Shown in pieces: positions 1 through 64,000 of a stretch of 64,000 nt of DNA. The position numbers were made by a program, and so were the translations under genes. The stretch comes from Phycisphaeraceae bacterium (GTDB lineage: Bacteria > Planctomycetota > Phycisphaerae > Phycisphaerales > UBA1924): the NCBI GenBank assembly GCA_019636795.1, contig JAHBWW010000005.1, positions 124,001 through 188,000 on the forward strand. Direction: 5' to 3'. Position 1 is the stretch's first letter. The number at the start of each line of letters is the position of its first letter. The notes beneath the pieces are model-generated. The model searched no databases and was not told the DNA's origin. It saw nothing but the letters and a program-made list of their open reading frames with translations.

Positions 1-239
1 TCGCGGGTTGCTATGTGACGGATGGCACAGTTGAACGCGACGCGATGATCCGTGTGACGCGCAACGACATTGTCGTTGAGCACGATCGGAAACTGGAGCA
101 GCTCAAGCGGTTCAAGGACGATGCGAAGGAGGTTCGCGCCGGGATGGAGTGCGGCATGAAGATCGCGGGATACGACGACATCAAGGCTGGCGACATCATC
201 GAGTGCTACAAGAACGTTGAGGTCAAGCGCACGCTGTGA
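1..239 (+). CDS. infB: Translation initiation factor IF-2, C-terminal end (partial)
   Basis: The reading frame is open from the left edge (first full codon at base 3) to a TGA at 237-239, so only the last 79 or so residues of IF-2 are present. They carry the end of the C2 domain that binds initiator fMet-tRNA: VTRNDIVV, then a lysine-rich helix with LKRFKDDAKEV, then the near-invariant GMECGMKI and the KAGDIIECY close. The next genes are DUF503 (YlxP-like) and rbfA, the classical infB-ylxP-rbfA order, which supports the call. The downstream gene may start at a GTG overlapping this stop. Confidence 0.96.
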   Translation, partial: AGCYVTDGTVERDAMIRVTRNDIVVEHDRKLEQLKRFKDDAKEVRAGMECGMKIAGYDDIKAGDIIECYKNVEVKRTL

Positions 240-718
240 ATCGGGCACACTCCGAGGCAAGAGTTTTGGACGTACTCCCTTTGGCGTCGTGTGAGTGCGA
301 TGAGTTGGAATGGACGGAGGGAACTGCGCTGATCGTCGGCATTCTTCAGTTTGAGTTGATGATCCATGACGCCCAATCGCTCAAGGACAAGCGGCGGGTG
401 GTGCGGTCGGTGAAGGATCGCCTGCATCGGGAGCATCAGGTGAGTGTGGCGGAAGTTGATGCGCAGGAGCGGGCAGATCTGGCAGTGCTTGGGCTGGCGA
501 TGGTTGGTGGAGACGGGCGGTACATCGGTCAGACGCTTGATCGAATCACCGAGAAGCTGCGATCGTTGCACGATGCGGAACTGGGGAACATGCGGCGGGA
601 ACTCTTGTATGGGGCTGCGGGGCCTGAGGCGTTGACTGAAGACGATGCCAATTCCTTTGAAGGGATCGAACGTGAGATGCTGCGTCGAGCCGAGCAAGAG
701 CCGGAGGGGCTGGAGTGA
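236..718 (+). CDS. DUF503 (YlxP-like) protein
   Basis: Small DUF503-family protein of the infB-ylxP-rbfA operon; its biochemical role is not established. The family core begins at LIVGILQFELMIHDAQSLKD and includes KDKRRVVRSVKDRL and the VSVAEVDAQE strand. The start is uncertain. A GTG at 236 overlaps the infB stop (GTGA), like many gene joints in this window, but it would add about 31 residues (rich in Cys, Glu and Leu) that the family normally lacks. An in-frame CTG at 329 lies 7 nt after a perfect GGAGGG and would give a family-sized protein of 129 residues. The tail is slightly longer than usual. The stop overlaps the rbfA start. Confidence 0.88.
   Translation: MNRAHSEARVLDVLPLASCECDELEWTEGTALIVGILQFELMIHDAQSLKDKRRVVRSVKDRLHREHQVSVAEVDAQERADLAVLGLAMVGGDGRYIGQTLDRITEKLRSLHDAELGNMRRELLYGAAGPEALTEDDANSFEGIEREMLRRAEQEPEGLE
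316..321 (+). promoter_or_regulatory. Internal Shine-Dalgarno (GGAGGG) inside the DUF503 ORF
   Basis: GGAGGG sits 7 nt before a CTG codon at 329, exactly where DUF503 homology begins. The GTG at 236 has no comparable purine stretch at proper distance. This suggests initiation at the rare CTG codon; the alternative is that the site is fortuitous. Confidence 0.45.
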
Positions 719-1131
719 AACGTCGAACGCTTCAGATTGGATCAGAACTCGAGAAGGCAATCAATGAAGTGCTGGCTCGCGGACTTGCGGACCCGCGTGC
801 CAAGGGCCTGATCACTGTGACAGCAGTTGAGGTTGTCGAGGATCTCTCGGCTGCGCGAGTGATGGTTTCGATTCATCCCGAAGAGCACGAGAAGTTGACG
901 ATGCATGCGTTGGTCTCGGCGAGTGGATACTTGCGGCGCGAGGTGATGAAACGTGTGCACTTGCGGTTGATGCCGGTACTGATTTTCAAACTGGACACCG
1001 GGCTGAAGAATCAGGCCAAGGTGTTTGAGTTGCTTGGAAAGATCGCGGAGGAGCGTGCGGCGCTCGAAGAAAAAGGCCCGGCGACGGAGCAGAGTGAGGA
1101 TCAGTCGGGTGAATCGGGAGCCGGCATGTGA
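715..1131 (+). CDS. rbfA: Ribosome-binding factor A
   Basis: RbfA is a KH-fold protein that binds the immature 30S subunit and helps 16S rRNA 5' end maturation. The 138-residue product shows the family pattern: RRTLQIGSELEKAINEVLAR, then LADPRAKGLITVTAVEV (the usual D-PR...-VTV-V strand), SAARVMVSI, and a C-terminal LRLMPVLIFKLDTGLKNQ, equivalent to the usual R-P-L-F-D. The last 20 residues are acidic and Gln/Glu-rich, as in many homologues. The GTG start overlaps the upstream stop (GTGA) and is preceded by GGAGG at 7 nt, so translation is probably coupled to DUF503. Confidence 0.95.
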   Translation: MKRRTLQIGSELEKAINEVLARGLADPRAKGLITVTAVEVVEDLSAARVMVSIHPEEHEKLTMHALVSASGYLRREVMKRVHLRLMPVLIFKLDTGLKNQAKVFELLGKIAEERAALEEKGPATEQSEDQSGESGAGM

Positions 1132-1802
1132 TGGACAAGGATGGCACCGACCGCATTCGCGAGATTCTTGAACGATTGGTTGTGGAAACCGATCGTTGCA
1201 GAGATTCTGACTGTGCTCTGGGCGAAGTGCGCTCGGAGTGTCGGTTTGTCAATCAGGTGGTGTATTCTTTCATCCTGTGGGAGAGCACGGCAATGCGCGC
1301 CGAGCGTGCGATCGTCGCGATCGATGAATCGCTGGCGGATGTCAATGAGTTGCGGGTGTGTCTTCCTTCGGACTTGATAGGGATTATCGGTTCGCGTTAC
1401 CCCAGGGCGGAAGAGCGTTCGAGGCGTTTGCGTGCGTGCCTTGGGGCAGTCTATGAGCGTGAGCACGCGATGGACCTGAGTTTTCTGGAACAGCAGACCA
1501 AGCGTGATGCGCGAGCGTATCTGGACGGGATGGAGGGCATGGTGCCGTTTGTTGCATCGCGTGTGATGCTGCTCGAACTGGGCGGGCATGCATTTCCGAT
1601 GGATGGGCGTCTTTGTGCGCATGCGCGTGCATTGCTCGAACTGGAAGAGAAGCCCGACGCGATGGCGCTCCTGCTTGAGCGGGCGTTTTATGCGGGGGAA
1701 ATTCCGCCGATTTATCGGTGCCTCGAGAGGCTGATGAACGCTGAGACTGGCGCGGCGCGAGAGTCAAACGAGACTCGTGAGACGGAAAAAGGCTTGTCGT
1801 GA
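1128..1802 (+). CDS. HhH-GPD/endonuclease III-like protein, probably degenerate
   Basis: A 224-residue protein coupled to rbfA (GTG at 1128 overlaps the rbfA TGA; an ATG follows at 1131; GGAG 7 nt upstream). The segment at about residues 128-165 reads like a helix-hairpin-helix glycosylase core: YLDGMEGMVPFVASRVMLLE followed by HAFPMDGRLCAHARAL. The Asp of MDGRL sits where Nth-type enzymes have the catalytic Asp of VDTH. The Lys of the LPGVGRKTA hairpin is replaced, and no C-terminal four-Cys iron-sulphur motif is seen. It may be a diverged base-excision enzyme or a structural relative. The position in a ribosome-maturation operon gives no clear clue. Confidence 0.6.
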   Translation: MMDKDGTDRIREILERLVVETDRCRDSDCALGEVRSECRFVNQVVYSFILWESTAMRAERAIVAIDESLADVNELRVCLPSDLIGIIGSRYPRAEERSRRLRACLGAVYEREHAMDLSFLEQQTKRDARAYLDGMEGMVPFVASRVMLLELGGHAFPMDGRLCAHARALLELEEKPDAMALLLERAFYAGEIPPIYRCLERLMNAETGAARESNETRETEKGLS

Positions 1803-4800
1803 GGCGGGCAACGCATACAACTCGATCGGGGTTCTGGTCTACGTCGATGTGGTCGATCGGTTGCGTGATTCTGGTGGTGCTGGGGCTCACAGCGTGTGCT
1901 TCGAACCAGCATGACAACTCACGCCCGGACAGCGCGTTATCGCGAGGTGCTGGGCAGGACATCGAATCGAGTGCGGAACTGATAGAAGCGTTGAAAGCGC
2001 GTGCTGACGAGCAGGAAGTAACTGCCAAGCCGGTTCAGAACACGGGTGTGCAGCGGCCTTGGATGCCACGGGATGTCCGAAGCGATGGTGCGGCTGAAGC
2101 GTCTGCGACTCTGGACCTTGCGGAGATATTGAGCGACATACGAAACCGGCCATTGTTTGCGGGCGATATGGCGCGAGCGGCAGTCGATGAATCAAGTCAG
2201 GATCAGGCGCTTCGGCTGTATGTGCAAGCGCGCGTGCGCAGTGGCGAAGGAGACGGCTCTGGTGCGCTGTCACTGCTGGAACGTGCGGCAAGGCTCGATC
2301 CGAGTTCGGCACAGATCTGGAGCGAACTGGGGCAGGCGCAGATCAGACAGGGGCTTCGGAGTTCTGGCGTGTCGTCGCTTCGGCAGGCGGCGGCCAACGG
2401 AGCGGATGATCTTCGTATCTGGGCGCTTGTGGGCATGGATGCAGCACGGCGGCGCAACATTGAGGAAGCAACGCGATGGCTTGCCGAGGCCCATGCCAGG
2501 ATCGACAATCAGACGGACCCATACGCAGTCGCGTGGATCAGTGTGTCGCTGGGCGAGTTGTTGCTGGAGCAAGGCTCCCTGCGAGCGGGGATCGATCTGA
2601 TTGAGCCGGTGCTGCGCCGAGATCAGGAAACGCATATCGCTTCACCGTTTGCGAGCGAGTATGCGGTGCTCGTGCGGCGTCATCCATTGCTTTGGATGTC
2701 GGTCGCGGATGCACAAAGCGAACTTGCGGACTGGGCAGGGGCGGCGGCAGGATACGAGCGGGCGGCTGCGTATGAGGGAATGCCTCGAGATGAGCTTGAA
2801 CGTCGTCGCATGTACTGTCTGTACCGACTTGGTCGTACGGCGGAGGCGTCATTGATTGCCATCGCAGCATTGTCATCGGGTGCCGGGCATGCGGAGGCTT
2901 CGGATCTGGAGTTTCTGTCGGCGCTGGGGCAGCATGAACCGTTGTTGCATCGAACAATCAACGCGCTGGCGTCGAGCGGCCCGGGGGGTCTGCCAAGTCA
3001 GCGAACAGCAATGCTCTTTGCACAGATTGCAACGCTATCGAACTCGTCGTGGAAGCATCGCGTGGCGTTGGTGCCATCGGACTTGAGGCTGAGCCCGCAG
3101 TTGATTCTTGCGCTGACGACCTCGTCACAAGTAGACACTGAGCGTTGGGAAATTGCAGTTCGGCTGGCGGCTCTGCAGCCAGAAGATGTGGAGTTGATTG
3201 CGGACGCGCTGTGTGCTGTGCCGGTGATCTCGACGGCGGAACTAAAGCGGCTGAGCAGCCGAAGCCCGACAGATCTGCTTTCGCTTGCGGTGCAGGTGCG
3301 ATTGGGTGTGGCGAACCGAAAGGCGGATCTGGAGGCATTGGCTGCGTTGTCACCCATGCATCGTGTGCTGGCGTTGCGCATTGGGAGCCAGAGCGGGCGG
3401 TGGGAAGATGTGCAGGCTCTTTTTGAAGGCAAGTCGGATGGAACGGCGATGCTGCGGGCTCGGGCGCTTGCGGCTGCGTGGCGGTTGGGCGAGGCTGTGG
3501 AGATATTGAGTGCTGATGACGCAGCGGTGGTGACTAGCGTCAATGATGGTTTGTGGGCGATGGACGTTGTTGCCGATGCCGGTGCGGTTGATGCTCAGGA
3601 TGCACTCGTTCGGCGGCTGATCGAGATAGATCCACGCGATGAGCGCTCGATTGTGCGAGCCGTCGAGATGGTGTTGGGTGCAAGCGCAGGAGCGAAGTCA
3701 GAGTCGCTTCGCGTGCTCCTGCTCGAACAGGATCTGGTGCGCGACTCAGTGCGTGCGCGAGTTCGTGAGCAACTGGCGATGATCGAGCGGGCACGATTCG
3801 GTGCTGAATCGATACGATTGCTCCAGAGGCTGATCGATCTGGAGATGATCCCGCACGATGAGCAGTATTCGTCGTGCTTTGCCTACTGGGCGACGCTGGA
3901 TGATGCGTCTGGCCCGGCGGCGCTGGAGGAAGCGGAATCATGGCTTCGGTCACGCATTGATCGCGACAGGCCTGAAGAGGCGGCATCGTTGGCTCTCGCT
4001 CGCCTGCTCGTGCTGATGAGGCGTGGTGAGGAGGGGCTTACGCTGCTCGATGATCCGGCGCTTGCGTCGACGCCGAGGGTGGAAAGGACGCGTGAGTTTG
4101 TGCTTCGCTCGCTTGGGCGTGGCGAGGAGGCGATGGATCGGGCGATCGCACGACTGGGGACCGAGCCGCGGTCGGTTGAGGAGCTGCTTGAACTTCTGGC
4201 ACTTCAGTTCGATCGCGGCGAGAGTCTTGATGATGTGCTTGAAGAATTGGCGAAGGTGCCGCCGTGGGTGCAGGTGCGGAGCTCGGTACGTGAAGCGATG
4301 TTGGTTGTGGCTGGGCGTCTGTCTGGTGAAGTTCTGAACGCGCAGACCGACACAGCGCGGCATGAACGCGCTGGCCAGTTCGTGACATTGATCGAGTTCG
4401 TCTCGGGTCGCCATGCGCTTGCGATGCCGGAGCCGATGCACCGGTTTCGACTTGCGTGCCTCTCGATGCTGCCCAACGTTACTCTTGACTCCATTCTCAG
4501 TGCGGCCGACTCGTTCGCCAATGAGCATGGTCAAGTGAGCGAGGCGGCGTTCGCCGAAACGTTCGGCGCGCTGCTTCAGACGCAACGGACACAGGAATCG
4601 CTGATCTTTGCGGCCCACGCGACGACGAATGCGAATGAGTTTCTCGCGGATCGCTGGCGTCAGATGCTGTTGCCTCTGGCAACGCTTGGCACGATCGCGA
4701 CTGTGGATCGGGTTCTTGTGAGGCTTGCAGAGACGGGGCAGATCGCTGCAGCGGTCGATGCGACGCGGACGGACGATCATCCGGGAGATATCGGCCCCAC

Positions 4801-5398
4801 GGATGACCGTGCGGAGATCGCGTATGTGCTGGCCAGCATCGCAGCGTCGAGGCAGCGTGAGGCGGCGGCGGCGCTGCTGTATCAGAAGGCGCTTGAGTTT
4901 CAAGCCGATCATCCGTGGGTGTGCAATGACTACGCATATTTTCTGATCGAGCGCGATCAGGAATTGTCGGAGGCCGAGCGGCTCGTTCAGATCGCGTATG
5001 CGAAACTGACGACGAATGGCAATGTGCTCGATACGTTTGGGTGGCTGCGCTACAGGCAGGGACGGTTTGCGGATGGAGAGTATGGCTTGGGGGCGGTGTC
5101 GCTGCTTGCCCGAGCCGCGCTGACGACTGAGGGCGTGTCGAATCCGACGATCCAGAATCATCTGGGCGATGCGCGGTGGCGTGACGGGGATGCTGCGGGC
5201 GCAAGCGAAGCGTGGGTTCGAGCTGAGGTGCTGTATCTGGCACGGCAGCGGACGTATCAGACCACCGAGCAGCGCCGTCTGCCGGAGTATTCGAGGTTGG
5301 AAGTAGCTTTGCGGAATGTACGGGAGAAATTGCGGGCTGTGGAAGCCGGTGGTCGGCCTCCGGTGGCGCCGATCGTTGAAACAGGCGGGCAACAATAG
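1799..5398 (+). CDS. Large TPR-repeat lipoprotein
   Basis: A 1199-residue protein with a basic N-terminus, a hydrophobic stretch (about residues 17-32) and the lipobox GLTAC with lipidation Cys33, so it is probably anchored in a membrane facing the periplasm. After a low-complexity linker, the rest is alpha-helical with tetratricopeptide-like pairs. Clear examples are at about residues 145-185 (ALSLLERAARLDPSSAQIWS) and at 1020-1115, where LYQKALEFQADHPWVCNDYA is followed by a second unit. No enzyme domain is visible. TPR solenoids bind other proteins; the partner is unknown. The GTG start overlaps the previous stop (GTGA), making it the last gene of the infB operon. Confidence 0.85.
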   Translation: MRRATHTTRSGFWSTSMWSIGCVILVVLGLTACASNQHDNSRPDSALSRGAGQDIESSAELIEALKARADEQEVTAKPVQNTGVQRPWMPRDVRSDGAAEASATLDLAEILSDIRNRPLFAGDMARAAVDESSQDQALRLYVQARVRSGEGDGSGALSLLERAARLDPSSAQIWSELGQAQIRQGLRSSGVSSLRQAAANGADDLRIWALVGMDAARRRNIEEATRWLAEAHARIDNQTDPYAVAWISVSLGELLLEQGSLRAGIDLIEPVLRRDQETHIASPFASEYAVLVRRHPLLWMSVADAQSELADWAGAAAGYERAAAYEGMPRDELERRRMYCLYRLGRTAEASLIAIAALSSGAGHAEASDLEFLSALGQHEPLLHRTINALASSGPGGLPSQRTAMLFAQIATLSNSSWKHRVALVPSDLRLSPQLILALTTSSQVDTERWEIAVRLAALQPEDVELIADALCAVPVISTAELKRLSSRSPTDLLSLAVQVRLGVANRKADLEALAALSPMHRVLALRIGSQSGRWEDVQALFEGKSDGTAMLRARALAAAWRLGEAVEILSADDAAVVTSVNDGLWAMDVVADAGAVDAQDALVRRLIEIDPRDERSIVRAVEMVLGASAGAKSESLRVLLLEQDLVRDSVRARVREQLAMIERARFGAESIRLLQRLIDLEMIPHDEQYSSCFAYWATLDDASGPAALEEAESWLRSRIDRDRPEEAASLALARLLVLMRRGEEGLTLLDDPALASTPRVERTREFVLRSLGRGEEAMDRAIARLGTEPRSVEELLELLALQFDRGESLDDVLEELAKVPPWVQVRSSVREAMLVVAGRLSGEVLNAQTDTARHERAGQFVTLIEFVSGRHALAMPEPMHRFRLACLSMLPNVTLDSILSAADSFANEHGQVSEAAFAETFGALLQTQRTQESLIFAAHATTNANEFLADRWRQMLLPLATLGTIATVDRVLVRLAETGQIAAAVDATRTDDHPGDIGPTDDRAEIAYVLASIAASRQREAAAALLYQKALEFQADHPWVCNDYAYFLIERDQELSEAERLVQIAYAKLTTNGNVLDTFGWLRYRQGRFADGEYGLGAVSLLARAALTTEGVSNPTIQNHLGDARWRDGDAAGASEAWVRAEVLYLARQRTYQTTEQRRLPEYSRLEVALRNVREKLRAVEAGGRPPVAPIVETGGQQ

Positions 5399-5477
5399 AG
5401 GCGGGCGCACGTCGAGCGGGAAACAATCAGAAACCATTCCAGAGATCATTCTGGGCAGTCTAGCAAAGAGGACGAGC

Positions 5478-6227
5478 ATGGCCGGTCACAGCAAATGGGC
5501 GAATATCAGGCACCGCAAGGAGCGCCAGGATAAGAAGAAGGGCAAGGTGTGGTCGAAGTGTTCGAAGGCGATCATGGCTGCAGCTCGCGCCGGCGGGGGA
5601 GATCCGGACACGAACCTTTCGCTGCGATATGCAATCGACGAAGCCAAGTACGCCAACATGCCCAAGGACACGATCCAGCGGGCGATTGACAAGGGGGCGG
5701 GTGCAACTGGCGGCGAAGATTGGGCCGAAGTGAGTTATGAAGGCTACGGCCCGGGCGGGATCGCGGTGATCATCGACGCGCTGACGGACAATCGCAATCG
5801 CACGGTGACGGATCTGCGGACGATCTTCAAGAAGGTGGGATGCTCGCTCGCGACGACGGGCGCGGTGTCGTTTCAGTTTCAGACAAAGGGACAGATCGTG
5901 CTCGATGGCGAGTATGAGGAAGAGAAGGTCATGGAGTGTGCGCTCGAGGCCGGTGCTTCGGATGTCGAAGCGCCCGAGGCCGGTGGGGCGTGGACGATTC
6001 TGACTGATCCGACTGATTTTCAAAGTGTCAAGGAAGCGGTCGAGGGCGCGGGCATGAAGATTCTCGAAGCACGCATTGCCAAGATTCCGAAGGAGAGCCA
6101 GGAGATTCGAGGCGAGGACGCGCGAAAACTGCTGGCGTTTCTCGAAGCGCTCGAGGACAACGACGACGTGCAGAACGTGTACTCGAATGCGGACATCCCG
6201 GCGGATGAACTCGAGAAGATGGGGTGA
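5478..6227 (+). CDS. yebC: YebC/PmpR-family protein
   Basis: A 249-residue member of the YebC family. Members act as DNA-binding regulators or, as shown for some, as factors that help ribosomes through difficult peptide motifs. The start MAGHSKWANIRHRKERQDKK is the family hallmark. Other conserved blocks are IDEAKYANMPKDTIQRAIDK, YEGYGPGGIAVIIDALTDN and the C-terminal LEALEDNDDVQNVYSNADI. The ATG at 5478 is chosen because family homology begins exactly there and an AGAGGA lies just upstream; an upstream in-frame extension is ignored. The stop overlaps the next start (GTGA). Confidence 0.96.
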   Translation: MAGHSKWANIRHRKERQDKKKGKVWSKCSKAIMAAARAGGGDPDTNLSLRYAIDEAKYANMPKDTIQRAIDKGAGATGGEDWAEVSYEGYGPGGIAVIIDALTDNRNRTVTDLRTIFKKVGCSLATTGAVSFQFQTKGQIVLDGEYEEEKVMECALEAGASDVEAPEAGGAWTILTDPTDFQSVKEAVEGAGMKILEARIAKIPKESQEIRGEDARKLLAFLEALEDNDDVQNVYSNADIPADELEKMG

Positions 6228-6778
6228 GTGTGCCGGTTGTTGCGGGTGCGAAGTTGATGCCATGGATCGGGCGGGCAAGTTTCGACCGTTCGGGCAGATA
6301 CCGGTATGCGCTTCAGCGGCAATGGGCCGCGGGGGGGCGTCGCGTGTGCTTCTGCATGCTCAACCCGAGTACTGCTGACGCATCGAAGAACGATCCGACC
6401 GTGCGGCGCTGTATCGGATACGCCCAGCGGTGGGGGTTTGATGCGCTGGAGGTTGTGAATATCTTTGCGCTGCGTTCGACGGATCCGCGCGGGCTTTATG
6501 AGGCTGCGGATCCGATCGGGCCTCGCAATGACGCGGCGATTGTGCGGGCTGCCGAGCGTGCGCAGTTGCTAGTGCTGGCTTGGGGTGGACATGGGGAACT
6601 TGGGGGACGGGGGAGGGAGGTCGTGAGGCTTGTATCGAAGACGAAGTCCGCGATGTGTCTGGGTGTGACGCAGTCGGGTGAGCCGCGACATCCGTTGTAT
6701 TTGTCGCAAAGCGAACTACCGATGGCGATCCCGAGTTTTGTGCTTGAGGCTGCCGGTGCGGCGCGGTATGCTGGGTGA
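6224..6778 (+). CDS. DUF1643 domain protein
   Basis: A 184-residue DUF1643 protein of unknown function. Family marks are the N-terminal RYRYALQRQW, the central CFCMLNPSTADASKNDPTVR (the most conserved block), IGYAQRWGFDALEVVNIFAL, RNDAAIV and LAWGGHGE. The C-terminus has a PRHPLYLS segment, also typical. The GTG start overlaps the yebC stop as GTGA, so it is probably made from the same transcript. No catalytic site is recognised; the conserved Asn, Pro and Thr of the NPSTAD block could form one. Confidence 0.85.
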   Translation: MSVPVVAGAKLMPWIGRASFDRSGRYRYALQRQWAAGGRRVCFCMLNPSTADASKNDPTVRRCIGYAQRWGFDALEVVNIFALRSTDPRGLYEAADPIGPRNDAAIVRAAERAQLLVLAWGGHGELGGRGREVVRLVSKTKSAMCLGVTQSGEPRHPLYLSQSELPMAIPSFVLEAAGAARYAG

Positions 6779-7180
6779 ATGTTCGTGCTTGGCGCAGATC
6801 CGGTGTTTCCTGTGGGAGTGGTGCTGCCGATGGCGGTGGTGGCACTTGTCGCAACGTGTCTGCATCTGATTGCCATGCAAGGTTCGGCGATGCCAGCGAG
6901 TCGGAAGCGGATTCGCACGACGTCTGGTATGCTGAGTCTGCTTTTGATTCCGTTGGCGGCGTACGGGTTTGGCATCGCGACGACTGACGATCAGCGCGTG
7001 TTCGTCATGGTGTGGCTGGCCGTGCTGGGGGTGATGGGGATCATGGTTGTCCTTGCTGGGCTTGACATGCTCAACAATGTGCGCATTCACGCAAGCGAGC
7101 AGCGGCAGATTCGGGCCAATCTCCGATCGTTGCGGGCGGAGTTGCATGAATATGTCGAACGCCATCGGGCCGGGGGCTGA
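6779..7180 (+). CDS. Small three-helix membrane protein of unknown function
   Basis: A 133-residue protein not recognised as any family. Three hydrophobic segments are predicted by eye at about residues 12-33, 48-67 and 73-95, the last holding VWLAVLGVMGIMVVLAGL. They are followed by a charged, helical C-terminus rich in Arg and Glu (about 100-133), which probably lies in the cytoplasm. The ATG at 6779 directly follows the DUF1643 stop (TGA at 6776-6778), which suggests coupling. The gene lies just upstream of lpxK, but nothing in it ties it to lipid A. Confidence 0.65.
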   Translation: MFVLGADPVFPVGVVLPMAVVALVATCLHLIAMQGSAMPASRKRIRTTSGMLSLLLIPLAAYGFGIATTDDQRVFVMVWLAVLGVMGIMVVLAGLDMLNNVRIHASEQRQIRANLRSLRAELHEYVERHRAGG

Positions 7181-7208
7181 GCGGGGGCAGACACGCTAGG
7201 GTTCTGGC

Positions 7209-8282
7209 GTGAGCGAATCTGCCGCAAGGACAGAGAATACGCAGCGACCTCCGGTCCGGGGGTTGCTCGGGCGCGCGCTGAGCAAAGTGTATGAAGTTGA
7301 ACTGAACCGCAGATCGCGCAGGTTCGATGCCGGGGTTGGAGTGCACCGGCTTGATCGACCGGTCATCAGCGTCGGGAATCTGTCGGTCGGCGGAACGGGC
7401 AAGACTCCGACGGTGACGGCTGTTTCTCGATGGCTGCTCGAGGCCGGGCATAGGCCTTGCATTGCGATGCGTGGATATCGGGCTCGCGATGGCGAGTCGG
7501 ATGAGGCGATGGAGTATCGGCAGGTGATCGCGGGTGTGCCTGTGGTGGCCAAGCCCGACCGTCGCGCCGGGTTGAACACACTTTTCGCATCGCCAGAGGG
7601 AGCGGGTGTAGATTGCGTAGTGCTCGACGACGGGTTTCAGCATCGCCGACTCGCGCGCGATCTGGATCTTGTGCTGATCGATGCGACGCGCGATCCGTTT
7701 GCCGATAGGTTGCTCCCCGCGGGATGGCTGCGCGAGCGACCCGAAGCACTGCGGCGGGCACACGCGGTTGTTGTGACGCACGCTGAGCGAGTCGGTGTGG
7801 GTGTCGTTGAGCGGATGTTCGAACGCCTCTCCCGAATCAACGCGCAGTTGACCCTGGCGAGTTCATGGCACCACTGGTCGGGCCTAAGTGTGCGCGAATT
7901 CGATGGCGCGGTCGAGCAACATCCGGTGTCGTGGCTCAACGGGCAGCGAGTGCTCGCGGTGTGTGGCATCGGCAATGGGGCGGCGTTTGTGGCGGCAGCT
8001 GAGGGAGCGGTTGGCAGCGCGCTGGCGGGTGCAATCGTGCTGCGCGATCATGCACACTATGACCGCCGCACGCTCGACCGAATTTTCCGAGCGGTCAAGC
8101 AAACACAGGCCGATGTCATTTTGACAACGCGCAAAGATGATGTCAAACTCTCGGCATGGGCTACGAGGGATGGTCTTTGCCCCGTGGCAACAGCCGAACT
8201 GGAGATTCGTTTTGATCGGGGGAAGGACGCTCTGCGCGAGCGGGTGCTCCAAGTCGTGGCGAGCGGAAGCCGAATACGATAG
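7209..8282 (+). CDS. lpxK: Tetraacyldisaccharide 4'-kinase
   Basis: LpxK phosphorylates the 4' position of the lipid A disaccharide at the inner membrane. The 357-residue protein has the family P-loop VISVGNLSVGGTGKTPTV, then RPCIAMRGYRARDGESDEA (usual RGYGR...DEP region), a VVLDDGFQHRRLARDLDLVL block with the typical DDGFQH, and a C-terminal ILTTRKDDVKL close to the usual TEKDAVK. The GTG at 7209 is the best start because homology begins soon after it. The next gene, hldE, begins 6 nt later, so the two outer-membrane genes are co-transcribed. This implies that the organism makes lipid A. Confidence 0.94.
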   Translation: MSESAARTENTQRPPVRGLLGRALSKVYEVELNRRSRRFDAGVGVHRLDRPVISVGNLSVGGTGKTPTVTAVSRWLLEAGHRPCIAMRGYRARDGESDEAMEYRQVIAGVPVVAKPDRRAGLNTLFASPEGAGVDCVVLDDGFQHRRLARDLDLVLIDATRDPFADRLLPAGWLRERPEALRRAHAVVVTHAERVGVGVVERMFERLSRINAQLTLASSWHHWSGLSVREFDGAVEQHPVSWLNGQRVLAVCGIGNGAAFVAAAEGAVGSALAGAIVLRDHAHYDRRTLDRIFRAVKQTQADVILTTRKDDVKLSAWATRDGLCPVATAELEIRFDRGKDALRERVLQVVASGSRIR

Positions 8283-8288
8283 GTCCAC

Positions 8289-9782
8289 ATGGATCGATTG
8301 CTTGAACATCTTGCTGCGTGGAAGCCATTCACGGCTGTGGTTGTCGGTGATTTCATGCTCGATCAGTTGCTGTTTGGCGATGCCGAGCGGCTGAGTTCGG
8401 ATGCGCCCGTGCCAGTGCTTCAGGTGCGGCGTCAGGAAAATATGCCGGGCGGCGCTGCCAACTTGTGCATGGATCTTGCCGCGATGAAAGGCCGCGTGTA
8501 TGCGCTCGGGGTTGTAGGACTCGATCCGGAAGGGCAGGTTCTCCGACGCGAGATGGATACGCGCGGCATCGACACCACGGGCCTGATCGCTGATGCGTCA
8601 CGCCCGACGACGATCAAACGCAATCTGATCGGTCTCGCGCAGGCGCGGCACCCTCAGAAAATGTTTCGCGTGGACTTCGAATCGCGCGAACCGATCGCGT
8701 TGAGTATCAGCGATGCGATCCTGGCACGTCTCGATGCGATTCTGTCCGAGGCCGACATCGTGTGCATCGAAGATTACGGCAAGGGCGTCTGCACCGATGC
8801 ACTCTGCCAGGAGGTGATTCGTCGATCGCGTGCCCGCGGGCGCGAGGTGCTGGTGGATCCGTGCATCTCAACGGACTTTGTGCGTTATCGGGGTGCGACA
8901 GCGATCACTCCCAATCGCACCGAAGCCGAGCGGGCGACGGGCCTCAAGACCCACGAACACGCAGACGCGGAGCACAACGCGGCACTGGCTCGCGGGTTGC
9001 TGGCTCGGTTGGAACTCGATGCAGTGGTGTTGACGCTTGATCGTCATGGCGCGCTTCTGCTTGAACGCACAACCGATGAGCCGCTTCCGGTGCCCACGAT
9101 CGCTCGCGATGTGTACGACGTGACTGGTGCGGGCGACATGATGCTCGCGGGACTGGCAGCATCGCGTGCCAATGGGCTCGACTGGCCCAGCGCGGTGCGG
9201 CTGGCCAACGCTGCTGCAGGTCTCGAAGTGCAAGTGTTCGGCGTGAAACCAATCCCGATTGAACGCATCCACCACGAGATTCTCGAACAACAGGCTCTGC
9301 GACTGGGCAAACTGCGCTCGCTCGAACAGATACAAGTGCAGGTGCGTGCGGTGCGTGAGGATGGGGGCAGCGTCGCCTTCACGAACGGGTGTTTCGACGT
9401 CATTCACGCTGGGCATGTGCGTCTGCTCGAACAGGCATCGCAGACTGCCAGCCTGCTCATCATCGGGCTCAACAGTGATGCTTCGGTTCAGAGACTCAAA
9501 GGCCCCGAGCGCCCGATCAACGGCGAGCAGGATCGCGCTCGTGTGCTTGGCTCAATTTCGGGTGTCGGATCAATCGTTCTCTTCGATGAAGACACACCGA
9601 TGGGTCTCATCGAGGCAATTCGACCGGATGTGCTTATCAAGGGCGCGGATTATCAAGAACATCAGGTGGTCGGAGCCGATCTGGTCAAGAGTTATGGCGG
9701 GCGTGTGCACCTGATCGAGCTTGTTGCCGGCAAGAGTACAACGTCCACAATCGAGCGCATGCGGAAGCCATTGGGCCCATGA
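8289..9782 (+). CDS. hldE: Bifunctional heptose-7-phosphate kinase / heptose-1-phosphate adenylyltransferase
   Basis: HldE makes ADP-heptose for the LPS inner core. Residues about 1-325 are a PfkB/ribokinase-type kinase: VVGDFMLDQ at the start, MPGGAANLCMDLAAM for the sugar site, and DVYDVTGAGDMMLAGL with the catalytic Asp and anion hole. Residues about 355-497 are a nucleotidyltransferase: VAFTNGCFDVIHAGHVRLLE contains the HxGH site, and KGPERPINGEQDRARVL and a GKSTTSTIERM near the end are typical. Both halves look complete. The ASCH gene downstream overlaps by ATGA. gmhA, the previous step in the pathway, lies 10 kb away. Confidence 0.96.
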   Translation: MDRLLEHLAAWKPFTAVVVGDFMLDQLLFGDAERLSSDAPVPVLQVRRQENMPGGAANLCMDLAAMKGRVYALGVVGLDPEGQVLRREMDTRGIDTTGLIADASRPTTIKRNLIGLAQARHPQKMFRVDFESREPIALSISDAILARLDAILSEADIVCIEDYGKGVCTDALCQEVIRRSRARGREVLVDPCISTDFVRYRGATAITPNRTEAERATGLKTHEHADAEHNAALARGLLARLELDAVVLTLDRHGALLLERTTDEPLPVPTIARDVYDVTGAGDMMLAGLAASRANGLDWPSAVRLANAAAGLEVQVFGVKPIPIERIHHEILEQQALRLGKLRSLEQIQVQVRAVREDGGSVAFTNGCFDVIHAGHVRLLEQASQTASLLIIGLNSDASVQRLKGPERPINGEQDRARVLGSISGVGSIVLFDEDTPMGLIEAIRPDVLIKGADYQEHQVVGADLVKSYGGRVHLIELVAGKSTTSTIERMRKPLGP

Positions 9783-10318
9783 CTGATGACGCGAGGTCAC
9801 AACCAGATTTTGTGGGAGTGCGGCGTGTGCATCTCGCTGTGATCGAGCCGGGACTCGTGCGGGCCATGCTCGAGGGCAATAAGCGCATCGAATCGCGCTT
9901 CTCTCGCACACGGCGTGCGCCGTTCGGGCAGATCGAGGTGGACGATCGGGTGTATTTTCTGGCCCGCCGGGCAGGATTGATCGTGACTGGTCGCGTCGAG
10001 CGCGTCGAGTCGTTTGAGGGGCTCGACGAGCGAGGGGTGCGAGACTTGCGCGATCGTTATGGTCCATGTATCGCAGCAGCCGAAGCATACTGGCATCAAA
10101 AAAATGATGCACGCTTTGCGACATTGATGTGGTTTGACAGATTTGAGAAGGCGGCATTCGCACCCGACGACGTTCACGGGCGAGAGCGGTCGTATCGCTC
10201 GGCGTGGATCATCCGCCCCGGCGAGCAGTGTGTCTATCCGGCCTGTTGCCAGCACGAAGCTCAACGAAGCGCGAGGACTGAGCCGAGCCTGTTCGAATCG
10301 AGTTGCGCAGGAACATGA
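9779..10318 (+). CDS. ASCH-domain protein
   Basis: A 179-residue protein whose first 80 residues fit the ASCH fold, a PUA-like RNA-binding or sensor module. The signature is VIEPGLVRAMLEGNKRIESR, then RTRRAPFGQIEVDDRVYFLA, as in ASCH proteins that read LsGkKtiEsR...pf..v..GD. An aromatic middle section (EAYWHQKNDARFATLMWFDR) follows, and the C-terminus has paired cysteines (PACCQHE). The ATG overlaps the hldE stop (ATGA), so expression is tied to heptose synthesis, but the ligand is unknown. It could bind RNA or a nucleotide-like molecule; this is inference. Confidence 0.72.
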   Translation: MTDDARSQPDFVGVRRVHLAVIEPGLVRAMLEGNKRIESRFSRTRRAPFGQIEVDDRVYFLARRAGLIVTGRVERVESFEGLDERGVRDLRDRYGPCIAAAEAYWHQKNDARFATLMWFDRFEKAAFAPDDVHGRERSYRSAWIIRPGEQCVYPACCQHEAQRSARTEPSLFESSCAGT

Positions 10319-10327
10319 TTCACCGGC

Positions 10328-11371
10328 TTAGCGCCAATCGATGACAATTTTTCCAAAATGTTCCCCGGCCTCATAACGTTCATACGCTGTGAACGCCTCG
10401 TCTGCCGAGAAGACAGTGTCGACGACCGGTTTGAGCGCACCAGTGCGGTAGAGTGCAACGACTTCGCGGAACTCATCGTTCGAGCCCATGGTCGAGCCGA
10501 GGATGCGGAGTTGGTTCCAGAATATGCGGGCGAGGTCGGTGGTGGCATCGGGGCCGGTGGTGCAGCCTGGGGTGACATACGCTCCGCCGCGCGCCAGCGA
10601 CTTGATGCAGTTGAGGTGTGTGGCTTTGCCGACGGAATCGATAGCCATGTCAACGCCGCGTTTGCCGGTCCACGCGCGCACATCGCGCGACCAGTCCTGG
10701 CCCTCGTCGAGAATCAGACATTCGGCACCGAGTTGGCGAGCGTGTTCTAGTTTAGTGCGGCTTCGGCTCGTGACGCAGACAGAGCATCCAAAGTGCCGCG
10801 CGATGGCCAGAGCGCTGGTCGCTACTCCGCCACTGATGCCGGTGATGAGCACGCGCTGTCCGGGTGCGAGTTGGCCTTTGGTGATCATCATCGAGTAGGC
10901 GGTGAGCGCGCACAGGCCGAACGCAGCCGCCTCGATCGGATCGCAGTCATCGACTGCCGCGAGGTTGTCGGCTGGGCAGGAAAACTGTGCGGCGTGTGCC
11001 CCGAAGTGGTGCTCGCCGATGAGTTCATATTCAGGCGCGAGCGTGGTTCGTGGTGGCTCGGTTGGTGAGAGTGGCCTGACGATGCGCATCGCGGCGTTGT
11101 AGATCACCTGCTTGCCGATCCACGCTGGATTGACGTTCGGTCCGACTGATTCCACGATGCCACAACCGTCGCACCCCGAGATACGCGGGTAGGCGAGTTC
11201 CAGCCCCGGCACGCCGCGACCGACCCAGAGATCCATATAGTTAAACGCCGACGCGAGTGTGCGGACGGTGACGAATCCGGCCCGCGGCGGCTGCAGATCG
11301 GGCCAGTCATTGCGGACTTGGATGTTGGGCGCAACGGGGTTGCCTTGCTTGGTGACGACGATGGCTTTCAT
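10328..11371 (-). CDS. Medium-chain (quinone oxidoreductase-like) dehydrogenase
   Basis: A 347-residue MDR-superfamily enzyme that uses NAD(P)H. The N-terminal GroES-like domain has SAFNYMDLWVGRGVPG and ISGCDGCGIVESVG, and the Rossmann domain has QRVLITGISGGVATSALAIA (glycine-rich dinucleotide motif) and GVDMAIDSVGKATH. The structural-zinc Cys cluster of classical alcohol dehydrogenases is absent, and GCDGCG replaces the usual G-E/D-G-x-G. It is therefore more like a zinc-free or single-zinc quinone/enoyl reductase. The substrate cannot be told. It converges with the ASCH gene and is divergent from the cysteine-rich gene at 11521. Confidence 0.85.
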   Translation of the reverse strand: MKAIVVTKQGNPVAPNIQVRNDWPDLQPPRAGFVTVRTLASAFNYMDLWVGRGVPGLELAYPRISGCDGCGIVESVGPNVNPAWIGKQVIYNAAMRIVRPLSPTEPPRTTLAPEYELIGEHHFGAHAAQFSCPADNLAAVDDCDPIEAAAFGLCALTAYSMMITKGQLAPGQRVLITGISGGVATSALAIARHFGCSVCVTSRSRTKLEHARQLGAECLILDEGQDWSRDVRAWTGKRGVDMAIDSVGKATHLNCIKSLARGGAYVTPGCTTGPDATTDLARIFWNQLRILGSTMGSNDEFREVVALYRTGALKPVVDTVFSADEAFTAYERYEAGEHFGKIVIDWR

Positions 11372-11508
11372 GGGGTAGGCTATGTAGGGCGAGGTGATTG
11401 TGCCTGCCGAGTCGACCGATTTCGGGTACGAGGTCCGTTGTGCTGAGGTGTTCGGCGATCAAAACACGAAAATCGAGCAGATCGGGAAGCATTTGTCTGA
11501 GCATGTGG

Positions 11509-11514
11509 TATGAT
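11509..11514 (+). promoter_or_regulatory. Possible -10 box (TATGAT) placed for a leaderless transcript
   Basis: TATGAT ends 6 nt before the ATG at 11521, so a start of transcription 7 nt downstream would fall on the A of the start codon. No Shine-Dalgarno is visible before that ATG. No good -35 is found at 17 nt, so the call is weak. Confidence 0.3.
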
Positions 11515-11520
11515 GCTTTA

Positions 11521-11955
11521 ATGGGCCGCTTTGTGCTTGCCATGGTGATGATCTGGTCGCTGCTGCTTAGCCAAGGCTGGCAAGCGGAGTCAATGATCGC
11601 CGCGGCCGAGTGCTGTAAGATCGTGGTTGAGCCGGGGTACTGCAATCTTGATGAGTCCGAGAATAGTTACGGACGTGCCGGTGCCAACGCATTGTCCTGT
11701 TGCGCTTCCGCTTTAGAAACGACGAGCAGTCCGACGAGCTCGAACCACGATGGCCGCGACTCACCGGATTGCCCGGCATCCGGCGAAGAGTGTCCGTGTC
11801 TGTGCTGCCAACGCGTGCCTGCAACATCCAGTGCGTCTGCGTTCTCGTGGGCGGCAGCACTCGAGATTCCGAATCAATTAAGCATTGGTGAGGAGCGTGC
11901 GGCTCCTCTGTCGCGTTCTTTGCGGCCACCAAGCCCGCCTCCGAAGGTCTCCTGA
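11521..11955 (+). CDS. Exported cysteine-rich protein, possibly metal binding
   Basis: A 144-residue protein that I do not recognise. It begins with a signal-like hydrophobic stretch (LAMVMIWSLLLS, residues 6-17). The mature part has ten cysteines, mostly in pairs or close sets: C31-C32, C41, C60-C61, C84, then C91, C93, C95 and C96 in EECPCLCCQ. The C-terminus is proline-rich (RPPSPPPK). Small Cys-rich exported proteins with such ends are often found beside heavy-metal efflux genes, but none lies here. The start is the ATG at 11521; longer in-frame starts precede the signal region. It is 82 bp upstream of the metallothionein-like gene, and the two are probably one transcript. Confidence 0.6.
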   Translation: MGRFVLAMVMIWSLLLSQGWQAESMIAAAECCKIVVEPGYCNLDESENSYGRAGANALSCCASALETTSSPTSSNHDGRDSPDCPASGEECPCLCCQRVPATSSASAFSWAAALEIPNQLSIGEERAAPLSRSLRPPSPPPKVS

Positions 11956-12037
11956 ATGTGTTGAGTTGACTTCTCGAGTCGCTTCGGCCCGTTGTGGGCT
12001 GAACGATCAACATCAATCAGAATTCAGGAGATTTTCC

Positions 12038-12241
12038 ATGTCGAAGAAGATTGTTGCGGCGTGCGCCGCGTGCGCGATGGCGGCGGCTGCGCTGGCCATG
12101 AATCCCATGCAAACCCAGCCCGCCAAGGCAGCCACCGCTGGATGCTGCGCGTGCTGTCAGTGCAGTTGTCAGTGCGATGACTGCCAGTGCGACGATTGTT
12201 CGTGCTGTGCATGCTGCGCTGGTTGCGGCTGCAAGAACTGA
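12038..12241 (+). CDS. Exported metallothionein-like cysteine-cluster protein
   Basis: A 67-residue protein. Residues 1-31 make a signal peptide: KK, the hydrophobic AACAACAMAAAALAM, and an AKA cleavage site. The mature peptide is little more than a cysteine lattice: 16 Cys in residues 36-65, arranged as CC, CxC and CxxC steps (CCACCQCSCQCDDCQC and CDDCSCCACC) with four Asp and no aromatic residues. Such density is known from metallothioneins, which hold Cu, Zn or Cd through thiolates, but those are cytoplasmic; this one appears to be exported. A perfect CAGGAG lies 7 nt before the ATG. A terminator-like hairpin follows at 12281. A structural disulphide-rich peptide is the alternative. Confidence 0.75.
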   Translation: MSKKIVAACAACAMAAAALAMNPMQTQPAKAATAGCCACCQCSCQCDDCQCDDCSCCACCAGCGCKN

Positions 12242-12280
12242 TGCAGCGTCGCAGACCATGCGATGGATGATGAACACCAA

Positions 12281-12308
12281 GCGGCCGATCCTTGACGGGG
12301 TCGGCCGC
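12281..12308 (+). terminator. Probable terminator hairpin after the cysteine-cluster gene
   Basis: GCGGCCGA (12281-12288) pairs perfectly with TCGGCCGC (12301-12308) around a 12-nt loop, 40 bp after the stop. The following U tract is poor (AATTGTC), so termination may be weak. Confidence 0.5.
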
Positions 12309-12364
12309 AATTGTCATGTGCCCGAGTTGAATCGAATCTGGCAACTATGCCTGGCCAAGATGCC

Positions 12365-12396
12365 CAAGAAAAAGGGACCGGCGCGAAACCGGTCCC
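12365..12396 (-). terminator. Intrinsic terminator of rplS
   Basis: On the minus strand GGGACCGG (12396-12389) and CCGGTCCC (12381-12374) form a perfect 8-bp stem with a 7-nt loop, followed by a T-rich run (TTTTTCTT, 12373-12366). It lies about 30 bp after the rplS stop. Confidence 0.85.
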
Positions 12397-12424
12397 TCGA
12401 AGTTCAGATTGATCTGCGAATCGC

Positions 12425-12817
12425 TCAGCGGTTGATCGTCGGTTGGCCTTCGACATGCTTGAGCCCGCGGCGGCGATCGCGGAGGCGGCGGCTCTTGCCC
12501 ACACGATCACGCAGGAAGTACAACTTGGCGCGGCGGGCATCGCCACGACGCACCACTTCGATCTTCGCGATCATCGGGCTGTTGATCGGCCACGTGCGCT
12601 CGACGCCCTCGTTGTCGACGATGCGGCGAACGGTCATCATCTCGCCGATGCCCCGACCCTTGCGGCTCATGAGCACGCCCTGGAACACCTGGACGCGTTC
12701 CTTGTCGCCTTCGACAATACGGGCGTGAACGTTGATCGTGTCGCCGACATCCATGACCGGGATATCGGTCTTGAGGGATTCGGCATTGATGGATTCGATG
12801 ATCTGCTGCGTGCCCAT
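12425..12817 (-). CDS. rplS: 50S ribosomal protein L19
   Basis: L19 sits at the interface of the 30S and 50S subunits. The 130-residue protein has the standard features: IPVMDVGDTINVHARIVEGD near the start, ERVQVFQGVLMSRKGRGIGE, MTVRRIVDNEGVERTWPINS (usual FTVRKIS-GVGVER-FPLHSP), and a basic RRGDARRAKLYFLRDRVGK. The C-terminal tail is short and Arg/Lys-rich. It lies 71 bp after trmD on the same strand, the widespread trmD-rplS order, and ends at an intrinsic terminator at 12365-12396. Confidence 0.97.
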   Translation of the reverse strand: MGTQQIIESINAESLKTDIPVMDVGDTINVHARIVEGDKERVQVFQGVLMSRKGRGIGEMMTVRRIVDNEGVERTWPINSPMIAKIEVVRRGDARRAKLYFLRDRVGKSRRLRDRRRGLKHVEGQPTINR

Positions 12818-12888
12818 GGCGCACCCCTATGGTCAAAAATCCCCCGTTCGTCGGGGGCCTTGATGATAGGCGGGGTTGCCGGTGAGGT

Positions 12889-13689
12889 TCAACTGTGCTC
12901 GGGGCTCTCGAAAGGGGCAAGCAAGTCCGGACGCCGTGCCCGCGTTCGCTCCGCGGCCTGCTCAAGCCTCCAGCGGGCGACGGCGTCGTGGTCGCCGCTG
13001 AGCAGGATCTCGGGCACAGGCATCCCCATCCATTCGCGTGGGCGAGTGTAATGGGGGCAGTCGAGCAGACGGGCATCTTCGGGGATACGCAGTTCACTTC
13101 GCCATTGAGCCAGGAGCCGCGGCTCAATAGGATTTCCATTCGGGTTCAGTTCGGATATCTGCCCAAACGAGTCCTGAGTCGCACTTGCTTGATCGCCAAG
13201 CGCGCCGGGCTGGAGGCGGGCGACAGCGTCGATCAGCACAAGGGCTGCCAGTTCTCCGCCCGAGAGCACATAGTCACCCAGACTGATCTCCAGCGGCGAC
13301 AGACGCTCGATGACGCGCTCGTCGATTCCCTCATAGTGCCCGGCGATCAGGAGCAGACGCGGGCGGGCGGCGAGATCCTCGACAAGCCTCTGCGTCAGCG
13401 GCACACCTTGCGGCGTGAGCAGGATCCGTAACGCTGGTGTCGGGTCGCAGGCTTCGGCAGCATGGACGGCATCCCAGAGTGGCTGGCACATCATCACCAT
13501 GCCCGGCCCGCCTCCGAACGGTCGATCGTCGGTCTTGTCGTGCTTGTTGTCGGCAAAGTCACGGATGTTCGTGGCCAGGACTTCGAGCGCCCCCGCACGA
13601 ATCGCGCGTGCCGGGATCGAGACCCCAAGCACCCCGGGCGGCGTGAGCGAGAACAGTTCGGGAAATGTCGTCAGCACGTCAATGCGCAT
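12889..13689 (-). CDS. trmD: tRNA (guanine-N1-)-methyltransferase
   Basis: TrmD makes m1G37 in tRNAs and prevents +1 frameshifting. The 266-residue enzyme starts at MRIDVLTTFPELF, the family start, so the ATG at 13689 is preferred over a much longer in-frame extension. Family blocks are NKHDKTDDRPFGGGPGMVM, LLIAGHYEGIDERVIERL and ISLGDYVLSGGELAAL, the last two forming the deep trefoil knot that holds S-adenosylmethionine. The late block CPHYTRPREWMGMPVPEILL matches the usual PHYTRP...-VP-VLLSG. The gene precedes rplS and is divergent from the methyltransferase at 13804, sharing a 114-bp gap. Confidence 0.96.
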   Translation of the reverse strand: MRIDVLTTFPELFSLTPPGVLGVSIPARAIRAGALEVLATNIRDFADNKHDKTDDRPFGGGPGMVMMCQPLWDAVHAAEACDPTPALRILLTPQGVPLTQRLVEDLAARPRLLLIAGHYEGIDERVIERLSPLEISLGDYVLSGGELAALVLIDAVARLQPGALGDQASATQDSFGQISELNPNGNPIEPRLLAQWRSELRIPEDARLLDCPHYTRPREWMGMPVPEILLSGDHDAVARWRLEQAAERTRARRPDLLAPFESPEHS

Positions 13690-13803
13690 CGTCGAGCAAA
13701 CCCTAGCGGCTCCCGAGCCTGTGGCAAAGGCGCGGGCCCTACGATTCGTCTGGTTGCAAACACGTTCCGGCTCGGCGGACGGCTGCGAGAGGAAAGGGCA
13801 AGC

Positions 13804-14745
13804 ATGATCGAAGATGTTGTCACGGAAGCAGGCCAGGCCGAAGCAGGTCAAATCGAGGCGCTCAAGATCCGCATCGACGCCCTCGAACGCCGCAATACCG
13901 AACTCGCTACCATGCTCGAGTATCTTCACTTCTGGACGATTCGCAGCGACGAGAACATCCGCGACTTGACGAGCCGCATCGGCGGGCTGCCCGAAGCCGA
14001 ACGCGACACACGAGGAATTTTCGAGTTCAAGTGGCAACAACTCAACAAGGGTGTGAGCAGTCTGGAGAATCCGGAGCACAAGGCCGTCATCGCCGACACG
14101 GTGCTCCGATGGACCGGACTCAATCGGGAGTGGTTCAAGGGCAAGCGCGTGCTCGACGCAGGCTGTGGCGATGGGCGGCTGAGTTACGGCCTGTGCTCAC
14201 TCGGCGCCATCGTCACAAGCATGGATCAATCGACCAAGGGTGTCCAGCGCACGGTCGAGTACTGCAAAGAGTTTCCTGGACATCGCGGCATTGTCTGGAA
14301 TCTGCTCGATCGCTACGAAGCCGAGCCCGCGAGTTTCGATCTTGTGCTCAGTTTCGGTGTCATTCACTGCACGGGCGACACACGCAAGTCGATGGCAAAC
14401 CTCGATTCACTCATCAAGCCCGGGGGTTATCTGGCCTTGATGGTCTATGGCTATCCGCGCCCAGGCCATCATGGCGACTTTGTCCATATGGTGCGCAAGG
14501 AACGAATCCGACAGGCGATTCGGCACATGACCGGCGAGGAAGCCGTCGCGTACATTCAGCAGCAACTCGACGCTGGCGAAATCCGCGGCGATGCTCGCGG
14601 CTGGTATGACGCAACCGCGCCGCGCGTCGAGGACCATTACACATTCCCGCAGCTGAGCCAGATGATGCAGGAACTCAACTACACCGATATCGTCCTGCTC
14701 GATGAAGCCATACGCAACATTGCGGTGCGCGGTCGCAAGCCCTGA
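13804..14745 (+). CDS. Class I SAM-dependent methyltransferase with coiled-coil N-terminus
   Basis: A 313-residue protein. Residues about 10-50 are a heptad-like coiled coil (IEALKIRIDALERRNTELAT). The methyltransferase core begins with KRVLDAGCGDGRLSYGL (motif I for S-adenosylmethionine), followed by VTSMDQSTKGVQRTVEYC and FDLVLSFGVIHCTGDTRKSM (motif IV/V). The Met-rich C-terminal segment resembles that of sugar or small-molecule methyltransferases. The substrate is unknown. The ATG at 13804 has GAGGAAAGGG upstream. Nothing in the neighbourhood (trmD, H1-like gene) fixes its pathway. Confidence 0.8.
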   Translation: MIEDVVTEAGQAEAGQIEALKIRIDALERRNTELATMLEYLHFWTIRSDENIRDLTSRIGGLPEAERDTRGIFEFKWQQLNKGVSSLENPEHKAVIADTVLRWTGLNREWFKGKRVLDAGCGDGRLSYGLCSLGAIVTSMDQSTKGVQRTVEYCKEFPGHRGIVWNLLDRYEAEPASFDLVLSFGVIHCTGDTRKSMANLDSLIKPGGYLALMVYGYPRPGHHGDFVHMVRKERIRQAIRHMTGEEAVAYIQQQLDAGEIRGDARGWYDATAPRVEDHYTFPQLSQMMQELNYTDIVLLDEAIRNIAVRGRKP

Positions 14746-14802
14746 CCGAGTCATCAAGAGCGATGGTCAAGTCGTCTTGTGCGTCGCGCCTCGTGATGCG
14801 GT

Positions 14803-15543
14803 TCAGGGTCTGCTGTCGCGCTTAGCCTGATTCCGCTTTGTAATTCCCGCGACGCCGTGCACAGTGATCGGCGACTCGGTTTGAGAGATCAGCAATGCGT
14901 TGCGGTTGGCGGTCGAGGCCTTGTCATACGCGACGAACTGCTGCTGCTGAATCTCAGCCGCGATGGAACTCCCCAGGTTGTCCCTTGACTCATGTGAGGC
15001 AGGTCCTGAGCGACTGGTTGCGCGGGACGCGGCGAGTTTCTTCTTGACCACCTTCTTGCGAGCGGCCTTTTTGGCCTGCGTCTTCTTGCTCACCGGTCCG
15101 CCGGCGTTCTTGGCGCGAGGTTTGGCCGATGATTTCTTCTTGGCCGCTTTGGGTGCCGGAATGGTGGACTGCTTTGAAGTCTCTTTCGGGGCCGGTTTCT
15201 TAGCGGCTTTTGCCTTGGGCGGGCTCACTTTCTCGGCCGCCGTCTTCGTTTTGAGCGCGGCTTCGAAGCGATCCAGAGTCTCCTGGAACAACTGCAACTT
15301 GAGGTGTGTGTTCTTGTTGTCCCCGACTGGCCTCGTTCGGGTTCGAGTGCTCTTGCCGCGTTGTTCGCGCGTTTGCTGGTTAACCAGATCGCGGTATTTG
15401 TCGCGCAGTTTTCGAGCGAGAGCGAGCTTTTGCGCTAAACGCGATGGCGTCAGATCCTTGACACGCTGGCGAGTGCTCCAGTGCACCAGTCCGAGTTCAG
15501 GTTTCGAACAGATGGCTTTGGCGCGAGCAATGGTGATGGTCAT
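14803..15543 (-). CDS. Lysine/alanine-rich H1-like basic protein
   Basis: A 246-residue protein in three parts. Residues 1-65 form a helical domain (RAKAICSKPELGLVHWSTRQ, then RLAQKLALARKLRDKYRDL) also seen in a family of short bacterial proteins of unknown role. Residues about 95-175 are a Lys/Ala/Pro-rich stretch with repeats like KKAARKKVVKKK and KAAKKPAPKE, as in eukaryotic H1 and in bacterial Hc1-like proteins that bind DNA. The C-terminus ends with HGVAGITKRNQAKRDSRP, a tail also shared with that family. It probably compacts or coats nucleic acid; this is inference from composition. Confidence 0.65.
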   Translation of the reverse strand: MTITIARAKAICSKPELGLVHWSTRQRVKDLTPSRLAQKLALARKLRDKYRDLVNQQTREQRGKSTRTRTRPVGDNKNTHLKLQLFQETLDRFEAALKTKTAAEKVSPPKAKAAKKPAPKETSKQSTIPAPKAAKKKSSAKPRAKNAGGPVSKKTQAKKAARKKVVKKKLAASRATSRSGPASHESRDNLGSSIAAEIQQQQFVAYDKASTANRNALLISQTESPITVHGVAGITKRNQAKRDSRP

Positions 15544-15700
15544 GCTGGTCCTCGTGTTGTATCAGGCCGTGCCGTACTTGGGCACGACTCAATAGTCTCA
15601 TCGGTCCAATACGTCGCGGCGCATGGCAAGTGCCGCGCGTAATCCTACCCACGATTCTTCTCATCGACGACATCGCCAGCAGCAAACCGGCGCGACCACG

Positions 15701-15729
15701 ATCGTTCAGCGGACACAAAAGTCTGTCAA
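15701..15729 (-). promoter_or_regulatory. Possible sigma-70 promoter of the H1-like gene
   Basis: On the minus strand TTGACA (15729-15724) is followed after 17 nt by AACGAT (15706-15701). The -35 is perfect and the spacing ideal; the -10 matches only three of six positions. It lies about 160 bp before the gene start. Confidence 0.35.
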
Positions 15730-15735
15730 CTGTGA

Positions 15736-17592
15736 TCAGTCCGTCTTCGCTTCACCAAGTCGAGCAGCAATAACTTCGATCGCCTTTTCGAGTACCTCAT
15801 CACGACCGGCAGCAACTCCTGCGGGCGTAGGCACGACAGGAACGGTCGGCAGAATCCCGACTCCGTGATGGGTTGAGCCATCATGCTTGAGTACCTTCAT
15901 GCCCGTCCAGCCCACAATCGCTCCGCCCGGGAGGACGAAGGGATTGACGTTGCCGTTGGTACCCGCGGTGGTAGAGCCGACGATGTCTCCGAGTTTATAG
16001 TGCTCGACGATGCCCATGATCGACTCGGCGTACGAAATGGCTGCTGATGATGTCAGAAACGCGACGGGCTTGTCCCAGTGCGGCGCCTTTGGCGGCATGT
16101 CCCAAGCGCTTTGATCCCACCTCCACCCCGCGCGCCCGGGACGGGTAATGACGGGGACATGCCATTGAGCGCTGGCAACATTTCGATCGATCAGATGCCT
16201 GATGGCTTCGTAAGCAGCTCCGGCTGGATAGCCTCGCATATCAAAGATAATGCCGCGTGCAGACGTCAGTGTCTCAAGATTGCTTCGCAACTGATCGGAC
16301 TCGGCACCCACGAGATTGAAGTACACAACCCCAGGCGAGACTTCAGTACCGGATTCAGGGGTTCCCTTCTTCGGCATTGGTAGGGCTATGGGCATCGGCT
16401 TCATCAGAACCCGATGCACTTCGCCGTCGGGTCGCAGGAACTCGATCTCGACCGGGTCGGAAGTGCGCGGGCAAGTGAGTTCAAACGCAGCCAGATACTT
16501 CGCCCAGCCCTCAGTCGATGCGCAAATGGAAAGCCTCACCTCGGTATAGACCTCCGCAATGGGTTTGTCGTTGATCGCTCGCACAACCTCCCCTACGCCG
16601 ATCATCTCGGTAAATCCGGGGTCCACGCCGACGACGATCAGATCTGGTCCGGTCCAATCGAGCGTGATTGGCAGGCACCCCGCAAAACCGACACGGTGAA
16701 GTGTGACCGATCCGTGCCCATCGTGAAGTTGTGCAATCAGGCGTCGAAGGGTCATCAGGTGATCCGCGTCGCTCGTGGCTTCTGATGTCTGCTTGAGCCC
16801 CTCCGTCAGCGCTTTGTCCCAGTCAGTATCGACAACATCGAAGTACGGATAAAAGTGCTCCATCACGCCCCAGGCAGTCGCAATATCCGCAAATCGGGTT
16901 GCACGCTTTGACAGGGAAAACGCTGTGTTTTCAGGGGAAACTGTCCATTCCTGCGGCGTTGAGCCGAGCGGGAATGTACCCGTCCAGTTTCGATACACAA
17001 TCAGCGACAATCGGCACGACACCCCGCCTCCGAGGTTCGCGATGTGGAACCGGTCTTCCACCCGAAAGGGAAGATCATCACTTGTCAGACGGGCGGTGCG
17101 CAGTTGACTTGAATAGACGAACTGTTTGAAGGTGGTCGGGAGAGACCCGACGCCTTGGTGCTCCCAGTAACGCACTGAGCGCGAGCCTTCGGGAATCTCG
17201 GGCTCGGGGGGCGCAAAATCGGGTCCGCCAGCCCAGACTTCCAGAAGCGGACTGATCGGGGTAAAAATTTTGGCGAGCCTTGCTGCAAGGTCTTGAGCAT
17301 CAACAGCATCAAAAACAGACTCCATTGCCTGAATCGTGAACAGATCCCATGCTTTGACTCCGCTTGCTTGTGAACTCGGGTCAAAGTAGCGCACGAGGGC
17401 GACGAGCCGGGCGGCGGCTTCGAGATTCGCCGTCTCGCGCGCCGTCAGTACCCCGGACTCAAACTCATCTGGTGCAGGCGCGATCCGAGTCGCAGCCGGT
17501 GCCAGCGTACAACACCAGGCAAGGGCGATGCTGAGAGCAACCTGGATTTGAAGACGAAACTTCAGCAACACATGTGGATAGGGGATCATCAT
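15736..17592 (-). CDS. Secreted S41-family (C-terminal processing) peptidase
   Basis: A 618-residue protein with an N-terminal signal peptide (ALSIALAWCCTLAPA, about residues 19-33). It has an N-terminal helical domain, a PDZ-like domain at about 310-370 (VVGVDPGFTEMIGVGEVVRA), and an S41 protease core at about 420-600: GVVYFNLVGAES, RGIIFDMRGYPAG, and KPVAFLTSSAAISYAESIMG with the probable nucleophile Ser in the ISYAES turn, then DIVGSTTAGTNGNVNPFVLP. S41 enzymes use a Ser-Lys dyad or a catalytic triad and cut proteins near the C-terminus. It stands alone, upstream of two PEP-CTERM genes only in space; a role in their processing is speculative. Confidence 0.85.
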   Translation of the reverse strand: MMIPYPHVLLKFRLQIQVALSIALAWCCTLAPAATRIAPAPDEFESGVLTARETANLEAAARLVALVRYFDPSSQASGVKAWDLFTIQAMESVFDAVDAQDLAARLAKIFTPISPLLEVWAGGPDFAPPEPEIPEGSRSVRYWEHQGVGSLPTTFKQFVYSSQLRTARLTSDDLPFRVEDRFHIANLGGGVSCRLSLIVYRNWTGTFPLGSTPQEWTVSPENTAFSLSKRATRFADIATAWGVMEHFYPYFDVVDTDWDKALTEGLKQTSEATSDADHLMTLRRLIAQLHDGHGSVTLHRVGFAGCLPITLDWTGPDLIVVGVDPGFTEMIGVGEVVRAINDKPIAEVYTEVRLSICASTEGWAKYLAAFELTCPRTSDPVEIEFLRPDGEVHRVLMKPMPIALPMPKKGTPESGTEVSPGVVYFNLVGAESDQLRSNLETLTSARGIIFDMRGYPAGAAYEAIRHLIDRNVASAQWHVPVITRPGRAGWRWDQSAWDMPPKAPHWDKPVAFLTSSAAISYAESIMGIVEHYKLGDIVGSTTAGTNGNVNPFVLPGGAIVGWTGMKVLKHDGSTHHGVGILPTVPVVPTPAGVAAGRDEVLEKAIEVIAARLGEAKTD

Positions 17593-17644
17593 CCTGACAT
17601 GGTATCAGAATCAGGCAATCTGATGGGCGCGCAGGTGAGGGAGG

Positions 17645-17680
17645 ACAAAAAGAAACGGACCCGAGTTACCTCGGGCCCGT
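17645..17680 (-). terminator. Intrinsic terminator of the first PEP-CTERM gene
   Basis: On the minus strand ACGGGCCCGAG and CTCGGGTCCGT form an 11-bp stem (one G-U pair) with a GTAA loop, followed by a T-rich run (TTTCTTTTTGT, 17654-17644). It starts about 25 bp after the stop. Confidence 0.88.
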
Positions 17681-17704
17681 GAAAACTTGAATGATCGAAG
17701 CGGA

Positions 17705-18526
17705 TCAGCGGCGGCGACGGATCGCAGCCAGACCACCGAGGCCCAGAAGCGCCAGGCCGGTCGGCGACGGGATGGTCGGGATGACCGTGAAGGAGGTGCC
17801 TGCACCCGCGGTTGAAGCGCCGAGGTTGGCCAAGATCGTGATCTGACCTGTCGTCATGCTGATTTCGCCCATCACCAGGTCCAGCGTCCCTGCACGAATG
17901 AACGAACCATACAGGCGGCCATCGAACAGCTCGATGCCGTTGCCGCCGAAGTTCATGCCAGCGTGACCGATCAGGCGGACTTCAGCGTTGGCGTCGGAGG
18001 CCGACACAGCGTAGAAGTTGCGGGTGCGGGAGTCACCGAAGACGAACTCGTCGGTTGCTTCGTTGTACGCCATGCCACCGATGGCCTGCGTCAGGTTATG
18101 CCACTCGCCGATTTTCTCAAACGACTGGGTGTCGATTTCGACGATGACGTTCAGGGAACCCTGGCGCTCGACGCCGAAGAGACGCTCGCCGACATAGGTG
18201 ATCGTGTTGTACGTCGCGTTTCCAGTACCGATGCGGACCATGGTCGGGGCGTCGGTGTTCTTGTTTGAACCGACGCGGTAGAACTCGGTGACAGCCTGGG
18301 CCTGATTGATCGTGTGGGCGATGATGCGGCCACGCGAGTCAGTGGTCATACCCGAGAAGGTCCAAGCTCCTTCGCCGTCAGCGAGATTCAGGACCTCGGT
18401 CTGAAGGGTGTCGGCGTTGGTCAGGAAAAGCTTCTGCCCATGGCCCGTCACATACTGCGCCTGAGCAGATGCAAACCCGGCAAGGGCAACGATGACTGCG
18501 GTTGAAACGACATTGCGATTAATCAT
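17705..18526 (-). CDS. Exported PEP-CTERM-type protein (paralogue 1)
   Basis: A 273-residue protein with a signal peptide (TAVIVALAGFASAQA, cut near residue 23) and a sorting tail of the PEP-CTERM type at about 252-273: IPSPTGLALLGLGGLAAI followed by RRRR. The mature part looks like a beta-propeller-like repeat protein; strands such as YNTITYVGERLFGVE, MAYNEATDEFVFGDSRTRNF and GNGIELFDGRLYGSFIRAG match the next gene. The role is unknown; PEP-CTERM tails mark proteins handled by exosortase/archaeosortase-like enzymes and sent to the surface or matrix. No exosortase is in this window. It has its own terminator. Confidence 0.82.
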   Translation of the reverse strand: MINRNVVSTAVIVALAGFASAQAQYVTGHGQKLFLTNADTLQTEVLNLADGEGAWTFSGMTTDSRGRIIAHTINQAQAVTEFYRVGSNKNTDAPTMVRIGTGNATYNTITYVGERLFGVERQGSLNVIVEIDTQSFEKIGEWHNLTQAIGGMAYNEATDEFVFGDSRTRNFYAVSASDANAEVRLIGHAGMNFGGNGIELFDGRLYGSFIRAGTLDLVMGEISMTTGQITILANLGASTAGAGTSFTVIPTIPSPTGLALLGLGGLAAIRRRR

Positions 18527-18661
18527 GGCTACCTCTCCAAGTGGAATAAGTCCTCAACTCCACCCGACAAGGTGCGCCCAATCCCTACAACTGCAACCAA
18601 TCTGAGAAAAAAATCGTGCATCCCCTTGGAGTTTCAACCCTTGAAGCCCCGTCCGGCTCCC

Positions 18662-18698
18662 AAAAAAGGTAAACGGGCATGGTTTGTCCCCATGCCCG
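18662..18698 (-). terminator. Intrinsic terminator of the second PEP-CTERM gene
   Basis: On the minus strand CGGGCATGG (18698-18690) and CCATGCCCG (18682-18674) form a perfect 9-bp stem with a 7-nt loop, followed by TTTACCTTTTTT (18673-18662). It lies about 50 bp after the stop and separates the two paralogues. Confidence 0.88.
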
Positions 18699-18745
18699 GA
18701 GGTCGTAATAACTGAATGTTCGGATAGTGATCGTTTGGTCCGCGA

Positions 18746-19576
18746 TCAGGCAGTTCGGCGACGACGACACGCCAAGGCCCCGAAAACCGTCAGCAATCCG
18801 ACCGTCCCCGGAGCGGGGATGATCCCGAATCCGACTCCCCCGTGGATCGCGTCTGCCAGGATCGAAGAGACGTCAAAGTGCCCGGTTTCGAGATTAACCT
18901 TACCGAATACGAACTTCATATCTTCGCCGCGAATGGCGGCTCCGTAGACCTCGCCTTCGAAGTACTCAAGTCCGTGCCCGCCCCAACGCATGCCCGAGTG
19001 CCCGATCGTTCGGATCTCGCCTTGGACCGTGGACTCTGTAAGCCCGAGACCAATGGCGTAGAAGGAGTTGGTGCGGGTGTCGCCGACGACAAATTCGTCA
19101 AGGTGGGGGACGTAGGCCATGCCTCCGATCCCGAGTTCGTAGATCCCAAGCACAGCGATTTCTTCGAACGTGTAAGGGTTCAGTTCTACCAGCGCGTCCG
19201 AGTGCCCGATGTCGTTACGGACTGCAAACATGCGTTCGCCGACGTAGTCGATGGTGTTGTACCAGATGTCTGTGAAACTGACAGTGTCGACGCGCCAGTT
19301 TCCCGGGCGTCCCTTCAGGTGATAGAAGACGCCTCCGGTGCCGGAGATGCCGTGCATGAGCACCTTGCCAGTGGGGTCGGTGGTGATGGCCTGGTAGTGG
19401 CCTGTTGAGTCGAGGGCGGAGATGGTGTCGAACTCTTCAGGCGTGGTCGTCCGCTGGAAGAAGTACGCTCTGGTGCCGTTCGTAGCAATGAGTTGGGGCT
19501 CGACCGGTCCCGCGAGGGCCGACCCGGTCAGAACCAGCAACGACAAACCACAAGCCTTAGCCTTGATCCTTGGCAT
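18746..19576 (-). CDS. Exported PEP-CTERM-type protein (paralogue 2)
   Basis: A 276-residue protein with a signal peptide (LSLLVLTGSALAGP, cut after residue 22 or so) and a C-terminal sorting tail, IPAPGTVGLLTVFGALACRR, ending RRRRTA. It is clearly a duplicate of the gene just downstream: YNTIDYVGERMFAVR, IGGMAYVPHLDEFVVGDTRT, SFYAIG, IRTIGHSGMRWGGHGLEYFE and a similar closing segment line up along the length, with much divergence. The two genes face the same way with a terminator between them, so each is probably a separate transcript. Function unknown. Confidence 0.82.
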   Translation of the reverse strand: MPRIKAKACGLSLLVLTGSALAGPVEPQLIATNGTRAYFFQRTTTPEEFDTISALDSTGHYQAITTDPTGKVLMHGISGTGGVFYHLKGRPGNWRVDTVSFTDIWYNTIDYVGERMFAVRNDIGHSDALVELNPYTFEEIAVLGIYELGIGGMAYVPHLDEFVVGDTRTNSFYAIGLGLTESTVQGEIRTIGHSGMRWGGHGLEYFEGEVYGAAIRGEDMKFVFGKVNLETGHFDVSSILADAIHGGVGFGIIPAPGTVGLLTVFGALACRRRRTA

Positions 19577-19787
19577 CTCTCATCCTCCAGTCTCACGATG
19601 TTCCGAGGGAGCCATATCGCAGGCTCCGTCTACAGAATGCCACACTAAGTGGCAGTAGACAAGTGACTTATGAACTTTCGTTCGCGGGAGCGCCGCGGTT
19701 CCCGGTTGTGACGATTACCCCACCAATCCAGGGGAACTTTGCCGGTTCGCAAGGCCCGATAGGTGTGCTCCGACTACGCTATAAAAC

Positions 19788-20378
19788 ATGGGTCAGAATG
19801 CCACCGATCGTGTCAAAGCCTCGCTCGCAGCTGCAAACGATGCCTTGGCGCAATTCCTCTCGGACCAGCGAGCGGTCGATCGAATTGCCCTTGTAGGAGC
19901 CAAGATCGCGGCGGCCATGCGGAGCGGAGGCAAAGTCCTCGCGTGCGGCAATGGCGGGTCGTGCTGCGATGCCATGCACTTTTGTGAAGAACTCACCGGG
20001 CGATTTCGGCAGGACCGCCGGGCATTGCCTGCAATCGCGTGCTCCGATCCTTCGCATCTGACGTGTGTGGCCAATGACTTCGGGTTCGAGTTTGTCTTTT
20101 CCCGATGGGTCGAGGCACTGGGCAGGCCTGGCGATGTGCTCATCGCGCTGAGCACAAGTGGCAACAGTCGCAACATCGTCCGCGCGGTTGAATCGGCAGG
20201 AACCATCGGCATGCACCGAGTTGCACTTCTCGGGCAGGGCGGCGGGGTGCTGAGCGGATTGTGCGAACACCAATGGATCGTTCCAGCCCGGACTTCTGAC
20301 CGCATTCAGGAAATCCACATGCTGATATTGCACTGCATCGTCGAAGCGGTTGAAATCGAACTGGGCGTCGGCTCATAG
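19788..20378 (+). CDS. gmhA: Sedoheptulose-7-phosphate isomerase
   Basis: GmhA turns sedoheptulose 7-phosphate into D-glycero-manno-heptose 7-phosphate, the first step of LPS-core heptose synthesis. The 196-residue SIS-domain protein closely follows the enterobacterial enzyme: GGKVLACGNGGSCCDAMHFC, EELTGRFRQDRRALPAIA, CVANDFGFEFVFSRWVEALG, DVLIALSTSGNSRNIVRAVE and a C-terminal DRIQEIHMLILHCIVEAVE that carries the conserved His. The active-site Glu of EELTGR is kept. It supplies hldE (8289-9782), although the two are not adjacent. The gene is divergent from the second PEP-CTERM gene. Confidence 0.95.
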   Translation: MGQNATDRVKASLAAANDALAQFLSDQRAVDRIALVGAKIAAAMRSGGKVLACGNGGSCCDAMHFCEELTGRFRQDRRALPAIACSDPSHLTCVANDFGFEFVFSRWVEALGRPGDVLIALSTSGNSRNIVRAVESAGTIGMHRVALLGQGGGVLSGLCEHQWIVPARTSDRIQEIHMLILHCIVEAVEIELGVGS

Positions 20379-20404
20379 ACGCGTGTGCCAAGTTCGACGT
20401 TGAA

Positions 20405-21499
20405 TCAAGCCTGCGCGAGCGCACCAGCCAACAGTCGGTGGAAGTGATGCACGCCTTGCTCGCGATCCGGCGAATACCGCCCGCGTGTGTACAGGCTCGA
20501 TCGACACCCGCGCTGCACAGCCTCGACGATGGCTTCGTCCTCGCGCTCCACACGATCGAGGTCGGCTCCTGCGCCTTCAGCAATTCGAGTTTCGTCGAGG
20601 ACGTAGCTCAGGAAACTGACACGCGTTTTGGCGACTCCCAGAGGCCGCACGATGTTGATCGAAATGCCCCACGGATACACGTTCACCATCGTGTTCGGGA
20701 AGAGCCAGTAGTAATATGCCGCGATGTTTCGGCCGTGATCGGGCGAACTTCCGGGCAGATCGAAGCAGCCTGAGCGATCCTTCGAGACGCCCAGTTGCAA
20801 CACGCTCCATGGGTACAACTCGGTGGTGTACTCGCCATAGTCGATCGTTTCATTGAGCGAGGCGTGCACAAACGGGATATGAAAGCCTTCGAGGTAGTTG
20901 TCGCAATACAAGGCCCAGTTGGCATTGACGAGGTAATCGCGCGAGCGTTTGGGGTCGAGTTGCAGGCGATCGAGCGGGAACCACGCCAGGCGTTCGTGCA
21001 TCGGGGCGAGCACGTCTTCGAGCGTGACGCGCGGGCAGAGCGAAGCAAACACGAACTTACCCCACAAGCCGAACTTCACCCTTGGCAGATGGTCGGCCGG
21101 CGCAGGAAACCCCTTAACGCGCGTGAACTCGGGCATGTGCCGGCACGTGCCATCGAGATCGAATCGCCGCCCGTGGTATCGGCAGACCAGACTTTTCTCG
21201 ACCCCCGCGTGCTCACAGAGAATCGTGCCCCGATGCGTGCAGACGTTGCTCATGCAATGCATCTGGTCGTTGCGGTCGCGTGTCAGGAGCAGCGGCTCAT
21301 CGAGACACCCTTCGAGCAGTGTCACGGGGCATGTCTGCCCCGGCACCTTGATGTCATCGGTGGTGGCGATGACTTGCCACGACGGCGCGAAGACGCGCGC
21401 TCGCGAGGCTTCGAAGAAGCGAGGGTCTGCATAGATCCAGGCCGGGAGTGTGCTGGCGAGGGTGATGTCCGGGTCGATCTCGAACAATGGCAGATTCAT
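20405..21499 (-). CDS. Rieske-type oxygenase, alpha subunit
   Basis: A 364-residue aromatic-ring-hydroxylating oxygenase alpha subunit. The N-terminal Rieske domain has CTHRGTILC and CRYHGRRFDLDG, giving the Cys-His...Cys-His ligands of the [2Fe-2S] cluster. The catalytic domain has DNYLEGFHIPFVHASLNE with the two His of the mononuclear iron 2-His-1-carboxylate site. The start MNLPLFEI (ATG at 21499) gives a family-sized protein, so an in-frame extension is ignored. The reductase and ferredoxin partners are not in the window. It is divergent from homogentisate dioxygenase across 149 bp, so shared regulation in aromatic or betaine breakdown is possible; the substrate is unknown. Confidence 0.88.
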   Translation of the reverse strand: MNLPLFEIDPDITLASTLPAWIYADPRFFEASRARVFAPSWQVIATTDDIKVPGQTCPVTLLEGCLDEPLLLTRDRNDQMHCMSNVCTHRGTILCEHAGVEKSLVCRYHGRRFDLDGTCRHMPEFTRVKGFPAPADHLPRVKFGLWGKFVFASLCPRVTLEDVLAPMHERLAWFPLDRLQLDPKRSRDYLVNANWALYCDNYLEGFHIPFVHASLNETIDYGEYTTELYPWSVLQLGVSKDRSGCFDLPGSSPDHGRNIAAYYYWLFPNTMVNVYPWGISINIVRPLGVAKTRVSFLSYVLDETRIAEGAGADLDRVEREDEAIVEAVQRGCRSSLYTRGRYSPDREQGVHHFHRLLAGALAQA

Positions 21500-21648
21500 T
21501 GCCTCCAGTGTATCCGATTTGGACCGATTCGCGGCTGGCGCATACCTGATACGGGTGCTTGCCAACGGTCCTGCAGCCCTATGATCGCAGATCAAACGCC
21601 CTCCCCTTGGCGCGAGCGCCAGCGGGGAAGAACGAGGTTTGCAGATCG

Positions 21649-22914
21649 ATGCCGTACTACATGAAACTTGGAGAGATCCCGGTCAAGCGCCACGTGCAGT
21701 TTCGCAGGCCTGACGGCGCGCTGTACTCAGAAGAGGTTTTCGGCACTGAGGGCTTTGTAGGCCCGACGAGCACGATGTACCACATCCATCCGCCGACGCA
21801 GGTCTCTGGGTGGAAGTCGCTGTATTCAACCAAAGTCGAGTATGTCGAGCAGGAAGTGATGCGCATGCGGCACATCAAGACCGCGCCGATGAAACCTGCC
21901 GGCGACGCCATCACCGGGCGCGTGGTTGTGCTTGGGAACTCCGATGTCGAGATGGCGTTGTGCGTGCCTGTCGAGCAGATGAAGTACCACTTCAAAAACG
22001 GACAGGGCGACGAGTGCTACTTCATTCACTATGGCTCGGGCACCGTGTACACGATGTTCGGCTCACTCAAGTTCCACAAGAAGGACTACATCGTTATTCC
22101 GAAGGGGACGATCTATCGCATTGAGTTCAATGCGCTCAGTGACGCCGACCGGCCGCAGGGTGTGAGCGCTGCCGAGATGCCTCTGGGCAAGTTCGTGTTG
22201 TTCGAGACGGCCAATGGCTCGCACATCGGCCCGCCGCCGCGCTATGTGTCGAAGACGAGTTCACAGTTTCTTGAGCATGCGCCATTTTGCGAACGTGATT
22301 TGCGTGTGCCGCAGCTGCCGATGACCTTTGACGAGGCTGGCGAGTTCGAGGTGCGCATCAAAGCCCGCGACACGGTGCACAGTTATATCTACAGCTATCA
22401 CCCGCTCGATGTCGTCGGGTGGGACGGGTGTTACTACCCGTTCTGTTTCAATGTCGATGATTTCGCGCCGATTGTGGGCAAGTTGCACATGCCGCCTCCG
22501 ATCCATCAGACCTTCGAAGGGCACAACTTTGTGATCTGCTCGTTCTGTCCGCGCGTGCTCGATTTCCATCCCGAAGCGATTCCGATTCCGTACAACCACT
22601 CGAACATCGACTCCGACGAGGTGCTGTACTACGTCGAAGGCAACTACAAGGCCCGGCGCGGGATCGAGTCGGGCTCGATCAGCCTCCACCCGCAGGGGAT
22701 TCCGCACGGCCCGCATCCGGGCACCGTCGAACTGGCGCTGGGCAAGACCTACACCGACGAACTGGCGGTCATGTGCGACACGTTCAGGCCTCTGTTCCCG
22801 ACCAAACACGCGCTGGACCTTGATGACCCCAGCTACCCGGAGAGCTGGCGTGCCGACCATCATGCGCCGGGTCAGGCGCGCGATGGATCGGGTCCGGTCA
22901 ACACCTGGACATGA
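21649..22914 (+). CDS. hmgA: Homogentisate 1,2-dioxygenase
   Basis: HmgA opens the ring of homogentisate to maleylacetoacetate in tyrosine and phenylalanine breakdown. The 421-residue protein begins MPYYMKLGEIPVKRHVQFR, a start like bacterial homologues, so the ATG at 21649 is used. Family blocks include MYHIHPPTQV, the cupin core CYFIHYGSGTVYTMFGSLKF, PIHQTFEGHNFVICSFCPRV, and the iron-site region PYNHSNIDSDEVLYYVEGNY followed by QGIPHGPHPG. These supply the His/Glu/His ligands. No hppD or fahA lies nearby. A strong terminator follows at 22941. Confidence 0.9.
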   Translation: MPYYMKLGEIPVKRHVQFRRPDGALYSEEVFGTEGFVGPTSTMYHIHPPTQVSGWKSLYSTKVEYVEQEVMRMRHIKTAPMKPAGDAITGRVVVLGNSDVEMALCVPVEQMKYHFKNGQGDECYFIHYGSGTVYTMFGSLKFHKKDYIVIPKGTIYRIEFNALSDADRPQGVSAAEMPLGKFVLFETANGSHIGPPPRYVSKTSSQFLEHAPFCERDLRVPQLPMTFDEAGEFEVRIKARDTVHSYIYSYHPLDVVGWDGCYYPFCFNVDDFAPIVGKLHMPPPIHQTFEGHNFVICSFCPRVLDFHPEAIPIPYNHSNIDSDEVLYYVEGNYKARRGIESGSISLHPQGIPHGPHPGTVELALGKTYTDELAVMCDTFRPLFPTKHALDLDDPSYPESWRADHHAPGQARDGSGPVNTWT

Positions 22915-22940
22915 GTCGTTTCATGAACGCGCACGATAAT

Positions 22941-22973
22941 GCCCAGGCATACGAATGCCTGGGCTTATTTTTT
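22941..22973 (+). terminator. Intrinsic terminator of hmgA
   Basis: GCCCAGGCAT (22941-22950) and ATGCCTGGGC (22955-22964) form a perfect 10-bp stem with a 4-nt loop, followed by TTATTTTTT (22965-22973). It lies 27 bp after the hmgA stop. The stem alone could also serve the convergent gene at 23005. Confidence 0.93.
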
Positions 22974-23004
22974 CAGTCAGTGTGATCGTGGGTCCTTCGA
23001 GACT

Positions 23005-23751
23005 TCAAGGACAACCGGCGGAAAATACCTGGAGGAACAACTGCACATCGGCGAAGTCGAGTGTGTTGTCGAAGTTCAGATCGGCCCGCGAGTTTCCGCT
23101 CGAGAACCATGACAGGTATTTGGAGACGTCAAAGAAGTCGAGAACTCCGTCGCGGTTGGAGTCTGCGAGGCATGGCTCGTGGACGAGTTGGAAACCGCTG
23201 ACGTATCCGCTTGATCCCCAGAATCCGCCGACGACTCCGAGTTCGAGCGTTCCGTTCTGGTTGACTTGGAGGAAGAAGTGGGCGTGTGTGACGCCTTCGA
23301 CGAGTGTGCCGGTGTATGGGCCGCTGAGGTTCTGGTAGTAACTCTGAAGTTGGAACAGGGTGGCTTCGAAGGGTCCGCCGCCGGAATAGCCATAGGCGAA
23401 CACGTCGTAAATGCCGGGCGCGAGACCGGAGAATTGGATGAAAGCCATGACATCGCCGAAACCCGACATGGCGTCCCCAAGCAGTGCCAGCGCCCCGCCA
23501 GCAAGGTTGGGATCGGTGATCGGAGTGGAAAAGTCGTGGGGGAGTATGATGGAGACGCCCGTGGGGTTGCCATTGAGATCTTTGAGGTCGAGTGCTTCGC
23601 CGTGCAGGGCGTCGTTCCAGTATCCGGCATGACCGGCAGCGGCGTACCCGGAACCTGGGGTGCCGGCTTCGGTCCCAAGATCGATGTTGATGGACTGACC
23701 GCTCGCAACGGACGCGAGCCCGACGGCACAACCGATCAGAACACGCTTCAT
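23005..23751 (-). CDS. Secreted protein with Cys-bounded dockerin-like EF-hand domain
   Basis: A 248-residue exported protein: signal peptide MKRVLIGCAVGLASVASG, then a Gly/Ser-rich beta domain, and a C-terminal domain at about 195-248. That last part starts with CLADSNRDGVLDFFDVSKYL and repeats as RADLNFDNTLDFADVQLFLQ before ending SAGCP. The two D-x-N/D-x-D-G/N loops are EF-hand-like calcium sites of the dockerin type, bracketed by single cysteines that could form a disulphide. Secreted Phycisphaerae proteins commonly end this way. The function of the upper domain is unknown, and no matching cohesin was seen here. Confidence 0.8.
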   Translation of the reverse strand: MKRVLIGCAVGLASVASGQSINIDLGTEAGTPGSGYAAAGHAGYWNDALHGEALDLKDLNGNPTGVSIILPHDFSTPITDPNLAGGALALLGDAMSGFGDVMAFIQFSGLAPGIYDVFAYGYSGGGPFEATLFQLQSYYQNLSGPYTGTLVEGVTHAHFFLQVNQNGTLELGVVGGFWGSSGYVSGFQLVHEPCLADSNRDGVLDFFDVSKYLSWFSSGNSRADLNFDNTLDFADVQLFLQVFSAGCP

Positions 23752-23970
23752 GTGATGCTCCTTGCTTCCGAGGCATGGGAATTTCGGATCCCGGGTGCTC
23801 GGGTGTCGTTCGACCCGTTGTCAGTGTACCCGATGGTGCTCTGCAGGCCATAGGGATTTGTTCCTTGGTTGGGCAGTCTCTCTCCACAGTTTCGTTGGCT
23901 GGGTTGTGCGTGGGTGCGATCTGCCGTAGCATCTCGTTCCCCTGCACAGGCGTCAGGGACCGAGTCCCGC

Positions 23971-26900
23971 ATGATTTCACACAGGCGTTCACGGGCTTTG
24001 ATACTTGTGCTGACCTCCGGCCTGGCGCTGGCGGGAGTGCCATGGGCCGGTGCGCAGGAGGTTCGGGCGACGGATTTTTCGACCGCGCGGTTGCCTATAT
24101 CCCCTGTTTTGGGTGAGATTCGTTTTGAGGGTGCGCGGGCGTGGGTCTGGCGGGAAGGCCCGACTCAGAGGCTGGTGCTGGATCGGAACGTTCGAGTGAC
24201 GCTGGGGAACTCGACTTTTGAAGCCGAGCGGGCGGTGGTGTGGCTTCGAGAACTGGAGGATGGTTCTCATCAGGTGTTTGCAGCGTTGACGCGTGTGCGC
24301 ACGCCGAGCGCTGATGCAGCAGTCAGTGTCAAAGCGGACTTTCTGCCGATTCGGGCGGTGATTGCCGGGAAGCCGGAGTTGATGGCTGATGTGCGGCTGG
24401 ATGGTCCTCCGAATTCTTCCGGTCCTGTTCGGGTGACGGACGATATCAAGCGGGCGTTGGCGCAGGCTGATGATGCGTTGACTCGGGCGTTTGATGTTGC
24501 CCCTCCGCCTCGGGCGTTGGAATCGCGTCCGGTGCGTCGGCCTCGGGTGGTGCCGGAGGGCGATATTGAGGAGCCGCGGGTTGAGGGGCCGCGGCCGGAG
24601 CCGCCAGTGGTGGAGCCTCGTGCAGAGCGTCCGCCGCGTACGGATCGTCCCGTGGTGGTGCCTCCGCCGGTGGAAGAGACGCGTGCTGAGCCTGAAGTGG
24701 TTGCTGAGGCACCATCGCCCGAGGGCGAGGTTCCGGCGGTGGTTGGGGAAGCGGTCGATGCGCGAGGCGCGCGTGCGACACCTGTGCGTTCGCCATTGTT
24801 TACGAGCTCGGGGATCTTTTTTATCTCTGCGGGCGAGCGCATCACGGTGCAGTCGGGCGAGCATGACTCTTCGGTTGTGGTGAGCGGCGGGGTGGTGGTG
24901 CAGTATCAGTCGGGGGTCGAGTCACTCGAACTCACGGCCGAGCGAGCGGTGATCTTTCTCAAGCCGGGGAAATTGTCGGATCGACTGAGCAGTTTTTCTG
25001 CTGACGATGTGCTCGGGCTGTATCTGGAAGGCGAGGTGCGTGCGACGGATGGGACGTACACGTTGCGCGGGCCTCGGATCTATTACGACGTTGAGAAGAA
25101 CCGTGCACTGGTGCTTGATGCTGTGTTCTGGGCGTATGACGCGAGGCTGAGGAGTCCGCTGTACATGCGAGCCGACGCGGTGCGGCAGGAATCGGCCAAG
25201 CAGTTTTCGGCGGAAAATGCGGTGTTGTCGAACACGGCGTTCTTCAAGCCGGACTTCACGATCGGCGTGCGATCGGTGACGATCGAACGGCGCGAATCGC
25301 CCGAGGGCGATACGACGTACGTCGATGCGAAGAACATCACATTTCGTGCGGGCGATGTGCCGTTTTTCTGGTGGCCGAGGTATCGGGGCGATCCGGCGCA
25401 GTTTCCGCTGCGGTCGCTTGGGTTTGAGGATTCGAACCGCACGGGCGGGGTGCTGACTTCGCAGTGGGATGCGCTGAGTCTGCTGGGCATTGAGCGGCCG
25501 CCGGGGCTGGATGTTTCGCTGGAACTGGATGTCTATTTTGATCGCGGGCTTGGGCTGGGTTCGCGGACATCGTGGGAAACGGAGCGTTCTTCGGGTTCGT
25601 TGTATTGGTACATGCTGCCACAGGACACGGGGATGGACATCCTGTCGCGAGGAACGCGAGTCGATCGGGATGGTGAGTTTCGCGGAATGGCGTTCCTGAA
25701 GCACCGAGCGGAGATTGCGGAAAACTGGACGATTCTGGCTGAACTCTCGAAGGTGTCGGATGAAGCGTTCGTGATGGCGCTGTTTCCGGAGATTGCGCGT
25801 GAGGCGCGCGAGCTCACGTCGCGCGTGTATGCGAGGCACACGGTCGAGAACAGGCAGTTCACGGCAGAACTCAAGGGCGCGCTCGACGACTTCATCATTC
25901 CCGAGCATCAGTTGCAGACGCCCGGGTACATGGTGGACAAGCTGCCCGAGTTGCGGTATTTCGTTGCAGCGGCCGATCTGCTTGCCGAGACGTATCCCGG
26001 TCTTCTGACGCACACATGGGAGGCGTCTTATTCGCACATGCGGCTGACCTTCAGCGAAGTCGATGCGCGGGATCTTGGCTTCACGATCGATCGTGCGGCT
26101 CAGCAGGCATTCGGGACCGATGCGGATGATTCGCTGGGGGATCTGTTCCGATCGATTGGACTTGATGAGGCGTTTGTAAATCGATTCGATACGCGGCACG
26201 AGTTGTCGGCACAGTTGCGCGCGGGTGAGGTGCTGATCACGCCATTTGTGGTCGGGCGCGTGACGGTGTATGACGACGACTTCGAGTCATTCAGCCCCGA
26301 CGAGACGAGCAATACTCGCTTCTGGGGTGGAGCGGGCGTGACGGCGGCCACATCGTTTCAGCGCGTGTATCGCCATGTCGAGTCGGATTTACTGGATCTG
26401 CATGAGTTGCGGCACATCATCGAGCCGAGCGTGACGGTGTGGTCGGCGGGAACGACAATTGATCGTGAGGACCTGCCGATCTATGACGTGGAGGTTGAAT
26501 CGTTGCTCGAGGGCTCGGCGGTGCAGGCGCGCCTGGGGCAGACGTTCCAGACGAAGCGAGGCGGGCCGGGACGGTGGAGATCGGTTGACTTTCTCACATT
26601 CAACGCAGCGTACGTCTGGCACTCGGACGATACGGGACGCACAAGCGCGGTGGGGCGGTTCTACTCGGCCCAGCCGGAGCTTTCGGTGCCTGGTGAGTAC
26701 ATCAAACTTGACAGCACGCTTCAGTTGACCGAAGCGTTCGGTATCGCGGGCGAAACGATCTATGACCTGGATCTGCACCAGCAGGCACGATCGAGCATCG
26801 GCGTGCTGATGCAACACAACCCCGAGTTTGCGACAGCGGTCGAACTGCGGTACCTGAATCCGGAGGATGTGACGTTCGGGCGCTTGGGCATGCAGTATCG

Positions 26901-27141
26901 CCTGACGGACAAGTATCGCCTGACGTTCAACACGACGTACAACTTCAGGCTCGACGACTTCCAGACGTTCAATGTGCGATTCTTCCGGCGTTTCACGATC
27001 GGCGAACTGGGCCTGGCGCTGAACTACGACAACATCCGCGGTGAAACGTCGTTCGGGTTTACGTTTGTTCCGTTCGGTGCGAGCAGCGGCATCGGTCAAC
27101 GCACACGAAGTACGGCGAGCGACGATGGATTCGGCGGTTAG
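23971..27141 (+). CDS. lptD: LPS-assembly protein LptD-like, with two OstA parts and a Pro-rich linker
   Basis: A 1056-residue outer-membrane protein that would insert LPS on the surface. It has a signal peptide (ALILVLTSGLALAGVPWAGA) and an N-terminal OstA-like part (about residues 48-150). A linker at about 176-275 is rich in Pro, Glu, Val and Arg (EPRVEGPRPEPPVVEPRAE). A second OstA-like part follows (about 285-400, ITVQSGEHDSSVVVSGGVVV), then a long barrel with alternating strands and many aromatic residues, ending NYDNIRGETSFGFTFVPFGA. The ATG at 23971 precedes the signal peptide. No lptE was seen here. The stop overlaps the end of the convergent gene by 4 nt. Together with lpxK, hldE and gmhA it argues for real LPS. 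Confidence 0.85.
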   Translation: MISHRRSRALILVLTSGLALAGVPWAGAQEVRATDFSTARLPISPVLGEIRFEGARAWVWREGPTQRLVLDRNVRVTLGNSTFEAERAVVWLRELEDGSHQVFAALTRVRTPSADAAVSVKADFLPIRAVIAGKPELMADVRLDGPPNSSGPVRVTDDIKRALAQADDALTRAFDVAPPPRALESRPVRRPRVVPEGDIEEPRVEGPRPEPPVVEPRAERPPRTDRPVVVPPPVEETRAEPEVVAEAPSPEGEVPAVVGEAVDARGARATPVRSPLFTSSGIFFISAGERITVQSGEHDSSVVVSGGVVVQYQSGVESLELTAERAVIFLKPGKLSDRLSSFSADDVLGLYLEGEVRATDGTYTLRGPRIYYDVEKNRALVLDAVFWAYDARLRSPLYMRADAVRQESAKQFSAENAVLSNTAFFKPDFTIGVRSVTIERRESPEGDTTYVDAKNITFRAGDVPFFWWPRYRGDPAQFPLRSLGFEDSNRTGGVLTSQWDALSLLGIERPPGLDVSLELDVYFDRGLGLGSRTSWETERSSGSLYWYMLPQDTGMDILSRGTRVDRDGEFRGMAFLKHRAEIAENWTILAELSKVSDEAFVMALFPEIAREARELTSRVYARHTVENRQFTAELKGALDDFIIPEHQLQTPGYMVDKLPELRYFVAAADLLAETYPGLLTHTWEASYSHMRLTFSEVDARDLGFTIDRAAQQAFGTDADDSLGDLFRSIGLDEAFVNRFDTRHELSAQLRAGEVLITPFVVGRVTVYDDDFESFSPDETSNTRFWGGAGVTAATSFQRVYRHVESDLLDLHELRHIIEPSVTVWSAGTTIDREDLPIYDVEVESLLEGSAVQARLGQTFQTKRGGPGRWRSVDFLTFNAAYVWHSDDTGRTSAVGRFYSAQPELSVPGEYIKLDSTLQLTEAFGIAGETIYDLDLHQQARSSIGVLMQHNPEFATAVELRYLNPEDVTFGRLGMQYRLTDKYRLTFNTTYNFRLDDFQTFNVRFFRRFTIGELGLALNYDNIRGETSFGFTFVPFGASSGIGQRTRSTASDDGFGG

Positions 27142-27983
27142 CCATCTGCCGGCTTGTCCGCTTCGCGGCGTTCGCGCTGGGCGGCTTCGCGGTGCTTGGT
27201 GTAGGCGAACATGACCATGACGGCCGGGATTGCGAATTTCTCGACAGCGGACTGACCGAGCTGGTTCATGCTGGTGGTGCGGCCGGTGTTGACGTCGCGG
27301 GTCATGTCGTTGATGCCGTTTTCGAGCGTTTTGAAGAGGCTTCCCCAGATCATGAACTCATCGTCGGACTTGGGCATGAACTCGCGTGCGCCGGGGAGAT
27401 TCGTCGGGAGCATGAGGTACCACCCGTCGGTTTGTTTCTGGATGAGGACGCCCCATGGCTGAAGGAGGGGTTTGTTGTCGTACATGACGCCATAGGTGTC
27501 GTCTGCGATGTAGATGACGTCAAGCTTGTCATTGTTGCGAGTGAGCCAGCCATACGGATCGGCAAAGATCTGTTTGCCCAGGTTTTGGAATCGGTTGGAA
27601 TCGTTGGATCCGCCGACGGGTGGCCCGCGGCGGCCGCGCGTTTGGGGACCGGCAAGCTGGCCGATGAGATTCAGTCCGCCGTCGGCCTCGATCTGCTTGC
27701 GGACTTCTTCGATTTCATTGGGGAACTTGTCCTGCAAGGCGTCGGCGAGGTCGGCCATGGATCCGAAGGTCAGCCCGATCTGATTGAGAAGAGAACGCAT
27801 CTGAACATTCTCGGCGTAAATGAGTTCTGTCAGGCGTTTGGCCTCCCCGTTCTGGATCATGAGGGCAGCGGACTCGAGCACGGCTTCGGGGGAGTTGCGG
27901 CTGTAGGAGGTCGGGGGTTTCGAGCACCCGCCGAGGATGGATGCGATAAGCATGAGCAGGAATGGGGCTTGACGAACGAGCAT
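27138..27983 (-). CDS. Lipoprotein of unknown function
   Basis: A 281-residue protein with a lipoprotein signal: FLLMLIASILGGC, lipidation Cys20 (lipobox ILGGC). After it comes a helical segment SPEAVLESAALMIQNGEAKR, as in secreted DUF-type proteins that begin with a helix-turn repeat, then Gly-rich GPQTRGRRGPPVGG, and a domain with LDVIYIADDTYGVMYDNKPL and WGVLIQKQTDGWYLML. The C-terminus is a charged helix rich in Arg and Glu. I do not recognise the family. Its stop (TAA) overlaps the lptD stop (TAG) on the other strand by 3 nt, so the two transcripts collide. Confidence 0.7.
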   Translation of the reverse strand: MLVRQAPFLLMLIASILGGCSKPPTSYSRNSPEAVLESAALMIQNGEAKRLTELIYAENVQMRSLLNQIGLTFGSMADLADALQDKFPNEIEEVRKQIEADGGLNLIGQLAGPQTRGRRGPPVGGSNDSNRFQNLGKQIFADPYGWLTRNNDKLDVIYIADDTYGVMYDNKPLLQPWGVLIQKQTDGWYLMLPTNLPGAREFMPKSDDEFMIWGSLFKTLENGINDMTRDVNTGRTTSMNQLGQSAVEKFAIPAVMVMFAYTKHREAAQRERREADKPADG

Positions 27984-28054
27984 GTCGGGGCCTCCGGATC
28001 GCTATAGTGTACCATTCGGTCGGTTCTGCGAACACGATTCGTTGGGGGTTTCGG

Positions 28055-28255
28055 ATGAGGATCACGGTCAATGGAGAGCCGGTCGATCTGCCCGAAGGGG
28101 TGACGGTGGCCGAATTGATTGCGCAGATAGGGCTTTCGACCACGATTTGTGCAGCCGAGGTGAACCGGAATCTGGTTCCCAAGCGCGATCAGGACACGCG
28201 CGAACTGCGCGACGGCGACGCGGTGGAGATCGTGACGCTTGTCGGCGGGGGTTGA
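28055..28255 (+). CDS. thiS: Sulfur carrier protein ThiS
   Basis: ThiS carries sulfur as a C-terminal thiocarboxylate for thiazole synthesis. The 66-residue ubiquitin-like protein starts MRITVNGEPVDLPEGVTVAE and ends VEIVTLVGGG, with the required Gly-Gly end (here one more Gly after it). The start follows GGGGGTTTCGG. thiG lies 60 bp downstream in the same direction. No room exists for a TPP riboswitch in the 71 bp before it. Confidence 0.93.
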   Translation: MRITVNGEPVDLPEGVTVAELIAQIGLSTTICAAEVNRNLVPKRDQDTRELRDGDAVEIVTLVGGG

Positions 28256-28315
28256 GTGGCGCTCGATCGAGGCGGCTGATGACTCGCCCGTGCTGGTGCG
28301 GCTCTAGAGTTGGAC

Positions 28316-29164
28316 ATGGGATCGAACATGCGCGAAGAACCTGGGCTTGATGCGTGGAGCATCGCGGGGCGGCGGCTGATGAGCCGGCTGTTCGTGGGCA
28401 CCGGCAAGTATGCGACTCACGAGTTGATGGCGGCGGCTCTGGATGCTTCGGGTGCGGAGGTGATTACGGTGGCGGTGCGGCGCGAGAGGCTGTACAACGC
28501 CGAGGGCCGGAGTCTGCTCGACGCGATTGATCTTGATCGATACACGATTCTGCCCAATACGGCGGGGTGTTTTTCGGCGGAGGATGCGGTGCGGGTGGCG
28601 CGGCTTGGGCGTGATCTGCTCGAACAGCTTGGCAACCCGGGGGCGCAATGCGTCAAACTCGAAGTGCTGGGCGACAAGCGGACGCTGCTTCCGGACCCGG
28701 TGGGGACGCTGGAAGCGACGCGGGAACTGGTTGCTGACGGATTCAGCGTGCTGGTGTATTCGAGCGATGACCCGATTTGTGCGCTGAGGCTCAAGGAAGC
28801 GGGGGCAACGTCGGTGATGCCCGCGGGGAGTCCGATCGGGAGCGGGCAAGGGGTACTGAATCGGAACAACATCGTGCTGTGTCTGTCGCTGTTGAAGGAA
28901 GGTGACGCGGCGTATCCGGTGATTGTGGATGCGGGCGTAGGCGCGGCGAGCGATGTGAGCGTGGCAATGGAACTGGGGGCCGATGGGGTGCTGCTCAATA
29001 CTGCCATCGCGGGCGCGCGGGAGCCGGTGATGATGGCGCACGCGATGCGCAAGGCCTGGCAGGCGGGGCGGCAGAGTTACCTTGCAGGACGCATCGACAA
29101 GAAGCTTTACGCGACGGCGAGCAGCCCGGTCGAGGGCGCGATTTCGTACATACCCGGCGAGTGA
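28316..29164 (+). CDS. thiG: Thiazole synthase ThiG
   Basis: ThiG joins deoxyxylulose phosphate, dehydroglycine and ThiS thiocarboxylate to form the thiazole phosphate of thiamine. The 282-residue TIM-barrel protein has [20 protein letters not shown], the [10 protein letters not shown] strand, [29 protein letters not shown] with the catalytic Lys region, [37 protein letters not shown] and [15 protein letters not shown] at 28310 is an alternative start, but the ATG at 28316 is used. It follows thiS; other thi genes are not in the window. It converges with the asparaginase-like gene. Confidence 0.95.
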
Positions 29165-29168
29165 GTTT

Positions 29169-29681
29169 TCAGGCCTGTTTGATGAAGGTCTTTTTCGCGC
29201 GGTCCTTGAGTACGCCGGGGAACTGGAGCGTGCGGCCGTGGGCGACGACATAGACCCCGGGCGCGAGAATGCCTGTTGCGAAAATTGACTCGGTGAGATT
29301 CTGGAGCGCGTCGGAGTGCTTCATTTCGAAGGGGCGCATCGCGCCGGTGAGGATGATGGGCACGGGCGGATCGATGATGCGTTCGTAGATGAGTTCGCCT
29401 GTTGCGGTGAGGGTGTCGGTGCCGTGAAGGATGACGACGCCATCACACCCTGCCGAGCAGCCGAGCAGGCGTGCGGTTTCGACGATACGCAGGCGCTCGT
29501 CGTCGGTGATGTCGAGGCTGTCTTTGGAGAGGAGTTGGATGGTGTTGACGATGGTGTCTTCGAGGCGGAGGCGGCGGAGCATGAGCGGGACGATGCTGCG
29601 TGCGTTGGACAGCGAGCCCGTGAGTTCGTCGTACGTCTTCTCGATGGTGCCGCCGGTGGAGATCAGCGTGATGTGCCGCAT
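29169..29681 (-). CDS. Asparaginase-like single-domain protein
   Basis: A 170-residue protein equal to only the N-terminal half of an L-asparaginase (usual length about 330). It keeps ISTGGTIEKTYDE (first catalytic Thr and the Tyr) and VVILHGTDTLTATGELI (second Thr and Asp), and ends with VVAHGRTLQFPGVLKDRAKK, which holds a Lys where the normal enzyme has its catalytic Lys. The C-terminal domain, needed for the usual tetramer, is missing. Both ends look natural, not broken, so it is probably one of the known short asparaginase-domain proteins. Substrate not known. It lies just downstream of atpC. Confidence 0.78.
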   Translation of the reverse strand: MRHITLISTGGTIEKTYDELTGSLSNARSIVPLMLRRLRLEDTIVNTIQLLSKDSLDITDDERLRIVETARLLGCSAGCDGVVILHGTDTLTATGELIYERIIDPPVPIILTGAMRPFEMKHSDALQNLTESIFATGILAPGVYVVAHGRTLQFPGVLKDRAKKTFIKQA

Positions 29682-29702
29682 GATCAGAGCGTAGGTCGCT
29701 CG

Positions 29703-30152
29703 TCAGATTCCCTTGGCCTGACTTTGCGATGCGAGGCGTACTTTGAGGCGTGCGCGATTGCGGTCGTGGGAGATTCGTGCGGATTGGGCCAGGGCGTCAG
29801 TCGCGTGAATGTCGACCTTGCGGCTTTCGGCTGCGGCGAGCTCGGCTTGAGCATCGGACTTGGCGATCGATTCGATGGGCATGGCTTCCTGGGCGAGGAT
29901 GGTCAGGCCTTCACTGCTCATTTTCGCGAATCCGCCGTCGATGAAGTAGGAGCGCGATCCGCCTTTGCTGTCGCGTGAGTCGGGAAAGTCGAGCCGGAGT
30001 TCGCCCAGGCCAAGGCGGGCGACGAGTGGGCTGCGTCCGGGCATAAAACCGGCAAGGCCGTCGTGGAGCGGCACTGAGGCGTACCGGACCTGGTCATCAA
30101 GGACAGCATGGGTGGGAGTGACAACGCGGCAGCGGATGGTGTTTTCAGCCAA
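29703..30152 (-). CDS. atpC: ATP synthase epsilon subunit
   Basis: AtpC is the epsilon subunit of the F1 part of the F-type ATP synthase, which couples rotation and inhibits idle hydrolysis. The 149-residue protein has the usual N-terminal barrel: AENTIRCRVVTPTHAVLDDQ, VPLHDGLAGFMPGRSPLVAR, LGLGELRLDFP and SYFIDGGFAKMSSEGLTILA. The C-terminus is a helical arm. The TTG at 30152 is preferred: it matches the family start and has CAGGAG 7 nt upstream; an ATG at 30182 gives ten odd residues. No other ATP synthase gene is adjacent, so it sits apart from atpD. Confidence 0.93.
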   Translation of the reverse strand: MAENTIRCRVVTPTHAVLDDQVRYASVPLHDGLAGFMPGRSPLVARLGLGELRLDFPDSRDSKGGSRSYFIDGGFAKMSSEGLTILAQEAMPIESIAKSDAQAELAAAESRKVDIHATDALAQSARISHDRNRARLKVRLASQSQAKGI

Positions 30153-30159
30153 GACTGGA

Positions 30160-30165
30160 CTCCTG
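30160..30165 (-). promoter_or_regulatory. Shine-Dalgarno deciding the TTG start of atpC
   Basis: On the minus strand CAGGAG lies 7 nt before the TTG at 30152-30150. It favours this rare start over the upstream in-frame ATG at 30182. Confidence 0.75.
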
Positions 30166-30236
30166 CAGAGGGCGGTTTGCATGATAGGTGGGCAATTGAC
30201 GATGCGGCCAAGGTGCCGGGTGGATAGGCTGGAGGC

Positions 30237-31208
30237 GTGCGGTTGCCCATTGGAGTTCGGATTGCTTTGCTTGTCGCGTTGATGATCGCGGTGGGATTGG
30301 TACGTGTTGGGGTAGGGCCGACGCACAGCGACCCGCAGGTCGCGGCCCAGATGTTTGAAATTCGGTTGCTGCGGACCATCAGTGCGGGGCTTGTCGGTGG
30401 CTGCCTGGGACTGGCGGGGGTGTTGTTGCAGGGCCTGTTGCGGAATCCGCTGGCATCGCCAGACATCATGGGGCTTGCGTCGGGCGCGGGGCTTGCGGTG
30501 ATGGTGGCGGCCTATGCATCCAGCATGGCAGGGGCGGGAGTTGTGGCTGGGTCCGGGCCATTGGTTCCGGCGATGCTCGGGGCGTTTGGCGTGCTCACAA
30601 TCGTCTATGTGTTGAGCAACAGACGCGGTGTGATTGATCCGGTGGCCATGATACTTGTCGGGGTGATTTTGAGCATCACCTGCTCGGCAGGAACGATGCT
30701 CATTCAGCATCTGTTGCCAGATCGGGGTGTATACGCGGGACGCTGGCTGTATGGGGCGATCGATGAGGAAGCGGGGGGTGTTCGGCTTGCTGCGGCGGGA
30801 GTGACACTGGCGATCGGTCTGGTCGCTTCGATTTCATTCGGGCGCACGCTGGATGCGGCGATGATGAGCGAAGATGAAACCCGAAGCGTCGGGGTGCGGC
30901 TGGGGCTTGTGCGTGGGGGGCAGTTTGTCGGCGCGGGGCTGCTCAGTGGGGCTGCGGTGGCGCTGGCGGGGCCGATCGGGTTTATTGGTTTGATCGGGCC
31001 TCACATCGCGCGCGGGATCGTTGGGCCGGTTCATCGGTGGCAGTCGCCTGCGGCGGCGCTGGTGGGGGCGGTACTGGTGATTGCCGCCGATGCAGGGGTG
31101 CGATTGCTGGCGCTGCCATCGGGGAGGTTGCCTCTGGGCGTGGTGACCGCGCTTCTGGGTGGGCCGGTGTTTTTGGTGATGTTGCTCAAGGTGCGTCGGG
31201 GGCGGTAA
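30237..31208 (+). CDS. FecCD-family ABC transporter permease
   Basis: A 323-residue permease of the FecCD/BtuC class, which moves iron-siderophore, haem or vitamin B12 across the inner membrane. It has the N-terminal VLLQGLLRNPLASPDIMGLA (the usual Q-RNPLA-P-LGI signature), about nine or ten hydrophobic spans, and FIGLIGPHIARGIVGPVHR, the loop that contacts the ATPase (usual GLVVPHI-R). The substrate-binding protein, the ATPase and any TonB receptor are absent from both sides. The GTG at 30237 is divergent from atpC. It must find partners from elsewhere in the genome. Confidence 0.88.
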   Translation: MRLPIGVRIALLVALMIAVGLVRVGVGPTHSDPQVAAQMFEIRLLRTISAGLVGGCLGLAGVLLQGLLRNPLASPDIMGLASGAGLAVMVAAYASSMAGAGVVAGSGPLVPAMLGAFGVLTIVYVLSNRRGVIDPVAMILVGVILSITCSAGTMLIQHLLPDRGVYAGRWLYGAIDEEAGGVRLAAAGVTLAIGLVASISFGRTLDAAMMSEDETRSVGVRLGLVRGGQFVGAGLLSGAAVALAGPIGFIGLIGPHIARGIVGPVHRWQSPAAALVGAVLVIAADAGVRLLALPSGRLPLGVVTALLGGPVFLVMLLKVRRGR

Positions 31209-31237
31209 GAGCCCGGGGGACGCGGCAAAGCGCGGAG

Positions 31238-31462
31238 TTACTTGCGGTAGGTGATGCGACCCTTGCTCAGGTCGTAGGGGCTGAGTTCGACTGTTACGAT
31301 GTCGCCTGGGAGGATGCGGATGCGGAACTTGCGCATCTTGCCCGAGAGGTAGGCGAGGATTTCCGTCTTTTTGTCGTCGGGCAACTGCACTTTGAACATG
31401 GTGTTCGGCAGCGCCTCGACGACGACGGCTTCAAGTGAGATCTTGTCGTCCTGTTTGGCCAT
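31238..31462 (-). CDS. infA: Translation initiation factor IF-1
   Basis: IF-1 binds the ribosomal A site with IF-2 and IF-3. The 74-residue OB-fold protein starts [20 protein letters not shown] and ends [11 protein letters not shown], with [20 protein letters not shown] and [16 protein letters not shown] in between, all as in the family. The ATG at 31462 gives the right length; a longer in-frame extension is ignored. It stands alone, convergent with the FecCD permease and divergent from the PrpD-like gene. Confidence 0.96.
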
Positions 31463-31604
31463 GTGGGGGACAGTGTAGCGCGTTTCGGGGAATAGGTACA
31501 GGAGCGAGCAGGTCGCCAGAGGGCCGGGGAAGCGGATGGACGCATAACCTTCATCCCCCCAGGCGAGGCCTGCGGTCGCGCCCATGATCAGGAGGAGACC
31601 CCCG

Positions 31605-33215
31605 ATGTCCGAGAATCAATACGTCACGCTCCCTGCCGACTCGAACCAGGCGCTGGGCATCGCCCGGTATGCCATCGACTTTCTTTCGAGCGAACCTGGC
31701 AAGCGGGGCGAACCCGGTAGCGATGTGCTGGAGAAGACGACGCTGTTTCATACGGATGCGGCGTTGTGCGGGCTTTCGGCACTGGCTTTGGGGACGAACG
31801 CGCCAACGATCCTGCGGCGCGAGGCACTGACGTACTCGATCGGCCCGGATGCGGCTCCAATCGGGCGATCGGAGCGATCCGGGGCGACAGTGTTCGGATC
31901 AAGAACGCTCGTGCAGCCTGAGAAGGCGATTGTGGCCAACGCTGCGGCGGTGCGGGAATGGGATTCAAACGGGACGAACTTTGGATACAACCCGAGGCTC
32001 GGGCACACGGCGGGCGAGTTTGGGCACAACGACTTTTATCCGGTGTGTATCGCGGCGGCGCAGATGGCGGGGCGATCGGGGGCCGACGCGCTCAAGGCCA
32101 TGATCTGCCTTGATGAGATTCGAGGCAGGCTTGCGGAGGTCTTCAGCCTCAAGTCGTACAAGGTGGATCATGTGGTGCATGGCGCGATCGCGTCGGCAGC
32201 GGTGTTTGGCGCGATGCTTGGCGCGACGGCCGAGCAGATCGAATCGGCCATCGGAATGACGGTTGCGCACTACATTCCTTTCCGGGCTATTCGCGCGGGC
32301 AAGCAGTTGAGCGATTCGAAAGGCGCGAGTGCGGCGATCAGCACCGAAGCCGCGGTGCTGGCGATGCGGCGTTCGATGATGGGCTTCCTGGGGCCTCGCG
32401 ATATATTTCGCAATCCGGAGGCGATCTTCCGCATGTTCGAAGGACCTGGGCAGATGTTTGTGAAAGTGGGGGGCAAGCCCAAGGACGTGTCGCCGCGCGA
32501 TTCGAGCCCGTTCGAACTTGTGCTTGGGCGAAGCGGGAGCGATTTTGCGGTGATGGGGATGCACTTCAAACTCGGGCTGTATGAGCACCAGTCGGCGGGC
32601 GCGCTGCAGGCCATGATTACGCTGTTGGGGCGAAGTCCGAAACTGCTTGAAAATGACGGCGCGAACATCAGGCGCATTCGCATTGTTGCATACGAGCCCG
32701 CATTCGGCATCATCGGCGACCCTGCCAAGCGCGACCCAAAGACGCGACAGTCGGCGGACCATTCGATGGTGTACATCGTGGCGACGTTGCTGCGCAAGGC
32801 CATCGAGAGCAAGAAAGTCGGCTGGACTGAACTGATGCTCGAACCGGCTGACTATTGCGCCGACGCCATCTTCAACAAGAAGACACGGGCGCTGATGGAC
32901 ACGATTGAGTTTGCGCACGGCGGGCCGGAGTACGACGCAAAGTATCCCGACGGCATCCCGACGAGCGTGGTGATAGAGGACTCGAGCGGCGCGTTGCATG
33001 ACTCAGGGCTGGTGATGTATCCGGGCGGGCACGCGCGCAATGTGGAGGCTCCGCTGCGTCAGATTCTGGATCACAAGTTCGGTCTTCTTGGTGCGCTGGC
33101 GTTTGATGAGCCCAAGCCGATTGTGGATCGATTCATGCGGCTGGCGAGTTTGTCTGCGGCCGAACTGGCGACGCTGCATGATTTTGTGATTCAGGACCGC
33201 GGCGCGTTCGAGTGA
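31605..33215 (+). CDS. MmgE/PrpD-family protein (2-methylcitrate dehydratase-like)
   Basis: A 536-residue member of the MmgE/PrpD family, whose best known members dehydrate 2-methylcitrate in propionate breakdown. The first half is helical with NTLFHTDA-like residues ([20 protein letters not shown]) and [18 protein letters not shown]. The second half has [20 protein letters not shown] and [20 protein letters not shown], which fits the family ADHS-PY-A-AL motif. The ATG at 31605 has an AGGAGG about 8 nt upstream. No citrate synthase or methylisocitrate lyase is near, so the substrate is uncertain; another hydroxy-acid is possible. Confidence 0.85.
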
Positions 33216-33253
33216 TCGGCAGATGATGCAGTGCAATTAGTGTTGAAATGAAA

Positions 33254-33273
33254 GCCCGCGCTTTCGCGCGGGC
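33254..33273. terminator. Hairpin that could end transcripts from both sides
   Basis: GCCCGCGC (33254-33261) and GCGCGGGC (33266-33273) form a perfect 8-bp stem with a TTTC loop, 38 bp after the PrpD-like stop. The U tract is poor on the plus strand and modest on the minus strand (TTTCATTTC). Confidence 0.6.
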
Positions 33274-33311
33274 CTTCAGCAAGGAAATGAACCGACCGGG
33301 TGAAACTCGTC

Positions 33312-33384
33312 TCAACGGCGAACTCTGCTGGGGCTAGCCAAAAGCACTGGCCAACCTGATCGCTCCTGAACCCGGAACGGGAAC
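33312..33384 (-). pseudogene. Possible relic of a PEP-CTERM tail, frameshifted
   Basis: On the minus strand one frame reads VPVPGSGAIRLASAFG then a stop. The +1 frame of the same bases ends WPVLLASPSRVRR then a stop. Joined by one frameshift they give the Pro-Gly start, hydrophobic helix and Arg-rich end of a PEP-CTERM signal, and the hairpin at 33254-33273 follows. The sequence upstream does not look like a secreted protein. Chance resemblance is quite possible. Confidence 0.2.
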
Positions 33385-33628
33385 ACAAGGCTTCAGATTC
33401 GACTCGCTGCAAGGCCAGGGCCTCGGGCGAGTGTGTTGACGCGGGTTGTTTGACTGCGAGGCGCTAGGCACTTTCGAATCATGCAGACAAGATGCCTGAT
33501 CGAACGCACAAATGCAAGGGCATTTGAAACACGCTTGGCGAAGATGGGCAGATTGGATGCTGTGTGCTGGCGCAGGTGGCGAAGCGGCAACGAGATCCGG
33601 ATTCTGGGACGCGTACAGGCGCGCGTTA

Positions 33629-35740
33629 TCACCCTCGCACGATGCGCCATCCGACTCCAGCCAGCAGCACTCCGAGGGGCAGTCCGGCAAGGATCAGCCA
33701 TTGCAGACGTGCGGCCATGGCGGGCGACATGGCTTGAACGGTGGGCACATTTCCGGACGCTGCGCTTCGTGCGATCAGATCGTCAGCAAAAGCGAGCCAT
33801 GCAATCGAGGCGTCGAGCAGTTCAAGATTGCCCGGATTGATGGCGATGAGTCGACCATCGACAGCGCGGCGGGGCTGCGCGACGCGATCGAGCGCCCATC
33901 CGTTGGATCCGATGCAGATCACGCGCTGTTCTTGGCCCGCAAGCGTGCGCTCGGCTGCGACGGCGAGCGTGTAGGAATCGCGCCGTTGATCTCGGCCTTC
34001 ATCGAACTTTGCCAAGACATCGGCTGCGGCAGCGGTCGGCTGTGCCTGCCAGAGCCCGATCCACTGTGTTTCCATCCATCGCGAGTTTGAACCGGGCGCT
34101 TCGAGGAGTGTGACGGTTTGCACATCATCGCGTGAGTCGGTTTCGATCGCGATGGGCCAGAGGAGTTGGGTCGAAAGGGCTGCGATGGCTCGTTGAATCG
34201 GATGTTCGCCCGCGCTGCCTGGAGTTGTGAGCGTGGTTGCGATGGCTCGCCCTCGGTCGGTGACTTGTTCTGTCACGATGGGTGTGCCGGTATTCGGGCG
34301 CAGGCCGAAGGGCGCGAGCGCAGCCGCGATGGGGTCGGCATCCCCGAAGGTGGGAAAAACTGAAGGATTCAGCGAGAGGAGAATCGATTGGCCACCGTCG
34401 ATGAGGTCGGTCACGACGCGCGCAAGGGCTGTTGCGCGGCGGGCACCGGTGAGGTTTGCGTCGCCGCCCGCGCTGGATGCGGCACTGTTGGGAGAGATGA
34501 TGAAATAGACGCGAGGCCTGCGCCCGGCAGGGTCGAGTTTGTCCAGTGTCGGGTGATCGGGCGCGGCGACGATGGCCCACTCGAGCACGTCAACGCTGCG
34601 CGAGCGGGCGCGATCGATCAATTGCTCGAAGACAGGTGTCTTCATGACGAAAGGCTCGACTTCGGCGTGGACGATGATGAGGATCGGCTGGTGAGGCAGC
34701 GTGAGCGAAGCGAGTGCGACGGTGAGCAGGTCTTCGGCTCGGCGTGCGACTTCGCCCCCGACTCCGACGTGCGCCGCGACAAGGCCGTCGATGGAGGGCA
34801 GAAGCGCGTCGCGGTCGATCGCGGTGATGCCGACATCGGGCGGGCCGATGACGAGCAACGCTTCGCCCAGTGCCAGGGCGGATGCCACGCGAAAGACCGC
34901 TGGGCGAGGGAGTCGGGCCAGGGTGTCGGCCTCGGTGGCGATCAGGTCGCGTGCGCGAAGGAGTTCGCGCGCGCGGGGTGCAGCCTCCTGCCGTGCGGCC
35001 TGTGGCATCGTCTCGGTCGCACCAAATCGGCCGAGTTCGGTCCCGAGCATCGACAACTGATCTTCGATGCGGTCGAGGTCGGTGGCGATGCGGTCGCGAA
35101 TGGTGGCGGTGTCAGGCAGCATGCCATCCTGCGTGGCTAGTTCCTGATCGATAAGATCTGCGATGCGGCTGAGATCTTGCGCTGCGATGCGCGAGAGGGA
35201 AGCTCCATTCTGCAACAGGCGGCGCACGGTGTTTGCATCGGGCCGATCGGTTGGCACGGCTAGCGCGGCACTCTCGATGCCGGCTGAAACGGATTCGAGA
35301 TCGACAGCAGTGGTGCGAAAGTTGGCTGCAGATTCGGTCAACCGTTGCGATTGGCGCTCGATGATCGGCCGATCGCGCTCACGGAGTTGATGGACAAGGG
35401 CTTCGAACTGCGCCTTGCCGCGGCTGGTGCCGACATCGACGGACTGAAAGTGGATGTTCTCGTTCGTTCGTGCCAGGCCTGAGAGCAGATCGACGATCGC
35501 GTCGTACGACTTTTGATCCACGCGTGAACGATCGACTGCGAAGACGAGGTCGAATCGCCCCGGCAGGCGTTCGATCAGACGACTTGTGCGCGGGCTGAGC
35601 TGGTGTTGCCCGGTGAGGGTCAGGTCGTAGCGTGTGCGCGTCTGAAGTGCGATGAGATTCATCAGCACCACCGCGAGCAGGATCGCGGCGACAACGATCA
35701 ATGTTGAACTCCATGCGCTCAGGCGTCGGTTGCGGAGCAT
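33629..35740 (-). CDS. GldG-like membrane-anchored protein of an ABC system
   Basis: A 703-residue protein with an N-terminal helix (STLIVVAAILLAVVLMNLIA) and a C-terminal helix (WLILAGLPLGVLLAGVGWRI), and a large periplasmic part between them. LTLTGQHQLSPRTSRLIERL right after the first helix is the typical beginning of GldG-like proteins, and LVFAVDRSRVDQKSYDAIVDLL matches their first domain. A long coiled-coil at about 130-240 and RPRVYFIISPNSAA follow. The ATG at 35740 is chosen: GGAGG lies 8 nt upstream and the stop of the permease overlaps it (TGATG). It forms a unit with the permease and ATPase upstream; its substrate is unknown. Confidence 0.78.
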   Translation of the reverse strand: MLRNRRLSAWSSTLIVVAAILLAVVLMNLIALQTRTRYDLTLTGQHQLSPRTSRLIERLPGRFDLVFAVDRSRVDQKSYDAIVDLLSGLARTNENIHFQSVDVGTSRGKAQFEALVHQLRERDRPIIERQSQRLTESAANFRTTAVDLESVSAGIESAALAVPTDRPDANTVRRLLQNGASLSRIAAQDLSRIADLIDQELATQDGMLPDTATIRDRIATDLDRIEDQLSMLGTELGRFGATETMPQAARQEAAPRARELLRARDLIATEADTLARLPRPAVFRVASALALGEALLVIGPPDVGITAIDRDALLPSIDGLVAAHVGVGGEVARRAEDLLTVALASLTLPHQPILIIVHAEVEPFVMKTPVFEQLIDRARSRSVDVLEWAIVAAPDHPTLDKLDPAGRRPRVYFIISPNSAASSAGGDANLTGARRATALARVVTDLIDGGQSILLSLNPSVFPTFGDADPIAAALAPFGLRPNTGTPIVTEQVTDRGRAIATTLTTPGSAGEHPIQRAIAALSTQLLWPIAIETDSRDDVQTVTLLEAPGSNSRWMETQWIGLWQAQPTAAAADVLAKFDEGRDQRRDSYTLAVAAERTLAGQEQRVICIGSNGWALDRVAQPRRAVDGRLIAINPGNLELLDASIAWLAFADDLIARSAASGNVPTVQAMSPAMAARLQWLILAGLPLGVLLAGVGWRIVRG

Positions 35741-36462
35741 CAGCGCCACCTCCGCATCGCCAGCACGCCCGCAGCAAGCGTGACGAACAGCCCGATCAGG
35801 CTTGCGAAGTACACCACGTGTGAAGTGTCAACGATCCCGATCGCAAAGTCGCGGACGCGGCGGTCAATTGACAGCGACATGAGCACCTCTGCGACCGGAG
35901 CAGGCGCGAGACTTGCAATCTGTGTTGAAGTCAGCGAAACAAGGATCAGAAACATGAGCGTCGCAAGGAATGCGAGCGTCTGGCTCGAGGTGATTGATGA
36001 AGCGAGGAGTCCGATCGCGATGTACAGCGAGCCGACGAGGATCAGGCCGAGATATCCAGTTGCGATCGGGCCCGGATCGGGGCGTGGATCGCTGAGCCAC
36101 ATCAGAAGGACGGGATAGAGGAGCGTTGGAGCGAGCATGACAAGGAGGAAGAGGACTGCGCCTGCGAACTTGCCCAGAGCCAGCGACCATTCGCTCAGAG
36201 GTGTTGTGCTGAGAATTTCGATTGTTCCAGAGCGATATTCATCAGCCAGAAGCCGCATCGAAACAGCTGGCGCGATGGGCACAAGCAGAAATGCCGAGGC
36301 ACCAAAGAAGTATCGCAGCGTGGCAGCCTCTCCGGGGACGAGCGTGTTGAGCGCGAAGACAAGACCAGTCAGAAAGAGGTACAACGCCAGCACGATCCAT
36401 CCGACCGGTGTGCGGAAGAGCGATCCGAGTTCACGAGCTGCAAGAACCAGCATCACGTTCAT
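35740..36462 (-). CDS. ABC transporter permease, GldF/NosY-like
   Basis: A 240-residue ABC-2-type permease with six hydrophobic segments. It begins MNVMLVLAARELGSLFRTPV, then VGWIVLALYLFLTGLVFALN, and has the ABC-2 motif ADEYRSGTIEILSTTPLSEW, the cytoplasmic loop near the ATPase. Other helices include FLLVMLAPTLLYPVLLMW and FASLIGLFVTLAAGVLAM. The start at 36462 overlaps the ATPase stop (ATGA), and its stop overlaps the GldG-like start. A longer, Arg-rich in-frame start is rejected because it lies wholly inside the ATPase gene. Confidence 0.87.
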   Translation of the reverse strand: MNVMLVLAARELGSLFRTPVGWIVLALYLFLTGLVFALNTLVPGEAATLRYFFGASAFLLVPIAPAVSMRLLADEYRSGTIEILSTTPLSEWSLALGKFAGAVLFLLVMLAPTLLYPVLLMWLSDPRPDPGPIATGYLGLILVGSLYIAIGLLASSITSSQTLAFLATLMFLILVSLTSTQIASLAPAPVAEVLMSLSIDRRVRDFAIGIVDTSHVVYFASLIGLFVTLAAGVLAMRRWR

Positions 36463-37403
36463 GGCTGGCCCCCTGCGCCGGCCCGTTCGGCGAGTTGGAC
36501 GAACACGTCTTCGAGAGTTGGCCAATGCATGCTCAGCTCACGCACTTCGATATTCTGAGCACGAACGAGGCGGGCGACTTCGTCGCGGGCGCTGGCGTGC
36601 GTGATTGCGGCCGAGACCCGCGTCCACCCATCTTCAGAGGCTTGATGGGACACGACCTCGATGCCCGCGACACGCCGCAATGCTTCGGGCAAAACGTCGC
36701 CCGCATTGGCGCGATACTCGACGATCAGCTCTGCAGATCCGGTGCGTGAGAGCGCATCGGGCGAACCATCGGCGCAGAGCTTCCCGCCGACGATCACGAT
36801 AACGCGATCGCAGGTGCGCTCGATCTCGGGCAGGATGTGGCTGGATACGAGCATTGTGCGATCGGTTGCCAGTTCGCGAATGAGGCTTCGGGCGTCACGG
36901 ATCTGTGTCGGATCGAGGCCGTTCGTCGGTTCGTCGAGGATGAGGACCGGTGGGTTGTGGACCAGTGCGGCTGCCAGCCCCACGCGCTGCTTGTACCCCT
37001 TGCTCAGAGTAGAGATCCGCCGGGTCAGCATGGTGCCAATACGGCAGCGGTCGGCGGCTTTGCGGGCGGTGGCCCGGGCATCGCGGCGGCCCAACCCGGT
37101 CAGACGAGCACGGTAATGAATGTAGTCGATCGCGCGCATCTCGGGGTAGACGGGGGCGGACTCGGGAAGATACCCGATCAGACGGCGAGCAGCGAGCGGA
37201 TCGCGAATGGTGTCGTGTCCGCCGATGGAGACAGAGCCCTGATCCGGGCAGAGGAATCCGGTAATCATGCGGATTGTGGTGCTCTTTCCCGCTCCGTTTG
37301 GGCCGAGCAGTCCTGCGACCTGCCCGGGGATGAGCGAGAAGGACACGTCCTGCACGGCCCGTACCTTTCCGAACCGTTTGCAGATGACTTTGGCTTCGAT
37401 CAT
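36459..37403 (-). CDS. ABC transporter ATP-binding protein, GldA/NosF-like
   Basis: A 314-residue ATPase. It has Walker A GLLGPNGAGKSTTIRM, the Q-loop region IGYLPESAPVYPEM, the signature LSKGYKQRVGLAAAL, Walker B VLILDEPTNGLDPTQ and the switch His in MLVSSHILPEIER. A C-terminal extension of about 85 residues (AELIVEYRANAG...) is typical of ABC-2 exporter ATPases. The ATG at 37403 starts at MIEAKVICKRFGKVRAVQDV. It leads the three-gene set with overlapping starts and is divergent from the GAF/receiver protein. Confidence 0.93.
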   Translation of the reverse strand: MIEAKVICKRFGKVRAVQDVSFSLIPGQVAGLLGPNGAGKSTTIRMITGFLCPDQGSVSIGGHDTIRDPLAARRLIGYLPESAPVYPEMRAIDYIHYRARLTGLGRRDARATARKAADRCRIGTMLTRRISTLSKGYKQRVGLAAALVHNPPVLILDEPTNGLDPTQIRDARSLIRELATDRTMLVSSHILPEIERTCDRVIVIVGGKLCADGSPDALSRTGSAELIVEYRANAGDVLPEALRRVAGIEVVSHQASEDGWTRVSAAITHASARDEVARLVRAQNIEVRELSMHWPTLEDVFVQLAERAGAGGQP

Positions 37404-37525
37404 GGCGTACAGACAATATCGGGCTGGAAGTCGTGGAACGTATAGGACCTGTGACGCGAAATGAATGGGCGGGTGCCCACTCGGGCGATACACTGTTGTA
37501 AGTAGACGCAAACCGGGGACCGTTC

Positions 37526-39172
37526 GTGGACATGACCAAGGGCCGTGTCACAGTGATTGCCGAGGGAATGTCACCCGAAGAGGTGTCTCAGTTGCAAACT
37601 GTGCTTGCGGAACAGTATGAAGTGACGACGGCGAACGAAGCGCCAGTGGTGGAACTGATTGCGAACTCGCTTGTGGAGGGGATTGTGCTCTGCGGCGAGC
37701 AGGGGGGGTTGCTCTGGAGCAACAGTTACTTCGGGGCGCTTGATGAGGCAACCCGGGCGCGAATCATCGACGTCTGCAGCGAGGCGATTTCGTGGTTTGT
37801 GAGTCGTGTCGGACAAGGGGAGGTGCCGCTGCGCGACTTGATGTGCAAGTTTGATGTCGGGTCGGAGGATGGCCGCCGGCTGTATGAGGTGTTTGTGACT
37901 CCAGCCAAGCAGCGTGTGGATGAGGGTGCGTTGTGCAACCGCGAGGATGTCTCGCGTGTGGCGGCGGTGCTGCGCGACGTGACGCGCGAGCGGAGCGTGC
38001 AGGCGAAGATGGAGGCGATCGACCGCGCCGGGTATGAACTGGTGCGTCTGGACGCTGAGGCGGTTCGTGCGATGAACTCGATGCAGAGGCTTCAGCTGCT
38101 CGAGAGCAAGATCGTGAGATACATGCGTGAGGTGTTGCACTACGACCACTTCGCAATTTTTCTGATCGAAGAGCGTTCTCGCAAATTGGAATTGGTGATT
38201 TCGACGGGTTTGCCACAGGAAATTCAGCATTTGAATCTGGTCCCCGAAGCCGATGGCTCGGGGATCAGCGGGTTTGTGGCGGCGACGGGTCAGAGTTATA
38301 TCTGTCAGGATGCGCAGTCCGATGAGTTGTTCCTGCCGGGCCTGGTGGGCGCACGGAGTTCGCTGACTGTGCCTCTGCTGCTGCACGATCAGGTGATCGG
38401 GATTATCGACATCGAGTCGCAGCAGCCTCGGGCTTTTGACGAGGAAGATCGGCGTTTTGTTGAAATTTTCGCTCGGCATGTGGCCTTGGCGCTGCACATG
38501 CTCGATCTGCTGGTGGTTGAGCGCTGCGCGACGAACGAGAATGTGACCGGGCGCGTCGAGGGCGAACTGAACGAGCCACTTGACGACATTTTGCACGAAG
38601 TGGAATGGCTTGGAGAATCGGGCAAGGTCTTTGCTCCCGAGGCGGCGGCGCACATCGCGAGGATTCGGGCGGATGTGGAGTCGATCCGTCAGCGTGTCAA
38701 GGAAGTCGCGTCCGGGCCTCAGACTTTGCTGGGCGTGGATCGGGCGCTGGCCGAGCGCACGCAGGATCCGATCCTGATCGGGCGCCGGGTGCTGGTGACT
38801 GATGACGCGCCCAAGATTCGCAAGGTTATCGGCGAAGTGCTCAAGAGTAAGGGTTGCGATGTCACGATTGCTGCCTGCGGCGAAGAGGCAATTCAGGCAC
38901 TGCACACGCGACAGGCCGAGCAGGAGTTGCCGTTCGATCTGGTGATCAGCGACATTCAGATGCCGGATCGCAATGGGTACGAAGTCTTCGCGGCTGCCAA
39001 GGCGGTGAATAGTGAGACTTCGGTGATCCTGATGACAGGATTTGGCTACGACCCGCACCATTCGATCGTGCGAGCGAGTCAGGAAGGCTTGACGGCGGTG
39101 ATTTTCAAGCCGTTCGAGATCGAGGCACTGCTCGAACAGATTCGCAAGGCGCTCGCACCCAAAGCCGACTGA
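37526..39172 (+). CDS. GAF domain response-regulator protein
   Basis: A 548-residue signalling protein. Its N-terminus (about 35-155) looks PAS-like (LVEGIVLCGEQGGLLWSNSY). A GAF domain spans about 190-330 (HYDHFAIFLIEERSRKLELV, then GISGFVAATGQSYICQDAQS and VPLLLHDQVIGIIDIESQQP). A coiled segment follows, and a receiver domain at about 425-545 reads RRVLVTDDAPKIRKVIGEVL, VISDIQMPDRNGYE with the phospho-acceptor Asp, ILMTGFG and VIFKPFEIEALLE with the conserved Lys. No kinase or output domain is seen; it may work by protein contact. It is divergent from the Gld-type ABC genes. Confidence 0.82.
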   Translation: MDMTKGRVTVIAEGMSPEEVSQLQTVLAEQYEVTTANEAPVVELIANSLVEGIVLCGEQGGLLWSNSYFGALDEATRARIIDVCSEAISWFVSRVGQGEVPLRDLMCKFDVGSEDGRRLYEVFVTPAKQRVDEGALCNREDVSRVAAVLRDVTRERSVQAKMEAIDRAGYELVRLDAEAVRAMNSMQRLQLLESKIVRYMREVLHYDHFAIFLIEERSRKLELVISTGLPQEIQHLNLVPEADGSGISGFVAATGQSYICQDAQSDELFLPGLVGARSSLTVPLLLHDQVIGIIDIESQQPRAFDEEDRRFVEIFARHVALALHMLDLLVVERCATNENVTGRVEGELNEPLDDILHEVEWLGESGKVFAPEAAAHIARIRADVESIRQRVKEVASGPQTLLGVDRALAERTQDPILIGRRVLVTDDAPKIRKVIGEVLKSKGCDVTIAACGEEAIQALHTRQAEQELPFDLVISDIQMPDRNGYEVFAAAKAVNSETSVILMTGFGYDPHHSIVRASQEGLTAVIFKPFEIEALLEQIRKALAPKAD

Positions 39173-39189
39173 ACAATCGTGGAGTGAGT

Positions 39190-40125
39190 TCAGGCATTGC
39201 GCCATGCCACGAGCGTTCGAGGCAGTCCGTCATCGTCGCGCAGAATCTGGGGCGATGTCAGGAGAGGGTGGTTCTGCGCGATGCGCAGGACAGTATCTGC
39301 GGTCCTGGTCGCGATCTCGATGGCGAGTAAGCCGCCGGGTCGAAGGAGTGGCGGAGCGTGGGCAATGATGGGGGCCACGAAGTCGAGTCCTTCGGTCCCG
39401 CCGCGAAGCGCCGTTGTCGGTTCATGATTGCGGACGTGCGGGGCGACATCATCCCATTCGGAGTCAGGAATGTACGGCGGATTGGCCACAAGCGCTCCGA
39501 GCGATGCTTTGTTGCCAGCGACGGGATGGTTGAGCAGCGGTTCGAGGAGGTCGCCGCAGATCGTGTCGATGCGATCAGCGACGGCGTGTCGCTCGGCGTT
39601 CTGGCGTGCAACTTCGAGGGCGCTTGGCGAGAGGTCTGTGGCCATGATGCGGGCATGCTGAAGGTGCCTGGCGATGGCGACGGCGATGCACCCCGAGCCG
39701 GTGCAGACATCGGCGATCAGAAGTGCGTCGCCTTCGTGTCCGCCGAAGCCCGGTCGGCCACGGGCATGCTGAATGACCTGCTCAACAATGATGGCGGTGC
39801 AAGGCCTGGGAATAAGAACACGACGATCGACGTGCATGGGGAGGCCAAAAAACCATGCTTCGCCGATAAGATACTGAATCGGTTCGTGGGCCAGGGCACG
39901 CGCGACAAGTTCGCGTAGCGATTGTCGTTCGATGGGCGTGGCAGGGCGATCGGAATCCATGTACAGGCGCAGGCGGTCACACCCAATGACATGGCACAGG
40001 AGCATCTCGGCGCAGAGGCGAGGCGACTCGACGCCTCTTTGAGTGAACGTGTCGTTCATCCACGAGAGCAGGCGACGCGTTGTCCAGACCGAGTTTGGAC
40101 CGCTCTGTGCGACACTCACGATCAA
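39190..40125 (-). CDS. prmC: Peptide chain release factor N5-glutamine methyltransferase
   Basis: PrmC methylates the Gln of the GGQ motif in release factors RF1 and RF2. The 311-residue enzyme has an N-terminal helical domain (RRLLSWMNDTFTQRGVESPR), the SAM-binding VCTGSGCIAVAIARHLQ, and the hallmark ALVANPPYIPDSEWDDV with the NPPY motif. A FVAPIIAHAPPLLRPGGLLA segment and C-terminal GLPRTLVAWRNA follow. The start is unsure: TTG at 40125 or GTG at 40119 or 40113 are all possible. It lies 24 bp after rpoD on the same strand and is probably co-transcribed. Confidence 0.93.
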   Translation of the reverse strand: MIVSVAQSGPNSVWTTRRLLSWMNDTFTQRGVESPRLCAEMLLCHVIGCDRLRLYMDSDRPATPIERQSLRELVARALAHEPIQYLIGEAWFFGLPMHVDRRVLIPRPCTAIIVEQVIQHARGRPGFGGHEGDALLIADVCTGSGCIAVAIARHLQHARIMATDLSPSALEVARQNAERHAVADRIDTICGDLLEPLLNHPVAGNKASLGALVANPPYIPDSEWDDVAPHVRNHEPTTALRGGTEGLDFVAPIIAHAPPLLRPGGLLAIEIATRTADTVLRIAQNHPLLTSPQILRDDDGLPRTLVAWRNA

Positions 40126-40149
40126 GAGTGTATGCGGGAAATGGGAGAT

Positions 40150-42066
<1,917 letters not shown>

Positions 42067-42137
42067 GAATGAACCTTGCGGGAGCGGGACTCGCATGGAG
42101 GCCCGAAACGAACCTGCAACACGGTATGTCGGTCAGG

Positions 42138-43988
42138 TCAGGTGGGGCGCTTCATTCTCCAGGGATTTGCGCGAGCACTGGTCGGGAGTCGCTCGCGCGA
42201 CTGACGGAGGCGATCGAGGCGCTGCTGGAGTGCATCGGTCGAATCGCCGGTTGGGGGCCGATCGGTTGGGGATGAGTGGTGATCGGCCCAGAGGGTCGAG
42301 AGGCAATGTTCAAAAAGTGTGCGCACACGATCCATGTTCCGTTCGGTCTGTGTCTCGGTTGCGGTGGCAAGACCGATGGCGGCGGCCTGCACCTCGGGAC
42401 GATGCTCGGCGTCGAGGACGGCTTCGAGCGATGGATCCTGCCCGCTCCGCATGAGCCCCATGATGCAGTCGGCCAGCATGGCAATGGTCGGGGTGTCGAA
42501 CCGCTCGCCCGTCGGCAGGAGCGCCAGGTCCTGTGCGTGTGCGCGCCAAAGTTTCGGCTCGATCAGCAGGCAGCCAAGCAGAGCGTGTGGCGCAGGGAGG
42601 GCGCGGCCGGGCTGGGACCAGTTGGTCGCGCTCTCCTCGGGGGCTTGACGCGGCTTGCGTGCACGTGCGCTCGGGAGGGTGTCGGTGAGGGTCTTGTGAT
42701 CGAGGCCCGTGATTTCGTGCAGGCGTCGCATGATGAGCGCACGCTTGCGTGGTTCCAGATTTGTGAGGCCGAGGTCGGCCAGATGCTTGATTTCTTCGGT
42801 CAACGCCTTGTTGAGCGCGGATGGCCCCTTGCCTGCCCACGCCAGACGGATGCGGTCGAAGCGGTATTCGAGCAGCGGCGTGCCCAGATCGAGCGCGGCT
42901 TTGAGGGTGGCGGGGCCATCGGTGCGAGCGAGCAACTCGTCGGGATCCTTGGCGTCGGTGTGGGATGAAAGCGTGGCGATGCGCACGTCGATATCTTCGT
43001 TGAAGAACACATCAATGGCGCGATCTGCGGCTTTGGTTCCGGCTTGGTCGCCGTCGAAGAGCAGAACGATTTCGTCGCACAATCGTCGCAGCGTGCGTGC
43101 GTGGCCGATGGTCAGTGCGGTGCCGAGTGTGCCGACAACGTTGGTGAAACCGGCCTGGTGGCATGCGATGACATCGGTATAGCCTTCGACGATGACGGCG
43201 CGGCCCTCGCGCTGGATCGAACGGGCGGCCTGGCGCAGGCCATAGAGCGTATCGGACTTGTGAAACAGTGGCGATTCGGCTGAGTTGAGATACTTGGGTT
43301 GATCGTTGTCGTCGATGCGCCGAGCGCCGAACGCGATGACGCGCCCCATCTGATCGTGGATCGGGAACATCAGGCGGTCCCGGAACGTGTCGTAGAATCC
43401 GCCCGCATCTCGTTTTTTGAGCAGATGAGCAGCGACGAACAGTTCCTCGGAACGTGCGAGTGATTGGACCTTGAGCAGGAATCCATCGAATCTTTGCGGG
43501 GCAGCACCGAGTTCGAACTCCTGAACCATCTGCGCGCTGATTCCGCGACGGTCGATGAGCGTGCGAGCCCGCTCGCCATGCTCGGCGTGGGCGAGGATGG
43601 CGCGGAAAAAAATGTGTGCAATGCCGTTGGCTTCAGCGATGCTGTTCGAGTCGAATCCATCGCGTTCGGTCGCGGCCTGTTTTGCGGTCGCGGGTTTAAG
43701 TTCGATTCCCGCGCGCTGAGCGAGGTATTCGAGTGCCGGGCGGAACTCCATGCGGTGGAATTTCTGCACAAACGAGAAGACATCGCCTCCGGTGCCGCAG
43801 GCGTGGCAGTAAAAGATGTCCTTGTGCGGGATGACGGCCATGGAGGGCGTGTGGTCGTCATGGAATGGGCACAGGCCTACAAACTCGCGCCCGCGAGGGC
43901 GAAGCGCGACGTGCTGGCCGACAATGTCAACGATGTTCGATGCGTCACGGACGCGCTGCTTGTCATCGTCTCTAAGGTCCGAACTCAT
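42138..43988 (-). CDS. dnaG: DNA primase
   Basis: DnaG makes RNA primers for lagging-strand synthesis. The 616-residue protein has the N-terminal CHC2 zinc finger (FVGLCPFHDDHTPSMAVIPH, then IFYCHACGTGGDVFSFVQ), the core (FPIHDQMGRVIAFGARRIDD), and the Toprim domain: GRAVIVEGYTDVIACHQAG and EIVLLFDGDQAGTKAADRAI with the catalytic acidic residues. The C-terminal helicase-binding region is less conserved and ends in an Arg-rich tail. The ATG at 43988 has CGAGGG 6 nt upstream; a GTG at 43994 is the alternative. rpoD lies 71 bp downstream. Confidence 0.95.
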   Translation of the reverse strand: MSSDLRDDDKQRVRDASNIVDIVGQHVALRPRGREFVGLCPFHDDHTPSMAVIPHKDIFYCHACGTGGDVFSFVQKFHRMEFRPALEYLAQRAGIELKPATAKQAATERDGFDSNSIAEANGIAHIFFRAILAHAEHGERARTLIDRRGISAQMVQEFELGAAPQRFDGFLLKVQSLARSEELFVAAHLLKKRDAGGFYDTFRDRLMFPIHDQMGRVIAFGARRIDDNDQPKYLNSAESPLFHKSDTLYGLRQAARSIQREGRAVIVEGYTDVIACHQAGFTNVVGTLGTALTIGHARTLRRLCDEIVLLFDGDQAGTKAADRAIDVFFNEDIDVRIATLSSHTDAKDPDELLARTDGPATLKAALDLGTPLLEYRFDRIRLAWAGKGPSALNKALTEEIKHLADLGLTNLEPRKRALIMRRLHEITGLDHKTLTDTLPSARARKPRQAPEESATNWSQPGRALPAPHALLGCLLIEPKLWRAHAQDLALLPTGERFDTPTIAMLADCIMGLMRSGQDPSLEAVLDAEHRPEVQAAAIGLATATETQTERNMDRVRTLFEHCLSTLWADHHSSPTDRPPTGDSTDALQQRLDRLRQSRERLPTSARANPWRMKRPT

Positions 43989-44312
43989 GCACACCCTCGT
44001 TTGAAAGGCAACGCCGCGATGCGAGCGGCGGTTCCGACAGTTGAGACTTCAGACGCGAACTGGCGCGTGCGCGCCGAATCCTGCTTGGCGAAGCGCCAAG
44101 GCCGTTTTCTTCAGCCGGTTGTCAAATCGCCACATGCGTGTGAGCGACTCGCGGTATCATCCTCGCCGAGCGAGATCCGCGAAGGCCAAAGGTGAGGGCG
44201 CTCGGAATCCGCCAACGGATAGGCTAGCACGGTACCTCATGGAATCAAACTGGCTTCGACAGGGTCACAGCAGAGAGACTTGCAGACGGCCTGCAATGGA
44301 GAGAAATGGCAG
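43989..44312. other. 324-bp region between divergent dnaG and acyP
   Basis: Carries the promoters for both directions presumably, though no convincing -35/-10 pair was found. It holds a hairpin at 44084-44100 followed by TTTTCTT. No gene or RNA was recognised. Confidence 0.5.
44084..44111 (+). terminator. Terminator-like hairpin with no obvious gene upstream
   Basis: CTTGGCG (44084-44090) and CGCCAAG (44094-44100) form a perfect 7-bp stem with an AAG loop; GCCG and then TTTTCTT (44105-44111) follow. On the plus strand it would stop transcription coming from the dnaG side towards acyP. It may be an attenuator, the end of a small RNA, or chance. Confidence 0.35.
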
Positions 44313-44582
44313 ATGGATCGCATCGGCGTGACGTATTCGGGGCTCGTTCAGGGGGTTGGATTTCGCGCAACCGTGCGATCTCTGGCCCGGCCGTTTCAGG
44401 TCAGTGGGTGGGTGCGCAACGAACCTGACGGGACAGTGCGTCTTGAGGTTCAGGGAGTGGCCGAGGAGGTCGAGCGGTTCCTGGCTTCGGTGGTGCAGGA
44501 GCGGGGGAGTTTTATCACCCGAGCGCGTCGTGAGGCTCTCCCGATTGTCGAGGATGAGTCCGGGTTTGTGATCGCGTACTGA
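44313..44582 (+). CDS. acyP: Acylphosphatase
   Basis: Acylphosphatase hydrolyses carboxyl-phosphate bonds. The 89-residue protein has the family signature: YSGLVQGVGFRATVRSLAR with the catalytic Arg (usual GxVQGVGFR), and VSGWVRNEPDGTVRLEVQGV with the catalytic Asn (usual GWVRN-DG-V). The ATG at 44313 gives the normal start and size; GGAGAG lies about 10 nt upstream. The HAD gene begins 38 bp later, and the pair may be one operon. Confidence 0.95.
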   Translation: MDRIGVTYSGLVQGVGFRATVRSLARPFQVSGWVRNEPDGTVRLEVQGVAEEVERFLASVVQERGSFITRARREALPIVEDESGFVIAY

Positions 44583-44619
44583 CAGCAGGACGCTGGTTTT
44601 CCCAAAGGAAGTCGTTCGC

Positions 44620-45312
44620 ATGCTGATTCTGTTTGACATTGACATGACTTTGCTGACCACCGATGGCGCGGGTATGGCGGCTCTGGGCGAGGCGGGGCGA
44701 GAACTCTTCGGCTCCGGTTTTGACGAAACGCGTACCGACTACGGCGGGCGGCTCGACCCGGTCATCATCACGAACCTGCTGATCGCAAACGGTCAGGATG
44801 TGACTCTTGCCAACTGCACTGCCATGCGGGCAGGGTATCGCAAGCACCTTGAAAAACAGTTGGCCTCGCGCACGCCTCGCGCGTTGCCGGGCGTTTACAC
44901 TCTGGTGGGAAGACTCAGCGAGCGATCGGATCTGACGCTTGGGCTGCTGACAGGAAATTTTCAGGAGACGGGGCTGATGAAACTGGCCTCGTCGGGCCTG
45001 GATGCGGAGCCGTTTGTTCTCAATGTCTGGGGCGACGAATCACCGCACACCCCACCACAGCGCGAGCACCTGCCCGCGGTAGCAATCGAACGGTACCGCG
45101 CGTGGCGTGATGCGGACTTGCAACCAGAGCGGGTGGTCATCATTGGCGATACGGTCCACGATGTGTCGTGTGCGATTGCCAACGGGTGCCGTGTGCTCGG
45201 CGTCGCAACGGGGCACGCAACAGCCGATCAGCTCAGTGCGGCCGGCGCGCACAAAGTCTTGCCCGATCTATCCAACACGATGGAGGTTCTCGCATGGCTG
45301 AAACTGAACTGA
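44620..45312 (+). CDS. HAD-superfamily hydrolase (phosphoglycolate phosphatase-like)
   Basis: A 230-residue HAD phosphatase. Motif I is ILFDIDMTLLTTDGAG with the nucleophile Asp (DxD), motif II is LGLLTGNFQETG, and motifs III/IV are PERVVIIGDTVHDVSCAIAN. The cap lies between residues about 20 and 85. Its size and motif order fit small phosphatases like phosphoglycolate phosphatase, but the substrate cannot be told. Its 3' end overlaps the DUF418 gene by 19 nt (start at 45294), so the two are coupled. It follows acyP. Confidence 0.85.
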   Translation: MLILFDIDMTLLTTDGAGMAALGEAGRELFGSGFDETRTDYGGRLDPVIITNLLIANGQDVTLANCTAMRAGYRKHLEKQLASRTPRALPGVYTLVGRLSERSDLTLGLLTGNFQETGLMKLASSGLDAEPFVLNVWGDESPHTPPQREHLPAVAIERYRAWRDADLQPERVVIIGDTVHDVSCAIANGCRVLGVATGHATADQLSAAGAHKVLPDLSNTMEVLAWLKLN

Positions 45313-46568
45313 TCACATCTGCGCCGGTGCAAGAAGGCAAACGCATCGAGACGCTGGATGTGATTCGTGGCTTTGCGATGCTGGGAATTCTTGTGCCGAA
45401 CATCGTGGCGTTTTCTTGGCCTCAGATGGCCATGTCCGAGACGAAAGTGTTCGGGATGACGCTCGACCTGCTCGGTACCGGCCCGGCCAACGACAGTGCC
45501 AACGCGCTCGGGCACTTCGTGACGCAGTCTTTCTTTCATGGGAAGATGATGTTCCTGTTCGCCCTGCTCTTTGGAGCGGGGGTCGTGATGTACTCGCGCA
45601 AGTTCGATAATCCCGATCGGCTGGTTCCGTTGCGTGTCGGCGCGGGGCTCTGGTATCGGCGCATGGCCTGGTTGCTGGCGATCGGCCTGACGCACGCAGT
45701 CTTCCTGTGGTTTGGCGATATTCTCGTGTGGTACGCAGCAAGCGGGCTGGGGCTGGTCTGGTGGCTGCGCCGCCTCAAGCCGATGACCCAGATTCTCATT
45801 GCGGTGCCTTGCTATCTGTTCGGAACCGCGATTCTGCTCGGGGTTACGGCGATTGGAGCACACGTTCACTCCAGCGGCAGTTTCGACCTTTTCAGCACTA
45901 TTCCCTCCGAAGTTCAGGCCTATACAGGTTCGTATCTTGAAGCGCTTGTCGCACGCCTGTGGACTTTGGTTCAGTTGTACGTCTTCTCGGGGCCGCTCTT
46001 TTCTGTGTCCATTACGGGAATCATGCTTGCCGGTATTGCGCTCACGCGGCTTGGCGTACTCACAGGAGAACGATCCAACCGCTTCTATGCAGCCCTTGCT
46101 TTCGGTGGTCTTGTGCTCGGCTTGGGACTCACGGGCCTGGTTATCTCGGGTTTCAATGCAGCCAACATCGATTTCGCGGGTATGTACTTCAGCGTGATTG
46201 GCCAGTTGGTGGGCATTCCGACATCACTCGGGTACGCAGCCGTACTGATCCTGCTGGTCAGGAACAATCTCCTCGGATTTCTGACCAAGGCCCTGGCGGC
46301 GGTCGGACGCATGGCTCTGTCCAACTACCTCATGCAAACGCTCATCTGCACGACGTTGTTTTATGGATACGGGTTTGGGCTGTTTGCCAGGATTCAGTAT
46401 CCGCACCTTTGGCTGGTCGTGGCGGGTGTCTGGGCAGTAAACATCACGTTCAGCGTGCTCTGGCTGCGAGTGTTTCAGTTTGGCCCCCTTGAGTGGGTGT
46501 GGAGATCTCTGACATACTGGAAGGTGATCCCGCTTCGCAGAACCCGTTCAGGGCTGCACGCTGGCTAG
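45294..46568 (+). CDS. DUF418 membrane protein
   Basis: A 424-residue polytopic membrane protein of the DUF418 (YeiB-like) family, function unknown. The start has the family motif RIETLDVIRGFAMLGILVPN. About nine or ten helices follow, and the C-terminal third has GRMALSNYLMQTLICTTLFY and LWLRVFQFGPLEWVWRSLTY, which close nearly all DUF418 proteins. The ATG at 45294 has GGAGG about 8 nt upstream (TGGAGGTTCTCGCATG) and lies inside the HAD gene. An earlier in-frame start is rejected because it would run deep into the HAD gene. Confidence 0.88.
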   Translation: MAETELITSAPVQEGKRIETLDVIRGFAMLGILVPNIVAFSWPQMAMSETKVFGMTLDLLGTGPANDSANALGHFVTQSFFHGKMMFLFALLFGAGVVMYSRKFDNPDRLVPLRVGAGLWYRRMAWLLAIGLTHAVFLWFGDILVWYAASGLGLVWWLRRLKPMTQILIAVPCYLFGTAILLGVTAIGAHVHSSGSFDLFSTIPSEVQAYTGSYLEALVARLWTLVQLYVFSGPLFSVSITGIMLAGIALTRLGVLTGERSNRFYAALAFGGLVLGLGLTGLVISGFNAANIDFAGMYFSVIGQLVGIPTSLGYAAVLILLVRNNLLGFLTKALAAVGRMALSNYLMQTLICTTLFYGYGFGLFARIQYPHLWLVVAGVWAVNITFSVLWLRVFQFGPLEWVWRSLTYWKVIPLRRTRSGLHAG

Positions 46569-46596
46569 ACTGCCCTGCATCAGGAGGCGGTCAGGA

Positions 46597-47334
46597 ATGC
46601 CGGACAGTTATCGTGCGCTTTGCTCGGACTTCTACATCAACCAGAAGGTGAGCGTCAAACTCGATCTGCCCAGCTCGCGCGAGACGGTGCTTGATCTCTT
46701 CGAGCGCGTTCGGCGCGAGTATCCGGCCATGCAGTCGTTTCGGCGCTACGAAGATGAACTCGCCCTCGAGTCGATCCCCAGCCACGGGCCCAGCCGATGG
46801 CTTGCGATCAAGCCCGCAAACATCCGCTCGGGGGTCGTCAATCCGGATTCATTCGAGGATGCCTATGGCCTGCACCGGTGCGTGCTCGAAGTCGCACCCT
46901 ACTTCCTCAGCATCAGCGCACTGGATATCGAGTTCGTCGAACTCCTCTTCGGGTTTGACATGGTGACAACCGGAAACCACGATGCGATCGTTGCGGCGGC
47001 TCTGCTCGGCGATTCGCCGCTGGCGTCGCTGATGGATGTGGAGGGTGCGACGGCGATCGACTGTCAACCGCTCTACGGGATGAAACTCGGGCACGATGCC
47101 ACGGGAATCGAGGCTCATTTCGAGGTCAAGACCCGGCGCGGCACAGATCGTGTGCGGTCCGATCCGATCAGTATCTACCTGACCATGAGGCAGTACGACC
47201 CCGGCGTCGAAGTCGAGCATCTGCCTGGCATGCTCGATCGGCTGGCCGAGCGAGGCGAACACTTGGTCAATACGAAACTGGTGCCGGCGCTCCTGGCACC
47301 GATCCGGGCAGCGATCGCGTCGAGTGGAGGGTGA
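46597..47334 (+). CDS. Conserved-looking protein of unknown function
   Basis: A 245-residue soluble protein with no family I recognise. The sequence is well balanced and codon use is like its neighbours, so it is a real gene. Segments worth noting: FYINQKVSVKLDLPSSRETV near the start, LAIKPANIRSGVVNPDSFED, LDIEFVELLFGFDMVTTGNH in the middle, IDCQPLYGMKLGHDATGIEA, and YDPGVEVEHLPGMLDRLAER near the end. No signal, membrane segment or catalytic motif is visible. GGAGG lies upstream of the ATG at 46597. A small membrane protein follows after 3 nt. Confidence 0.7.
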   Translation: MPDSYRALCSDFYINQKVSVKLDLPSSRETVLDLFERVRREYPAMQSFRRYEDELALESIPSHGPSRWLAIKPANIRSGVVNPDSFEDAYGLHRCVLEVAPYFLSISALDIEFVELLFGFDMVTTGNHDAIVAAALLGDSPLASLMDVEGATAIDCQPLYGMKLGHDATGIEAHFEVKTRRGTDRVRSDPISIYLTMRQYDPGVEVEHLPGMLDRLAERGEHLVNTKLVPALLAPIRAAIASSGG

Positions 47335-47337
47335 GTC

Positions 47338-47727
47338 GTGAATGTGGTGTTGGCACAACGCGGCTCGAGCCAGGATGTGATGAACGTACTCATCCTTCTG
47401 GCGGTGCTGATCGGACTTGTGCTGCTCGCGGGCGTTGTGATGCTTGTGGTGCGCAAGCGGATGATCAGGAACGACCAGGCGCTCGCGGGATCAGTGTTCG
47501 ATGACCTCAAACGCATGCGCGACGAGGCCCAGATCAGCCAGCACGAGTACGATTATTTGCGCAAAGCGATTGCGGCCAAGGCAGCGGGCCGAGAGCCTCC
47601 GCCTCGCCCGGCGGACTTTGGACCCTTGCCCGGAGAACTGCGGGCAAGGCCAGGGTTTGACCTGACGGGTGAACCACTCCCGCCAGAAGTGCTCCGGGCG
47701 CTCGCAGAACGGAAAAAGGCGGAATAG
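47338..47727 (+). CDS. Small membrane protein with SHOCT-like tail
   Basis: A 129-residue protein with one hydrophobic span (VLILLAVLIGLVLLAGVVML, about residues 17-36) followed by a basic stretch and a helical segment VFDDLKRMRDEAQISQHEYD, which is like short C-terminal (SHOCT) motifs with the L..L...G.ISeeEf pattern. The end is Pro-rich. The function is unknown. The GTG at 47338 comes 3 nt after the previous stop, with GGAGGG a few bases upstream, so the two genes are likely co-translated. clpX follows after 129 bp. Confidence 0.7.
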   Translation: MNVVLAQRGSSQDVMNVLILLAVLIGLVLLAGVVMLVVRKRMIRNDQALAGSVFDDLKRMRDEAQISQHEYDYLRKAIAAKAAGREPPPRPADFGPLPGELRARPGFDLTGEPLPPEVLRALAERKKAE

Positions 47728-47856
47728 ACGTTTTTATCGGTCCGAAGCGAGGAACTTTGCACGCGGACTGAATGTGATTTGAGAAACCTACAGTGAAAGT
47801 CGATATTGACCAGTCGCCCTCTCATGCCGAGAGGGTTGCGTGAGATTGAGGGATTC

Positions 47857-49260
47857 ATGGCAGACAAACCAAACACTCCGAAGAACGTCCCGACTCCTGT
47901 CGCATCTCGCAGCCAAGGTTCGGGAGCTGGCGATGGCTCTTCCGGCTCTTCGGGCGGCGGCGGCGGCACGTCAGGATCGGGTGGCGGCGGGTTTAAGGGG
48001 CGGCGCGTCACGACGTGCTCGTTCTGCGGCAAGACCAGCCGCGAGGTCGGGCCGATGGTCGAAGGCCCCAACGAGGTCTACATCTGCTCCGACTGCGTGA
48101 ACCTGTGCCAGAACATTTTCAAGCAGGAGCGTCGCCGAGTCAGCTCGGCTTCGGGCGCGCTGAGCGACATCCCAGCGCCGCGCGAGATCAAGGAGTTTCT
48201 CGATCAGTACGTGATCGGGCAGCATCAGGCCAAGCGATCGCTTTCGGTGGCTGTGCACACGCACTACAAGCGTTTGTTGCATTCTGAGAGCGACCAGTCG
48301 CGCGATATCGAACTCGACAAGTCGAATATTCTGCTGATCGGTCCGACGGGTAGCGGCAAGACGCTGCTTGCCAAGACGCTGGCGCGGATGCTCAAGGTGC
48401 CGTTCGCTATTGGCGATGCCACAACGCTCACTGAGGCCGGGTATGTCGGCGAGGATGTGGAGAACCTGCTGCTCAAGTTGCTGCAGGCTGCGGACTTTGA
48501 TCTCGAATCAGCGCAGCGCGGCATCATCTACATCGACGAAGTGGACAAAATCGGCAAGACAAGCAACAACGTCTCGATCACGCGCGATGTTTCGGGCGAA
48601 GGTGTGCAGCAGAGTCTGCTCAAGATGCTCGAAGGGACAGTGTCCAATGTTCCGCCGCAGGGGGGTCGCAAGCATCCCGAGCAGCAGTACATTCAGTTCG
48701 ACACCAAGCATGTGCTGTTCATCTGTGGCGGCACATTCGTAGGGATCGAGGATGTGATTCGTCGCCGGGTCGGAAAGAGCCGCATCGGCTTTGCCTCGGC
48801 CATGGCGGGCGAGCAGGCCGAGCGCGACAAGTTGAAGGAACGCGAGATTCTGCTCGCACAGGTGACCAACGAGGACGTGGTGAGTTACGGCATGATTCCG
48901 GAGCTCATCGGGCGTCTGCCGGTCATCACGCCGCTGATGCCCCTGGGTATCGATGCGCTGATCCAGATCCTCACCGAGCCGAAAAACGCTCTGGTGCGGC
49001 AGTATCAGCACCTGTTCACGCTCGAAGGCGCACAGCTGACATTCACGGATGACGCGCTGGTCACACTTGCCAAGCGTGCTTCGAAGCGTGCGACCGGAGC
49101 CCGGGCGTTGCGGGCCGTCATGGAAGAGCTCATGCTCAACCTGATGTACGAGTTGCCGGACCAGAAGAACGATGGCGTGGAGTACGTTATCGATTCGGCC
49201 GCCATCGAGAACCCTCGCACGCTCAAGGAACTTCGGGCTCCACGCACCAAAAGCGCGTAA
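47857..49260 (+). CDS. clpX: ATP-dependent Clp protease ATP-binding subunit ClpX
   Basis: ClpX unfolds proteins and feeds them to ClpP. The 467-residue AAA+ protein has an N-terminal zinc-binding domain with Cys54, Cys57, Cys77 and Cys80 ([12 protein letters not shown], then VYICSDC). Before it comes an unusual Ser/Gly-rich stretch at about 21-46 ([15 protein letters not shown]). The core has [18 protein letters not shown] (Walker A), [12 protein letters not shown] (Walker B), the sensor [12 protein letters not shown], and [18 protein letters not shown] near the end. The ATG at 47857 has GAGGG upstream. clpP is not next to it and tig lies 10 kb away, unlike the common tig-clpP-clpX order. Confidence 0.96.
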
Positions 49261-49333
49261 TTTGACCCGCTGACGGAAGCTCTGGGGTTGTCATGTGCCG
49301 GGCGGCAGAACGTGCGCGTACGCTTGTGCACTG

Positions 49334-49780
49334 ATGATGTTGGTGCGCGTTGTTGTGTGTGTCCTGGGTGTGTGTGCTGTGCTCGTTGCGCCAGGGGGGT
49401 GTGAACGCTCGAAGCCGGTGCCCGTCGAACGCAATAAGGCCGAGGCCGCGGTGCGCGGGCATCGCCTGTTTATTCAGATTTGCGCTCAGTGCCACGGCAT
49501 GAACGGCGAAGGGGTCGATTTCATGGGGGCGCGCCTGATCGCCAGCGACTGGGTTGCGGAGCGATCGAATCGGGAGTTGGTGGCATTTCTCAAAGAGGGT
49601 CGCCCTGCTCAGGCCGATCGGCCCGCCATGCCCCCGAAAGGTGGGAGGCTTGATCTGACCGATCGCCATTTGTACGACATCGTCGCTTTCATGCGCACGC
49701 TTGGGGCGGATGGTGCAGCGTCGGTGGATGACACCAGCGAGGGAAGCATGTCGGACCAGCCGCTACCCTCTGAGCCGTGA
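49334..49780 (+). CDS. Exported class I cytochrome c
   Basis: A 148-residue protein. The N-terminus is a hydrophobic signal (VVVCVLGVCAVLVAP) before GGC (Cys23), which could be a weak lipobox or just a cleavage site. One haem-binding motif is present, FIQICAQCHGMNGEG (CxxCH), and a likely distal ligand Met in PAMPPKGGRLDL, as in class I cytochromes c. It would carry electrons on the outer side of the inner membrane. Start ATG at 49334; GTG at 49295 is an upstream alternative. Its stop overlaps the rsmH start (GTGA), an unusual partnership. Ends acidic and Ser-rich. Confidence 0.82.
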   Translation: MMLVRVVVCVLGVCAVLVAPGGCERSKPVPVERNKAEAAVRGHRLFIQICAQCHGMNGEGVDFMGARLIASDWVAERSNRELVAFLKEGRPAQADRPAMPPKGGRLDLTDRHLYDIVAFMRTLGADGAASVDDTSEGSMSDQPLPSEP

Positions 49781-50742
49781 GCGAGTCACTGACCCATACG
49801 CCGGTCCTGCTAAGCGAGGTACTCGAAGTCCTTGACCCGCAGCCTGGCGAGACTCTGGTCGATTGCACAGCCGGGCTGGGGGGGCATGCGGCTGCGGTGG
49901 CGGCGCGGGTCGGGCCCAGCGGGCAGGTGGTGCTGCTTGATCTCGATCCGGGAAATCTGGCGCGGGCCGAGGCTGCGGTGCGGGCAGCGCTGACGCCAGC
50001 CGAGCCTTGGCGTGCCCGGGTGATAGCGATTCAGGCCAACTTTGCGAGCGTTGGGCGTGAATTGGTTGGGCGGGGCCTTCGTGCCGACATGCTGCTGGCG
50101 GACCTCGGGTTCGCTTCGACGCAGATGGACGATGCGGCGCGGGGATTTTCGTTTCGTCGGGCGGGGCCTCTGGACATGAGGCTTGACCCGGCGGGTCCGA
50201 TTCGGGCAGCGGAACTTGTGAATACTTTGCCGGAACGCGAACTGGCGGACCTGATTTATCGATTTGGGGAGGATCGGTTGAGTCGTCGCATAGCGAGGGC
50301 CATCGTCGAGGCGCGCGCACACAGCCCGATCGAAACCACTGACCGGCTTGCTGAGGTCGTGGCGAGGGCATACCCGGTTCAAGCCCGTCATGGGCCGATC
50401 CATCCTGCCACGCGGACCTTTCAGGCCTTGCGGATCGCGGTGAATGACGAACTGGGAAATCTGGAAGCCCTGCTTGCGGCGATCGCGCGAGAGGCGGGGC
50501 GGGCAGGCGCGCCGGGGCAGGGGTGGCTGAATTCTGGATCAAGGGTGGCCTTAATCTCGTTTCACAGCCTCGAAGATCGCCCGATCAAGATCGCACTGCG
50601 GGAAATTGCGGACAGGGGCTTCGGACAAATTCTCACGCGGCGTCCAATTTCTGCATCCGAGGACGAGGTTTCGCGCAACACACGCGCAAGATCTGCTAAA
50701 CTGAGATCACTCAAGTTGACGAAGAGTCTTCCGGATTCGTGA
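49777..50742 (+). CDS. rsmH: 16S rRNA m4C1402 N4-methyltransferase
   Basis: RsmH methylates N4 of C1402 of 16S rRNA. The 321-residue protein has HTPVLLSEVLEVLDPQPGET and LVDCTAGLGGHAAAVAARVG (SAM site), ADMLLADLGFASTQMDDAAR with FSFRRAGPLDMRLDP, ATRTFQALRIAVNDELGNLE and ALISFHSLEDRPIK, all family landmarks; the last Pro-Ile replaces the usual R-VK. The GTG start overlaps the cytochrome c stop. It opens a reduced cell-division block: a LysM protein, an FtsL-like protein and ftsI follow. mraZ and mur genes are absent. Confidence 0.94.
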   Translation: MSESLTHTPVLLSEVLEVLDPQPGETLVDCTAGLGGHAAAVAARVGPSGQVVLLDLDPGNLARAEAAVRAALTPAEPWRARVIAIQANFASVGRELVGRGLRADMLLADLGFASTQMDDAARGFSFRRAGPLDMRLDPAGPIRAAELVNTLPERELADLIYRFGEDRLSRRIARAIVEARAHSPIETTDRLAEVVARAYPVQARHGPIHPATRTFQALRIAVNDELGNLEALLAAIAREAGRAGAPGQGWLNSGSRVALISFHSLEDRPIKIALREIADRGFGQILTRRPISASEDEVSRNTRARSAKLRSLKLTKSLPDS

Positions 50743-50769
50743 TCATGTCGTGCTGCCCCCCGGTTCAGG

Positions 50770-51663
50770 ATGAACAACGGTGGCAGGTTATTCGTCCCTC
50801 AGGCGTCAAGGAAGCAAGGACGCTCCGCTGTGACCCGTGAACATAAACTCGCCATCATTGTTGGATTCTCCCTCGTTCTGGTGGTTGGAATCCTGATCAG
50901 CGACCATTTGTCGCCGGCATCGCTGGATGAACCGGTCGATTTTGTGGCGGTGCAGTTGCCGATTGGACGGCGCGAACTGCCGCCTGCGATCGTTCCGGGC
51001 GTGATGAGTCGTGGCGAGAGCACACCCACAAGTGGGGAGGTGGTTGAAGAACCAAAGCCCGAGATTGCGTTGGGAACGGACAGTCCTTTGCTTGTGCCGG
51101 TGGGACCGGCTCCTGATGAAGTGAGGATCGATCCGCTGGTGATCCGGTTGGGTGGGATCGGGAATGGGAATCAGGTACCGGTTATTCAGAAGCCGGAGCG
51201 TGGCAATGTGCAGGGCATCGCGACTGGGCCGAGTTATGCGCTGTACACGGTCAAGCCTCGGGACTCGCTTTCGGATATTGCGAGGCAGCATCTGGGGAGC
51301 GCGGCCAAGTGGCGCGAGATCGCGGCGGTGAATCCGGGCAAGGTTGGAAAGAACGGGGAGATCCGTTCGGGCGATGTGCTTCGCATACCGCTTGTCGCGG
51401 GGAGCGGGGCGAGGACGACTTCGACAACACCTGAGGTCAAGAAGCCTGAGGTGAAGGTGCCCGAGCAGAAACCGGCAGCGTCCAAGGCTGTGGAAACAAC
51501 GCGGACATATGTGGTTCAGCCGAATGATTCGCTGTCTCAGATTGCGCAGAAGACGCTGGGCTCATCGAAGCGGGTGAACGAGATTCTGGCGCTCAACAAG
51601 GACAAGATCGACGATCCGAACGAGATCTATGTGGGATTGTCGCTGCGACTGCCGGCCCGGTGA
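50770..51663 (+). CDS. Membrane-anchored protein with two LysM domains
   Basis: A 297-residue protein with one N-terminal membrane span (KLAIIVGFSLVLVVGILISD, about residues 26-45) and no cleavage site, so a bitopic anchor. Two LysM domains, which bind peptidoglycan, follow a linker: residues about 157-208 (LYTVKPRDSLSDIARQHLGS, then GEIRSGDVLRIP) and 245-297 (TYVVQPNDSLSQIAQKTLGS, then YVGLSLRLPAR). A Pro/Lys-rich linker separates them. It lies between rsmH and the ftsL-like gene, so a role in septal wall synthesis is a fair inference. The spacing to rsmH is 27 bp. Confidence 0.85.
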   Translation: MNNGGRLFVPQASRKQGRSAVTREHKLAIIVGFSLVLVVGILISDHLSPASLDEPVDFVAVQLPIGRRELPPAIVPGVMSRGESTPTSGEVVEEPKPEIALGTDSPLLVPVGPAPDEVRIDPLVIRLGGIGNGNQVPVIQKPERGNVQGIATGPSYALYTVKPRDSLSDIARQHLGSAAKWREIAAVNPGKVGKNGEIRSGDVLRIPLVAGSGARTTSTTPEVKKPEVKVPEQKPAASKAVETTRTYVVQPNDSLSQIAQKTLGSSKRVNEILALNKDKIDDPNEIYVGLSLRLPAR

Positions 51664-51664
51664 C

Positions 51665-51669
51665 GGAGG
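51665..51669 (+). promoter_or_regulatory. Shine-Dalgarno deciding the start of the FtsL-like gene
   Basis: GGAGG lies 9 nt before the GTG at 51679. The in-frame TTG at 51670 touches it, so it is too close to be the start. Confidence 0.65.
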
Positions 51670-51678
51670 TTGACGGGT

Positions 51679-52005
51679 GTGTTCGCGAAACTGGCGTTGA
51701 TCATTGTGGTGGTGGGGCTGACGGGGTGCGCGATGCTCGCGATGCGGCAGGCGCGGCTTCAGGCGGCGCACGAACTGGCGGAAGCGCAGTTGCGAATCGG
51801 TCAGCACGATGACCGGTTGCTGGTGCTGTACGCGGAAATTGCAAATTTGATATCGCCGGACCAGGTGGTGGCGCAGGTGCAACAGCATGGGCTGGTGCTC
51901 GAGCCGGCGGTCGATGTCGGGTGGGATCCATTGATCGATGACGGGCCTCTGGAGATGAGTCCGACGTGGTCGGTGCGCAACGAAGATCGGGGTCGCGAGC
52001 CGTGA
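51679..52005 (+). CDS. FtsL-like cell-division protein
   Basis: A 108-residue protein in the ftsL position, between rsmH and ftsI. It has one N-terminal hydrophobic segment (LALIIVVVGLTGCAML), then a coiled segment (ARLQAAHELAEAQLRIGQHD and RLLVLYAEIANLISPDQVV) that fits the FtsL pattern of L-LYAEIANLxSP-xV, followed by a short acidic C-terminus. FtsL, with FtsB, tunes FtsI/FtsW. Oddly, GLTGC within the hydrophobic part resembles a lipobox, so lipidation at Cys17 is possible. The GTG at 51679 has GGAGG 9 nt upstream. Its stop overlaps the ftsI start (GTGA). Confidence 0.6.
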   Translation: MFAKLALIIVVVGLTGCAMLAMRQARLQAAHELAEAQLRIGQHDDRLLVLYAEIANLISPDQVVAQVQQHGLVLEPAVDVGWDPLIDDGPLEMSPTWSVRNEDRGREP

Positions 52006-54086
52006 GATTGTGGAGGTTGCGATGGAGTCGGAGGGCCTGGTCGCGTGAGCGCGTGATCGTATGGTTGCTGCCGACGGTGTTCAGCGTTGTGCTGGTGGTG
52101 GTGGGTTTGCGGATTGGGCAGTTGCAGCTCGATCCGCCGGAAAAACTCAAACCGTTTGTGAGTGATCGTGTGAGCCGGCGGTCGATTGAGCCGATTCGTG
52201 GCGATCTTCTGGATCGGCGCGGGCGTGTGATTTCGACAACTCGTTTTGGGTATCGGCTGGTGGTGGATCCTGCGACGTTTGTCGATCCGCCGGATGAGGC
52301 GATTGTGAATCTGTCGGCTGCGTCGGGGTTGGGTGCGGATGTGCTTGGGCCTCGGATCATCGCGGCGCTTGGCGAGAATGATCTGCGCAGGCAGGCGCTG
52401 AATGAGTGGATGTCGGTTGATGAAGAGACGGAGCCACAGGTTTCGTCGGTGGAGCTGGTGTGGTCGCGGTTGAAGGCGCTGTGGCGTGGCGGAGAGGAAG
52501 AGAAGAATGGTCTGACGGAGTGGGCGGAGGTCGCTGGTCGGCCCAAGCCGCTGATTCGGTATCTGCCGTTCTCGGAGTTACTGGATCAGGACAGTGCTCG
52601 GCGTGTTCGCGAGGCGCGGGTGCGTGGGGTGTGGCTTGAACGGTGGCCGGTGCGGGAGTATCCGGGTGGCGGACTTGCTGCGTCGTTGATCGGCAAGGTT
52701 GGGTTCGAGCATGTTGGACTGATCGGGGTCGAGAGCACGCTTGACCAGCGTCTGACAGGTGAGCCGGGCCACTTTCGGTATGTGCGCGATGCGGTGGGCC
52801 ATGCGTTGTGGGTGGGGCGTGGGGACTGGGAAAGCCCGACGCGAGGCGAGGACATTGCGCTGTCGCTGGATCTCGAGTTGCAGCGGATTGCGACGGAGGA
52901 GATCGTGCGTGGGGTGCATGACGCGGATGCGGCGGGCGGGCGCATTGTGCTGATGGATCCGCGTACGGGCGAGATCCTGGCGATGGTGGATTACATTCGA
53001 GACGGGGTCAAGGCGGTGCCGTTTCCGTGGGTGCCCAAGGACTCGAACTCGGATGCGTGGGTGAATCCGGATCGGTCGACGTGGCCTCGATATCAGGTGA
53101 TTCATCCGGATGAGAGGCGGAGCGTGCACCCTGCTCTGGGGCGCAATCGGTGTGTGGAAGATGTGTACGAGCCGGGCTCGACCTTCAAGCCTTTTGTGTG
53201 GGCGGTGGCGAGGCAGCAGGGCAAGTTGCCGGATACGGAGATGATCCGGATCGAGTCGAGGCGGTATGTGACGCCGTATGGTCGCAGGCTTGAGGATGTG
53301 ACGTATCGTGCGGAGATGAAGTGGTCGGACGTGCTGCTGTATTCATCGAACATCGGGATGTCGAAAGTTGCGGAGCGTGTGTCGTTTCGGGATGTGCAAC
53401 AGACGCTGAGCAAGTTGGGCTTCGGGCAGCGCACGGGGATTGGGCTGCCGGGCGAGTCGGCGGGGTTGGTGACGCGGGCACGGGACTGGACGCAGTACAC
53501 GCAGACATCGGTAGCGATCGGGTACGAGGTTGCGGTGACGCCGGTGCAGATGGTGCGGGCGTTCAGTGCGTTCGCGCGCAATGGGGAGCTTGCGGGGACA
53601 GTGCCTGCGATGCGATTGACGGCGTTTGATCCGAGCGATCCGCTGGCCAATCTTGTGGAGCGGGTGTATGAGCCTCAGGCGGCGATGGATGTGCGACATT
53701 CGATCGTGGGGGTGGTGGATCGAATGGAAGCGCTGCGAAAGATTCGTTTTCCGGATGATGTGCCGGCGACGTACACGATGTTCGGGAAGTCCGGGACATC
53801 GAAGATTGCGGTGTCGGCACCGAAGGATCATCGGCTGCCGCGCGGGGCGAAGGGGTATTTTGACAAGCAGTACAACGCGAGTTTTCTGGTAGCGGCGCCG
53901 GTGGATGAGCCACGACTGGTGGTGCTGGCGATCATTGATGATCCTGGGCCGGACCTGGTGCGATTGCAGCGGGCGTATGGATCGTCGGTTGCGGGTCCGG
54001 TGACGCGGCGTGTGGTGGAAAGGTCGCTGCGCTACCTTGGCGTGCTTCCAGATATGCCGGAGAAGGAGAAGGTCGCGGCGCGGTGA
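52002..54086 (+). CDS. ftsI: Penicillin-binding protein FtsI-like transpeptidase
   Basis: FtsI cross-links peptidoglycan at the division septum. The 694-residue class B PBP has an N-terminal anchor (VIVWLLPTVFSVVLVVVGLR, about residues 18-37), a PBP dimer domain starting RGDLLDRRGRVISTTRFGYR, and a transpeptidase domain with the three motifs: EPGSTFKPF (SxxK, Ser393-Lys396), YSSNIGMSK (SxN, Ser448-Asn450) and MFGKSGTSKI (KSG in place of KTG, Lys596). The GTG at 52002 is coupled to the FtsL-like gene. A charged insert at about 155-200 (WRGGEEEKNGLTEW) is unusual. ftsW and mur genes do not follow, so the dcw cluster is broken up. Confidence 0.92.
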   Translation: MRLWRLRWSRRAWSRERVIVWLLPTVFSVVLVVVGLRIGQLQLDPPEKLKPFVSDRVSRRSIEPIRGDLLDRRGRVISTTRFGYRLVVDPATFVDPPDEAIVNLSAASGLGADVLGPRIIAALGENDLRRQALNEWMSVDEETEPQVSSVELVWSRLKALWRGGEEEKNGLTEWAEVAGRPKPLIRYLPFSELLDQDSARRVREARVRGVWLERWPVREYPGGGLAASLIGKVGFEHVGLIGVESTLDQRLTGEPGHFRYVRDAVGHALWVGRGDWESPTRGEDIALSLDLELQRIATEEIVRGVHDADAAGGRIVLMDPRTGEILAMVDYIRDGVKAVPFPWVPKDSNSDAWVNPDRSTWPRYQVIHPDERRSVHPALGRNRCVEDVYEPGSTFKPFVWAVARQQGKLPDTEMIRIESRRYVTPYGRRLEDVTYRAEMKWSDVLLYSSNIGMSKVAERVSFRDVQQTLSKLGFGQRTGIGLPGESAGLVTRARDWTQYTQTSVAIGYEVAVTPVQMVRAFSAFARNGELAGTVPAMRLTAFDPSDPLANLVERVYEPQAAMDVRHSIVGVVDRMEALRKIRFPDDVPATYTMFGKSGTSKIAVSAPKDHRLPRGAKGYFDKQYNASFLVAAPVDEPRLVVLAIIDDPGPDLVRLQRAYGSSVAGPVTRRVVERSLRYLGVLPDMPEKEKVAAR

Positions 54087-54105
54087 GGCTCTGGCGGCGA
54101 GTGCG

Positions 54106-55044
54106 TCAGGGGGTGAAGGCGAGAAGTGCTGCGAACTGTTGCCAGAGGTTATCGATCTCGGTGAGGGAGCGGCCGAAGTTGGTTTCCCACCATAGCGATG
54201 ACGTGATTGGCGTTGGTGGTTGTCCGCTTGGTGGCTGATGTTTGTGCGATTCAGCGATGAGGGTCGCGAGGCTATTGTGCAGGTGTGCGTCTCCAGATTC
54301 GATGAGCAGCAGGCCGAGAACCCATGCCCTTGTGTAGTACGCATCCATTGCAGCGGGTGAGGATGTGAGGCGCTCGGGTTGCTGTGCGAGATGATCGTGG
54401 AGTGAACCGAGGTGATCGGATTGCAGAAGATTGCGGAGGTGGTGTTTGCGTGCGGGATTGTCGCGTGCGCGACGGACAGGCAAGGCGATGGATTCGTCCC
54501 ATGAGATGCCTTCGGCCCAACACGCGATTGCTTCATCGATGGCTGTGGGGAGTTGGCGGCGCAGGACGAGTTGTGCGTGGGCGTGCCAGACTTCGTGTGC
54601 TGCGAGGCGAAGGGTGTCTGCGGTTCCGACATCGTGGAGGAGGGAGACACCACGACTGGTTGCTGCGCCTCGATCGAGGTCGAGAGCATACGAGACACCG
54701 AAGCGCTGACTGAGGGCTGTGCGCCAGAGGGCGACATCGTGAAAAACGACGACTTCGACGCGGTGGGTCAGGACGGGAGGTGTGATGTAGAGGCGATCAA
54801 AGCTGGAGATCGTGTGTTCGAGAACGATGGGAAGGCGGTCGCGGAGCAAACCTGGCGGGAGAGTTGTGAAGAGTTGCACGCGGGGTGTGGAGATGGCAAC
54901 GCCGGGGCGGCCTTGATAGGTCCATGGCGACTGCGTGGTGGTCAGGGTGCTTGTGGGAAGCGGGGTGGCGGGGCGCAGCGAGGCGCAGCCGGGGCTCGCG
55001 ATGGTGGTGCCGAGAGTGGCGGCGAGCGCGAGCCAGCGCATCAT
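54106..55044 (-). CDS. Putative HExxH-motif lipoprotein, gluzincin-like
   Basis: A 312-residue protein with an N-terminal hydrophobic segment and ASPGC at Cys20, possibly a weak lipobox. The core has RLAAHEVWHAHAQLV, an HExxH motif at about 150-154, and LPTAIDEAIACWAEGISWD, whose Glu171 could be the third zinc ligand, 17 residues on, as in peptidases with the WlsEGlA motif. VEVVVFHDVALWRTA precedes it. This suggests a membrane-anchored zinc metallopeptidase; the family is not known to me. The ATG at 55044 overlaps the valS stop (ATGA), so the gene is translated together with valS. Ends with a helical segment. Confidence 0.68.
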   Translation of the reverse strand: MMRWLALAATLGTTIASPGCASLRPATPLPTSTLTTTQSPWTYQGRPGVAISTPRVQLFTTLPPGLLRDRLPIVLEHTISSFDRLYITPPVLTHRVEVVVFHDVALWRTALSQRFGVSYALDLDRGAATSRGVSLLHDVGTADTLRLAAHEVWHAHAQLVLRRQLPTAIDEAIACWAEGISWDESIALPVRRARDNPARKHHLRNLLQSDHLGSLHDHLAQQPERLTSSPAAMDAYYTRAWVLGLLLIESGDAHLHNSLATLIAESHKHQPPSGQPPTPITSSLWWETNFGRSLTEIDNLWQQFAALLAFTP

Positions 55045-58000
55045 GCGAGGCGTTCCAGCGATTGGAGGACAGCGTCGAGATCGGCTTGGGCACGTGCGAG
55101 TTGGGCGCGGGTTTGTTCGACGAGATGGGCAGGGGCGCGGTCTGCGTAGCCGGGGTTTGAGAGGCGGGTGGTGAGGGCGGTGACGGATTTTTCGAGATCG
55201 ACACGCTGTTTTGTGAGGCGTTCGTGTTCGGCAGCGGTATCGACAGAGTCGGCAAGGTTGCTCAGGTGGAGTTCGCGTCCATCGAAGGTGAAGGGAACTG
55301 CAGGGGAGGATGGGGCGTCGGGAGTGATTGAGTCGAGTCCGGCAAGGACTTCGAGCAGACTGGCGGCCGAGGTGAAGTCGGCGGCGAGGGACGAGTCGAG
55401 GTGGAGGGTGACGCGGCGCTTGGGCTGCACGGAGTGTTGCGAGCGTACTTCGCGGATCGTGGTGACGAGTTCGCGGAGGCGATCGAACTGAGAGACTGCG
55501 GCCAAATCGAGCAGGGCATCGTCGGCTTGCGGCCATGCGGAGGTGCAGAGAACGGCATCTTCGACAGTTTCGCCGAGGTCAAGTGCTGTGATGGGTGCGG
55601 TGCGGAGGGTCGAGACCTGTTCGTAAATGGCTTCAGTGATGAAGGGGGTGATGGGGTGAAGCATGCGCAGTATGGAATCGAGTGTGGCGCGGAGGCAGGC
55701 TTGTTGTGCGGCCGATTCGCGGATGGTGGGTTTGATGGCTTCGAGATACCAATCGCAAAAGTCACGCCACAGGAGGTCGTACATGAGCTGGGCGTAGGTG
55801 CTGAACTGGTAGGAGGCCAGTGCGGCGTCGACTTCGCGGAGTGTCTGCGCCACGCGAGCAAGCATCCATCGATCGGCCAGCGAGAGTGAGGCTGGGTCGA
55901 TAGGTGTGTTCGTGGGTGAGGTGGAATCGGTTGTTTCGAGGTTGGAGAGGGCGAAGCGGGCGGCGTTCCAGAGTTTATTGCAGAAGTTGCGGCCGATGTC
56001 GAACTTGGGGCTGGTGTTGCGATTGCTTTGGGGGTCGCGTTCGACGGGCATGCGGACGTCTTGAGTTTGCGTCGTCATCTGCACGAGGGTGAAGCGCATG
56101 GCGTCGGCACCGTGCGAGTGGATGATGTCGAGCGGGTCGACGCCGTTGCCGAGCGACTTGGACATTTTGCGTCCTTCGCCGTCCTGAATCATGGCGTGGA
56201 TGAAGACATCGCGGAATGGCGGGGAGCCGGCAGAATCGTCGAGGAAGAAGCGGTTGAACATGACCATGCGACTCACCCAGAGGGTGATGATTTCGCGCGC
56301 GGTGCAGAGGACGTTGGTGGGGTTGAATGCGGCCAAAAGTCCTGCGGTATTGACGAAGTTGTGGGAGAGAAGCAGGTGGCGGAGGTCGATGGGGCCGAAG
56401 GGCGCGGTCTGGACGGGCTCGGTGGTGCGAAGGCCTACGGCACACACGAGGTCGGTTGCGGTGGCGATGTCGTCGGGGCTGGTGAGGGGCGTGGTTTTGT
56501 AGCCGAGTTCGTGGAGCGTGGATTCGCTGAAGAACTGGTAGGAGATCGGCGATGTTCCATTGTCGGTGCGGGCGAAATCGCGGAGGTGGAGGAGGCGTTC
56601 AACAAGTTGATCAGCGGCATCGTCGCCTTTGCCGATGAAGTTTTTCCATGTGCCGACGCGTTTGAGATAGACGGAGTGAATATCGCGGAAGTTGCGAGGA
56701 TCGAGTTGGTGTGGCATGACGATGGGAAGATCGTCGTTGGGCCAGCCGAGTGTGGAGAGGGGCCAGAGTGCAGAGGAGAACCATGTGTCGAGGACGTCGG
56801 GGTCCTGTGTGAAGCCGTTGTCAATGAATCGTTGTTCGATGTTTTGATCGTTGGGCGCGATACAGACTTGGACGGTTGTCGTCAGTGAGTTTCTCTCGGC
56901 TTTGGCAAATCTGGTGACGTGGATCAGTTCGTGCTGTGCATCATCAAGGAACTGGAACTTGACAGGAACCCCGTCGATTTGTTCCGTTTGACTTGGGTTG
57001 GCGCCTGTTGTGATGGGTTGTGTGGTAGAGGAGGTCCACACCGGGATTTGATGTCCCCACCAGAGTTGGCGGCTGATGCACCAGTCGCGGAGGTTGTCGT
57101 GCCAGGACTCGTAGGTTTTGGCGTAGCGGGCGGGGTAAAACGTGAGGGAGCCATCGGATGGTGATGACGCGGGATTAGAGTCGGGCCAGTGATTGAGGCT
57201 TTCGGTGGTTCGTTGGTCGATGGGGAGGGCGCGCTGTGCCTGGCCTCGGAGTTGGTCGTCGGAGACTTTGACGTACCACTGATCGGAGAGGTAGGGTTCG
57301 ATGGCGGCGTGGCTGCGATAGCTGTGACCGACGCTGTGGGTGTAGGGCTTGATGCCTTCGAGAAGGGCTCGGACCTGGAATTCCTTGATGACGAGCTTTC
57401 GGGCGTCTTCGCGCGATTTCCCGACGAAGATGTGTCCGCCTTCGTTGCGTGCGGCGCGGTCCCAGCCGTGCGATTCGGAGATGCTGGCGTCGGGTGCCAT
57501 GACGTTGATGGCTTCGAGGTTGTGTCGGCGGCCGAGTTCGTAGTCGTTGGGATCGTGAGCAGGCGTGACCTTGAGGAAGCCGGTGGCGAAGTGGGCTTTT
57601 GGATCAGGGGCTTGGTCGTCGGGCTCGCGCTCGGGCTGCCATGGGAAGCGGGCGGGCATGACAACATAGTCGTCGGTGACGATGGGGATGATGCGGCCGA
57701 TGATGGGGAGCTGGACCATGAGGCCTCGCAGCGCGGGGGCGCGCGGGTCGGCGGGGTTGAGCGCGACAGCGGTGTCGCCGATGTAGGTTTCGGGTCGCGT
57801 GGTTGCGACGGTAACCCATGCGGGATCATCTTCGGGATACTGGTCGGCAGAGGGAAAGCCGCGCGCGGCGAGTTCGGACCATGTGACTTCCTGCGCGTCC
57901 TTGGGGTCGTCGGGATTGGTGGGCGGATGGACGAGCGGATAGCGCAAGTAGTAGAATGAGCCCTGGACCTCGGTCATTTCGACTTCGTCGTCGGCCAGCG

Positions 58001-58571
58001 CGGTCTGTGTGACGGGGTCCCAGTTGACCAGGCGTTTTCCGCGATAGATCAGCCCTTCCTGGAAGAGGCGAAAGAAGGCTTCGCGCACGGCCCGAGCGCA
58101 TATGGGGTCCATTGTGAAACGCTGGCGATCCCAGTCGCAGCTGCACCCAAGGGCTTTGAGTTGGTCGGTGATGCGCTGTTCGTACTCGTCTTTAAAGGTC
58201 TGGATCCTGGCGACGAATTCGTTGCGCGGGAAATCGGTGCGGCGTTTTCCTTCTTCAGCCAGAACACGCTTTTCGACGACGGTCTGTGTGGCGATACCGG
58301 CGTGGTCGGTGCCCGGCATCCAGAGGGTCTCGTATCCCTTCATACGGTGAACGCGAGCAAGCACGTCCTGGAGCGAATTGTTCAGGGCGTGCCCGAGGTG
58401 CAGAGCAGCGGTGACATTGGGTGGTGGAATGAGGATGGTGTAGGGTGTTGCGCCTGCAAACAGAACGCGGGCAGGGTCGGCTGCGAAGGAACGGTGACGA
58501 ACCCATTTTTGCCAGATTCGAGGCTCGTGCTCCTCGGGGCGATAGGCTTTGGTGAGGGAAGGGCTCGACAT
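55041..58571 (-). CDS. valS: Valyl-tRNA synthetase with large insertion
   Basis: ValS charges tRNA-Val. It is 1176 residues, against about 880-950 for most bacteria. Present are IPPPNVTAALHLGHALNN (HIGH motif as HLGH, 58-61), CDWDRQRFTMDP, an editing domain with VATTRPETYIGDTAVALNP, DWCISRQLWWGHQIPVW, and GEGRKMSKSLGNGVDPLD (KMSKS, 802-806), then the anticodon and C-terminal coiled-coil parts. The extra length is mostly an insertion at about residues 614-752, between PDVLDTWFSSALWPLSTLGW and VLCTAREIITLWVSRMVMFN, which are contiguous in standard enzymes apart from about 15 residues. It has WKNFIGKGDDAADQLVERLL and other helical sections. Start ATG at 58571. Confidence 0.94.
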   Translation of the reverse strand: MSSPSLTKAYRPEEHEPRIWQKWVRHRSFAADPARVLFAGATPYTILIPPPNVTAALHLGHALNNSLQDVLARVHRMKGYETLWMPGTDHAGIATQTVVEKRVLAEEGKRRTDFPRNEFVARIQTFKDEYEQRITDQLKALGCSCDWDRQRFTMDPICARAVREAFFRLFQEGLIYRGKRLVNWDPVTQTALADDEVEMTEVQGSFYYLRYPLVHPPTNPDDPKDAQEVTWSELAARGFPSADQYPEDDPAWVTVATTRPETYIGDTAVALNPADPRAPALRGLMVQLPIIGRIIPIVTDDYVVMPARFPWQPEREPDDQAPDPKAHFATGFLKVTPAHDPNDYELGRRHNLEAINVMAPDASISESHGWDRAARNEGGHIFVGKSREDARKLVIKEFQVRALLEGIKPYTHSVGHSYRSHAAIEPYLSDQWYVKVSDDQLRGQAQRALPIDQRTTESLNHWPDSNPASSPSDGSLTFYPARYAKTYESWHDNLRDWCISRQLWWGHQIPVWTSSTTQPITTGANPSQTEQIDGVPVKFQFLDDAQHELIHVTRFAKAERNSLTTTVQVCIAPNDQNIEQRFIDNGFTQDPDVLDTWFSSALWPLSTLGWPNDDLPIVMPHQLDPRNFRDIHSVYLKRVGTWKNFIGKGDDAADQLVERLLHLRDFARTDNGTSPISYQFFSESTLHELGYKTTPLTSPDDIATATDLVCAVGLRTTEPVQTAPFGPIDLRHLLLSHNFVNTAGLLAAFNPTNVLCTAREIITLWVSRMVMFNRFFLDDSAGSPPFRDVFIHAMIQDGEGRKMSKSLGNGVDPLDIIHSHGADAMRFTLVQMTTQTQDVRMPVERDPQSNRNTSPKFDIGRNFCNKLWNAARFALSNLETTDSTSPTNTPIDPASLSLADRWMLARVAQTLREVDAALASYQFSTYAQLMYDLLWRDFCDWYLEAIKPTIRESAAQQACLRATLDSILRMLHPITPFITEAIYEQVSTLRTAPITALDLGETVEDAVLCTSAWPQADDALLDLAAVSQFDRLRELVTTIREVRSQHSVQPKRRVTLHLDSSLAADFTSAASLLEVLAGLDSITPDAPSSPAVPFTFDGRELHLSNLADSVDTAAEHERLTKQRVDLEKSVTALTTRLSNPGYADRAPAHLVEQTRAQLARAQADLDAVLQSLERLA

Positions 58572-58663
58572 GGGCTGGGCGTTTCCGAATATGGGACGTG
58601 GCGGCGAGTGGCTTGGGATGTGAGTCTACGCGGGCCGATAGAGTCTTGGTAAGGGTGGCAGCG

Positions 58664-59800
58664 ATGCGAAACGCGGGCAGCGGGACAGCGAGATTTCAAC
58701 GTGGGCTTGCGAGGCCTGGGGTGCTTGCGGTGTGCGCTGTCGCGGTGATCAGCGGATATGGCGTGCTGGTGTGGAAGATTGGGCCGACGGTGTTTCCGGG
58801 TCGGTTCGAGCGATCGATACAGGCGCCAACGGTAGCTGTGACTGTTGGAATTGCGGAACTGCGGGCTGTCGAGGCAATTCTGGAGACAGTTCAGGCGGCG
58901 GTGAGTGCTGGGGAGTTGTCCAAAGCGCGGACAGTGCTGGTCGCTGCGGTGAAGCAGTTTCCGGGCGATCAGACTTTGAGGCTCGCACTGGGTGACCTGT
59001 ATCTGAATCTGAGCCGCCCGGAAGATGAACTCAAGAAGTCGGAGAAGTTGACAGACGAGCAGCGTGAGTTTGTGCGGTTGTCATACGCGGAATATCAGTC
59101 GGCGCTGGCGATTGGGCCTCGAACGCCAGAGATCGAGTTCACGGCGGGGAATCTTGCTCGCGAGCTCGATGATCTTGAATCGGCGGCTTTGCACTTTTCG
59201 GCGGCCATGGCGGGAGACCGCACGGTTGCGGCGTATCCATTGCATCTTGCGCAGGTGCATCTGAAGAAGCAGGAGTTTGAGAACGCCAAGGCGATGCTGG
59301 TGATGTCGATAGCGCTTGATGCGGATCAGGCGGTTGCGTGGGGCATGATGGCGGAGATTGCGCTGACTCAGGGCTCGCCTCGAATAGCGCTCGAGCAGAT
59401 TGCGCGGGCGATCGCACTCGATGGGCGCGAGTCGGCGTATCCGATCATCCAGGCGCGTGCGCACAATCGATTGATGGAGCCAGCCGAAGCGATTCGGGCA
59501 TTGGCTGGGCTGTCCAGAGACGTGAGGCACTCTGGAACGGTGCTTCGACTTGCGGGGCAGTCGTATGGGCTGATGCGACAGCCGGAGCAGGCTTTGGCGT
59601 TGTATGAGGAAGCACTGGCGGCCGGTGCGGGCGGTGACTTTCAGATCGTCTATGAAGCGGCGGAGTGGGCGGAACGGGCTGGAAACACTGCGCGCGCGAT
59701 GCAATTGGCACGACAGGGGAGCATGGCGGGTCATCAGGCGTCGGAGCGGTTGTACGCGAGGTTGCGTTCGGCGGAAGATAGGCCTGAGAGAATACCTTGA
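58664..59800 (+). CDS. Membrane-anchored TPR protein
   Basis: A 378-residue protein with one N-terminal hydrophobic segment (VLAVCAVAVISGYGVLVWKI, about 21-40) and TPR-like helices in the rest. Repeats are seen around AVSAGELSKARTVLVAAVKQ, ARELDDLESAALHFSAAMAG, EFENAKAMLVMSIALDADQA and QPEQALALYEEALAAGAGG. Such proteins act as scaffolds. Which partner is unknown; no enzyme domain exists. The start chosen is the ATG at 58664, preceded by AAGGG; in-frame alternatives exist further upstream (58598). The gene lies divergent from valS. Confidence 0.75.
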   Translation: MRNAGSGTARFQRGLARPGVLAVCAVAVISGYGVLVWKIGPTVFPGRFERSIQAPTVAVTVGIAELRAVEAILETVQAAVSAGELSKARTVLVAAVKQFPGDQTLRLALGDLYLNLSRPEDELKKSEKLTDEQREFVRLSYAEYQSALAIGPRTPEIEFTAGNLARELDDLESAALHFSAAMAGDRTVAAYPLHLAQVHLKKQEFENAKAMLVMSIALDADQAVAWGMMAEIALTQGSPRIALEQIARAIALDGRESAYPIIQARAHNRLMEPAEAIRALAGLSRDVRHSGTVLRLAGQSYGLMRQPEQALALYEEALAAGAGGDFQIVYEAAEWAERAGNTARAMQLARQGSMAGHQASERLYARLRSAEDRPERIP

Positions 59801-59887
59801 GAGGCAAGGGGACTACACTTGCCGGTTCGTCGCTGCGGGTCGGGGGCGCGTCCTGGCGCAGCGGCACATTAACGCGCGGAGAGCATC

Positions 59888-61261
59888 ATGGCAGAAGCAA
59901 CAATTGAGACGAAGGTGCAGGTTGAAGACGCAGGTCCGTGTCGCAAGAAACTCACAATCGAGATTCCTGCGGATGTGGTGACGGAGAAGCTGACCGATGC
60001 GCTGGACACACTGGCGGTCGAAGCGGCAATGCCGGGGTTTCGCAAGGGGCATGCGCCCAAGAGGCTGATCGAGAAGCGCTTTGGCGAGACGGTGCGCCAT
60101 GAGGCCAAGAATCAGTTGATTGCGACGGCGTTTCAACAAGCGCTTGATGAGCACAAGTTGAAGATCGTCGGTGAACCGTTTTCGGATTCGATGGACAAGG
60201 TTGTTGTTGAGAGCGGCAAGCCTCTGGTTTTTGAGGTGAGTGTGGAAGTCATGCCCGAGTTCGAGTTGCCGAAACTTGATGGGCTGAAGGTCCGCAAGCC
60301 GATTCCGGAAGTTTCCGAAGCGATGGTTGATGGCGAGATTCAGAAGATCCTCATCAACGAGGGCGAACTGCAGGAACGCGAAACCGCGGAGGCTGGCGAC
60401 TACCTGACCGGCCACGGTGTTATGAAGGCTGGAGACCAGGAGATTCACAACATCGAGGGGGCGGTGGTGCAGGTTCCGACGGCGGACAAGCAGGGCAAGG
60501 GCATGATTCTCGGTGTGATGGTGGAAGATTTCGCGAAGCAGTTGGGCCTGCCGAAGCCGGGGGAGACGGTGACGGTGCGTGCCAAGGGCCCCGAAAATCA
60601 CGAGATCGAGGATGTGCGTGGAAAGGATCTGACGATTACGTTCAGAGTTGATCGAGTCGATCGCATCATTGCGGCCTCGAAGGAGGACGTGGTGTCGCGC
60701 TATGGCCTGTCGAACGTGGATCAGTTGCATGATATGGTCAAGTCGAAACTCAACGAGCGTGCGTTGGTGAATCAGGCCACAGTGATGCGTCAGCAGGTTG
60801 CACGGCATCTGATGACGAACACGACTTTTGATCTGCCAGAGCGTCTTACGGCGGTGCAGAGCCTGAGGCTTCTGGAGCGTCGGCGGATGGAACTGATGTA
60901 TCGCGGGGTGCAGCCTCTGCAGATCGAGGAGCACATTGCGGAGTTGCGTGCGGCGTCGGCCGAGGCGGCGGCGCGCGAACTCAAGCTGTTCTTCATCCTG
61001 TCGAAGGTGGGAGACGATCTGGATGTGCGTGTTGAGGAGTCCGAAATCAACGGACGCATTGCACGTCTCGCGATGGAGCGAGGCGAACGGCCTGAGAAAA
61101 TGCGGCAGGAGTTGATCCGGTCTCGTCAGGTCGGGGTGATCTATCAGCAGATTCGCGAGCACAAGACGCTTGATGCGATCCTTGCCAAGGCGGAGTTCGA
61201 GGAGATGTCGGCTGAGGACTTCAATGCAGCGATGAAGGCGGAGATGTCTGGCGCGGTGTGA
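59888..61261 (+). CDS. tig: Trigger factor
   Basis: Trigger factor is the ribosome-bound chaperone with peptidyl-prolyl isomerase activity. The 457-residue protein has the ribosome-binding tail MPGFRKGHAPKRLIEKRFGE (FRKGxxP signature), a middle FKBP-like domain (about 155-265) with VVQVPTADKQGKGMILGVMV and PKPGETVTVRAKGP, and a long helical C-terminal domain. The ATG at 59888 has GGAGAG 6 nt upstream. It lies apart from clpX. A strong terminator follows at 61296. Confidence 0.94.
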   Translation: MAEATIETKVQVEDAGPCRKKLTIEIPADVVTEKLTDALDTLAVEAAMPGFRKGHAPKRLIEKRFGETVRHEAKNQLIATAFQQALDEHKLKIVGEPFSDSMDKVVVESGKPLVFEVSVEVMPEFELPKLDGLKVRKPIPEVSEAMVDGEIQKILINEGELQERETAEAGDYLTGHGVMKAGDQEIHNIEGAVVQVPTADKQGKGMILGVMVEDFAKQLGLPKPGETVTVRAKGPENHEIEDVRGKDLTITFRVDRVDRIIAASKEDVVSRYGLSNVDQLHDMVKSKLNERALVNQATVMRQQVARHLMTNTTFDLPERLTAVQSLRLLERRRMELMYRGVQPLQIEEHIAELRAASAEAAARELKLFFILSKVGDDLDVRVEESEINGRIARLAMERGERPEKMRQELIRSRQVGVIYQQIREHKTLDAILAKAEFEEMSAEDFNAAMKAEMSGAV

Positions 61262-61295
61262 GCGGGCATTGTGGAATGATGAACTTTGACTTCAT

Positions 61296-61327
61296 GCGTC
61301 GCGCTCGGTTGGGCGCGACGCTTTTTT
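61296..61327 (+). terminator. Intrinsic terminator of tig
   Basis: GCGTCGCGC (61296-61304) and GCGCGACGC (61313-61321) form a perfect 9-bp stem with an 8-nt loop, followed by TTTTTT (61322-61327). It lies 35 bp after the tig stop. Confidence 0.93.
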
Positions 61328-61347
61328 GTGATGTGAGCGGGAGTGGT

Positions 61348-62061
61348 CTAGAGAGAAGTCATCGCGGCCTGGAAAGCCTGGCTGACTAGATCGGCCATGT
61401 TGCGCCGTGCAGTCGCCTGATGGAGCAGGCCTTGGCGAAGTTCGAGTTCGATGCCGATGTAGCGTTCTGGTGGGAAGTGCAGTCGCAGGTGGGTCGTGAA
61501 GCCGTCGTCGGTGCCGAGGTAGGGTTCATTGAAGCGAACGCGAAGCGACGGGGCCAAAACGTTGAAATGGTGCATGGAGGCGTGGCAAAATGCGGCTTCG
61601 GCTTCAAGCGCCGGGTCGAAGAGGAGACCGATGTCAAGAGCACGTTCGACGCTGTCGAGGATATCAGTGAATGAGTGGACAGAAATGTGCAAGATGTTTC
61701 GGTCGAGCTTAATGCAGTCGTCGATGAACCGTGTTACGGCGTTGCGATAGGGGTGGTAGAACTGCTCGATGAGATTATTGCGTGCGGCTGGGTGGAGAGT
61801 GCGAGAGAACTCACTGAACAACTGTGGGTGATCGAGTGAGCGGTTGAGTTCGATCAGGAGGCGAGTGATTGTGGCTGCGTAGAGAGGAGCAGCGAGGTTG
61901 GCTGCGCAATGCAGTGCAACGTCAAGCGCGCCGATGTCGAGGGCGCGATGGGTATGGAGAATTGCGGGGGCTGCCTGAAAGAGCGATTCGTAGCCATGAG
62001 GCACCCGGTTTGAGCCGTGCTCGCAGGTGATGATGATCGACCACCGCGATGATTCAGGCAT
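61348..62061 (-). CDS. N-formylglutamate amidohydrolase-like protein
   Basis: A 237-residue protein of the N-formylglutamate amidohydrolase family, zinc-type hydrolases that cleave amide bonds of N-acyl glutamate. It starts SSRWSIIITCEHGSNRVPHG (the usual CEHxxN motif), with HTHRALDIGALDVALHCAAN and NILHISVHSFT (HxH-type motif), as in the family. The ATG at 62061 is preferred because homology begins there and it overlaps the upstream gene by 8 nt; ATGs at 62076 and 62109 are alternatives. It ends the ATP-grasp/GCS2 operon, so its real substrate may be a gamma-glutamyl-type product rather than formylglutamate. Confidence 0.83.
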   Translation of the reverse strand: MPESSRWSIIITCEHGSNRVPHGYESLFQAAPAILHTHRALDIGALDVALHCAANLAAPLYAATITRLLIELNRSLDHPQLFSEFSRTLHPAARNNLIEQFYHPYRNAVTRFIDDCIKLDRNILHISVHSFTDILDSVERALDIGLLFDPALEAEAAFCHASMHHFNVLAPSLRVRFNEPYLGTDDGFTTHLRLHFPPERYIGIELELRQGLLHQATARRNMADLVSQAFQAAMTSL

Positions 62062-63325
62062 GGAAGAGGGTTCCATGTGCGAGGCAGGTTCCGAGTTCGT
62101 GGTAGACATCGAGCATGCGTGGCCTGGTTGTGTCGCTGCCTAGCGCTTTGATGATGCGGGTCGAGAGCGTGCCGGCACGGAGCAAACGCGCGATGGTCGC
62201 CGCGTGGGGAGCATCGCTTGCGATGGTGTGGGAGGCAATGTGCCGCCAGAGTTCTGCAGCGGAAGTAGGAGAGCAGAGACCGAAGGCTGAGAGTAGTTGA
62301 GGATGCGTGATGCGGGCAAGTTCGCCATGGCGAATGGTGTCGAGCAGGGTGGAATGAAGTGATTCAGTGTCGGTGGATTGCTGGGCTGCGAGCCCCATCC
62401 ACCGTTCTTCGATCAATGATCGCACGGCAGCGACAGTCAGGGCGACGACAGCAAGATCGGCTGCGGGTGATTCCTGAACATCGATGACGCGGATCTCGAT
62501 GGAGCCTCGATCGAAGCGAGCGATACAGCCTCGACTGTTGGCCCATTCGTGGCGAAGAATTCCATCGGGGTCGAAGGGCGCGAGCGCGCGATAGACCGAG
62601 CCGAGGACTTCGTGTTCGTAGTCGCGGCGTGTAAAAATGGGCTCAGGAATGACCAGCCCGGAGAGTTCGGGGATGCGGCGAGCATTCGAGCGATAGACCT
62701 CGAGGCGGCTGTCGATGTAGCCAGTGATACGACCGTCGTGGATTGGCGAACTGGCTGCGAGCGCGGGGAGCAATGGCAGGACGAGCCGGATGGCTGCGTG
62801 GAGGCGGCCGAATTCGTCGTCGTTGGCGAAGGGGAGGTTGATGTGTGTGCTTTGCAGGTTGGCCCAGCCGTGGCCGCGACAGTCGAAGATGCGGTTGAAC
62901 GCTTCGTAGACCGCGTTGTATTCGTGCGGCCAGAGTTTCATTTCGAGGAACGGGTCCATCCATGGGTGCATCGCTGTGGGCATGAGCATGGCGTTGCGTG
63001 CTTCGAGCGAGCGATTGATTGATTCGACTTCCGTGGCGAAGAGTAGATCGACGCCTTCGAGCGATGCTACAGGTTCGTTGGTCTTGAGTTCGACGACATG
63101 GAGTGCGAGTTCGTTTGACCAGCCGATGATGGTGTCGTGGCCGTGTGGGTCGAAGTCTGATCGGTACTCTCCGGTGACATCGTGCATGAGCTGGTCGACG
63201 ATTGGTCGCACATCGAGAGTGTCACGATCGACGACCATATACTCAAGTTCGATGCCTGTTGCGCTGAGTTGTCCTCGCGGATAGTGATAGTGCTTTGGCG
63301 ACGGATTTGGGTCATTTTGAGTCAC
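62054..63325 (-). CDS. GCS2-family glutamate-cysteine ligase-like enzyme
   Basis: A 423-residue carboxylate-amine ligase of the GCS2 family (YbdK-like), which joins the gamma-carboxyl of Glu, or a similar acid, to an amine with ATP. It starts with ATGIELEYMVVDRDTLDVRP (usual GxExE motif) and has ELALHVVELKTNEPVASLEG, GHGWANLQSTHINLPFANDD and SRGCIARFDRGSIEIRVIDV, the blocks that bind ATP, metal and substrate. The GTG at 63325 overlaps the ATP-grasp stop (GTGA). Its 3' end overlaps the hydrolase start. It is unlikely to be a plain glutathione gene because no GshB is next to it; see the findings. Confidence 0.85.
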   Translation of the reverse strand: MTQNDPNPSPKHYHYPRGQLSATGIELEYMVVDRDTLDVRPIVDQLMHDVTGEYRSDFDPHGHDTIIGWSNELALHVVELKTNEPVASLEGVDLLFATEVESINRSLEARNAMLMPTAMHPWMDPFLEMKLWPHEYNAVYEAFNRIFDCRGHGWANLQSTHINLPFANDDEFGRLHAAIRLVLPLLPALAASSPIHDGRITGYIDSRLEVYRSNARRIPELSGLVIPEPIFTRRDYEHEVLGSVYRALAPFDPDGILRHEWANSRGCIARFDRGSIEIRVIDVQESPAADLAVVALTVAAVRSLIEERWMGLAAQQSTDTESLHSTLLDTIRHGELARITHPQLLSAFGLCSPTSAAELWRHIASHTIASDAPHAATIARLLRAGTLSTRIIKALGSDTTRPRMLDVYHELGTCLAHGTLFHA

Positions 63326-64000
63326 TGGCGACGGGCCTCCATGCCTTTGAGGAAGTGTCGCATGATCGCTTCATAGAGCGCATCGCCCAGAATACGATCT
63401 TCGACTTCGCAGTCAATGTTCGGGTTGTCATTAACTTCCATGACCATTGCTGCGCCGCGGACGACTTTGAGATCCACGCCATAGAGACCGTTGCCAATGA
63501 GGCCTGCCGCTCGGACGGCGCAGCGAACGACGTCCTTTGGTGCGCGTTCGACCGGGATGGTCTCGACTTTGCCGAACTTGTGTCCGTCCTCTTCGTGCTT
63601 GAGGATCTGCCAGTGCGATGGAGCCATGAAATAACGGCAGACGAAAAGGGGCTTACCCCCAAGCACGCCGACACGCCAGTCGAAATCGGTTGGAACGAAT
63701 TCCTGTGCCACGAGGAGATCGGTTGTTTCGAAGAGTTCATTGGTGACGCGTTCGAATTCTTCGAGCGACTCGGCCTTGATGACACCGACGGAAAAAGAAC
63801 TGTCGGGCTTCTTGATGACGCACGGCAGACCAGTGCGTTCTGGCACTGTGGGCGCACCTTCGCGCCCGAATGTGACGGTGTGCGGCATGGGGATCTTGTG
63901 ACGAGTCAACTGTTCAGCCAGAAAGACCTTGTTGGAACAGCGCACGATCGAAACTGGGTCATCGATGACGAAGAGACCCATCGCTGCAGCACGGCGGGCG
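63322..64000 (-). CDS. RimK-like ATP-grasp ligase (partial, continues beyond window)
   Basis: The frame is open to the right edge, so the N-terminal part is missing. The visible 226 residues have MGLFVIDDPVSIVRCSNKVF (usual pre-ATP-grasp strand), then KVFLAEQLTRHKIPMPHTVT, LPCVIKKPDSSFSVGV with the ATP-binding Lys, LLVAQEFVPTDFDWRVGVLG, and VMEVNDNPNIDCEVEDRI, which is the metal-binding E-x-N-DNPN of RimK/LysX-type ATP-grasp enzymes. Such enzymes add amino acids, often Glu, to carboxyl groups. Downstream genes are GCS2 and an amidohydrolase, each overlapping. The true start lies outside the window. Confidence 0.85.
   Translation of the reverse strand, partial: ARRAAAMGLFVIDDPVSIVRCSNKVFLAEQLTRHKIPMPHTVTFGREGAPTVPERTGLPCVIKKPDSSFSVGVIKAESLEEFERVTNELFETTDLLVAQEFVPTDFDWRVGVLGGKPLFVCRYFMAPSHWQILKHEEDGHKFGKVETIPVERAPKDVVRCAVRAAGLIGNGLYGVDLKVVRGAAMVMEVNDNPNIDCEVEDRILGDALYEAIMRHFLKGMEARRQ

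Follow-up and report, generated by a model that had tools for sequence, protein, structure and literature searches.

A candidate exported, metallothionein-like orphan peptide encoded between an alcohol dehydrogenase-like gene and rplS in a Phycisphaeraceae bacterium

In the window investigated here, which is the whole stretch of 64,000 nucleotides that was analysed from a Phycisphaeraceae bacterium, one short ORF (P0001) encodes a protein of 67 residues with 16 cysteines packed into 30 of them. The sequence is best fitted by an orphan, exported, metallothionein-like peptide, and the probability of this reading is put at about 0.5. An earlier note on this DNA had proposed an exported thiolate metal trap accompanied by a chaperone or sensor, encoded by the ORF immediately upstream (P0002). 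The trap agrees with the sequence of P0001, from which export and metal binding would be expected, whereas the role given to the partner is unsupported. There is direct support for the ORF, for the arrangement of its cysteines, for its position between two genes that are direct neighbours in several relatives, and for a computed hairpin between the two ORFs.

11521 to 11955, + strand: P0002, an ORF of 144 aa with a signal-like N-terminus and 10 cysteines; probable gene
12038 to 12241, + strand: P0001, a 67-aa, probably exported, cysteine-rich ORF
12038 to 12097, + strand: putative signal peptide of P0001, residues 1 to 20 (AxA at 18 to 20; AxA ending at 31 or 34 as alternatives), from the sequence and a crude rule
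12143 to 12232, + strand: codons of the P0001 cysteine cluster, residues 36 to 65, with CCxCC, CxC and CDDC motifs

The start codon of P0001 is preceded by a Shine–Dalgarno sequence, AGGAG (12026-12030), which is 7 nt 5′ of the ATG. The protein begins with MSKK, followed by the hydrophobic stretch IVAACAACAMAAAALAM, and has AxA motifs ending at A20, A31, and A34. This N-terminus satisfies a crude signal-peptide rule based on hydrophobicity, and on that basis a signal-peptide-like start is confirmed, as are the 16 clustered cysteines described in the earlier note. Two cysteines (C9 and C12) fall within the putative signal peptide. The cluster, read from the sequence, occupies positions 36, 37, 39, 40, 42, 44, 46, 49, 51, 54, 56, 57, 59, 60, 63, and 65, making the core (residues 36-65) 53 % cysteine. 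The residues between the cysteines are small or polar, and F, W, Y, and H are absent from the entire protein. The runner-up in the 64-kb window, among 1148 stop-to-stop segments of at least 30 aa, has 8 cysteines per 30 aa, and the maximum reached by chance across 40 order-2 Markov windows was 10 in 30, versus 16 in P0001. The synonymous codon score (0.123) is within the range of 13 long ORFs (0.068-0.359), which were taken as the reference on the assumption that they are genes; the random null is −0.141, with a fraction of 0.001 scoring as high. Absence of conservation in the genomes and contigs searched is what a frame that is not a gene would show. Against this, the combination of cysteine density, signal-like start, Shine–Dalgarno site, and gene-like codon usage makes a non-coding frame highly improbable; in all likelihood P0001 is a true gene. 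A search of the + strand between 11350 and 12450 gave no sigma-70-type promoter.

Metallothioneins in the broad sense are small, have CC, CxC, and CxxC spacing, and are without aromatic residues; P0001 has all of these features (size, cysteine spacing, and no aromatics). The PF02069 type of bacterial metallothionein is cytoplasmic and has no signal peptide. Like these SmtA/BmtA-type proteins, P0001 is small and cysteine-rich and would probably form metal–thiolate clusters, but it does not match the PF02069 profile, it carries a signal-like leader, and its cysteines are far denser. A six-frame search of this genome with PF02069 gave no match, while the Synechococcus elongatus control was positive. 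Below the cut-off, there are matches in 3 of 163 genomes of the family, all three from a single genus, g67. These metallothionein-like frames of the PF02069 type (L287 1447-1782, L288 1438-1782, and L289 1456-1770; G126, G133, and G134) start, by reading, without a signal peptide.

Other cysteine-rich proteins are found at or beyond the bacterial cell membrane. Csp1 is described as an exported bacterial protein, rich in cysteine, that stores copper outside the cytoplasm; it has a Tat signal and folds as a four-helix bundle (PMC7558416). P0001 would share with Csp1 its cysteine richness and its export to hold metal; unlike Csp1, it is a short protein with runs of CC and CxC, and its N-region lacks a twin arginine. 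Neither the Csp family profile nor any other family matched P0001 in Pfam or NCBIfam (0 families in each, E up to 10). PmtA of Pseudomonas aeruginosa is reported as a metallothionein at the cell surface that has no signal peptide (PMC11237414), and of the two only P0001 carries a signal-like N-terminus. In chlamydiae, OmcA is an exported 9 kDa cysteine-rich outer-membrane lipoprotein (PMC2811131). Both OmcA and P0001 are small and cysteine-rich, and P0001, like OmcA, may be exported to the envelope, but P0001 has no Pfam match and no canonical lipobox; its first cysteine after the leader, C36, follows TAG and is distant from the hydrophobic stretch. Among the matches listed in a literature search, no title reports a bacterial metallothionein exported via a signal peptide, and the one match of an exported type is from a fungus; the subscription journals are mostly outside this search, so that it is not proof of novelty.

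In the proposed function, a Sec-type leader would carry P0001 across the inner membrane, giving a mature peptide of 33-47 residues, depending on which of three possible cleavage sites is used, with 16 cysteines in CC, CxC, and CxxC spacing. This peptide could wrap around several d10 ions (Cu(I), Zn(II), or Cd(II), for example) in thiolate clusters, which would buffer metal in the periplasm. The export, the binding, and the identity of the metal we infer from the protein sequence. If this is true, it would suggest that in some bacteria thiolates buffer metal beyond the cytoplasm, raising the question of how such thiols remain reduced or metallated there. Weighing against a metal trap is that the cysteine pattern has no homologue to show its conservation.

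Sec export delivers thiols to a compartment where disulphides are the alternative, and the protein wall of planctomycetes is high in cystine. The main rival explanation is a disulphide-linked envelope peptide in which metals are not involved. Such a peptide would have the same exported location and would also be small and cysteine-rich. The genome looks planctomycete-like by its ribosomal protein L19, and the planctomycete wall is stabilised by a proteinaceous layer, as stated in one source (PMC3035269). In addition, a protein from another genome that is analogous in position (G160, see below) carries a LAGC motif that marks it as a lipoprotein, which OmcA is as well (PMC2811131). However, neither P0001 (E up to 10) nor the G160 protein (E up to 0.01) has a Pfam match, and a core that is 53 % cysteine, with CCxCC and CxCxC runs and no aromatics, has few other residues from which a disulphide fold could be built. 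A search for VKOR-type disulphide oxidases found none in the genome; as it covered that type and not the DsbA/DsbB families, it argues only weakly against an oxidising route. A disulphide-linked peptide is considered unlikely, and the metallothionein-like reading is preferred.

Homologues and their neighbours had been suggested in the earlier note as a check, and no homologues were found. There is no credible relative of P0001 in 162 other genomes of the family, none of which belongs to the genus of this bacterium, nor of P0002 in the same 162 genomes and in 399 other genomes of the order. P0001 likewise had no confirmed match in the collections of genome contigs, viral contigs, and plasmids, and no credible relative among PDB sequences, and P0002 had no match in Pfam and NCBIfam. 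Three further weak matches for each protein in the 163 family genomes (E 0.0029-0.0081; one of those for P0002 in its own genome) are attributed to chance; five of the six are interrupted by stops and the sixth (L005) is inside a 253-codon frame with 5 cysteines. Two further matches for P0002 in the 400 genomes of the order, its own included, were rejected, being on the strand opposite to a long frame that is transporter-like by reading.

Searches by cysteine pattern were also made. The DNA pattern for CCxCCxCxCxC is present in at least 118 stretches of the genome contigs; with many repeats among these stretches, it says little on homologues. Of the 118 stretches listed, 80 were inspected for the pattern. 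When the export rule was applied to the 118, six ORFs with at least 8 cysteines in 30 passed; by eye these are poly-cysteine or repeat frames, unlike P0001. A shorter cysteine pattern matches 148 of the 163 family genomes and, with a backward-read control also matching, is unusable. The homologue searches are insensitive due to low complexity, and the search of the family with P0001 missed the G160 gene. Short, low-complexity, orphan genes are thus a blind spot, escaping both profile and BLAST searches.

The two ORFs have an alcohol dehydrogenase-like gene and rplS as their neighbours.

10328 to 11371, − strand: ADH, zinc-type alcohol dehydrogenase-like (Pfam PF00107/PF08240), divergent from P0002
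12372 to 12398, − strand: stem-loop resembling a terminator, 3′ of rplS and on its strand (1 found versus a shuffle mean of 1.1, weak alone)
12425 to 12817, − strand: rplS, ribosomal protein L19 (Pfam PF01245), convergent with P0001

The stem-loop could stop transcription of rplS from running into P0001. The Pfam scan of the neighbourhood covers nine ORFs (7209-18526), three of them without a match, and also names LpxK and a PfkB/cytidylyltransferase two-domain protein (HldE-like). No metal transporter or metal sensor was matched among these nine ORFs, the sole metal-related profile being a weak TehB (tellurite) match of 21.8 bits, with a cut-off of 20.4. The ORF matching TehB is a generic methyltransferase (window 13462-14742, + strand). 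A small protein with a leader-like N-terminus and a cysteine-rich core could also be the precursor of a modified or antimicrobial cysteine-rich peptide, RiPP-like, in which the N-terminus serves as the leader. This is very unlikely, given that none of the nine ORFs (7209-18526) matched a dedicated peptide-maturation enzyme; the S41 peptidase and the generic methyltransferase lie beyond rplS, which separates them from P0001.

The rplS regions of 20 relatives were compared, drawn from 40 genomes with an rplS match, this genome being within the 40. ADH and rplS are both found in 10 of the 20. Their alignments are 70-154 bp apart in seven of these ten and 833, 1033, and 2575 bp apart in the other three. 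Here the gap, counted from the gene ends, is 1053 bp, and P0001 and P0002 therefore take up a junction where most of the ten relatives have almost no sequence. The 1033-bp gap in one relative (G106) is occupied by an unrelated open frame of 258 codons (L199 12396-13169, + strand); judging from this different frame, genes specific to one lineage or another seem to be accepted at this junction. The L19 sequence has 70 % identity to that of a Planctomycetota MAG, 64 % to Phycisphaeraceae, 57 % to Singulisphaera, 53 % to Planctomycetes SV_7m_r, and at most 52 % to others (11 other genomes compared, nine matching; one of the two that do not match is a Pirellula). The four named, all planctomycete records, are the closest.

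P0001 has one positional analogue, which is also exported-looking. This G160 protein (L200 12835-13110, − strand) has 91 aa, with 21 cysteines after residue 20, a twin arginine, and LAGC. It comes from another genus of the family and, by its sequence, is possibly a Tat-type lipoprotein. Its gene is directly downstream of rplS on the rplS strand, whereas P0001 faces rplS. In the G160 genome, the gene order round rplS is rearranged: ADH is on the other strand, and a frame that by reading is partly like ribosomal protein S16 (L200 13802-14572, − strand) is between rplS and ADH.

Of 30 rplS loci, 29 of them from other genomes, six have a segment with at least 7 cysteines in 30; by reading, only those of this genome and G160 have an export-like start. 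Across 60 stretches from relatives and this genome (1,155,185 bases), the G160 gene was the sole rule-passing ORF with more than 5 cysteines in 30. Dense exported cysteine genes are rare. A second one beside rplS is suggestive, but it is an observation from one genome, noticed post hoc, with 20 of the 60 stretches having been chosen at rplS. Sequence homology between P0001 and the G160 protein is not supported, as composition alone can account for their likeness: the score is equalled by 14 % of 2000 double shuffles, and by 36 % when only the core is compared. The tblastn E-value of 7e-7 between the two was obtained without composition correction and is discounted. In the 163 family genomes, the G160 protein matched itself and gave seven weak matches, and a profile with two rows, P0001 and the G160 protein, had matches in 24 of the 163 at E up to 1. 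None of these seven matches or of the 26 profile matches beyond the two rows has more than 6 cysteines in 30 and, by reading, none is a short exported cysteine-rich protein; several are signal peptides of other proteins.

The upstream ORF is as the earlier note had described it, with a signal-like start (MGRFVLAMVMIWSLLL) and ten cysteines, arranged as CC, C, CC, C, and CxCxCC, but the gene call is weaker than for P0001. An alternative in-frame ATG at 11503 would make P0002 150 aa long. Its length is not significant, because an ATG ORF of at least 144 aa is present in 33 % of random 1053-bp sequences of the same composition. Its GC content varies less between codon positions (0.56/0.60/0.64) than that of the 13 long ORFs. 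There is no clear Shine–Dalgarno site 5′ of 11521 by eye, and none 5′ of 11503 by rule. Codon choice is mildly pro-coding (0.010 versus a null of −0.140, sd 0.066; fraction 0.008). The cysteine density, 5 in 30, is matched by two other rule-passing ORFs in the 1.16 Mb sampled, both of them without a Shine–Dalgarno site. P0002 is probably a gene. With no homologue, no family match, and a gene call that is only probable, its suggested function as a chaperone or sensor is not sustained. What links P0002 to P0001 is a predicted hairpin, a hint at joint expression and not at a chaperone.

11943 to 11957, + strand: predicted 5′ arm of the hairpin, spanning the last codons of P0002 and its stop codon (11953-11955)
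12022 to 12036, + strand: predicted 3′ arm of the hairpin, holding the P0001 Shine–Dalgarno sequence AGGAG (12026-12030)

The whole spacer between P0002 and P0001 (11943-12036) is folded by this inverted repeat at −49.3 kcal/mol (z −3.89), and 0 out of 200 shuffles are equally stable; in a longer context z is −2.61, with 1 out of 200 equally stable. The computed unpaired probability of the P0001 Shine–Dalgarno sequence is 0.00 in three contexts. Blocking the 5′ arm, at those bases that would be under a terminating ribosome, makes the fold less stable by about 22-24 kcal/mol in each of these contexts. Release of the Shine–Dalgarno sequence would be only partial, since its middle three bases, caught in a weak local hairpin, are then still mostly paired, with an unpaired probability of 0.06-0.14. 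The predicted hairpin over the Shine–Dalgarno sequence suggests translational gating of P0001; in the single sequence available, the pattern is one expected for translational coupling or a gated start. By burying the Shine–Dalgarno sequence, the hairpin would hold translation of P0001 down, and a ribosome reaching the P0002 stop would open the 5′ arm, leading to more P0001. The gating, like the translation of P0002, we infer. That all of this operates as a two-ORF cassette, in which P0002, itself an exported cysteine-containing protein, must be translated to its end, at the stop codon in the 5′ arm, before the hairpin lets an exported metallothionein be made as a periplasmic metal buffer, is improbable as a whole.

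Stems of this class were defined as having 15-nt arms, all of the pairs WC or GU and at least 13 of them WC, 20-100 nt apart. The hairpin is the sole such stem within the 64-kb window. However, 22 of 60 random windows have at least one, and raw energies as low as that of the hairpin are present in 732 of 6388 sliding windows (64 kb, both strands). The claim for the hairpin rests on its GC-corrected energy and its place. GC-corrected energies as low are seen in 11 of the 6388 windows, which overlap and include the neighbour of the hairpin's own window. It is possible, if somewhat unlikely, that P0001 and P0002 are unrelated, or that P0002 is no gene, the two being chance neighbours in an insertion-prone spot and the hairpin accidental; this is compatible with the other readings. 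P0002 being without a homologue in the 162 family and 399 order genomes, the different 258-codon frame in the L199 gap, and the frequency of such stems in random windows are all consistent with this. Against it, the stem sits exactly on the P0002 stop codon and the P0001 Shine–Dalgarno sequence, and no shuffle was as stable.

In Rfam, the inter-ORF hairpin segment matched nothing at the gathering score, and no second copy of the hairpin was found in the genome, where the only matches were itself and one of 16 bases (E 0.34). A lax Rfam setting gave five sub-threshold matches. One of these, Glutamine-II, is within the hairpin on the opposite strand (11973-12008, E 0.39) and is taken as chance. 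The best sub-threshold match was to the Burkholderia sRNA BcKCsr2 (25.1 bits, gathering score 40, E 0.0026; window 12177-12315, + strand). It covers the end of P0001 and the sequence downstream, where windows with starts at 12181-12281 also rank in the top 40 by GC-corrected folding energy.
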